A stretch of DNA of 35,839 nt. It comes from Verrucomicrobiota bacterium (GTDB lineage Bacteria > Verrucomicrobiota > Verrucomicrobiia > Verrucomicrobiales > DEV007). The notes under the pieces are model-generated. The model was given only the letters and a program-made list of their open reading frames with translations, did no database searches and was not told where the DNA came from. How positions within the stretch are numbered: the first letter of the stretch is position 1; every line of letters starts with the position of its first letter. Both the position numbers and the translations under genes were made by a program. Location of the stretch: the NCBI GenBank assembly GCA_024277195.1, contig JAJRVS010000052.1, forward strand, positions 1-35,839. Direction: 5' to 3'. Below, one piece after another: positions 1-35,839 of the stretch.

Positions 1-172
1 ACCAAGCCAGCGCCCGCAGCCCACTGAACTTCAACTGCCGCATCAAAATATAACGAACAGCCTCCTTCTCATCATCCCCAAACAGCTTGTATTTCCCCGC
101 CGTCCGGCTCACCACATGATAATAATTCGTCTGCCCCGCCTCACCCAACAAAAATCCCCGCGTCTTTCTCAT
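1..172 (-). CDS. REP-associated Y1 transposase, N-terminal fragment (runs off the window)
   Basis: An open frame on the minus strand starts with ATG at 172-170 and stays open to the window edge (57 residues). It begins MRKTRGFLLGEAGQ and continues NYYHVVSRTAGKYKLFG. The YYHVVSR block and the following FGDDEKE are typical of the N-terminus of Y1 (HUH, IS200-like) transposases of the REP-associated type, which are common in Verrucomicrobiota and Planctomycetota. These enzymes nick and move single-stranded DNA near REP palindromes. The catalytic HFH motif and the Tyr would lie beyond the window edge, so integrity cannot be judged. A gene of the same family is cut at the other end of the window in the same orientation. 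Confidence 0.75.
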   Translation of the reverse strand, partial: MRKTRGFLLGEAGQTNYYHVVSRTAGKYKLFGDDEKEAVRYILMRQLKFSGLRALAW

Positions 173-220
173 AAAAACCACCCTATCAACCTCACCCCCA
201 ATCCACAAGCAAAAAATAAC

Positions 221-240
221 TTTGGGCCTGACTCCATTTA
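221..240. repeat. REP-like motif upstream of the transposase
   Basis: The core GGGCCTGACTCC at 224-235 lies about 50 bp upstream of the transposase start at 172. It resembles the two units at 8614-8633 and 8646-8665, which share the core GG(C/T)CTGAC. Location next to a REP-associated transposase supports a REP relation, but similarity is short. The rest of 173-335 shows nothing else that I can name. Confidence 0.35.
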
Positions 241-335
241 TTATTTTTCTCAATCAGCCTCATCCCACCTCAATCCCATTGCGCATCTGGCCATCAAGAT
301 CTACGCTACCACTACATACCTCTGCCAGTCTATCC

Positions 336-1037
336 ATGACCATCCTTATAACTAACGACGACGGAATCACTGCTCCCGGCCTAGCTGCCCTGCGTGATGT
401 CTGCCGCTCACTGGGCATCAATGCCAGCAAAATTTTCACCGTCGCACCTGACCGGGAGCTCTCTCAAAATGGCCACCGCATCACCACCTACAGCCCGATC
501 AAAGTCGAACAAATCGATGCGCAACACTATTCCGTCTCCGGCACTCCCGCCGATTGTGTTCGACTTGGATTGACTGAACTTCTGCCCTGCAAACCCGACC
601 TGATCCTTTCCGGTATCAATCCCGGCGGAAACATGGGACACGACCTTTACATATCAGGAACCGTCGCTGCTGCCCGCGAAGCCGCCTACCACGACGTGCC
701 CGCGTTCGCGATTTCCCATTATCTTAAAAACGAGCTCGCTCTGCATTGGGAAACCGCCAGCCACCGTGCAGCACGAGTATTAAAAATCCTGCTCAATCAA
801 AAAACTGACGATGGAGTTTTCTGGAACATCAACCTTCCCCATTTACCCTCCGATGCCGCCGAACCTGAAATCGTTTTCGACTGTCCACCCGAACGCCACC
901 CCCTACCCAATAGCTTCAAATCCACTGAAGAAGGCTTCGTCTATACCGGCGACTACAGTCAACGCCCGCAAAGCCCAGGCTCCGATGTTGCCGTCTGCTT
1001 TGGCGGCAACATTGCAGTTTCCAAAATCTCCGTATAA
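336..1037 (+). CDS. surE: 5'/3'-nucleotidase SurE
   Basis: This 233-residue protein is a SurE-type metal-dependent nucleoside monophosphatase, a cytosolic enzyme that dephosphorylates 5'- and 3'-nucleotides and short polyphosphates. The N-terminus MTILITNDDGI carries the paired metal-binding Asp (D8, D9). S43 in ELSQNG and N95 in LSGINPGGN complete the usual metal site. The frame is open further upstream to 222, but homology begins at the ATG at 336, so that start was chosen; no clear Shine-Dalgarno sequence precedes it. The C-terminus reaches the normal family length. The stop lies 9 nt before the lipase start, so the two genes are probably co-transcribed. Confidence 0.93.
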   Translation: MTILITNDDGITAPGLAALRDVCRSLGINASKIFTVAPDRELSQNGHRITTYSPIKVEQIDAQHYSVSGTPADCVRLGLTELLPCKPDLILSGINPGGNMGHDLYISGTVAAAREAAYHDVPAFAISHYLKNELALHWETASHRAARVLKILLNQKTDDGVFWNINLPHLPSDAAEPEIVFDCPPERHPLPNSFKSTEEGFVYTGDYSQRPQSPGSDVAVCFGGNIAVSKISV

Positions 1038-1046
1038 CTTTGCTTC

Positions 1047-2075
1047 ATGGCCGACCAATCCAACGATCCGCCTTCAAAACAACGAGCGCTGAAAGACGAA
1101 GCACGCCAGATTCTTGGTAACTGGGACAGCTTCTTGAAGCCCCAGGGCTACCCTCCCTATTTCGAACAGCCTGAAAACACAACCATCCCCGCTTTCGACC
1201 CCAGCGCAGAGAAATTCAGCCCAGCAAATGCCTGGTGGTTGTCCGAACTCTGCCGACTAGTTTACACCCCCGACAACAAGGAAGGGCGCAAGCCATGGAA
1301 AAAAATCGTCCGTTTTGACTACTTGGAAAACACCACGTTTAAAGAGATTCATTCCATTCACAAAACCGGTACCCATGCCGCCATTTACCGCTGCCACGCT
1401 CTTGGACAGCCTGACGACATTTATCACATCCTCTGTTTTCGAGGCACCAGCCGTTTCCGCCAATGGGTGCTGAACCTCAGCCCCGCACCCACCCGCTGGC
1501 ATCCAAAAAATACCAGCATAACAAAAAAAACGGCAACCCCCAATTCTGAAGAACCCTACGTTCACAGTGGCTTCAAGATTCTATTCGACCGTATCTGGCC
1601 ACTGATCGAGCCCGTCATCGCCGATATCCCCGGCCCCTTCATCTACACCGGTCACAGCCTCGGTGCCGCCCTCGCCACCATGGCAGCCCTACGTAAAGCC
1701 CCTGCCCGACTCTACACCTTTGGGTCGCCCCGCATCGGCAACGCCGCCTTCCGAGATCAACTCGACCACCCACCTCATTTTCGTATCTGCAACCACCACG
1801 ACATCGTCACCCTGCTACCGCAAACCGTAGATCAACTACAACCCTTCGATTTCCATCATACGGGACATTTCATCTACCTCGACGAAAACGGAGAAGCTCA
1901 GCACAATCCTGAGCCTGAGACCCTGGCCAACGAAGACTGGACTCCCGACAAGCCCCTCACCTATCTCACCCGCACCTTCAACAGCCCCCACCCACCCGAA
2001 TGCATCCGTGATCACTCGCCAATCCAATACAGTAAAAAACTGGCCGCTCTAGCAACTCATCCTCTCAAAATGTGA
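1047..2075 (+). CDS. Class 3 lipase family alpha/beta hydrolase
   Basis: This 342-residue protein has the pattern of the Lipase_3 (fungal-lipase-like) fold. It shows FRGT at 131-134 (oxyanion region), VHSGF at 172-176, the nucleophile elbow GHSLG with S204, and TFGSPRIGN at 224-232. The acid is probably D252 in HHDIVT, and the base H323 in DHSPIQY. No signal peptide is visible, so it is likely cytoplasmic or membrane-associated and acts on acylglycerols or related esters; the substrate is not known. It starts 9 nt after surE. No chaperone or secretion gene lies beside it. Confidence 0.85.
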   Translation: MADQSNDPPSKQRALKDEARQILGNWDSFLKPQGYPPYFEQPENTTIPAFDPSAEKFSPANAWWLSELCRLVYTPDNKEGRKPWKKIVRFDYLENTTFKEIHSIHKTGTHAAIYRCHALGQPDDIYHILCFRGTSRFRQWVLNLSPAPTRWHPKNTSITKKTATPNSEEPYVHSGFKILFDRIWPLIEPVIADIPGPFIYTGHSLGAALATMAALRKAPARLYTFGSPRIGNAAFRDQLDHPPHFRICNHHDIVTLLPQTVDQLQPFDFHHTGHFIYLDENGEAQHNPEPETLANEDWTPDKPLTYLTRTFNSPHPPECIRDHSPIQYSKKLAALATHPLKM

Positions 2076-2167
2076 GACCCTCTTTTAAAATAAGTAAATT
2101 CATCTAGACAAGGCAAAGTTAGCAGTCGATTCCTTTCCCAGAATAACGATTTCAGCCACCCCCCACC

Positions 2168-3022
2168 ATGATCGTCGACGTCCACAGCCACGCTTGGAAA
2201 TACCCACAGCACTTTTCCGCAGACTTCATCGAGCAAGCCAAACAAGCCCGAGCCGGTCTTGAAGTCGACTTGACCGTCCACTACGACGATTACAAGAAAA
2301 CCATACCCGCAGATGAGAAAGTCCACACCATCGTCTTCGGCGGCAAAGCCAAACTCAGTGGACTGTGGGTCGATGATCAGCATGTAGCCGACTATGTCAA
2401 ACAGTCCCCCAGTGACATAACCGGATTTCTATCCATCGACCCGACCATCAACGGTTGGCAGGATGAAATGCGCAACGGCCATCAAAAACTCAAACTCAAA
2501 GGAATTAAATTGCTGCCGATGTACGCGGGCTTCAAACCCGACGATACCAAACTCGACGAGCTTTGGCAGTATGCCAGCGACCACCAACTGCCCGTATTGC
2601 TACACACCGGCACCACCTTTATTTCACAAGCCCCGCTCGAATGCACCCTGCCCCGCCATCTCGACCCGGTCGCAACCCGCTTTCCCGAAGTTAAAATCAT
2701 CATGGCGCATCTCGGTCACCCCTACGAAGGCGAAGCCATCGTCGTTGCGCGCAAACACCGCAACGTTTTCACCGACATCAGCGCCCTACACTACCGCCCC
2801 CACCAACTGTATCACTCTCTGATGCTGGTGCAGGAATACGGCATCTGGAACAAAGTGCTGTTCGGCACCGACTATCCGTTCACCACGGTCAACGCCACCA
2901 TCGACGGATTGCATCAGTTGAATCAAAACTTCGCGCCTTCCGCCGCTGCACGCCTGAACGATGATGAAATCGAAAAAATGATCCACCGTGACAGCTTGAG
3001 CCTGCTAGGGCTGAAAAACTGA
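2168..3022 (+). CDS. Amidohydrolase-2 family metal-dependent hydrolase
   Basis: This 284-residue protein has the TIM-barrel amidohydrolase-2 pattern. HSH at 6-8 supplies the first metal ligands, LLHTGTT puts H146 on a central strand, MAHLGHP gives H181 and H184, and LFGTDYPF gives D235. The family includes ring-cleaving decarboxylases (ACMSD-like) and sugar lactonases (fuconolactonase-like), and sequence alone does not tell them apart. It is the first of four same-strand genes with gaps of 10, 10 and 18 nt. A 92-bp gap separates it from the lipase gene, so a promoter may lie there. In this setting a lactonase step between sugar oxidations is attractive, but this is inference. Confidence 0.82.
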   Translation: MIVDVHSHAWKYPQHFSADFIEQAKQARAGLEVDLTVHYDDYKKTIPADEKVHTIVFGGKAKLSGLWVDDQHVADYVKQSPSDITGFLSIDPTINGWQDEMRNGHQKLKLKGIKLLPMYAGFKPDDTKLDELWQYASDHQLPVLLHTGTTFISQAPLECTLPRHLDPVATRFPEVKIIMAHLGHPYEGEAIVVARKHRNVFTDISALHYRPHQLYHSLMLVQEYGIWNKVLFGTDYPFTTVNATIDGLHQLNQNFAPSAAARLNDDEIEKMIHRDSLSLLGLKN

Positions 3023-3032
3023 ACTTCTAACC

Positions 3033-4010
3033 ATGCACACACAAGAACATTTACAGAAAATCGGCGTGATCGGACTGGGACTGCTTGGTGCCGACATCGT
3101 CGCGCTCATCTTATCCCGTGGCTTGAATGTGGTAGCAGCCGACCTCGACTCCGATGCCCGACAGCAACTACCTCAACGGGTCTCCACGGCTTTAAGCGAA
3201 CTGATCGAACACGGCGGCGCCAAGCAAGGTGACTTCGACGGTTGGCAAGACCGGCTACAAATCGAAAACTCTTGTGCTAAATTCCAGAACTGTGATTTTA
3301 TCATCGAAAGCGTCGCCGAAGATGCCAAAATCAAGGCTGCCGTTTTCAGCTCGATCGAAGAAGTTGTCACTGCCGACACCCCCGTCAGCACCAACACCTC
3401 GGGACTGCCCCTGTCCGACTTTCAGCAACAACTAAAGCACCCCGGCCGCTTTCTGGGCATGCACTTCTGCCAACCCGCCTACGCCCAGCCCTTCATGGAA
3501 ATCATCCGTGGTGAACAAACCAACGACAGCACCTTCGGAGCCGCCCATCGACTTGGACTGATGTTAGGAAAAGAACCCTGCCTGATCAATCGCGATTTAC
3601 CTGGGTTTGTGGTCAATCGCATAGGTTACGCCATGTATCGAGAGGCGGCGAACCTCGTTGCTGAAGGCGTCAGCGACTTTGCCAGCATCGATAACGCAGT
3701 GCGCAATACCCTTGGCGTATTTATGTCAATGACCGGCCCTTTCCGCTGGATGGATATTTCCGGCGGCCCCGCCCTCTATGGGCGAGCAATGAAAACCATT
3801 TGGCCCACTCTGGACAACTCCGACTCGCCACCAGAATTCATTCAGGAAATGATCGACCAGAATGATCGTGGTGCGGTCAGCGGCAAAGGGTTCTACGACT
3901 ATCAATCCGGCGATGGTGAGCTTTGGGACAAAGCTTTCCGCCAACACGTATGGAAACTCCTGAAGCTCAGACGTGAAGAAGAAGGTCAGGAAGATTTTCC
4001 AGACCAATAA
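3033..4010 (+). CDS. 3-hydroxyacyl-CoA dehydrogenase-like NAD-dependent enzyme
   Basis: This 325-residue protein has an N-terminal Rossmann domain with GLGLLG at 14-19 and a C-terminal HCDH helical domain with PGFVVNR at 190-196 and GKGFYDY near 285-290. The catalytic His is probably H144 in HFCQP, where the family usually has HFFNP, so the active site is divergent. The single-domain length fits either 3-hydroxybutyryl-CoA dehydrogenase or the L-gulonate 3-dehydrogenase (lambda-crystallin) branch. The neighbours are sugar-type oxidoreductases and no thiolase or hydratase is present, which favours a polyol or sugar-acid substrate. That assignment is inference. It is 10 nt from both neighbours. 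Confidence 0.82.
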   Translation: MHTQEHLQKIGVIGLGLLGADIVALILSRGLNVVAADLDSDARQQLPQRVSTALSELIEHGGAKQGDFDGWQDRLQIENSCAKFQNCDFIIESVAEDAKIKAAVFSSIEEVVTADTPVSTNTSGLPLSDFQQQLKHPGRFLGMHFCQPAYAQPFMEIIRGEQTNDSTFGAAHRLGLMLGKEPCLINRDLPGFVVNRIGYAMYREAANLVAEGVSDFASIDNAVRNTLGVFMSMTGPFRWMDISGGPALYGRAMKTIWPTLDNSDSPPEFIQEMIDQNDRGAVSGKGFYDYQSGDGELWDKAFRQHVWKLLKLRREEEGQEDFPDQ

Positions 4011-4020
4011 AAAACACCCC

Positions 4021-5037
4021 ATGAAAGAAAAAATCCACTTACTCATCATTGGTGTCGGCTCAATCGGCGAACGTCACCTACGTTGTTTCCAGGCTACCGA
4101 ACGTGTTGGACTCTCCATCTGCGAGCTTAATGATGAACTCCGTAACCAAGTCGGCGAACGCTACGGCATCGCTACACGTTACGATAATCTGGAAAGTGCA
4201 CTCGAGCAAAAACCCACCGCCGCCCTGATCGCCGCACCCGCCCATCTGCACATCCCACTGGCCCAGACTTGCGCTCAGGCCGGTTGCCACCTCTTGATCG
4301 AAAAACCACTCTCCACCAGCACTGACGGCATCGCCGATCTGATCAAATACACCGAACAACAAAAACTCATCGCCAGTGTCGCTTTTGTCTTTCGTTCCCA
4401 CCCGGTCATCCGAGCAATGAAAAACGCCATCGACAGCGGAATCTTTGGCAAACCTCTGCAAGTCGTCACTCTATCAGGCCAACATTTCCCAACTTACCGC
4501 CCTGCCTATCGTGACATTTATTACAACAACCACGCCGCAGGCGGCGGCCTGATCCAGGACGGCCTACCCCACACAATGAATGCAGTTGAGTGGCTGGTCG
4601 GACCCGCCACGCAAATCATGGCCGACGCCACCCACCTGAAACTTGAAGGCGTCGAAGTCGAAGACACCGCCAATGTTCTCACCCGACATGGCGCGAAGGG
4701 CGAAATCCTGGGATCGTTCTGCACTAACCAACACCAAGCCCCCAACGAAACCAGTATCACCGTCATCTGTGAAAACGGCACTGCCCGTTTTGACTATCAA
4801 CGCAACCGCTGGGGCTGGCTGACCGAACCTGAGGGCGATTGGGAATACGAAAACTTCACCATCGGTCGTGACGACTTATTCACCCATCAAGCAAACGCCT
4901 TCCTCAACGCCATCGAAGGCAAGAGCGCACCTGCCTGCACGATCGCCGAAGCCGAACATACTTTAAAAACCTGCCTCACCATTCTGAAATCCTCTCAACA
5001 GCCCCCCTGGATCCCTATTCTATCTTCTACCTCCTAA
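4021..5037 (+). CDS. Gfo/Idh/MocA family oxidoreductase
   Basis: This 338-residue protein has the Gfo/Idh/MocA layout: an N-terminal Rossmann fold with GVGSIGERH at 11-19, the EKP motif at 94-96 (Lys is the usual catalytic residue), and a C-terminal alpha/beta domain. Such enzymes use NAD(P)+ to oxidise sugars, inositols or nucleotide sugars. An upstream ATG at 3973 in the same frame lies inside the preceding gene; homology begins at 4021, which also gives a 10-nt gap. It is the third gene of the cassette and pairs with the SDR that follows. A similar pair occurs in nonulosonate and flagellin-glycan clusters, which is a second possible role. Confidence 0.86.
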   Translation: MKEKIHLLIIGVGSIGERHLRCFQATERVGLSICELNDELRNQVGERYGIATRYDNLESALEQKPTAALIAAPAHLHIPLAQTCAQAGCHLLIEKPLSTSTDGIADLIKYTEQQKLIASVAFVFRSHPVIRAMKNAIDSGIFGKPLQVVTLSGQHFPTYRPAYRDIYYNNHAAGGGLIQDGLPHTMNAVEWLVGPATQIMADATHLKLEGVEVEDTANVLTRHGAKGEILGSFCTNQHQAPNETSITVICENGTARFDYQRNRWGWLTEPEGDWEYENFTIGRDDLFTHQANAFLNAIEGKSAPACTIAEAEHTLKTCLTILKSSQQPPWIPILSSTS

Positions 5038-5055
5038 CTTCTACCTCCTTCCATC

Positions 5056-5835
5056 ATGCTTTCCCTCTTTGATCTCACCGGAAAAACCGCACTCATCACC
5101 GGAGCCAGCGGCTACCTCGGTTCAGCCATGGCCGGTGCCCTCGTCGAAGCCGGTTGCCGACTCGTCGTCACCAGTCGTGATGCCGGCCGCGCCGCAGCCA
5201 TAGCCGCAGCCCTCCCCCCCGTGGACGGTGCCGAGCATGTCGGCATCGCCCTCGACCACATGGACGAAGATTCCATCAATCGAGGATTCTCCGAAGCCCT
5301 TGAAAAAACCAACGGGCTCGATATTCTAGTCAACAACGGCAACGAAGCTCTCGGCAAGGACTGGAAAGATGTCAGCGCCAAAGAATTCAATCGCCAACTG
5401 GCCAATCAAACCGGCTACTTCCTGCTCGCCCGCCTACTGCACGACCACTGTGTCGAACGAAATGAGTCCGCCTCCGTAATCATGATCGGCTCCATGTATG
5501 GCGTCGTCGGCTCCTATCCCGATACTTACAAAGACATCTGCGCCATCAGCCCGGTCGGCTACCACGCGCTGAAAGGGGGCATCATCCACATGACCCGCCA
5601 TCTTGCGGTGTGCTGGGCCAAAGACCAGGTGCGGGTCAACTGCCTCAGCCCCGGCCCCTTCCCTGGCGAAGCCGTGTCCGCCGGACTGGTCAGCCGCCTA
5701 GAGGAAAAATGTCCAATGGGCCGCATGGGGAAACCCGACGAGCTCAAAGGGGCCATCGTTTTCCTCGCCTCCCAGGCCAGCTCCTACATGACCGGACAGA
5801 ATATGCTGATCGACGGCGGTTGGACCGCTTGGTGA
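5056..5835 (+). CDS. SDR family oxidoreductase
   Basis: This 259-residue protein is a classical short-chain dehydrogenase. It has the nucleotide motif TGASGYLG at 15-22, an NNG motif at 93-95 in place of NNAG, catalytic S146 in IGSMYG, and YHALK with Y169 and K173. The C-terminal GQNMLIDGGWTAW is standard. The stretch between Ser and Tyr (GSYPDTYKDICAISPVGY) is longer than in many SDRs and resembles PtmA-like sugar-modifying SDRs; I compare from memory. It closes the four-gene run that begins at 2168. The SecG gene follows after 116 bp and is probably separate. Confidence 0.88.
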   Translation: MLSLFDLTGKTALITGASGYLGSAMAGALVEAGCRLVVTSRDAGRAAAIAAALPPVDGAEHVGIALDHMDEDSINRGFSEALEKTNGLDILVNNGNEALGKDWKDVSAKEFNRQLANQTGYFLLARLLHDHCVERNESASVIMIGSMYGVVGSYPDTYKDICAISPVGYHALKGGIIHMTRHLAVCWAKDQVRVNCLSPGPFPGEAVSAGLVSRLEEKCPMGRMGKPDELKGAIVFLASQASSYMTGQNMLIDGGWTAW

Positions 5836-5951
5836 TATCTTCTCTCAGGTTTTCCTCAACTCCATCCCATTCAGCCCCTCACACAAGCCTGTTTTCCACC
5901 CGCCGATTCGCTCTTTACAAAAGGCCTTCCCTACTCCATATTGCGCGCCCT

Positions 5952-6500
5952 ATGTCCATAGTCATCACATTATTGACCGTTTTCCTGGTGATGGTGAGCC
6001 TTTTGCTCATCCTCGTCACTCTCATGCAACGTCCTAAACAAGAAGGACTTGGCGCTGCTTTTGGTGGCGGCATGATGAACGATACTTTCGGCGCGCAAAC
6101 CACCGATGTGCTGCAAAAAAGCACCGTTTGGCTCACCGTCGCATTTTTTGGAGTCGCCATTTTACTGACAGTGCTCAATACTCGCCACTACAAAAACCAA
6201 CGCGACGTTGGCAATATTCTCGAAAACGTTCAAAAAGCAGAGCCTATTCCTGATTTTCCAGCTCCAGAAGCTACTCCTGCGACTGCCGCTACAAGCACCC
6301 CGGCTACCGACAGCAAAAAAGCCAACGATAAAAAAACGACTCCAGCAGCTAAAAAAGATTCTCCAAAAAAAGCAGACGCTAAAAGAGAGACGGCCAAGTC
6401 TGCACCTGCCAAAGACGCTAAAACAAGTCCTGCAAAAGACGCAAAAGCAGACGACAAAAAAGCGGACAGCAAACCCGCTGCCAGCGACAAGGCCAAATAA
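5952..6500 (+). CDS. secG: Preprotein translocase subunit SecG with long charged tail
   Basis: This 182-residue inner-membrane protein is a SecG, the small accessory subunit of the SecYEG channel. Two membrane segments (about 3-24 and 57-76) flank the conserved QEGLGAAFGGG region at 30-40. The ATG at 5952 is chosen because the first membrane helix starts there; the open frame extends further upstream only as an overlap with the SDR gene. Residues from about 95 to the end form a low-complexity Lys/Ala/Asp/Pro tail of nearly 90 residues. This is far longer than in E. coli SecG and gives almost twice the common length. Such tails occur in other Verrucomicrobiota, from general recollection. Confidence 0.88.
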   Translation: MSIVITLLTVFLVMVSLLLILVTLMQRPKQEGLGAAFGGGMMNDTFGAQTTDVLQKSTVWLTVAFFGVAILLTVLNTRHYKNQRDVGNILENVQKAEPIPDFPAPEATPATAATSTPATDSKKANDKKTTPAAKKDSPKKADAKRETAKSAPAKDAKTSPAKDAKADDKKADSKPAASDKAK

Positions 6501-6511
6501 CTCCGACCCTT

Positions 6512-6535
6512 GTCTGGTTCGGTTAAGAGCCAGAC
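6512..6535 (+). terminator. Possible terminator hairpin after secG
   Basis: GTCTGG at 6512-6517 pairs with CCAGAC at 6530-6535, 12 nt after the secG stop. There is no T-run directly behind, so it may only be a 3'-end stabilising hairpin. Confidence 0.3.
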
Positions 6536-6538
6536 GAC

Positions 6539-6568
6539 TTGCATCGACCCCTTTGATGCGATTATACT
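6539..6568 (+). promoter_or_regulatory. Possible promoter for the acyltransferase-heptosyltransferase gene
   Basis: A TATACT element at 6563-6568 (5 of 6 to the -10 consensus) lies 18 nt after a weak TTGCAT at 6539-6544. It would start transcription about 15 nt before the ATG at 6590. Confidence 0.3.
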
Positions 6569-6589
6569 AAGCGTTTTTCTCCATACTCC

Positions 6590-8569
6590 ATGGGAAACGC
6601 CCAACGATCACCCGGACTTCTTGTCAGCTGCGGACAATTGGCGACTTACGCCACCTACCGCTGCCTCGAAGGCTTCATTGGCCTGCTGCCACTGGCATGG
6701 TGTTGGCGCATCGGCACCCTGGTCGGCTCAATCGCTTATTTTTTCGGCGGCTCCTACCGCCGTCTGGCATTGCGCAACCTCAGCATCGCATTTGACAGTG
6801 AAAAAGATACCAGCCAAATCCGCCAGCTGACCCACCAGCATTTTCGCGCTCTGGGACGAAATTTTTTCTGCAGTATCAAAATCGCCCTGATGCCCACCGC
6901 CGCCGTCGAGCAATGTGTCTCTTACGAGGGCCGTGAACATATCCTAAAAGCCGCCCAAGACGGCAAAGGCGTGATCACCACCATTGCCCACCTCAGCAAC
7001 TGGGAAATCCTCTCCCAAGTTCCCTCTCTTGGCCCCGACATCCCCCGCTCCACCCTTTATCAACGCCTGTCCAACCCCTACTTAAATGAACTTGTCGTGC
7101 GACGACGACGCAAATCAGGCCTTACTCTCTTCGACCGCTCCAGTGGATTTTACGGCCCACTCAAACACCTGCGCGCAGGCGGGGGAGTCGGCATCCTGAT
7201 TGATCAACACGCAGGGGATCGCGGGGTCTGGTGCCCACTGTTCGGACGCCTCGCTTCGACCACCAATCTGCCCGCCCTACTCGCCCAACGCACCGGCGCC
7301 GCCATCATTCCCGTCGGCGTACGCGCTGACCATCCCGGACATTGGATCATCACCTACTCCCCCCCGGTTACCGCCCCATCCACCGCCACCAAGCCACACC
7401 AAAAAATCAACGACATCACCGCCCAACTCAATCTAGCGCTGGAAAGCTTCATCCGCAGCGCACCCGCAGAATGGTTCTGGGTTCACGACCGCTGGAAAAC
7501 CCCTAACCCCCGTTTCCTGCTATCCGACTATCGGCGCGGCATCTGGGCCGGTGATCCAAAAAAACTCAAACCCTACCGCGTCATCGTGCGCTCACCTAAC
7601 CCCCTCGGTGACGCTTGCATGGCCGTACCCGCCATCCGAGCTTTGAAAAATGGCCGGCCTGATATGGAGCTCACCATTCACTGTCGCGAAAACCTGCTTC
7701 CTTTCTGGCAACAAGTCAGCGAAGTCGATCATGTGCTGACCACCCCCCGCTCCGCCAACCCCCTCCAGGTCGCGCGTACCGTCCGCCAACAATCGCTGTA
7801 TTTTGAAGCCGCCTTGTTATTCCCCAACTCCGCCCGCTCCGCGATCGAATACTTCCTCGTTGGCATCCCACGCATCGTCGGCAATCGAGGTCACTTCCGC
7901 AGTTGGCTGCTGCACCAAATCCCCAAAGCCCCTAAAAAAATCTCCGGCCCTCCCCCTCACCACGCCCACACCTATCTCGAAGTGATCCGCCAAATGGGAG
8001 CCCATACTGACGACTCCAGCCTATTTAATTTCCCACCACTAGAAAAAAAAGCCTCCGGCTCCGACAATCCACCACTCAAACTCGGCATCTGCCCAGGCGC
8101 CGAATACGGCAATGCCAAACGCTGGCCCATCGAACGTTTTGCGCAAACCGCCGAACAGGCTTATAAAAAGCACCAAAGCAGCTGCATCGTGATCGGCTCC
8201 CCAGCAGAAAAAAAAATTGGTGAACATTTCGAGCAACTTTACTCCCCTCCTGGATGTCGCAACCTGGTTGGCAAAACCACCATCAGCGAAATGATCGACG
8301 AGCTCAAGCAGTGCAACCTACTACTCACCAATGATACCGGTACCATGCACCTTGCCGCCTTCCTCGGCATCCCTACCGTATCCATCTTCGGCTCCACCGA
8401 ACCCGCCCTCACCAGCCCACTCGGCCACGGCCACCGCATCATCCGCCGCCACGTCGACTGCAGCCCCTGTTTCCTCCGTGAATGCCCACTCGACTTCCGC
8501 TGCATGACCGAAGCCAGTGTCGAAGAAGTCAGCCAAGCCCTGCTCAAAACGATGGCAAAACTCGTGTAG
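6590..8569 (+). CDS. Fused lipid A acyltransferase - GT9 heptosyltransferase
   Basis: This 659-residue chain joins two LPS enzymes. Residues about 1-310 match LpxL/HtrB-type late acyltransferases: a hydrophobic N-terminus, the H-X4-E catalytic pair H134/E139 in AHLSNWE, a region around GILIDQHAGDRG (201-212), and EWFWVHDRWK near 294-303. Residues about 328-659 match glycosyltransferase family 9 (WaaF/WaaC): RSPNPLGDACMAVPAIRAL at the start, CPGAEYGNAKRWP near 501-513, LLLTNDTGTMHLAA near 577-590 and GSTEPALTSPLGHG. The tail has a Cys-rich CSPCFLRECPLDFRCM block typical of heptosyltransferase II. The frame runs unbroken through the linker, so it is one gene. It should acylate lipid A and add heptose to the core on the inner face of the inner membrane. 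Confidence 0.88.
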   Translation: MGNAQRSPGLLVSCGQLATYATYRCLEGFIGLLPLAWCWRIGTLVGSIAYFFGGSYRRLALRNLSIAFDSEKDTSQIRQLTHQHFRALGRNFFCSIKIALMPTAAVEQCVSYEGREHILKAAQDGKGVITTIAHLSNWEILSQVPSLGPDIPRSTLYQRLSNPYLNELVVRRRRKSGLTLFDRSSGFYGPLKHLRAGGGVGILIDQHAGDRGVWCPLFGRLASTTNLPALLAQRTGAAIIPVGVRADHPGHWIITYSPPVTAPSTATKPHQKINDITAQLNLALESFIRSAPAEWFWVHDRWKTPNPRFLLSDYRRGIWAGDPKKLKPYRVIVRSPNPLGDACMAVPAIRALKNGRPDMELTIHCRENLLPFWQQVSEVDHVLTTPRSANPLQVARTVRQQSLYFEAALLFPNSARSAIEYFLVGIPRIVGNRGHFRSWLLHQIPKAPKKISGPPPHHAHTYLEVIRQMGAHTDDSSLFNFPPLEKKASGSDNPPLKLGICPGAEYGNAKRWPIERFAQTAEQAYKKHQSSCIVIGSPAEKKIGEHFEQLYSPPGCRNLVGKTTISEMIDELKQCNLLLTNDTGTMHLAAFLGIPTVSIFGSTEPALTSPLGHGHRIIRRHVDCSPCFLRECPLDFRCMTEASVEEVSQALLKTMAKLV

Positions 8570-8613
8570 CCCCCACCCCTCTACCTCAACTCACCTAGAC
8601 AAGTTGAAATAGA

Positions 8614-8665
8614 CATGAGGCCTGACCCTTTGCAACCTACACAGGCATGAGGTCTGACCCTTTCC
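8614..8665. repeat. Tandem REP-like units between convergent genes
   Basis: Two near-identical 20-nt units lie at 8614-8633 and 8646-8665, both reading CATGAGG(C/T)CTGACCCTTT, 32 nt apart start to start. They sit in the 127-bp gap between two converging genes, a normal place for REP elements. The core resembles the motif at 224-235 beside the left-end transposase. No intrinsic terminator with a clear T-run is visible in this gap. Confidence 0.55.
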
Positions 8666-8696
8666 ATTAAATGCATGGACAGGGGTGCCACTTGCC

Positions 8697-9107
8697 CTAA
8701 ATCTGCTTACGACGCTTACGTTTAAAGGTCAACTGCGCCAGCGACTTCTGAATCGAAGCTTCCACCGTCGCTATTTCTTCATCAGACATTTTTTCAGCCA
8801 AGGCGTCTTCAGCTCGTTTGAGAGCTTCTTCGACTGCGGCTTCATCAATCTCGTCCGATGTCACCGCCAGATCAGTCAAAATAGAAACCTTTCCACGGGT
8901 GACCTCCACCGCTCCTTTGCCGATCACCAAAGTTTCTTCTTCGCCGCCTTTTGAATAACGCAACTCTCCAGGCTGCAAATTAGTCACCAAAGGAGCGTGC
9001 CCCTCCAAAACCCCAAGTTCGCCTTCGCTGCCGGGAATCACCACACCCTCCACCTCATCGGAAAAAATCCGTTTTTCAGGAGTTACAATTTCAAGAAGAA
9101 AGGCCAT
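8697..9107 (-). CDS. atpC: ATP synthase F1 subunit epsilon
   Basis: This 136-residue protein is the epsilon subunit of the central stalk, which couples rotation and can inhibit ATP hydrolysis. The N-terminal beta-sandwich is clear: LEIVTPEKRIFSDEVEGV, then PGSEGELGVLEGHAPLVT. The C-terminal half (about 90-130) is a charged helical hairpin. Length is normal. It ends the atp operon, 57 bp after atpD, with a TAG stop. No Shine-Dalgarno sequence is evident before the ATG at 9107. Confidence 0.95.
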   Translation of the reverse strand: MAFLLEIVTPEKRIFSDEVEGVVIPGSEGELGVLEGHAPLVTNLQPGELRYSKGGEEETLVIGKGAVEVTRGKVSILTDLAVTSDEIDEAAVEEALKRAEDALAEKMSDEEIATVEASIQKSLAQLTFKRKRRKQI

Positions 9108-9164
9108 GGTCGTATTTGTTAATCGATTTTAACTCAATAGGCTGTTCGCAGCACAGACTCAGAA

Positions 9165-10580
<1,416 letters not shown>

Positions 10581-10641
10581 TTATTATTTCTCCTAACTTA
10601 ATTCTAAACTTAAATTTCAATCGAAGCGCTAGCCTCATGTT

Positions 10642-11544
10642 TTAATCCAACGCCTTCATAGCCGTTGTGATATCCAACAGTTCAGTCGTGATCGCCGCCT
10701 GCCTGATCTTATTATATTCCAACTTCAAATCCTTGATCATATCATTCGCGTTATCGGTAGCGCTCTTCATCGCCACCATACGCGCACTGTGTTCCGATGC
10801 ACGAGACTCCTGCATCATCTGGAATATTTCAAAATTTACGTAATAAGGAACCACCGAGTCCAACACCGAGGCCGGATCCGGCTCAAAAATATAATCATCC
10901 CCGCCAACATCCTCTGTTTTGTCAGCTTCAACGCTCACACTTTCAGCCTCCGCCACCAAAGAACCCTTATCGACCCCCAAATCAATCGAGCGGATGGGCA
11001 ACAGCGTTTCAATCGCCGGCTCCTGACTCAATGTGCTGACAAACTTAGTGAAAGCCACCTGCACCCGGTCGTATTCCCCTTCAAGGAATTTATCCATCGC
11101 AAATTTAGCTACCAGTTTCGCTTCGGCAAATTCTGCAGGGTCTGATACTTCAAAATCGGCTATCAGATTCTTCTTCAATCTCGCCAGAGCCTGACGTCCC
11201 TTGCGCCCCACGGTCACATAAGCCGTTTGATCATCCCCCTCGTTGTCGACTTTCCTCAACAAGTTAGTATTCAGACCTCCGCACAAACCCTTGTCCGTCG
11301 TGATCACCACCACCAAAGTTTTATTACCTTCCCGCTCTTCGAGCAAAGGGTGCGCCTCCTCTTCCGTATTAGCCTTCAGATTCACCAACACACTATTCAG
11401 CACCTCAGCAAAGGGCCGTCCGGATGTGGCAAAGTCCTGAGCCTTTTTCATCTTCGACGCCGCCACCAACTGCATCGCATTGGTGATCTGTGCGGTGTTG
11501 CTGACCGACTTGATGCGTCGGCGTATGTCCTGGGTGTTAGCCAT
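10642..11544 (-). CDS. atpG: ATP synthase F1 subunit gamma
   Basis: This 300-residue protein is the rotor shaft of F1. The N-terminus MANTQDIRRRIKSVSNTAQIT and the C-terminal helix RQAAITTELLDITTAMKAL are the two conserved ends that form the coiled coil. The middle holds the Rossmann-like part with VVVITTDKGLCGGLNTNL. It is slightly longer than the E. coli protein because of an acidic stretch near residues 205-225 (VEADKTEDVGGDD). The gap to atpA is 73 bp. Confidence 0.95.
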   Translation of the reverse strand: MANTQDIRRRIKSVSNTAQITNAMQLVAASKMKKAQDFATSGRPFAEVLNSVLVNLKANTEEEAHPLLEEREGNKTLVVVITTDKGLCGGLNTNLLRKVDNEGDDQTAYVTVGRKGRQALARLKKNLIADFEVSDPAEFAEAKLVAKFAMDKFLEGEYDRVQVAFTKFVSTLSQEPAIETLLPIRSIDLGVDKGSLVAEAESVSVEADKTEDVGGDDYIFEPDPASVLDSVVPYYVNFEIFQMMQESRASEHSARMVAMKSATDNANDMIKDLKLEYNKIRQAAITTELLDITTAMKALD

Positions 11545-11617
11545 CGAAAATTAGATAAGGTTGGTTTTTATACTCAGTCGCTCTGATCCAAAAAGTTGTT
11601 CGTCTATCAATTACCAC

Positions 11618-13165
11618 TTACTCACCAGTCGGGCTTTTGTAATTGTTTTTAAAATCTTCAACCGCTGTTTTCAGCTCGGCACCGATTTCATCAGTGATCG
11701 CTTTTTCGTCACGCAGCTTGCCCATCAACTCGTCTTTGCGGGTAGAAAGAAACTCTTCCATCTTCAACTGACAATCTTTCACATGCTCCACAGCGACATC
11801 GTCGAAGTGGCCATTCTGCATCGCCCACAAAGTCGAAACCTGCAGTTCCAGCGGAATCGGAGAATACTGATTCTGTTTGAACAATTCCACAATGCGCGCT
11901 CCACGATCCAAGGTCGCTTTAGTCTTTTCATCCAAGTCCGAACCAAACTGAGCGAAAGCCTGCAACTCACGATACTGCGCCAAATCCAATTTGGTTGTGC
12001 CAGATACTTTTTTGATCGCTTTCGTCTGCGCAGCAGAACCCACACGACTCACTGACAAGCCCACCGAAATCGCTGGGCGAATGCCTTGATAAAACAAATC
12101 CGTTTCCAAGAAAATCTGACCGTCAGTGATCGAGATCACGTTAGTAGGAATGTAGGCCGACACATCGCCCGCTTGAGTTTCGACAATCGGCAGAGCCGTC
12201 ATCGAACCACCACCCTCTTTTTCACTCAGACGCGCAGAGCGCTCAAGCAACCGGCTGTGCAAGTAAAACACATCTCCAGGATAAGCCTCACGTCCTGAAG
12301 GACGACGCAGCACCAAAGACATCTCACGATAAGCCACCGCGTGCTTGGAAAGATCATCAAAAACGATCAGCACATCCTCGCCCTGATCCATGAACCACTC
12401 ACCGATCGCACAACCCGTGTAAGGAGCGAGATACTGCTTGCAAGCTGGCTCTGAAGCTGCCTCCGTAACCACCGTGGTGTATTCCATCGCACCCGCATTT
12501 TCCAAAGTCTGGATGATCCTCGCCACGTTCGACAGCTTCTGCCCGATCGCAACATAGATACAATAGATAGGTTTGTGATCCTTGAGCTTACCCTCAGCTG
12601 CTGCGCGGTTTTGATTAGCTTGTGAAATGATGGTATCCACCGCAATTGTGGTTTTACCCGTTTGACGGTCACCGATGATCAACTCACGCTGACCACGACC
12701 CACAGGAATCATCGCGTCGATCGCTTGAATGCCCGTCTGCACTGGCACACTCACACTCTGACGAGCGATGATGCCAGGAGCGATTTTCTCCACCGGATAC
12801 TGCGCATCCGCTTTGATTTCACCTTTACCATCGAGTGGTGCGCCTAGCGCATCCACCGTGCGACCGAGCATATCGCGACCAACCGGCACCTGAAGCAGAC
12901 GACCCGTGGTGCGCACTTCGTCGCCCTCCTTGATGTTCAACCCGCTCCCCATCAACACCACTCCGACTTCCGTTTCCTCAAGGTTCAAGGCCAGTCCGTA
13001 AAGACCTCCGGGAAATTCGATCATCTCATTCAACATCACGTCGCTGAGACCTTCGATTTTCGCCACGCCATCACCAATTTCGCGAACCACACCGACGTTT
13101 GACTTCGTCACCGATGTTTTCAGGCTCGCAATTTCCGATTCCAGTTCCTGCAGGATGTTACTCAT
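11618..13165 (-). CDS. atpA: ATP synthase F1 subunit alpha
   Basis: This 515-residue protein is the regulatory nucleotide-binding alpha subunit. The P-loop GDRQTGKT is at 165-172. [13 protein letters not shown] carries the conserved Arg finger reaching the beta catalytic site. [19 protein letters not shown] is the Walker B region. Length is normal and the start at 13165 gives the usual short N-terminal helix that binds delta. It lies 63 bp after atpH. Confidence 0.97.
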
Positions 13166-13228
13166 GACTCGTTTATTAAAATAAAATTAAAATCTTCTTA
13201 AAATCTATACCACTCTTCCATTGACCCC

Positions 13229-13624
13229 TCAGCCAATCTTCTCACGCAAACGCTCCAGGCGATTACGCACACTACCATCCCACACATCACTACCGACCCG
13301 CACTCTCATGCCGCCCAACAGTTCGGGATTATGCTTAAATTCCGAGGTGATCTGCTTACCATATTTACCCTTCAAATCCGCCACCACACTAGCCTCCAAA
13401 GTTCCCCCCAGTGGACTTGCACTCTCGATCACTGCATGGCTTTTTTCCAACTCAAGACGCACCAGATGAGCGTAGGCACTGATCACCCCCAGATAACCGC
13501 GCGGTTTACCCGTCGCCAGTTTTCTCAACACCGCCTTCACTGTGCTGCCGTTCACCTCCCCGTTTTCCACGGTGGCTTTCAGCAGTTGGCGGGCGATGCG
13601 CTGGGCGTCTTTGCTACCTTTCAT
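13229..13624 (-). CDS. atpH: ATP synthase F1 subunit delta, short form
   Basis: This 131-residue protein is the delta (OSCP) subunit that ties F1 to the b stalk. The C-terminal part is well conserved: LLGGMRVRVGSDVWDGSVRNRLERL matches the family pattern in meaning and order. The usual length is about 175-180 residues. The N-terminal helix (SKDAQRIARQLLKA) and the last helix of the N-domain are recognisable, but about 45 residues between them are missing, with no sign of a frameshift. Position between atpF and atpA is standard. It is either a lineage-specific short delta or a start placed within a longer ancestral gene; only 19 bp separate it from atpF. Confidence 0.85.
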   Translation of the reverse strand: MKGSKDAQRIARQLLKATVENGEVNGSTVKAVLRKLATGKPRGYLGVISAYAHLVRLELEKSHAVIESASPLGGTLEASVVADLKGKYGKQITSEFKHNPELLGGMRVRVGSDVWDGSVRNRLERLREKIG

Positions 13625-13643
13625 CTCAAAAAAAATTAGACTC

Positions 13644-14144
13644 TTACAAAGCCACCTGACCAGCCGTTTCCTGGTTGATGCGCTCCTGATCCTTGTCGTC
13701 CAAAACCTTGCCGGTGACCTTACCCGTGGTATCGATCACCAAACGACCGAAGTCACGTTTCAGCTCCGTCATCAATTGCTCGTGTTCGAGCTTCGCCGCC
13801 TCATTCGCCTTGGCGATGATTTGACCAGCTTCCGAAATCGCGGCCTGCGTTTTTTGTTCGCGTACCGATTCGGCACTTTCCTTGGCTTCGACGATCAAAC
13901 GATCCGCGTCAGCATTCGCCTTGTCCAGCATCTGCTGCACATTGGCCTCCGCCTGCTCCATTTGCTCGCGGATTTTTTCCAGATTAGCCTCCCCGTCAGC
14001 GATACGCCGACGACGCTCTTCCAACATCGCCATCACCGGACCAAAAGCAAATTTGCTCAGGATCAAATAAACGATGAAAATAATGATAACCTGGGAAATG
14101 AATTTTCCCAAAGTGAATCCGAAAGTATCAAGCAGCTCGCCCAT
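13644..14144 (-). CDS. atpF: ATP synthase Fo subunit b
   Basis: This 166-residue protein is the peripheral stalk b subunit. One N-terminal membrane helix (about 10-30, KFISQVIIIFIVYLILSKFA) is followed by FGPVMAMLEERRRRIADG and a long charged coiled coil rich in Ala, Glu and Lys. Only one b gene is present, so the stalk should be a homodimer. No Shine-Dalgarno sequence is seen before the ATG at 14144, in contrast to atpE. Confidence 0.94.
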   Translation of the reverse strand: MGELLDTFGFTLGKFISQVIIIFIVYLILSKFAFGPVMAMLEERRRRIADGEANLEKIREQMEQAEANVQQMLDKANADADRLIVEAKESAESVREQKTQAAISEAGQIIAKANEAAKLEHEQLMTELKRDFGRLVIDTTGKVTGKVLDDKDQERINQETAGQVAL

Positions 14145-14172
14145 GGTATTAAATGTGTTGTTATCTGGAACT

Positions 14173-14198
14173 GCCCGCAGGACTCGCGTCCTGCGGGC
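14173..14198. other. Strong intercistronic hairpin between atpE and atpF
   Basis: GCCCGCAGGAC at 14173-14183 is perfectly complementary to GTCCTGCGGGC at 14188-14198, with a 4-nt loop. On the transcribed (minus) strand the loop reads GCGA, a GNRA tetraloop. There is no U-run behind it, so it is not an intrinsic terminator. It may be a REP-type palindrome or an mRNA processing or stability element just after the c-subunit gene. Confidence 0.8.
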
Positions 14199-14219
14199 TG
14201 AACTTTTCTGCAGCGGTGA

Positions 14220-14489
14220 TTATTTCATCGCCATCAAGAGACCGTAAATAGCGATAGCTTCCGCCAACGCCATTCCGATAATCCCGATAGTCAGAATTTT
14301 ACCAAAAGCCGTTGGGTTACGACCCACCGACTGAGCGGCTGCCATTCCAACAAGACCCACACCGATACCTGCTCCCAGACCAGCGAGGCCCAGTGAGAAG
14401 AAACCGTTGAATTGCAGACCACCTGTCACTGCTGCCGCTGCGTGTGCTGCAGGTTCTGCAGCTGCTAATATCATTTCAAATCCAGACAT
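14220..14489 (-). CDS. atpE: ATP synthase Fo subunit c
   Basis: This 89-residue proteolipid forms the rotating c-ring. Two membrane hairpin helices surround the polar loop RNP at 57-59. The ion-binding acid is E77 in ALAEAIAIYG. The Na+ ligands known from sodium-type rings are absent: V44 stands where Gln would be and A78 where Ser would be, so proton coupling is expected. The N-terminus has an extra Ala-rich stretch of about 25 residues before the first helix. A good Shine-Dalgarno (AAGAAGG, 14498-14504) lies 8 nt before the ATG, the best one in the operon. Confidence 0.95.
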   Translation of the reverse strand: MSGFEMILAAAEPAAHAAAAVTGGLQFNGFFSLGLAGLGAGIGVGLVGMAAAQSVGRNPTAFGKILTIGIIGMALAEAIAIYGLLMAMK

Positions 14490-14497
14490 ATTATTTT

Positions 14498-14504
14498 CCT
14501 TCTT
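14498..14504 (-). promoter_or_regulatory. Strong ribosome binding site of atpE
   Basis: On the minus strand AAGAAGG lies 8 nt before the atpE ATG at 14489. Most other atp genes here lack such a site, which fits the need for many c subunits per complex. Confidence 0.7.
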
Positions 14505-14589
14505 TAGTTGTTGTTTTGTGTTTATCCCCGCCCACTCACTACGGATGGTCCCAGGAACAAAATTCTATAAATTTTCAATAAATACCCAA

Positions 14590-15462
14590 TCAATGATCAT
14601 CCTCATCGTGAGCCGTCGACAGCTGCACATACACCGCACATAATAAAGTGAATACGATCGCCTGAATCAGGCCGACCAGGATTTCCATAAAATAAAAGGG
14701 CAAGGGCACCAATACGCCCAGAATTCTCGAAGGCCATTCCCCCATTCCCATCAACGCGCCTATATTACCCATCGAGTGCAACAGCGTCTCCCCTGCATAA
14801 ACATTACCCAGCAAACGAAAGGAAAGTGAAACCGGCCGAAACATGATCGAAATGATCTCGATCACTCCGACAAACATGAAGATCGGCAACAGCGCCCACC
14901 ACATGAAACCCGTCAAGCCTCCCTTGGGCGCAAAAACGTGTTTGAAAAAGCCAATCACCCCCGTCTCCTTCACTGTGATCCACACCCACATGAACATGAA
15001 AACCGCAGCCATGCCAAAAGTCATGTTTAAATCTGCCGTCGCTGGACGCAACAGCGGAACAAAGCTGTGATCATCCGGATCGATCATCAAAAAACCCACC
15101 TTCTCTCCAAAACCAATCGTTCCCACCCCGGGAATCAGCCCGAACCAGTTGGCACTGAGGATAAAAACAAACAAAGTCGCTAATAAAGGGAAAACTCTCG
15201 GCGCCACCTTCTCACCTACAATCTCCTCTACCTGACCGTAAAGAAACTCGACCACAAACTCGACGAAGTTCTGTTTGCCATCCGGCACCAGTGCCATCTT
15301 GCGTGTTGCCATGCGAGTGAATAACAAAATCACCGTCGTCACGATCAGCGCAACCAGGATCGAGTTCGACAAACTGCCCAACCCGGGGATATGGGGCGCA
15401 TTAATACCCCCCGCCGCGAGAATGGCGTGTGAAAAGGTCTGGTCTATCAAATGAATTTGCAT
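14590..15462 (-). CDS. atpB: ATP synthase Fo subunit a
   Basis: This 290-residue membrane protein forms the proton half-channels next to the c-ring. The essential Arg is R216 in SLSFRLLGNVYAG. Several membrane segments are clear, for example 33-49, 90-112, 148-164, 188-208 and 247-280. FVEFLYGQVEE near 71-80 and the tail HDEDDH are typical. It is the first gene of the operon; no atpI or atpZ precedes it. The start at 15462 has no Shine-Dalgarno sequence. Confidence 0.95.
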   Translation of the reverse strand: MQIHLIDQTFSHAILAAGGINAPHIPGLGSLSNSILVALIVTTVILLFTRMATRKMALVPDGKQNFVEFVVEFLYGQVEEIVGEKVAPRVFPLLATLFVFILSANWFGLIPGVGTIGFGEKVGFLMIDPDDHSFVPLLRPATADLNMTFGMAAVFMFMWVWITVKETGVIGFFKHVFAPKGGLTGFMWWALLPIFMFVGVIEIISIMFRPVSLSFRLLGNVYAGETLLHSMGNIGALMGMGEWPSRILGVLVPLPFYFMEILVGLIQAIVFTLLCAVYVQLSTAHDEDDH

Positions 15463-15530
15463 CGAATGAACGAAGAGTAAAACATGCCAGCGAAGCTTGA
15501 ATCAACCACAAAAATCACAAGGCATCGCTT

Positions 15531-15558
15531 CTTATATGCTGCCTAAAAAAAACCGCAA
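15531..15558 (-). promoter_or_regulatory. Candidate promoter of the atp operon
   Basis: On the minus strand TTGCGG (15553-15558) and TATAAG (15531-15536) are 16 nt apart. The -10 box matches the consensus at 5 of 6 positions and the -35 at 3 of 6. Transcription would start near 15524, giving a leader of about 60 nt to atpB. A CRP-like palindrome lies just upstream of the -35 box. Confidence 0.5.
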
Positions 15559-15566
15559 GGTTAATT

Positions 15567-15582
15567 TGTGAAAAATTTCACA
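15567..15582. promoter_or_regulatory. CRP/FNR-type palindromic operator
   Basis: The site TGTGAAAAATTTCACA has two perfect 7-nt arms (TGTGAAA and TTTCACA) with 2 nt between, and it fits TGTGA-N6-TCACA, the known CRP consensus, exactly. It centres about 50 nt upstream of the predicted atp start. The regulator itself is not in the window. Confidence 0.55.
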
Positions 15583-15810
15583 AGCTCCCCAAAATCCGCT
15601 CAGTCAGGTAAAACAAATTTCCATATTTGTTCTCATTTATCATTCATAACTCACAACTTTTTATGATCGAATCACGAATAGCCTTTTTTCCTAATTCGTT
15701 GACAGCAAAGCAACTACCGCTGCTGTAATCGCTGACACCTCCCCAAAGCCTACCAATTTTCCCTCCGTTTTACGGCAGCATTCACGAGAAGATCCCCAAC
15801 TCCCCCGCCA

Positions 15811-15822
15811 AGGATAGATTTC
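15811..15822 (+). repeat. 12-nt word repeated on both sides of the WYL gene
   Basis: AGGATAGATTTC occurs here and, in the same orientation, at 17145-17156. The second copy is part of a hairpin; the first is not. Confidence 0.35.
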
Positions 15823-16102
15823 GGTATCGATCAAGCAAAGTCACCACCCTGCAGATATGGAAATCTTCACTGCTCCCCTCTTTTTTGCGCTTGCTCATAA
15901 ACCACCCCCCATCTTACCTTCCTCCTCCGAAACAATATCCGACAGCGGAACCTTCAGATCCTCGTTCATCACCCCCGCTTCCGATTGCCGCATAGCACTC
16001 AATTATTCTTGCTTCAAAATGGCAATTTTGCTTTTTAGCAGATAGAATCGATTACAAGGCAAGGCAAAGTAACGCCACACTCTCAACCGCACTCAAAGCA
16101 TC

Positions 16103-17122
16103 ATGACTCTAGGAACAGGATCGACAACCAGGGAAAGCAATGCCCGCGCACCCATAGGCCGTTTTTTCAAAATACACACCGAGATCCGTAGGAACCAGTA
16201 TCCCAATTGCACTAATCTTAGCAAAAAATTAGGTGTCACTAAAAAAACCATCCAACGGGACATCACCTACATGCAGAACGAGCTGGATTTGCCCCTCGTT
16301 TACGACAAAAGTCGTCACGGCTATTTTTACAACAAGGCCGTGCAGGACTTCCCGATGTTCAAAGCAACTTCGGAGGATATCGTGGCGCTCTTTTTAGCAC
16401 GAAAAGCCTTGGAGCCACTGAAAGGCACCCCGCTCGAAGCCCAACTAGGGCAAAGCTTCCGCCAAATCGCCGCATCCATGCAGGGACAAGTGATCTTTCG
16501 CTGGACAGATCTTGACCAGGCTTTTTCCATAAAAGAACCAGGAGTGACCATTGCTGACGTGCGCCTGTTTGAAAAAATCACCGATGCTGTATTGAAAGGT
16601 CACGAAATCCGCTTCGATTACAAAAAACTCGGTGCCCGGAAAAAAGAATCACGCCATCTCCAACCCTACCACCTCACCGAGGTTGATGGTGGCTGGTATG
16701 TCGTCGGTTTCGACCTGAAGCGACAGGCCAAAAGAACCTTTGCCTTCCAGCGCATAACCGGCATGCAGCTGTTAAAATCCAAACGTTTTGTGCGCCCCGA
16801 TGATTTCGAACTCAGCGAACACCTCTCCGGATTCGGAGTATGGGAGAATACCAAAGCCGATGGAGGCAAATACAAAATCCGCATCCGTTTCTCCGGCTGG
16901 GCGGCCCAGCTCGTCAGCGAAAGACGCTGGCACCCGAGTCAGTATATCACCCGAAAAAATAAAGACGGCTCACTGATCGAACTGAGCCTCGAACTGGGAA
17001 ACTTAAAAGAAGTCACCCGCTGGATCCTCAGCTGGGGAGGACAAGCCAAAGTCCTCGCCCCCAAGGAGTTGAAAGCCGCCGTGAAAAAAGAAGTCGCGCA
17101 GATGGTCAAAAATTGCGGATGA
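16103..17122 (+). CDS. WYL-domain transcriptional regulator with N-terminal HTH
   Basis: This 339-residue protein has a DeoR-like winged helix-turn-helix at about 20-80 (NLSKKLGVTKKTIQRDITYM), a WYL domain at about 155-230 containing RFDYKKLG and GGWYVVGFD, and a C-terminal WCX extension at about 250-335. Such proteins bind DNA and sense ligands or nucleic acids through the WYL fold. Its target is not evident: it is transcribed away from the atp operon, with 640 bp between them, and no defence genes are near. A hairpin follows the stop. The WYL motif reads WYVVG, a normal variant. Confidence 0.88.
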   Translation: MTLGTGSTTRESNARAPIGRFFKIHTEIRRNQYPNCTNLSKKLGVTKKTIQRDITYMQNELDLPLVYDKSRHGYFYNKAVQDFPMFKATSEDIVALFLARKALEPLKGTPLEAQLGQSFRQIAASMQGQVIFRWTDLDQAFSIKEPGVTIADVRLFEKITDAVLKGHEIRFDYKKLGARKKESRHLQPYHLTEVDGGWYVVGFDLKRQAKRTFAFQRITGMQLLKSKRFVRPDDFELSEHLSGFGVWENTKADGGKYKIRIRFSGWAAQLVSERRWHPSQYITRKNKDGSLIELSLELGNLKEVTRWILSWGGQAKVLAPKELKAAVKKEVAQMVKNCG

Positions 17123-17145
17123 CAACCCGTTTCCATCCCACCGTA

Positions 17146-17167
17146 GGATAGATTTCCAAATCTGTCC
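17146..17167 (+). terminator. Hairpin behind the WYL gene
   Basis: GGATAGATTT (17146-17155) and AAATCTGTCC (17158-17167) pair over ten positions, with one U-G wobble and a 2-nt turn, 24 nt after the stop. It lacks a T-run, so it may be a REP-like palindrome or a weak terminator. Confidence 0.4.
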
Positions 17168-17198
17168 GCTTTGCTCCACTGAATCGGCAGTGCCTACT

Positions 17199-17237
17199 CA
17201 AGGATTTTCATATTCAACGAGGACTAAAAATCCTTGT
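17199..17237. repeat. Inverted repeat made of tRNA-Phe anticodon-arm copies
   Basis: CAAGGATTTT (17199-17208) and AAAATCCTTG (17227-17236) form a perfect 10-bp inverted repeat with an 18-nt loop. Segment 17219-17237 matches 18 of 19 positions of the anticodon arm of the tRNA-Phe gene (17314-17332, opposite strand). Segment 17199-17210 equals 17315-17326 exactly. It could be a duplicated att-like core or a terminator; no integrase is nearby. Confidence 0.55.
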
Positions 17238-17285
17238 TCACACCAAGTAAGTCGAACGACTATCTTTTTTACCATCAACAAAAGG

Positions 17286-17358
<73 letters not shown>

Positions 17359-17371
17359 TTTTGTGTTTTTC

Positions 17372-17394
17372 CCGGTCGAATCAGTGACGACCGG
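17372..17394 (-). terminator. Hairpin between recF and tRNA-Phe
   Basis: CCGGTCG (17372-17378) pairs perfectly with CGACCGG (17388-17394) over a 9-nt loop. It lies downstream of recF and 14 nt before the tRNA 5' end. No U-run follows on either strand, so termination is uncertain; it may be part of the tRNA precursor leader. Confidence 0.4.
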
Positions 17395-17498
17395 ATTGGT
17401 AATCCCCACTCGAAGGCGGAGAAGTGCGATACCTTTACCCCGCTACTTGGAATTGACAACCAGAAAAAACAAGGAATTCAAGCCGCTGTGAATCACTC

Positions 17499-18578
17499 TC
17501 AATCCGCCGCATCCACCTGGGCCTCCTGCACTTTCCAGATCCGTGCATCCACTCGACTGGAATCCAACCAATCAAGATGAGTGGTGGTGATCAGTTTTTG
17601 CGAATCGGTCGGCCAGACCCGCATCAGGGCGTTGCGGCGATCCGGATCAAGTTCGCCAAACACATCGTCGATCAACAGCACCGGCGGGCGGGCGGTTTTT
17701 TCGATAAACAGCTGACTCTGCGCCAGTTTCAAAGCTAGTGCGAGCGTTCGCTGTTGCCCTTCCGAGGCAAATTTGGCCGCCGACATCTGGTTCACTTTGA
17801 AAATCAGATCGTCGCGCTGCGGCCCGGCGAGCGTCTGCCGACGACGTTGTTCGTCGCCACGGCGACGCTGCAATTCGGCGGCCAGATCATCGTCGTCGCC
17901 GGAGGCGGCACGGTATTCGATCTGCAAATTTTCGTCACTCTCGCTGATCTGTTTTTGCGCCGCAGCCGCCAGCGGGGCCAGCTCGGCGATCAATTCACGC
18001 CGGCAGCGAGTGAGAATCGCGCCGTTCTCGATCAGAATTTTGCTGTAGGCGTCGATCTGATCCCAAGCGGGTGAGGCGTCGCGTTTGAACAAAAAATTGC
18101 GCGAGCGCAATGCACGTTCGTATGCTTTGAGCGCGGGTCGATAAAGCGGATAAAGCTGCCCCGCCATGAAGTCGAGGTAACGCCGCCGATGACTGCCGCC
18201 GCCTTTGACCAAAATCAAATCATCCGATGCGATCCAAACCAGCAGCCCGCTGTAGCACAAATAAGCCGACGCTCGCCCCTGGTTTTCGCCATCCACCGCC
18301 AGCTTGCGTCCACCGCGCGCACTATGGCGCAAGCCCAACTGGCAGTCACCAAACTGACCGCGCACCGCAAAACCCTGCCCCCCGCCCGGCCCGATCCGGC
18401 TCAAATCGCCGAGCGTCGAGGTTCGCGGAGACTGCAGGCGCATCAGCGCGCAAGCCGCTTCGAGGATCGATGTTTTGCCCTGCGCGTTGTTGCCGACAAA
18501 AATCGTCAGCCCCGGTTGCAGTTCGATCTGCAGGGACTCAAAACAGCGAAATTGGTTCAATTCGAGCGACGACAGCAT
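17499..18578 (-). CDS. recF: DNA replication and repair protein RecF
   Basis: This 359-residue SMC-like ATPase loads RecA at gaps together with RecO and RecR. The Walker A GNNAQGKTS is at 29-37, the ABC signature SEGQQR near 272-277, and Walker B VLLIDDVFGELD at 300-311. The N-terminus SLELNQFRCFESL is typical. Length is normal. It is not beside dnaA, dnaN or gyrB as in many genomes; instead it is divergent from hisS with a 104-bp gap. No Shine-Dalgarno sequence is evident. Confidence 0.94.
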   Translation of the reverse strand: MLSSLELNQFRCFESLQIELQPGLTIFVGNNAQGKTSILEAACALMRLQSPRTSTLGDLSRIGPGGGQGFAVRGQFGDCQLGLRHSARGGRKLAVDGENQGRASAYLCYSGLLVWIASDDLILVKGGGSHRRRYLDFMAGQLYPLYRPALKAYERALRSRNFLFKRDASPAWDQIDAYSKILIENGAILTRCRRELIAELAPLAAAAQKQISESDENLQIEYRAASGDDDDLAAELQRRRGDEQRRRQTLAGPQRDDLIFKVNQMSAAKFASEGQQRTLALALKLAQSQLFIEKTARPPVLLIDDVFGELDPDRRNALMRVWPTDSQKLITTTHLDWLDSSRVDARIWKVQEAQVDAAD

Positions 18579-18682
18579 GGTGTAGGGAAATGCAAACGAT
18601 CACAGTGGCACAGGGCTTGGGTCACGGAAATGATATTTTCCATTGAATTTTCACCTTGCGCGTGCATCTTCAGCCACTTTTC

Positions 18683-19948
18683 ATGGCTCAGAAATTCCAA
18701 ACTCTGCCGGGATTTCGCGATTTCTATCCGGCTGACTGCGCGGCACGCAATTACCTTTTTGGTCAATGGCGTGCGGTGGCGAAGGGTTATGGCTTTGTCG
18801 AATACGATGCACCCATCCTCGAACCCACCGATTTATACAAGCGCAAAAGCGGTGAGGAAATCTCGAATCAACTGTTTTGCTTCACCGACAAGGGCGAACG
18901 CGATGTGTCAATGCGCCCAGAGCTGACCCCGTCGCTGGCTCGTATGGCAGCAGCACGGCAGCGTGATTTCAAAAAGCCGCTGAAGTGGTTTTCCATCGGT
19001 CAGTTTTTTCGTTACGAGAAACAACAGAAGGGTCGCTTGCGCGAATTCTATCAATTCAACTGCGACATCCTCGGTGAATCCTCACCAGCGGCGGACGCCG
19101 AATTGGTGGCGCTGTCGATCGACCTGATGCTCGAACTGGGTTTCACCGCGCAGGACTTTGCTATCAAATTGAGCGACCGCACCGCCTGGTCGATCTTCAT
19201 CGAACAAGAAGGCATCGAGACTGAAAAAACAGACGCTTTTTTGCAAGTGATCGACAAACTCGAACGCGATAAAGCAGAAAAGCTGGACGAAAAACTCGCC
19301 GCCCTCGGCACCAGTCTGACTGCGGTGCGTGAGTTCATCGACTCCGGAGTCGCCGAGGAAAAATGCGAATCCCTACAACAGATCATGGCGGAATTGGACG
19401 CTCGCGGCATGCGCGACTTCGTCCGCATCGACCTGAGCATCGTGCGTGGCCTGGCTTACTACAGTGGGCCGGTTTTTGAAGTTTTTGACATTGGCAAAGG
19501 TATGCGCGCCATCGCTGGTGGCGGGCGTTATGATCAACTGGTCAAATTGATCGGTGGCGTGGACTTGCCAGCGGCAGGATTTGCGATGGGCGATGTGGTA
19601 GTGACCGATTTGATCCGCGAAACCGAAGCCGCCAATCAATTGCTCGAAGAAGATGTCGCCGGGGAAACCCTCGACGCCTACGTGGTGATCGCCGATGAAA
19701 AACAGCGCAAGGAAGGCCTGCAAGTGGTGCAGCGTTTACGGGAAAATGGCCTGCGGGTAAATTTTCCACTGACAGCAGCCAAGGTGAACAAACAATTTCA
19801 AAGTGCCGAACAGCAAAAAGCCGATCTCGCGGTGATCGTCGGCAGTGACTACCCACAAATCACTTTCAAAACTCTGGCCAAACGAGAAGAATGCAGCTGT
19901 GATATCAGCGAACTCGAAGACATGGCCGGCAAACTTCTGCTTAGCTAG
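18683..19948 (+). CDS. hisS: Histidyl-tRNA synthetase
   Basis: This 421-residue class II synthetase charges tRNA-His. It shows TLPGFRDFYP at 7-16, the motif 2 region FSIGQFFRYEKQQKGRLREFYQ at about 103-124 (given as positions of one conserved block), the histidine-binding RGLAYYSGPVFE at 255-266, and GGGRYD at 279-284. Motif 3 reads GFAMGDVVV at 299-307, lacking the Arg found in the common GFxxGxERL form. I recall this variant from PVC-group HisRS proteins. The start at 18683 was chosen over the in-frame ATG at 18656 because homology begins there. aspS follows after 41 bp. Confidence 0.94.
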   Translation: MAQKFQTLPGFRDFYPADCAARNYLFGQWRAVAKGYGFVEYDAPILEPTDLYKRKSGEEISNQLFCFTDKGERDVSMRPELTPSLARMAAARQRDFKKPLKWFSIGQFFRYEKQQKGRLREFYQFNCDILGESSPAADAELVALSIDLMLELGFTAQDFAIKLSDRTAWSIFIEQEGIETEKTDAFLQVIDKLERDKAEKLDEKLAALGTSLTAVREFIDSGVAEEKCESLQQIMAELDARGMRDFVRIDLSIVRGLAYYSGPVFEVFDIGKGMRAIAGGGRYDQLVKLIGGVDLPAAGFAMGDVVVTDLIRETEAANQLLEEDVAGETLDAYVVIADEKQRKEGLQVVQRLRENGLRVNFPLTAAKVNKQFQSAEQQKADLAVIVGSDYPQITFKTLAKREECSCDISELEDMAGKLLLS

Positions 19949-19989
19949 TAAAGCAGCTTCTTTAATTTTCTATTCAATCCATTCAAATC

Positions 19990-21783
19990 ATGAGCAACAT
20001 CTACCGCACCCATCACTGCAACGAACTGCGCAAAGAGCAAGTCGGCGATACCGTCACTCTGACCGGTTGGGTCAATTCCACCCGTGATCACGGTGGCGTG
20101 ATCTTCATCGACCTGCGTGACCGCGAAGGCCTCACTCAAGCCGTGTTCCGTCCAGAAGAAAGCGGTGACGCATCCGCGATCAGTCACAAACTGCGCGCCG
20201 AGGATGTGATCACCCTCACTGGCCGGGTTGACGCCCGACTGGAAGGCACCACCAACGACAAGCTGGCCACTGGAGACATCGAGATCCTGGTCGAAAAAGT
20301 GGACATTCTCAACAACGCCGCGGTTCTGCCTTTCCAACTGGACAAAGACAATTTGCACGAGGACACCCGGATGAAATACCGCTACCTCGACCTGCGCCGT
20401 CCACGCATGGCACGCAACATGAAACTGCGCCACGTGGTGAGCAAGGCCACTCGCGACAGCCTCGACGAAGACGGCTTTATCGAAATCGAAACGCCGGTGC
20501 TTTCCAAAAGCACTCCAGAAGGAGCGCGCGACTTCCTGGTTCCTTCACGCCTGAACCCCGGAAAATTTTACGCCCTGCCGCAAGCTCCCCAGCAATACAA
20601 ACAGTTGCTGATGGTCGGCGGCATCGAGCGTTATTACCAGATCGCCCGCTGTTTCCGCGACGAGGATCTACGTGCGGATCGCCAACCGGAGTTCACCCAG
20701 ATTGATATCGAAGCTTCTTTTGTCACTATCGACGACATCCTCGGACTGACCGAAAAGATGCTCGCCCGCATTTTTAAGAATGCTCTGGATGTTGAGATTC
20801 CAGCTCAGTTCGAACGCATCACTCATTACGACGCGATGAACACTTGGGGCAGCGACAAACCCGAGCGGCGCTTCGACATGAAGCTGACTGACTTGAGCGA
20901 TGTTTTTGCAGAAAGCAAATTCAAGGTTTTCAAAGGCACTCTCGATAACGGCGGTGTGGTCAAGGCGATCAACGCCAAAGGTTTTGCCTGCGTCACCACT
21001 GGTCAGATCAACCGCCTGACCGAACTGGCTCAGGAAACCGGAGCCAAAGGACTGGCTTTCATCAAAGTGGAAGACGGCGAATGGAAATCCCCGATCGTGA
21101 AGTTTTTCAGCGAAGAAGAAAAAGCCGTGCTCAGCGAAAAAATGGCAATCGAAGAAGGCGACCTGATCCTCTTCGGTGCCGACACATGGAACACCGTCTG
21201 CGAAGTGCTCGGGCGCATCCGCTTGGAAGTCGCCGGCATTCAAGAGTTGCTGAAAGACAACAAGGACTACGATTTTTTCTGGGTCACAGAATTCCCTCTG
21301 CTCGACTTCGATGCCGAAGAAGGCAAGTGGAACGCTGTGCATCATCCCTTCACCCGCCCAATGGCTGAGGACATGGGATTGTTGGAAAATGAAAAGACCC
21401 GCGGCCAAGCTCGCGCGCAAGCCTACGACGTTATCCTAAACGGCACCGAACTCGGTGGCGGCAGTTTGCGTATCCATGAATCAGAGCTGCAGCAAAAAAT
21501 GTTCAGTATTCTGGGAATCGATGAAGAAACCCAATTAAGCGAATTTGGCCACCTGCTCGACGCCTTCAATTTTGGCGCGCCACCACACGGCGGAATTGCG
21601 CTGGGAATGGATCGTCTGGTGATGCTGGTTTGCGGCGAAGACAGCATCCGCGACGTGATGGCTTTTCCGAAAAACAACAAGGGCCAGGATCTGATGAGCG
21701 CCAGCCCGGCGGATGTGGATTTCAAACAACTGCGCGAGCTGTATGTGAAATCGACTTTGAAGGAGAAAAAAGAAGGCGAGTGA
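19990..21783 (+). CDS. aspS: Aspartyl-tRNA synthetase
   Basis: This 597-residue class II synthetase has the bacterial form. It has an N-terminal anticodon-binding OB fold (VTLTGWVNSTRDHGGVIFIDLRD near 22-44), motif 2 with ARCFRDEDLRADRQPEFTQ at 219-237, a GAD insertion domain in the middle (about 285-420), and motif 3 GIALGMDRLVML near 535. The tail AFPKNNKGQDLMSASP is typical of bacterial AspRS. Length is normal. It is likely co-transcribed with hisS, a common pairing. Confidence 0.96.
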   Translation: MSNIYRTHHCNELRKEQVGDTVTLTGWVNSTRDHGGVIFIDLRDREGLTQAVFRPEESGDASAISHKLRAEDVITLTGRVDARLEGTTNDKLATGDIEILVEKVDILNNAAVLPFQLDKDNLHEDTRMKYRYLDLRRPRMARNMKLRHVVSKATRDSLDEDGFIEIETPVLSKSTPEGARDFLVPSRLNPGKFYALPQAPQQYKQLLMVGGIERYYQIARCFRDEDLRADRQPEFTQIDIEASFVTIDDILGLTEKMLARIFKNALDVEIPAQFERITHYDAMNTWGSDKPERRFDMKLTDLSDVFAESKFKVFKGTLDNGGVVKAINAKGFACVTTGQINRLTELAQETGAKGLAFIKVEDGEWKSPIVKFFSEEEKAVLSEKMAIEEGDLILFGADTWNTVCEVLGRIRLEVAGIQELLKDNKDYDFFWVTEFPLLDFDAEEGKWNAVHHPFTRPMAEDMGLLENEKTRGQARAQAYDVILNGTELGGGSLRIHESELQQKMFSILGIDEETQLSEFGHLLDAFNFGAPPHGGIALGMDRLVMLVCGEDSIRDVMAFPKNNKGQDLMSASPADVDFKQLRELYVKSTLKEKKEGE

Positions 21784-21799
21784 TTTGAACGCTACCATC

Positions 21800-21839
21800 G
21801 CAAACCTCTGGCAGCTTATCCAAATCTGCTAGGGTTTGC
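21800..21839 (+). terminator. Possible terminator hairpin after aspS
   Basis: GCAAACC (21800-21806) pairs with GGTTTGC (21833-21839), with a shorter AGC/GCT pair inside. It lies 17 nt after the aspS stop. No T-run follows. Confidence 0.35.
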
Positions 21840-21938
21840 ATGCAACTTGGTGGGAGTCGAACGGGTTCAAAAAGCCTTTGAAGACTTGGGGCAGTTTTCC
21901 TATCAGGATAATAACGACTTCTTTATTGCCCCCCAGAC

Positions 21939-22856
21939 TCAGCGACTCGCTTCTTCAAAAAACGACCAGACAATGACGTCGTCACCCGGCTTGGGCTTGC
22001 GCGCGGTTTCACTGAATTTATTTTGACTGGTCAGATCGGCGAGCACCGTCGCTCCATTGATTTCAGTCACTTTCACATAACCCACAATCGATGTGCCACG
22101 CCTGACGGCAAACTTGGTATCTTTGGCAATATTGCTATTATTACCCGCATCGATCTGGACAAATCCCCAATCGGGATCAAACGCCACCACTTTGCCTGCC
22201 ACCGAGGCGTTCAAAATCTGCTTTTCAAACACCGATTTTTCATCAACCGCAGCCCCGCCCTGCGGGAAAAGCGCAGCAGAAGCCCCCTTTGCTCCCGCGG
22301 CTCCCCGTTGATTCATCACCTCACGCAGCGTGCCCGACTCGGCGGCGGCGATGGCGGCAGCTCCACGTGTCTGATTTACTTTTTGTTGGAAAATTTCCTG
22401 TTCGGCAGCTCTCAACCTTGCCTGTAACTGCGCTATTTCCGGATCCACGACAGCTGCCTGAGACCTTGACGCCCCCCCTGCTGCAGCCCTGGCCGCTGGT
22501 AAATGCTCTGTTCTATACGCGGGCGGGGAAGATTGAGCCTGCTGCTGTACAAGCGGGGCAGTAGCTGGGCTAGGAGTCCCCTGCGACATCGACGCCGCAG
22601 GCAGTGATCCTCTGGGATCCAAAGTGCTGGCCACCGAATCAAGTCCCGACGGTTGCACCAGCGCATTTCCGCCAAGCGCGGGGTTTGCCTGACTGCCCGG
22701 TGCTGGACGCTGGTTTTTGGCCAATACCCCGAATTCGTTTTCATACTCAACCCTCAAATGAGCCCTAAGATATTTGCTGTAGCTATTGCCGCCCACCACC
22801 AACAGGACTAATCCTGCCACTATCAGAGCTATCATGCTTGCCGTATTACCCTTCAT
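21939..22856 (-). CDS. Membrane-anchored protein of unknown function with coiled coil and beta-rich end
   Basis: I do not recognise a named family. The likely start is the ATG at 22856 (305 residues), because a membrane helix begins at about residue 8; the frame is open to 23006 but that part looks like untranslated leader. Order of parts: membrane helix at 8-23, a Pro/Ser/Ala/Gln-rich linker at about 48-135, a short coiled coil at 138-182, then a compact end at 212-297 (GKVVAFDPDWGFVQIDAG, RRGTSIVGYVKVTEING, KPKPGDDVIV). The end resembles small beta-barrel domains seen in envelope proteins such as MreC. It probably faces the periplasm. It is divergent from metX. Confidence 0.7.
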   Translation of the reverse strand: MKGNTASMIALIVAGLVLLVVGGNSYSKYLRAHLRVEYENEFGVLAKNQRPAPGSQANPALGGNALVQPSGLDSVASTLDPRGSLPAASMSQGTPSPATAPLVQQQAQSSPPAYRTEHLPAARAAAGGASRSQAAVVDPEIAQLQARLRAAEQEIFQQKVNQTRGAAAIAAAESGTLREVMNQRGAAGAKGASAALFPQGGAAVDEKSVFEKQILNASVAGKVVAFDPDWGFVQIDAGNNSNIAKDTKFAVRRGTSIVGYVKVTEINGATVLADLTSQNKFSETARKPKPGDDVIVWSFFEEASR

Positions 22857-23203
22857 AATCTCGCTGTAAAAATTCAATCGCTGCGCATAGAATCGCGCAA
22901 CCAAAGGGAACTTACACGATTTTAGGCCAAGTTGAAAGCCTGCAAAAATAAATTCTATCTCCTGCCCAAGGTGTAGGCAAACGAGCGGGATGGATTTAAT
23001 ATCCAAAATTTGTGATTTGAAATTAAAAAACCAGCATCACAGCTCCATTAAAAACGCCAGCCAGTGTCTTCCTTTCATCATTTTCAACCGCCGAAGCTTT
23101 AGCCAAGGAGCTTGCTCAACATACAACATTCCCCCCCTCCCCGTATGACATGGAAAAAAATTACCGTTTTGGTATCTCTCGGCTATGATAGGCCTTCAAA
23201 ATC
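22857..23203. other. 347-bp divergent gap upstream of metX
   Basis: I see no gene here. TATGAT at 23184-23189 could be a -10 box for metX, with only a poor TTACCG 17 nt upstream. A SAM-type riboswitch leader, which sometimes precedes metX, is not recognisable. Confidence 0.45.
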
Positions 23204-24370
23204 ATGAGTTCGAATCCAATCCATACCACTCAGACCCAATTTTACACCACCCCCGAAGGCTCGGGTGGCTTCCAATTTGTCGATGGAGGATCGATCCCGC
23301 AATTGACTCTCGCTTACGAAACCTATGGCGAACTCAATCAGGCCAAGGACAACGCCATCCTGCTTTTTCACGCTTTGTCAGGCAATCAACACGCCGCAGG
23401 CTACAATCCCGCCATCCCGGAAATCGGCGATCGCTGGACGGAGGAATGTCACCACGGGTGGTGGGAGGACTTCATCGGGCCGGGCCGGGCCATCGATACC
23501 GATCGTTTTTTTGTCATCTGCATCAACTACGTCGGCGGCTGTTACGGCTCCACCGGCCCCTCCTCAATCAATCCTGATACCGACAAACCCTACGGTTCGA
23601 CTTTCCCCCACATCTGCGCTCGCGACATCATCAACAGCCAGGTGCTGCTGCTCGATCATCTCGGCATCGATCAATTGCACGCGGTGGTTGGCACCTCCAC
23701 GGGCGGGCTGTTGTGTATCAACTTTGCCACCACCCACCCCGATCGCACCCGTATCGTGATCCCGATAGCAACCGGCATCCGCACCACCGTTCTCAACCGC
23801 ATTTTTCTGCTTGAACAGATTCTGGCAATTGAAAACGATCCCAACTTCAACAGCGGAGATTATTATGACGGCGAACGCCCCGACCGCGGACTGATGCTGG
23901 CCCGTATGATCAGTCACAAGTGTTTTGTCCACCTCGACGCTATCGAACGCCGCTCCCGACGTGATATCGTGCAAAGCGATGACCATTTTGACTGGTATTC
24001 GGCCTACGATCAGGTCGAATCCTACATGTTGCATCAAGGCAAAAAATTCGTCCATCGTTTTGACGCCAATACCTACCTCAGAATATGTGAAATGTGGTCG
24101 CGCTTTGATCCGGTCAAAGACGGTCAGGCGGAAAACGCCCTGCAATTGTTCGGTCGCTCCAAAAAGCACGACCACACCTATCTGGTATTCAGCATCGACG
24201 AGGATTATTGTTTTTATCCCGAAGAACAAGCCGCCCTGGTCTCCTGTCTGAAAGAAGCCAAAGTATCCACTATTCATATCACGGTGCATTCCGACAAAGG
24301 CCACGATTCGTTCCTGCTTGAGCCAGAGCTCTACACACCGCACATCGCCCACACCTTGAACCAGGGCTAG
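23204..24370 (+). CDS. metX: Homoserine O-acetyltransferase (MetX family)
   Basis: This 388-residue alpha/beta hydrolase-fold enzyme transfers an acyl group to homoserine at the start of methionine synthesis. The family signatures are present: HALSGNQHAAG near 56-66, INYVGGCYGSTGPSS at 107-121, and ARMISHKCFVHLDAIERRSR at 233-252. The nucleophile is S165 in VGTSTGG, where the common form is GGSMGG. D332 and H367 (in KGHDSF) complete the triad. Acetyl or succinyl specificity cannot be read safely. No metY lies beside it in the window. A likely terminator follows directly. Confidence 0.92.
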   Translation: MSSNPIHTTQTQFYTTPEGSGGFQFVDGGSIPQLTLAYETYGELNQAKDNAILLFHALSGNQHAAGYNPAIPEIGDRWTEECHHGWWEDFIGPGRAIDTDRFFVICINYVGGCYGSTGPSSINPDTDKPYGSTFPHICARDIINSQVLLLDHLGIDQLHAVVGTSTGGLLCINFATTHPDRTRIVIPIATGIRTTVLNRIFLLEQILAIENDPNFNSGDYYDGERPDRGLMLARMISHKCFVHLDAIERRSRRDIVQSDDHFDWYSAYDQVESYMLHQGKKFVHRFDANTYLRICEMWSRFDPVKDGQAENALQLFGRSKKHDHTYLVFSIDEDYCFYPEEQAALVSCLKEAKVSTIHITVHSDKGHDSFLLEPELYTPHIAHTLNQG

Positions 24371-24393
24371 GCAACGCAGCTCCGTAGTTGCCT
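24369..24393 (+). terminator. Rho-independent terminator of metX
   Basis: AGGCAAC (24369-24375) pairs with GTTGCCT (24387-24393) across an 11-nt loop and is followed by a short T-rich TTCT. The stem begins in the metX stop codon. Confidence 0.45.
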
Positions 24394-24423
24394 TTCTGCC
24401 GGTTCGCGCCTACACGTTAAGCT

Positions 24424-24729
24424 ATGGTAAGACATAGCGTATATTTCTGGCTGGACGAATCCATTTCGTCGGAACAAAAACAAGAATTCGTCGGTGGCAT
24501 GCAGGCCCTTTTTGATATCGACGTCGTCAAACACGGCTCCTGCGGCAGCGCCGCCGACACCCCTGAACGACCCGTAACACAAAACACCTTCGACTACGCC
24601 CTCTTCCTCGAATTTGACAGCGTCGAGGATCACAACACCTACCAGACCCATCCGGATCACCAGGTCTTTATCGATAGCTTTGCCAAGTGGTTCAAAACAG
24701 TCAAAATTTTTGATACCGAAATGGCATGA
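24424..24729 (+). CDS. Dabb (stress-responsive A/B barrel) family protein
   Basis: This 101-residue protein has the dimeric alpha/beta-barrel pattern: MVRHSVYFWLDESIS at the start, a central DYALFLEFDSVEDHNTYQTH, and the end block HQVFIDSFAKWFKTVKIFD. The first His-containing strand and the E-F-D-S pattern are typical of Dabb proteins. Members are small oligomers, some enzymatic, many of unknown role. The stop overlaps the next start by 4 nt (ATGA at 24726-24729), so it is translationally coupled to an alpha/beta hydrolase and may act on the same compound. Confidence 0.85.
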   Translation: MVRHSVYFWLDESISSEQKQEFVGGMQALFDIDVVKHGSCGSAADTPERPVTQNTFDYALFLEFDSVEDHNTYQTHPDHQVFIDSFAKWFKTVKIFDTEMA

Positions 24730-25454
24730 ATGCAATCATTCAAAATCCCCGGGGCGAACAACTCGACTACGCCTTCCATGGCGATGGCGAGAATAAAAAC
24801 CGCATCATACTGATCGGCCATGGTGTGACCGGCGACAAAGACCGCCCTTGGGCCGTCGCGCTGAGCGAAGCTTTAGCCGAAGCAGGTTTCAACGCCCTGC
24901 GCTTTTCGTTCTCTGGCAATGGACAATCGCAGGGAGAATTCCGCGAATCTACCATCAGCAAAGAAGTCGCAGACCTCGCTGCTGTCATCAATGCGGTCGA
25001 GCAGGCCGGATACCAGGAGATCGGCTACGCAGGGCACAGCATGGGCGGCGCCGTCGGCGTCATCCGGGCAGCCGCTGACTCACGACTCAAATTCCTCATC
25101 TCTCTCGCAGGCATGGTGCATACGGCCAAATTCACCCAAGTGGAATTTGGTGATCAGACTGCCGACCAAGGTTTCATGTGGGATGAAAAAGATTGCCCGC
25201 TTTCCAGCGCCTTCGTTGATGACCTAGCGCAGATCGACAGCGTTCTGCCTCTCGCAGAGCAAATCAGCATCCCCTGGCTGGTCGTTCATGGCAGCGAAGA
25301 TGACGTTGTGCCGATCGAGGAAAGTCGTGAAATATTTAACCCTAGCGGCAGCACCCAAAAGCTCATTGAACTGCCCGGCTGCAACCACGTCTTCGCCGAC
25401 GATGCACTGCCCGCAATGATCCAAACCGTCACTCAATGGATGAAAAATTTGTGA
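24726..25454 (+). CDS. Alpha/beta hydrolase
   Basis: This 242-residue protein has the serine hydrolase fold: GHGVTGDKDRPWA (oxyanion region), the elbow GHSMGG with S105, HGSEDDVVP with D192, and GCNHVF with H221. It has no signal peptide and resembles cytosolic acyl hydrolases of the YqiA/BAAT-like type. The start overlaps the Dabb gene by 4 nt. The substrate is not known. The next gene starts 43 nt later. Confidence 0.88.
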   Translation: MNAIIQNPRGEQLDYAFHGDGENKNRIILIGHGVTGDKDRPWAVALSEALAEAGFNALRFSFSGNGQSQGEFRESTISKEVADLAAVINAVEQAGYQEIGYAGHSMGGAVGVIRAAADSRLKFLISLAGMVHTAKFTQVEFGDQTADQGFMWDEKDCPLSSAFVDDLAQIDSVLPLAEQISIPWLVVHGSEDDVVPIEESREIFNPSGSTQKLIELPGCNHVFADDALPAMIQTVTQWMKNL

Positions 25455-25497
25455 CCCGGCTGCCGCAAACCCATCAAACCAAACTCCGGACTCTCCC

Positions 25498-26610
25498 TTG
25501 AAAATATTCATCCCATCGCTCAACTGGTTGCTCGTATTTGTACCCGCCGCCATCATCTCAAAATTCTTCTTTGCAGACGCGGCCACTTTCACTTTCATCG
25601 CCTCCTGCCTAGCCATTATCCCGCTTGCCGGTTGGATGGGCAAAGCTACCGAACACCTCGCCGAAAGAACAGGCGACGGCATCGGCGGACTGCTCAACGC
25701 CACCTTCGGTAATGCTGCTGAGCTGATCATCGCCGTGGTCGCTTTGTCCAAAGGCATGACGGACATCGTCAAAGCCTCGCTCACCGGTTCGATCATCGGC
25801 AACATCCTGCTGGTGCTCGGAGCCTCGATGCTCGCTGGTGGATTCAAACATTCCGAACAAAAATTCAATGCCACCGGAGCTCGCATGCAGTCCACTTTGC
25901 TCACTCTCGCTGCGGTCGGACTGGTGGCTCCTGCCGCCTTTCATCACTCGGTCGGTGCCCAAAGCCAGTTACAGGAATCCCACGTTGGTCTGGCCATCTC
26001 CATTATTTTGCTAGTGACCTATGCTCTCGGATTGTGGTTCTCACTAAAAACCCACCGCCACTTGTTCAGTGGTCATGGGCACAGCGTCGACGACAGTGTC
26101 GAAGGCAGCACCGATCACCCGACTACGGCTACCTGGCCGCTCGGCATCGCCATCGGGGTGCTGGTGATCGCCACCGCATTTGTTGCCTGGATCAGTGAAA
26201 TCCTGGTCGGCACCGTGGAACACGCCGCCGAAGCCTTCGGCATGAACGCCATTTTTGTCGGAGTCATCATCGTGGCCGTGATCGGTAACGCAGCCGAACA
26301 CAGCACCGCCGTATTAATGGCCTTGAAAAACCGCATGAACCTCAGTGTCGGCATTGCCGTCGGCAGCAGCATCCAAGTCGCCTTGTTCATCGCACCAGTC
26401 CTGGTCATCCTCAGTTTTTTCATCGCACCAACCCCAATGGATCTGGTTTTCACCCTACCCGAAGTCATCGCCGTGGTGGTGGCTGTTGCGATCACCAGTC
26501 AAATTTCCAGCGACGGCCGCTCCAATTGGCTCGAAGGAGTGTTATTACTTTCCGTTTACGCCATTTTTGCCGTGGTTTTTTACTACTTGCCGGAAACTCC
26601 CCACCCTTAA
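25498..26610 (+). CDS. Calcium/proton exchanger family membrane protein
   Basis: This 370-residue membrane protein belongs to the CaCA exchanger superfamily, CAX branch. It has two similar halves, each with an acidic repeat: GNAAELIIAV at 71-80 (E75) and GNAAEHSTAV at 263-272 (E267). About 10-11 membrane segments are visible, with a His-rich loop near 186-207. It should export Ca2+ in exchange for protons. The start is a TTG at 25498; the first in-frame ATG would lie at about residue 47 and lose the first membrane segment, so TTG is preferred. Confidence 0.9.
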   Translation: MKIFIPSLNWLLVFVPAAIISKFFFADAATFTFIASCLAIIPLAGWMGKATEHLAERTGDGIGGLLNATFGNAAELIIAVVALSKGMTDIVKASLTGSIIGNILLVLGASMLAGGFKHSEQKFNATGARMQSTLLTLAAVGLVAPAAFHHSVGAQSQLQESHVGLAISIILLVTYALGLWFSLKTHRHLFSGHGHSVDDSVEGSTDHPTTATWPLGIAIGVLVIATAFVAWISEILVGTVEHAAEAFGMNAIFVGVIIVAVIGNAAEHSTAVLMALKNRMNLSVGIAVGSSIQVALFIAPVLVILSFFIAPTPMDLVFTLPEVIAVVVAVAITSQISSDGRSNWLEGVLLLSVYAIFAVVFYYLPETPHP

Positions 26611-26634
26611 TCGCTCCTCCATTTCTCGACTCGG

Positions 26635-27684
26635 ATGAAACCCTTTGCATCGCTAATCAATATACTGGCTACTTGCTTGCTGTTTTTTGGCACTCAAAGC
26701 CTCATCCCTGCTGCCGAGCAACCTTTCCCCAAGGTTCCGATAAAAAACGGTGACCAAATTCTCTTCCTCGGTGACAGCATCACCCAAGCCGGCCTCTACG
26801 CCGCCTTCATTCAAACCTGGTTGTGGTTCGAATACCCCGAGCTAAAACTGGACATCATCGACCTCGGCCTCAATGGCGAAACCGCCAGTGGCAATAGTGA
26901 AATCGACCACCCTTATCCACGCGCCGATGTTCACGAACGCATCGATCGCATTCTAAAAAACACCGACCCTGATCTGGTATTCATCTGCTACGGCATGAAC
27001 GACGGCATCTACCAACCCTTTGCGGAAAAACGATTCATCGATTACCAACACGGCATCCAAAATTTACTGAAAAAACTGCGTAAACCCGGACGCAAAATTG
27101 TGTTAATGACCCCGCCTCCTTTTGATCTCTTCACCTTCCGCCAAGGCCATGACGTAGCTCCAAAAAACGCCCCTGTTGATTTTCTCTACAGTTACAAAGC
27201 TCCCTATCAAGACTACGATCAAGTGCTGATAAAATATGGTCAATGGATTCTCTCCCAAACCAACCAAGTTGACGCCGTAGTAGATCTGCACCCTGCTCTC
27301 ATCCAACTTATAAACAAGCGCCGCGCTTCTAATCCCGACTACAAATTCAACGACGGCATCCATCCTCCGGTTGAAGGTCACCTTGAGATGGCGCTGACTA
27401 TTTTAGATAGCCTGGGCGCTGATCGAAAACTGGCCGAAACAACTCTCAACCAACTCACCGGCATCCACCGTTTTGCCGCGACGGAGGATCAGCAACAAAA
27501 TCCCACTGAACTCTGGAGCACTGTCCAGAAACGCCACCGCTTGCTTACAGTTGCCTGGATCGAACACATCGGGCACATGAAACCCGGCAAAGCCAAAACC
27601 CCGAGCTTGAGAGACGCTCAAAAACAAGCCGCTGATATGGAAGTGGAAATCCGCCAGAGTCTGGCTGATACTAGAGGGGAATAA
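26635..27684 (+). CDS. Exported SGNH/GDSL hydrolase
   Basis: This 349-residue protein has a signal peptide (about 1-27, cleavage near AAEQ) and an SGNH fold: GDSIT with S48, LGLNGETA near 77-84, GMND with N122, and DGIHPPVEGH with D240 and H243. Such exported esterases act on acetylated polysaccharides or lipids and are common in Verrucomicrobiota. A further segment of about 95 residues follows the catalytic part. The gene lies in the same direction as its neighbours with short gaps (24 and 11 nt), so an operon is possible. Confidence 0.9.
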   Translation: MKPFASLINILATCLLFFGTQSLIPAAEQPFPKVPIKNGDQILFLGDSITQAGLYAAFIQTWLWFEYPELKLDIIDLGLNGETASGNSEIDHPYPRADVHERIDRILKNTDPDLVFICYGMNDGIYQPFAEKRFIDYQHGIQNLLKKLRKPGRKIVLMTPPPFDLFTFRQGHDVAPKNAPVDFLYSYKAPYQDYDQVLIKYGQWILSQTNQVDAVVDLHPALIQLINKRRASNPDYKFNDGIHPPVEGHLEMALTILDSLGADRKLAETTLNQLTGIHRFAATEDQQQNPTELWSTVQKRHRLLTVAWIEHIGHMKPGKAKTPSLRDAQKQAADMEVEIRQSLADTRGE

Positions 27685-27695
27685 TTTTTAAAATC

Positions 27696-28610
27696 ATGGT
27701 GACATCCCAAGCTCTTTCGCCCAACGGCCCCAAAGTTTCACAAATCGTCTTCGGCACCTGGCGCCTGCTGGATAATGACGAAACTCCGGCGACACACGAT
27801 GTCATCAAGCTGCTCGAACTCTGTCTCGAACTCGGTATCACCACTATCGACACCGCGGAAATTTACGGCCTCTACACAGTGGAAGCCGCACTCGGAAAAG
27901 CTTTCAAAGATCAGCCCGGACTGCGTGATCAATTCCAGATCATCAGCAAGTGCGGCATCGATGTGCCGTCCCAGGTAAAAAAATCGGCCGTATTGCCCCA
28001 TTACAACAGCTCGGCCGACAACCTCATCACCTGCACTGAAAAATCCCTGCGCCTGCTGAACATCGACCATCTCGACGTTCTATTAGTGCATCGCCCTGAC
28101 TGGTTCACTTCGGCAGATGACACCGCCAGCGGTCTCGACCAACTGATCAAAGACGGCAAGATTCTTCATGCTGGTGTTTCCAACTACAACCCGCATCAAT
28201 TTGACCTGCTCAATGACCGGGTGGCTCAAAAACTCGTCACCAATCAGATTGAATTCAACCTGCTACACATGGATCCGCTGGAGGACGGATCACTGAGCCA
28301 ATGCGAGCGACAACACATTCGTCCGATGGCCTGGTCCCCGCTCGGCGGGGGACGCCTGTTTGACCAGGATAACGAAGCCGGGCTTCGCATTCGCAAGTGC
28401 ATTGATGACATGCGTCACAAATACGACGACATTGACGACGCCGCTCTGGCTCTCGCCTGGATCCTGGCACACCCATCTCAACCTCGTGTGATTCTCGGAA
28501 CCACTCAAGGCAAACGCATCCACTCTTCCTCCCTCGCAGCAAATATCCAATTAGACCGACAGGACTGGTATGCTCTGTGGCAGGCAGCCAAAGGTCAATC
28601 GGTGCCCTGA
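27696..28610 (+). CDS. Aldo/keto reductase
   Basis: This 304-residue protein is an NADPH-type aldo/keto reductase with a TIM barrel. The catalytic tetrad is clear: D52 and Y57 in DTAEIYG, K85 in ISKCG, and H132 in VHRPD. The layout resembles the YdhF subfamily of E. coli. It should reduce carbonyl compounds in the cytosol; the substrate is open. It starts 11 nt after the GDSL hydrolase gene. Confidence 0.9.
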   Translation: MVTSQALSPNGPKVSQIVFGTWRLLDNDETPATHDVIKLLELCLELGITTIDTAEIYGLYTVEAALGKAFKDQPGLRDQFQIISKCGIDVPSQVKKSAVLPHYNSSADNLITCTEKSLRLLNIDHLDVLLVHRPDWFTSADDTASGLDQLIKDGKILHAGVSNYNPHQFDLLNDRVAQKLVTNQIEFNLLHMDPLEDGSLSQCERQHIRPMAWSPLGGGRLFDQDNEAGLRIRKCIDDMRHKYDDIDDAALALAWILAHPSQPRVILGTTQGKRIHSSSLAANIQLDRQDWYALWQAAKGQSVP

Positions 28611-28629
28611 TAAAACATCCCCAAACACC

Positions 28630-29853
28630 ATGCAATACAAATACACCCATCACGCGCTGAGTCTCTGCGTCCTATTCTTCGTTTCGATCCTATCCGCGCA
28701 CGCCGCGCCGAAGGTCACCACTCTTGAGGTAGGCACCAGCGCCCCCGATTTCGCCCTGCCCGGCATCGACGGCAAAGACCACTCGCTCGCCGATTATGCC
28801 AACAGTGACATCCTAGCTATATTGTTCACCTGCAACCATTGCCCGTCCGCCCAAGCGGTCGAAAGCCGGGTCAAAAAAATGGTCACTGATTACCAGGAGC
28901 AAAGCTTCCAACTGGTCGCTATTTCACCCAATCACGCAGAGTCATTGCGGCTCAACGAACTCGGTTACTCGGTTTACGGCGACACCTTGGTCGAAATGAA
29001 AAAACACGCCGACGAACAGAAATTCAACTTCCCTTACCTCTTTGATGGCAAAACCCAAAACACAGCCCGTGCTTACGGCGCTCAAGCCACACCACATATT
29101 TTCATTTTCGACAAAGACCGCAAACTGCAATACGTCGGTCGCATCGACGACTCCCGCTATGGCGATCCCTCACTGGTGAAATCCCACGACGCACGTAATG
29201 CCATCGACGCCCTGCTGGCCGGCAAGACTCCGAACGTCAGTAAAACCCGCGCCCACGGCTGCTCGACCAAATGGGCACACAAACAGGATCTGGTTCTCCA
29301 ATACAACGAGGAGTTCGAGAAAAAACCGGTCACACTCGAAGACATCGACGCCGCCGGGATAAAAAAACTCGCCTCCAACTCAAGTGATAAACTGCGCCTG
29401 ATCAATCTCTGGGCCACTTGGTGCCCCCCCTGCATTGCAGAATTTCCCGAACTGGTGAAAATCGGACGTCAATTTGAAACCCGCGGTTTTGACTTCATCT
29501 CAATCAGCATGGATGCCGGAGAAATGAAAAAACAAGCGCTGGACTTTCTGCAACAGGAGCACGCCGCCCTGCCACGATTGACCGAGAAATCCGTGATCAA
29601 AGAAGGACGCAAAACCAACAATTATATCTTCACCGGAGACGACACCGATGCTCTGGCGGAAGCTCTCGACCCGCAATGGGAGGGGCCGCTACCCTATTCC
29701 ATCCTAGTCGCACCCGGCGGTAAAATCATCTTCCGCCAAGCCGGCGAAATTGATCCAATCGAATTGAAAACAGAAATACTCAAACACCTGGGGCGCTTTT
29801 ACACCCCTCCGGCCAAATCCCAAGCTGCCGGTGAAACTAAAAAAGCCAAATAA
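28630..29853 (+). CDS. Exported tandem thioredoxin-fold protein
   Basis: This 407-residue protein has a signal peptide (about 1-26) and two thioredoxin folds. The first (about 30-195) is peroxiredoxin-like: GTSAPDFALPGIDGKD, then LFTCNHCPS with C68 and C71, and a cis-Pro in ATPHIF. The second (about 235-400) is TlpA/ResA-like with WATWCPPC (C265, C268). The ATG at 28630 is chosen because the signal peptide starts there; the frame is open further upstream to 28570 within the previous gene. It may handle disulfides or cytochrome assembly in the periplasm. No cytochrome gene is near. Confidence 0.87.
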   Translation: MQYKYTHHALSLCVLFFVSILSAHAAPKVTTLEVGTSAPDFALPGIDGKDHSLADYANSDILAILFTCNHCPSAQAVESRVKKMVTDYQEQSFQLVAISPNHAESLRLNELGYSVYGDTLVEMKKHADEQKFNFPYLFDGKTQNTARAYGAQATPHIFIFDKDRKLQYVGRIDDSRYGDPSLVKSHDARNAIDALLAGKTPNVSKTRAHGCSTKWAHKQDLVLQYNEEFEKKPVTLEDIDAAGIKKLASNSSDKLRLINLWATWCPPCIAEFPELVKIGRQFETRGFDFISISMDAGEMKKQALDFLQQEHAALPRLTEKSVIKEGRKTNNYIFTGDDTDALAEALDPQWEGPLPYSILVAPGGKIIFRQAGEIDPIELKTEILKHLGRFYTPPAKSQAAGETKKAK

Positions 29854-29865
29854 AGCTTGCTCCTT

Positions 29866-29956
29866 TTGACTTCCATTTTCCAAAAAAATCCCTATAATAC
29901 AGCCACTCACCCGAAAATTTCATTTTGACATAAGGGGTGATAGAGGCTTTTAGGAT
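29866..29956 (+). promoter_or_regulatory. Promoter region of the lipoprotein gene
   Basis: A perfect TATAAT (29893-29898) follows TTGACT (29866-29871) at a long spacing of 21 nt. A perfect TTGACA (29925-29930) is followed by TAGGAT (29951-29956) at 20 nt. TCACCC (29907-29912) and GGGTGA (29935-29940) form an inverted repeat around the second -35 box, which might be an operator. Both spacings are long, so the exact start is uncertain. Confidence 0.4.
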
Positions 29957-29971
29957 ACGATACCAATCACT

Positions 29972-30457
29972 ATGAAACTACTTTCGGGAACCTTCACCCT
30001 TCTGGCTGCTGCTTTAATGCTACTCGGCAGCACCTCCTGCTCCACCTCGGACCGCAGCGCATCCGCTGTCACCAAGGTCAAATATTATCACCTCGATCCG
30101 ACCGTCCGGGTTCGGACTTACGACCGGATGATCAGCTTTGAGGAACGTTATTACCGCCATGGCGCCGTAGACAACCCGCAACTACTGGAAAAAGTAGGCC
30201 ACTACTACAGCGTGTTTTGGAGAACAAAAGACCGCGACGCAGACGTCAAACTACGACTGGACTACCGCCACCAGGCAACCGGCCCCAAAGAATACTCCTT
30301 TGAAGTTGCCGTGGACAAAGTACGTCGCCGCAATGTGACTAAATTTGCCGTGATCGGAGACGAATACACAAAACTTGGAACCGTAACTGCTTGGAAAGTT
30401 TCGCTGATCATCAACGGCGAAGTCGCGGGTGAGAATAAATCTTTCCTCTGGGAATAA
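29972..30457 (+). CDS. Small putative lipoprotein of unknown function
   Basis: This 161-residue protein begins with a basic and hydrophobic leader and a lipobox-like GSTSC with Cys23, so it is probably an outer-envelope lipoprotein; the box is not ideal. The mature part is rich in Tyr, Arg and charged residues (KVKYYHLDPTVRVRTYDRM, then beta-strand-like stretches ending NGEVAGENKSFLWE). I do not recognise a family. It has its own promoter-like region and is followed by a 213-bp gap with three inverted repeats. Confidence 0.75.
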   Translation: MKLLSGTFTLLAAALMLLGSTSCSTSDRSASAVTKVKYYHLDPTVRVRTYDRMISFEERYYRHGAVDNPQLLEKVGHYYSVFWRTKDRDADVKLRLDYRHQATGPKEYSFEVAVDKVRRRNVTKFAVIGDEYTKLGTVTAWKVSLIINGEVAGENKSFLWE

Positions 30458-30482
30458 AATTTGCACAACTCTAAACCTAACA

Positions 30483-30505
30483 AGCTCGAACTACCATCTC
30501 GAGCT
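30483..30505 (+). terminator. Hairpin behind the lipoprotein gene
   Basis: AGCTCGA (30483-30489) pairs perfectly with TCGAGCT (30499-30505) over a 9-nt loop, 25 nt after the stop. A T-rich TTCTTTT follows about 11 nt later. It may end the lipoprotein transcript. Confidence 0.4.
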
Positions 30506-30523
30506 CTAGGCGGTGATTCTTTT

Positions 30524-30636
30524 GGCTTGTCCATACCGAATCGCGAGCATGTTATTGTTTATTCACAGCGACAAGCCCGCCTTGCTGATGCATCCTACCA
30601 AGCAAACATCTGCCTGGCTGCATTTTACCGCAGATG
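30524..30636 (+). other. Two further perfect stems before the STAS gene
   Basis: GGCTTGTC (30524-30531) pairs with GACAAGCC (30570-30577) over a 38-nt loop, and CATCTGC (30607-30613) pairs with GCAGATG (30630-30636) over 16 nt. They could form a structured leader or small RNA; no known RNA family is recognised. Confidence 0.35.
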
Positions 30637-30670
30637 ACAATCCTCCACCCCCCTAATTTTTGCGAAAATA

Positions 30671-31204
30671 ATGACCCCGGTGAATAGTAACGATGGAGAC
30701 ATACTCGTCAGTTGCTTCGACAATGTCGACTGGATCCGCGTGGAGGGAAAAGGTTCCTTTCAAAACAGCGGCAAGGTGAAAGAATTCACCCGCCAGAGCT
30801 TCGACAAAGGCCATCGTAATTTTGTCATCGATCTGGAAAACTGCCCTGCGGTCGACTCGACCTTCATGGGCACGCTCGCATCCATGGCGCTCAAGCTGCG
30901 CTACGAACCCGAAGGACGTGTGGATGTCATCAACGCCACCGGCCGCACCCGCGACGCCATGACTAGCCTTGGCCTTCATTGCCTGCTGGAGATGGACGAC
31001 GACGGCAGCGCATGGAAAGACGAGCGTGAACTCGTCGCCCTGAATCTAGGCAAGCCCCTGCCGCCACACGACGACCTGAGCAAACGAGAGGAAACCGCCA
31101 ATGTACTGGCTGCCCACGAAGCCCTGGTTGAAGCTAACAATGATAATTTTTCCCGCTTCAAAGATGTGTTGGAGTATTTGAAAGACGACCTCGATGGTGA
31201 TTAA
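30671..31204 (+). CDS. STAS-domain protein (anti-anti-sigma-like) with C-terminal extension
   Basis: This 177-residue protein has a STAS fold at about 10-112: FVIDLENCPAVDSTFMGTL carries the DS(T)xG-type motif with S63 as the likely phosphorylated residue. A helical, acidic extension (about 115-177) follows. In partner switching such a protein binds an anti-sigma kinase when unphosphorylated. The phosphatase gene that could reactivate it is 65 bp downstream. No RsbW-type kinase lies in the window. Confidence 0.87.
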   Translation: MTPVNSNDGDILVSCFDNVDWIRVEGKGSFQNSGKVKEFTRQSFDKGHRNFVIDLENCPAVDSTFMGTLASMALKLRYEPEGRVDVINATGRTRDAMTSLGLHCLLEMDDDGSAWKDERELVALNLGKPLPPHDDLSKREETANVLAAHEALVEANNDNFSRFKDVLEYLKDDLDGD

Positions 31205-31269
31205 AACACATAACGGGTCTCCACTAGCTTCCCCACCCCTCAAGTAGTGCCACACGGGTTCGACCGCTG

Positions 31270-32721
31270 ATGAACAGTCCCATTTATCTCATACTTATCG
31301 CCATCCTCTTGGCCGTCGTCGTGTTACTCTATCGGCGGCTGAATAAAAAAATCGCCCAGCTGAGCGTTGAGAAGGAGGCTATCGAAGTCGAAGAGCATCG
31401 CTTGTTTGACTTTCTCCATGGCCTCGGAGCTGCGTTACAAGAAGACAGCTCGCCCCCCAGCATGCACCGTTATATCGTCAACGGAGTCATCCGCGTAGTC
31501 AAAGCCGACGCCGGCGTGCTCTACTTGCTCGATACATCCGCCAAAAAATTGGTTCCCGTCTGCCTGAGCAAACAATTAGCGCCCGTCATCCCTCTGTCCG
31601 CTGATCTGGTCAAAAAAGCCACCGACAATGCCAACTCCCTACGAAGCTATTTGAGCTTGGCCACTGCTAAGATGGACTCCGGACTGCTCGGCAAAACACT
31701 GCAGGACGAAAAGCCTCTTTTTGCCCCGGCATTAACTAAACACCCTCTTTTCGAAGGCAGCAGTAATCCTTTTCAGGAAAACCTGGCAGTCATGACGGCA
31801 CCACTCATTTACGGGAAGAAAAAAATCGGCGTGCTCGCCGTCACCAAACACCACTCCGCGCAACCGGAAGAACCGGGCTTCACCGCCAATGACATCGACG
31901 TTTTCACCTCCATCGCCGAGCAGAGCTCCGTTGCCCTCGGCAGCGCCCTCATCCACACCGAAGCACACGAAAAACACCAACTCGAACAGGAATTGCGCAA
32001 TGCCAGTGAAATCCAACGCATCCTGCTACCCCGCTCCTCTCCCGGACTCAAAAACTATCATCTGGCAGCCACCTTCACGGCTGCCAAAATGGTCAGTGGC
32101 GACTACTACGATTATATCCCAGTAGACGATCACCACTGGGGGGTTGTGATCGGTGACGTCTGCGGTAAAGGCATCCCCGCGTCGCTCATCATGGCCATGT
32201 GCCGTAGCGTGCTCAGAAGCAGCGCGGGCGGACAATTTTCTCCAGCTCATGTACTGCATGCGCTCAACCGCGTGATTTTCCCGGATATCCGTGAGGACAT
32301 GTTCATCAGCCTGCTCTACCTCATCATCAAAGATGACAGCGGCGATATCGTGATGGCCCGGGCGGGTCACGACCCGCCGCTGCTCTGCCACCACGATCAA
32401 GAAGGTTCCATCGAAACCCTGGTCCCCGCAGGTATGGCAGCAGGCATTGACATGGGGGATGTTTTTGACCGCATCGTTCAAGATTACCGTTTCACCATGA
32501 AAACCGGAGATGTGCTCCTGCTCTACACTGATGGAGTCACGGAAACGCTCGACGCCGAAGGCGAGGAATTCGGCGTGGAAAGGCTCTCGGATGTGCTCAA
32601 GGCCTCTCACCACGAAGGCGCCGATGTTGTTATCGAAAAAATTTCTGCTGCGTTAAAGGACTTCAGCGGACATGACCAGCAAATCGACGACATCACCTTG
32701 ATTGCTGTCGAAAAGCGTTGA
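31270..32721 (+). CDS. Membrane-anchored GAF-SpoIIE PP2C phosphatase
   Basis: This 483-residue protein has one membrane helix (4-21), a short linker, a GAF sensor domain at about 45-230, a helix (235-252), and a SpoIIE/RsbU-type PP2C domain from about 260 to the end. Metal-site motifs are present: SGDYYD at 276-281, GDVCGKG at 295-301, AGH at 365-367, YTDGVTE at 419-425 and DDIT at 473-476. It should dephosphorylate a STAS protein in response to a signal bound by GAF; the STAS gene just upstream is the obvious partner. The domain layout has no RsbW-like ATPase. Confidence 0.92.
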   Translation: MNSPIYLILIAILLAVVVLLYRRLNKKIAQLSVEKEAIEVEEHRLFDFLHGLGAALQEDSSPPSMHRYIVNGVIRVVKADAGVLYLLDTSAKKLVPVCLSKQLAPVIPLSADLVKKATDNANSLRSYLSLATAKMDSGLLGKTLQDEKPLFAPALTKHPLFEGSSNPFQENLAVMTAPLIYGKKKIGVLAVTKHHSAQPEEPGFTANDIDVFTSIAEQSSVALGSALIHTEAHEKHQLEQELRNASEIQRILLPRSSPGLKNYHLAATFTAAKMVSGDYYDYIPVDDHHWGVVIGDVCGKGIPASLIMAMCRSVLRSSAGGQFSPAHVLHALNRVIFPDIREDMFISLLYLIIKDDSGDIVMARAGHDPPLLCHHDQEGSIETLVPAGMAAGIDMGDVFDRIVQDYRFTMKTGDVLLLYTDGVTETLDAEGEEFGVERLSDVLKASHHEGADVVIEKISAALKDFSGHDQQIDDITLIAVEKR

Positions 32722-32802
32722 ATAGTCCCGTCCCTTGACTGAACACCTGATGACTCGGGAAAAATTCAGCCAAATCAATGCAATCACTTACAAGCGGATG
32801 CC

Positions 32803-33390
32803 ATGACAAACGATCCTAAACAAGAAACCACTCCTGAAGATAATGTCGAAGAACTGAACATCGACGAAATATCCCAGGATCACGAAGAGAGCGAAGCTAC
32901 CCAAGCGGAGGCTGAAGATAAGCAAGCAGCAGGGACTCCTGAAAACGAAGTCGAAAAATGGCGCAATCTGGCACACCGCAACCAAGCTGAACTGGAAAAT
33001 TTTCGCAAACGCATGGCGCGTGACAAAATGGACGCGATCCAATACAGCAACCTCGGTCTGCTGGAAGAATTATTGCCCATTATTGACAACTTTGAAATGG
33101 GACTGATGGCAGCCAAGGACGTCTCTGCAGAATCAGTCATTTACCAGGGCATGAACATGGTTCACCAGCAGATGCAAAATTTTCTCACCGACCATGGAGT
33201 CGAACGCATCTAAGCCACCCTCAAAAAATTCGACCCCAATCTACACGAAGCCCTCGAGCAGCGCCACAGCGACGAAGTGCCTGAAGGCGATGTGATCCAA
33301 ACCACCCGCCACGGCTACAAATGTAAGGATCGGCTGTTGCGCGCCTCTAACGTAGTGGTCTCGAAAGGTCCCGAGTCCGCCGCAGAATAA
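32803..33390 (+). pseudogene. grpE: GrpE nucleotide exchange factor, interrupted by an in-frame TAA
   Basis: Residues 1-136 give an acidic N-terminus, then EKWRNLAHRNQAELENFRKRM (coiled coil) and the four-helix part ending HGVERI. A TAA at 33211-33213 follows. In the same frame, 58 more residues continue with FDPNLHEALEQ, VIQTTRHGYKCKDRLLRASNVVVSK, the typical GrpE C-terminal beta domain that contacts DnaK. The stop takes the place of one residue with no gap, so a single base change (for example from GAA) explains it. A sequencing error, a real nonsense mutation or readthrough all remain possible. A truncated product would lack the DnaK-binding beta domain. dnaJ follows 21 bp later. Confidence 0.88.
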
Positions 33391-33411
33391 TTTTCTACTT
33401 AATTCCTAACC

Positions 33412-34587
33412 ATGGCAACTATGGCCAAACGATGTTATTACGAAGTTCTCAGCGTCAGCCGGGAAGAAACCAAAGACGGTATCAAAAAATCTTACCGCAA
33501 ACTCGCGGTGAAATTTCACCCTGACAAAAACCCCGACGACGACACCGCCGAAGATAAATTCAAGGAAATCGGCGAGGCTTATGAAGTCCTCAGTGACGAG
33601 CAAAAGCGCGCCGCTTATGATCGCTACGGACATGGCGCTTTCGGCGGCGGTGGCCCGACGGCTGGTCGCGGCGGCGGAGCGGGTGGCTTCCACGACCCCT
33701 TTGACATTTTCCGTGATGCGTTTGGATCACAAGGCGGTGGTGGAGGCAGTATCTTTGATGAAATTTTTGGCAATGCCGGTGGTGGACGTCGGCGCCAGAA
33801 ACAAGGTCTCAAACGTGCCGGCGCCGACTTGCGCTACGATTTGCAAATCAGCCTCGAAGAAGCTGCATTTGGTATCGAAAAAGAACTCGACCTCGAAAAA
33901 ATGGGGCGCTGTGATCGCTGCGAAGGTTCGGGTTCGACCAAGAGTGGTGAAGTGCGTTCCTGCGGAACTTGCGGAGGAGTTGGCCAGGTCGTCGCTTCCC
34001 GTGGTTTTTTCCAAGTCCAACAACCTTGCCCTTCTTGTAACGGTGCTGGTGAAACCATCGCCGATCCCTGTAACTCATGTAACGGCGAAGGACGGGTCAA
34101 AAAAACCAGCCGCATCAAACTCAAAATTCCAGCAGGAATCAGCCAGTCTTCCCGCCTACGCTCATCAGGCAATGGCGAGGCGGGCATCTGCAAAGGCCCC
34201 TCCGGCGACCTCTATGTGGTTATTCATTTGCGCGAACATGAAATCTTTGAGCGCGAAGAAGACGACCTCTATTGTGAAATGCCCATCTCATTTGCCCACG
34301 CCACACTCGGCGGTGAACTGGTGGTGCCCACTTTGGAAGGGAAAGCTTCGATAAAAATTCCTGCAGGCACACAAACCGGCACCGTTTTCAGGCTGCGTGC
34401 CAAGGGCATGCCCATACTCGGATCCAACAACAAAGGCGACCTTTTGGTCAATACCCAGATCGAAGTCCCCACTCGATTGAATAAAGAACAAAAAGACAAA
34501 CTACAAGACTTCGCTGAAAGCATCGGAGAAGAAAATTCTCCCATCCATGAGACCTTCTTCGAAAAAGCCAAAAAGTTTTTCAAATAA
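33412..34587 (+). CDS. dnaJ: Chaperone protein DnaJ
   Basis: This 391-residue protein is a class I Hsp40 that delivers substrates to DnaK and stimulates its ATPase. The J domain carries HPD at 36-38, followed by a Gly/Phe-rich region (about 73-125). Four zinc repeats follow: CDRCEGSG (167), CGTCGGVG (184), CPSCNGAG (206) and CNSCNGEG (220). Then come the two C-terminal beta domains. A second Met at residue 4 (33421) may be the real start, as the conserved MAKRxYYEVL begins there. It lies between grpE and rsmE; dnaK is not in the window. Confidence 0.95.
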
Positions 34588-34605
34588 ACAATCATCCTTC
34601 ATCAA

Positions 34606-35379
34606 ATGTCCCAGCACCGATTCTACATTCCCGCCGAAATCTGGAACCCTGAATCACTGGCACTCTGTGAGAGTGAAGCCAAACACTGCGCTGAAGTTTT
34701 GCGTTGTAAAGTCGGCGAGCGCATCACCGTGTTCAATGGCCAGGGCACCGAAGCTATCACCGAAATCGCCTCCCTCGAATCAGGCAGACGCCACATAACA
34801 CTCCAGCTGATCGCGCTCAACAAAACCCCTCGCCCACCAGCTCACCTCACTCTGGGACAAGCCATTCCCAAGGGCAAAAACATGGATCTCATCGTCCAGA
34901 AAGCGACCGAGCTCGGAGCCTCGCAAGTTACTCCCTTGTTATCAGAACGTACGGTGGTCAAACTCGATGCAGCCGAAGCCGAAAAAAAACGCACCAAGTG
35001 GCAAAAAGTCGCGCTCGAAGCCTGTAAGCAATGTGGTCAAAACTGGCTGCCTCAAATCGCCCCGATCCGATCCGTAGAAAGTTTCCTCTCCGCACAAGGC
35101 AAAACCCCTCCCCAAGCCGCCGAACTGCGACTCATCGCCGCCCTACACCCTGACGCCCAATCCTTGAAAAACATCCTCTCAGCAGAAGAAGCCGGCGCTA
35201 AGAGCACTCCCCAAGCAGCCACCATCCTGATCGGCCCCGAGGGTGACTTCACCCCCGCCGAACTCTCCACCGCCGTGACCGCCGGTTTCCGCCCCCTGTC
35301 TCTCGGCCCCATCGTCCTGCGCAGCGAAACCGCCGCCATTTACGCCCTCAGCGTGCTCGCACACGAGCTCATGCGCTGA
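34606..35379 (+). CDS. rsmE: 16S rRNA (uracil-1498-N3)-methyltransferase RsmE
   Basis: This 257-residue SPOUT-class enzyme methylates U1498 of 16S rRNA. The N-terminal PUA-like part (about 1-75) is followed by GQAIPKGKNMDLIVQKATELG, and the knot region LIGPEGDFTPAEL and LGPIVLRSETAAIYALSVL is characteristic. Length is normal. It starts 18 nt after dnaJ, a neighbour order seen in other bacteria. Its end overlaps the converging transposase gene by 11 nt. Confidence 0.94.
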   Translation: MSQHRFYIPAEIWNPESLALCESEAKHCAEVLRCKVGERITVFNGQGTEAITEIASLESGRRHITLQLIALNKTPRPPAHLTLGQAIPKGKNMDLIVQKATELGASQVTPLLSERTVVKLDAAEAEKKRTKWQKVALEACKQCGQNWLPQIAPIRSVESFLSAQGKTPPQAAELRLIAALHPDAQSLKNILSAEEAGAKSTPQAATILIGPEGDFTPAELSTAVTAGFRPLSLGPIVLRSETAAIYALSVLAHELMR

Positions 35380-35839
35380 AGCTTTTAGGGTCACGACAAG
35401 CTCGCTCAATCCCCGTCCCCAAGTCCCGCAACACCCGTAGTTCCCCCCATTGCGCCCCGCGCATCTTCCTCCCCCCATCCTTGCGGCGCTCTCCAAAACA
35501 CTCCCGTCGCCCCGCAAAAAACTCATCCACAAATCCCTGGCTCCCCAACACCGCTCCATCAGTAAAATATCTCACCCGACAGCGCAAAGCCGCCGCCAAA
35601 GGCAACTTCCCCCCCGTCCGCAGCACCTCCTCAATCTCCTCCTGCCTGAACCCGCCCTTACGCCGATCCACTCCGTCCACGGTTTGCCCCCCCATTCGCT
35701 CTTCCCCCGTCCCATACAACAAACACCGATACTCCGCCTCCACCGTCCGCCAAGTCACCCTTTGCCTCCCCATCACCGCAAAAGTCAGCGCCTGACGCGC
35801 CCCCTTCACCCCCGCCACCGCCGCCGCATACGAACACCA
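35369..35839 (-). CDS. REP-associated Y1 transposase, C-terminal part (runs in from the window edge)
   Basis: The minus-strand frame is open from the window edge to a TGA at 35371-35369 (156 residues visible). It contains WCSYAAAVAGVKGAR, a conserved RCRVRYFTDGAVLGSQGFVD block, and FGERRKDGGRKMRGAQWGELRVLRDL, the typical C-terminal half of this Verrucomicrobiota transposase family. The N-terminal catalytic part lies outside. The last about 14 residues after LRDLG look unconserved and overlap the end of rsmE, so the element may have settled right at that gene's 3' end. The left end of the window carries the N-terminal fragment of a family member in the same orientation. Confidence 0.75.
   Translation of the reverse strand, partial: WCSYAAAVAGVKGARQALTFAVMGRQRVTWRTVEAEYRCLLYGTGEERMGGQTVDGVDRRKGGFRQEEIEEVLRTGGKLPLAAALRCRVRYFTDGAVLGSQGFVDEFFAGRRECFGERRKDGGRKMRGAQWGELRVLRDLGTGIERACRDPKSFSA

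Follow-up and report, generated by a model that had tools for sequence, protein, structure and literature searches.

GrpE is normally essential in Escherichia coli (PMC4753570; PMC3686724), and most of the contacts with DnaK are made by its beta domain (PMC4753570). The grpE gene described here, which encodes an Hsp70 helper, resembles those of E. coli (1DKG) and Geobacillus (4ANI) in its full-length family match, its domain order and its adjacency to dnaJ, and the frame past the stop retains conserved beta-domain segments such as FDPNLHEA and the GYK..DRLLRASNVVVS end; it differs in that an in-frame TAA stands where E. coli GrpE has residue 143. Bacterial readthrough and recoding, whether by suppressor tRNAs, leaky UGA or the insertion of selenocysteine or pyrrolysine, share with this locus an in-frame stop and a conserved frame behind it, whereas the codon here is UAA and comes without a suppressor tRNA, a structure, conservation of the stop or a shared inserted residue. 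The likeness to isolated stops in draft metagenome assemblies and to young pseudogenes extends to the single stop, the intact frame, the sense codon in close relatives and the presence of several unrelated interrupted genes within one assembly; here, however, core genes usually needed for growth (grpE and rodA) are among those hit, and frameshifts are not in excess. The isolated stop in grpE most likely stems from an incorrect or minority base in the assembly, or from a very recent mutation, and not from a novel reading of a stop codon; nor is it alone, as four other isolated stops occur in the same draft.

The grpE locus and the position of the stop

The window, that is the whole stretch of 35,839 nucleotides that was analysed, lies within contig C401 of a draft assembly (G000) of 5.49 Mb in 422 contigs, 95.55% complete. 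Its closest relatives in the public genome collection are two Verrucomicrobiota metagenome assemblies, here called the sister species, and a search of genome contigs for other sequence of the same species returned only these two and one distant relative, while viral contigs yielded no match. The sequence and the list of open reading frames both bear out the initial annotation in that grpE, which starts with ATG at 32803, is interrupted by a single TAA and then continues in frame as far as a second TAA. The features of the locus are:

32803..33213, + strand: grpE up to the stop, 136 residues comprising the N-terminal tail and the helical dimerisation part (open reading frame list, Pfam GrpE, alignment to 4ANI and 1DKG)
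33211..33213, + strand: in-frame TAA of grpE; GAA (Glu) at the same codon in both sister species
33214..33390, + strand: grpE frame past the stop, 58 beta-domain codons and the second TAA (33388-33390); undecayed
33412..34587, + strand: dnaJ, intact, the next gene after grpE; named by sequence similarity to the DnaJ of L104
34606..35379, + strand: gene for a putative RsmE-like 16S rRNA methyltransferase, intact (open reading frame list, gene order as in L104)

Homologous genes stand in the same order, grpE-dnaJ-rsmE, in L104. Directly before grpE, at 30671-32721 of the window, a gene for a STAS-domain protein is followed by one for a GAF-SpoIIE phosphatase, and the two likely form a partner-switching signalling pair.

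When the stop is written as X, the read-through frame, whose only internal stop is this TAA, matches the Pfam GrpE family (PF01025) from position 4 to position 165 of the 165-position profile (E 5.4e-44; 150.6 bits against a curated cut-off of 25.8). Such a full-profile match shows that the read-through frame is no chance open frame, and its product also aligns with the solved GrpE structures 4ANI and 1DKG. No uninterrupted frame that includes the beta domain is present for grpE in this assembly, while the gene is uninterrupted in both sister species. Counted on a gap-free alignment, the TAA falls on residue 143 of E. coli GrpE, whose beta domain we take to start at about residue 138 (1DKG structure). 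The stop therefore appears, from the alignment, to sit just within the beta domain, a few residues past its start and near the boundary with the helical part. The earlier description of a beta domain lying behind the stop is accordingly right as to the intact frame, but not in placing the stop ahead of the whole domain.

Conservation around the stop and other grpE copies

The comparison with the grpE of relatives, called for in the initial annotation, supports its view that the stop replaces one alignment column without a gap and that a single base change suffices, as the GAA of both sister species is one G-to-T step from TAA. Across 33 relatives the column holds E, P, S, D, N, Q or K, encoded by sense codons in all of them; this mixture indicates that the residue itself is not conserved. 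The absence of decay past the stop, also noted early, is upheld by the substitution pattern: relative to the sister, dN is 0.087 and dS 0.965 over 53 codons (dN/dS 0.09), and just two amino-acid changes are specific to this genome at sites where both sisters agree. This portion of grpE appears, on these sequence comparisons, to have stayed under purifying selection during most of the separate history of the lineage. An undecayed and selected frame leaves three options: a very young stop, a codon that does not act as a stop, or a stop that the real gene lacks.

A second grpE, which the initial annotation had suggested looking for, was found in the assembly neither by profile nor by DNA search, and the DnaK of this genome is intact. 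Among 75 genomes of the family only one other grpE with a reported internal stop was seen (G042), and no further one is present among the matches listed for 388 genomes of the phylum. The G042 gene (L083, contig C4:44520-44955, minus strand) changes frame close to its start and again in the FDPN..HEA segment, perhaps through indel errors of a long-read assembly, a fault that differs in kind from the TAA seen here. A separate case is a genome of the same order (G187; a single contig of 2,664,102 bases, rated 100% complete) in which GrpE was not found by profile and a protein search detected none of GrpE, DnaJ and RsmE, all three of which were recovered from the control genome G170; no grpE lies at its contig ends, and a missing stretch is possible.

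Further isolated stops in the same assembly

Interior nonsense codons were surveyed in 1.08 Mb of this genome (out of 5.49 Mb) and in 1.14 Mb of the sister genome G002. Filters on codon position and local identity were applied in the screens, as unfiltered ones were swamped by antisense frames and by frames upstream of the start. Stops near predicted starts (e.g. on C126, C69 and C289) and an apparent split in an antisense frame on C371 were judged by eye to be artefacts and left uncounted, and the count below rests partly on such visual judgement. Five convincing interior nonsense codons, that of grpE included, were found in 330 matched genes (125,859 codons) of this genome, and the reverse comparison gave no convincing interior stop in 337 genes of the sister. 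The difference of five to none is modestly significant (Fisher's test, p ~0.03; p 0.014 with a frameshift added). The other four stops and the frameshift are:

C336:9159 (L163:9159), minus strand: RodA-type SEDS gene; TAA, AAA (Lys) in the sister, protein 91.5% identical to the sister's
C371:18390 (L116:18390), minus strand: ABC-transporter permease; TAG, TCG in the sister
C32:32373 (L106:12373), minus strand: GH123-like protein; TAG, CAA in the sister
C383:10966 (L115:10966), minus strand: acetylesterase-like protein; TAG, TCA in the sister
C93, L165 ~5740, minus strand: sulfatase-like gene (named by eye); a frameshift splits the gene, which in the sister has 488 residues

All five genes interrupted by a stop keep an intact frame past it. 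The rodA gene is single-copy here, and the other SEDS gene, FtsW-like, is intact. With two TAA, three TAG and no TGA, the stop spectrum fits random single-base substitution, for which fractions of 0.40, 0.43 and 0.18 are expected in this codon usage; the absence of UGA among five stops would arise by chance in 37% of cases. The survey combined, on small numbers, an excess of isolated stops in unrelated conserved genes with a random-substitution spectrum, the pattern looked for as a sign of wrong or minority bases. If all five stops were false, the implied error rate would be ~3e-4 per base (1e-4 to 8e-4). No stop interrupts any of the 59 ABC domains of this genome, and the 97 genes added in the last extension of the survey brought no further interior stop. 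The less complete sister assembly contains an ABC-transporter domain with one in-frame TAA (G001:C114:1514-1993, minus strand).

Origin of the grpE stop

We consider it probable that the TAA reflects a consensus error, or a base from a minority strain or cell, at 33211 of the draft assembly. The four further isolated stops shift the weight towards an explanation by draft assembly or strain variants, and scattered wrong or minority consensus bases account for all five stops at once. Such bases are favoured also because it is improbable that grpE and rodA should both have been freshly broken in one viable free-living genome. From this we infer that the base written at 33211 is not that of the main population. 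The locus would then hold an ordinary single-copy grpE beside dnaJ, and the living population would most likely encode a full-length GrpE acting as usual, namely as a dimer whose beta domain opens the nucleotide cleft of DnaK. A weak point of the error reading is that ~3e-4 per base would be a high rate in a short-read consensus with fair coverage, and the stop-free ABC domains indicate that the assembly is not bad everywhere. Together these two observations leave a substantial share to a real nonsense mutation of recent date.

Real nonsense pseudogenes do occur in bacterial genomes. A real and very recent mutation in this strain, which would leave a 136-residue GrpE with its dimerisation part but without its beta wing, is possible, although we regard it as the less likely origin of the stop. 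A single G-to-T change would suffice, the undecayed sequence past the stop fits a very young event, and the other isolated nonsense codons could themselves mark young pseudogenes. DnaK would, however, be left without its exchange factor, and the lineage would have to grow poorly, be near loss or carry a compensating change. It also counts against such a mutation that grpE, normally essential in E. coli (PMC4753570; PMC3686724), has no second copy here, and that single-copy rodA would need to have been broken freshly in the same genome. Among the three readings put forward at the outset, recent mutation and base error both remain favoured, while functional readthrough has gained no support.

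Functional readthrough, in which a suppressor tRNA or leaky termination would put an amino acid in at UAA and would cover the other UAA and UAG codons as well, is improbable. The conserved frame past the grpE stop and the occurrence of several UAA and UAG codons but no UGA in conserved genes speak for it, but the lack of UGA among so few stops is, as noted above, easily due to chance. Of the 51 tRNA genes found in the 95.6% complete draft, all examined with ARAGORN, not one carries an anticodon that would decode UAA or UAG, and three weak hits on contig C68, inspected by eye, read neither codon. The release-factor family is represented by three intact genes, two of which have the length of RF1/RF2. 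UAA and UAG terminate genes here at roughly the sister's frequencies (TAA 103 and TAG 74 in 330 sister genes), and in orthologous genes all three stops are kept or swapped freely between the two genomes. The fold of 33205-33300 is no better than that of shuffled sequences (z -0.52) and gives no sign of a stimulatory structure past the grpE stop. The stop itself is not conserved, with sense codons in the sisters and in all other relatives examined, and the residue at its site is variable. The sister residues at the five stop sites are E, K, S, Q and S, so that no single inserted residue is implied. Readthrough of UAG, where measured in bacteria, is very low; in Pseudomonas putida it amounts to about 0.01%, in a study that did not measure UAA (PMC9481147). 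A broader tolerance of isolated UAA and UAG codons, by which core genes (grpE and rodA among them) would still yield full-length proteins through leaky termination or an undetected suppressor tRNA, is likewise quite improbable.

An alternative code with UAA or UAR reassigned was considered and rejected, as the release factors are intact and stop usage is close to that of the sister. The early conclusion that a general code change is unlikely holds on these grounds, although it started from the mistaken view that most genes here end in TAA: TGA ends 161 of 337 genes, TAA 117 and TAG 59.

That grpE encodes a stable functional variant, either the 136-residue protein or a two-piece GrpE made through internal restart, is very improbable: the stop does lie near the boundary of the helical part and the beta domain, but past it there is no ATG and only GTG and TTG codons without an obvious ribosome-binding site, the first possible restart (GTG 33277) would drop the conserved FDPNLHEA segment, the beta domain makes most of the DnaK contacts (PMC4753570), in a plant homologue the replacement of a single valine of this domain leaves almost no activity (PMC6987454), and no examined relative is split by a stop at this place.

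At the level of the single gene, the preferred reading of a wrong or minority base makes this an ordinary grpE with one suspicious base and of little consequence. At the level of the pattern, the assembly would contain conserved genes interrupted by isolated nonsense codons of false or minority origin, and automatic annotation would label grpE, rodA and further genes as broken. Should reads confirm the five stops, the list would offer a short and direct way of testing how this lineage tolerates nonsense codons. At L068:5733-7731 and 3456-4952 on C68, the contig with the weak tRNA hits, about ten tRNA genes, several of them low-scoring, form a cluster near genes for a TROVE (Ro60-like) protein and an HNH endonuclease. 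The region may be a mobile element, or else a locus for RNA repair.
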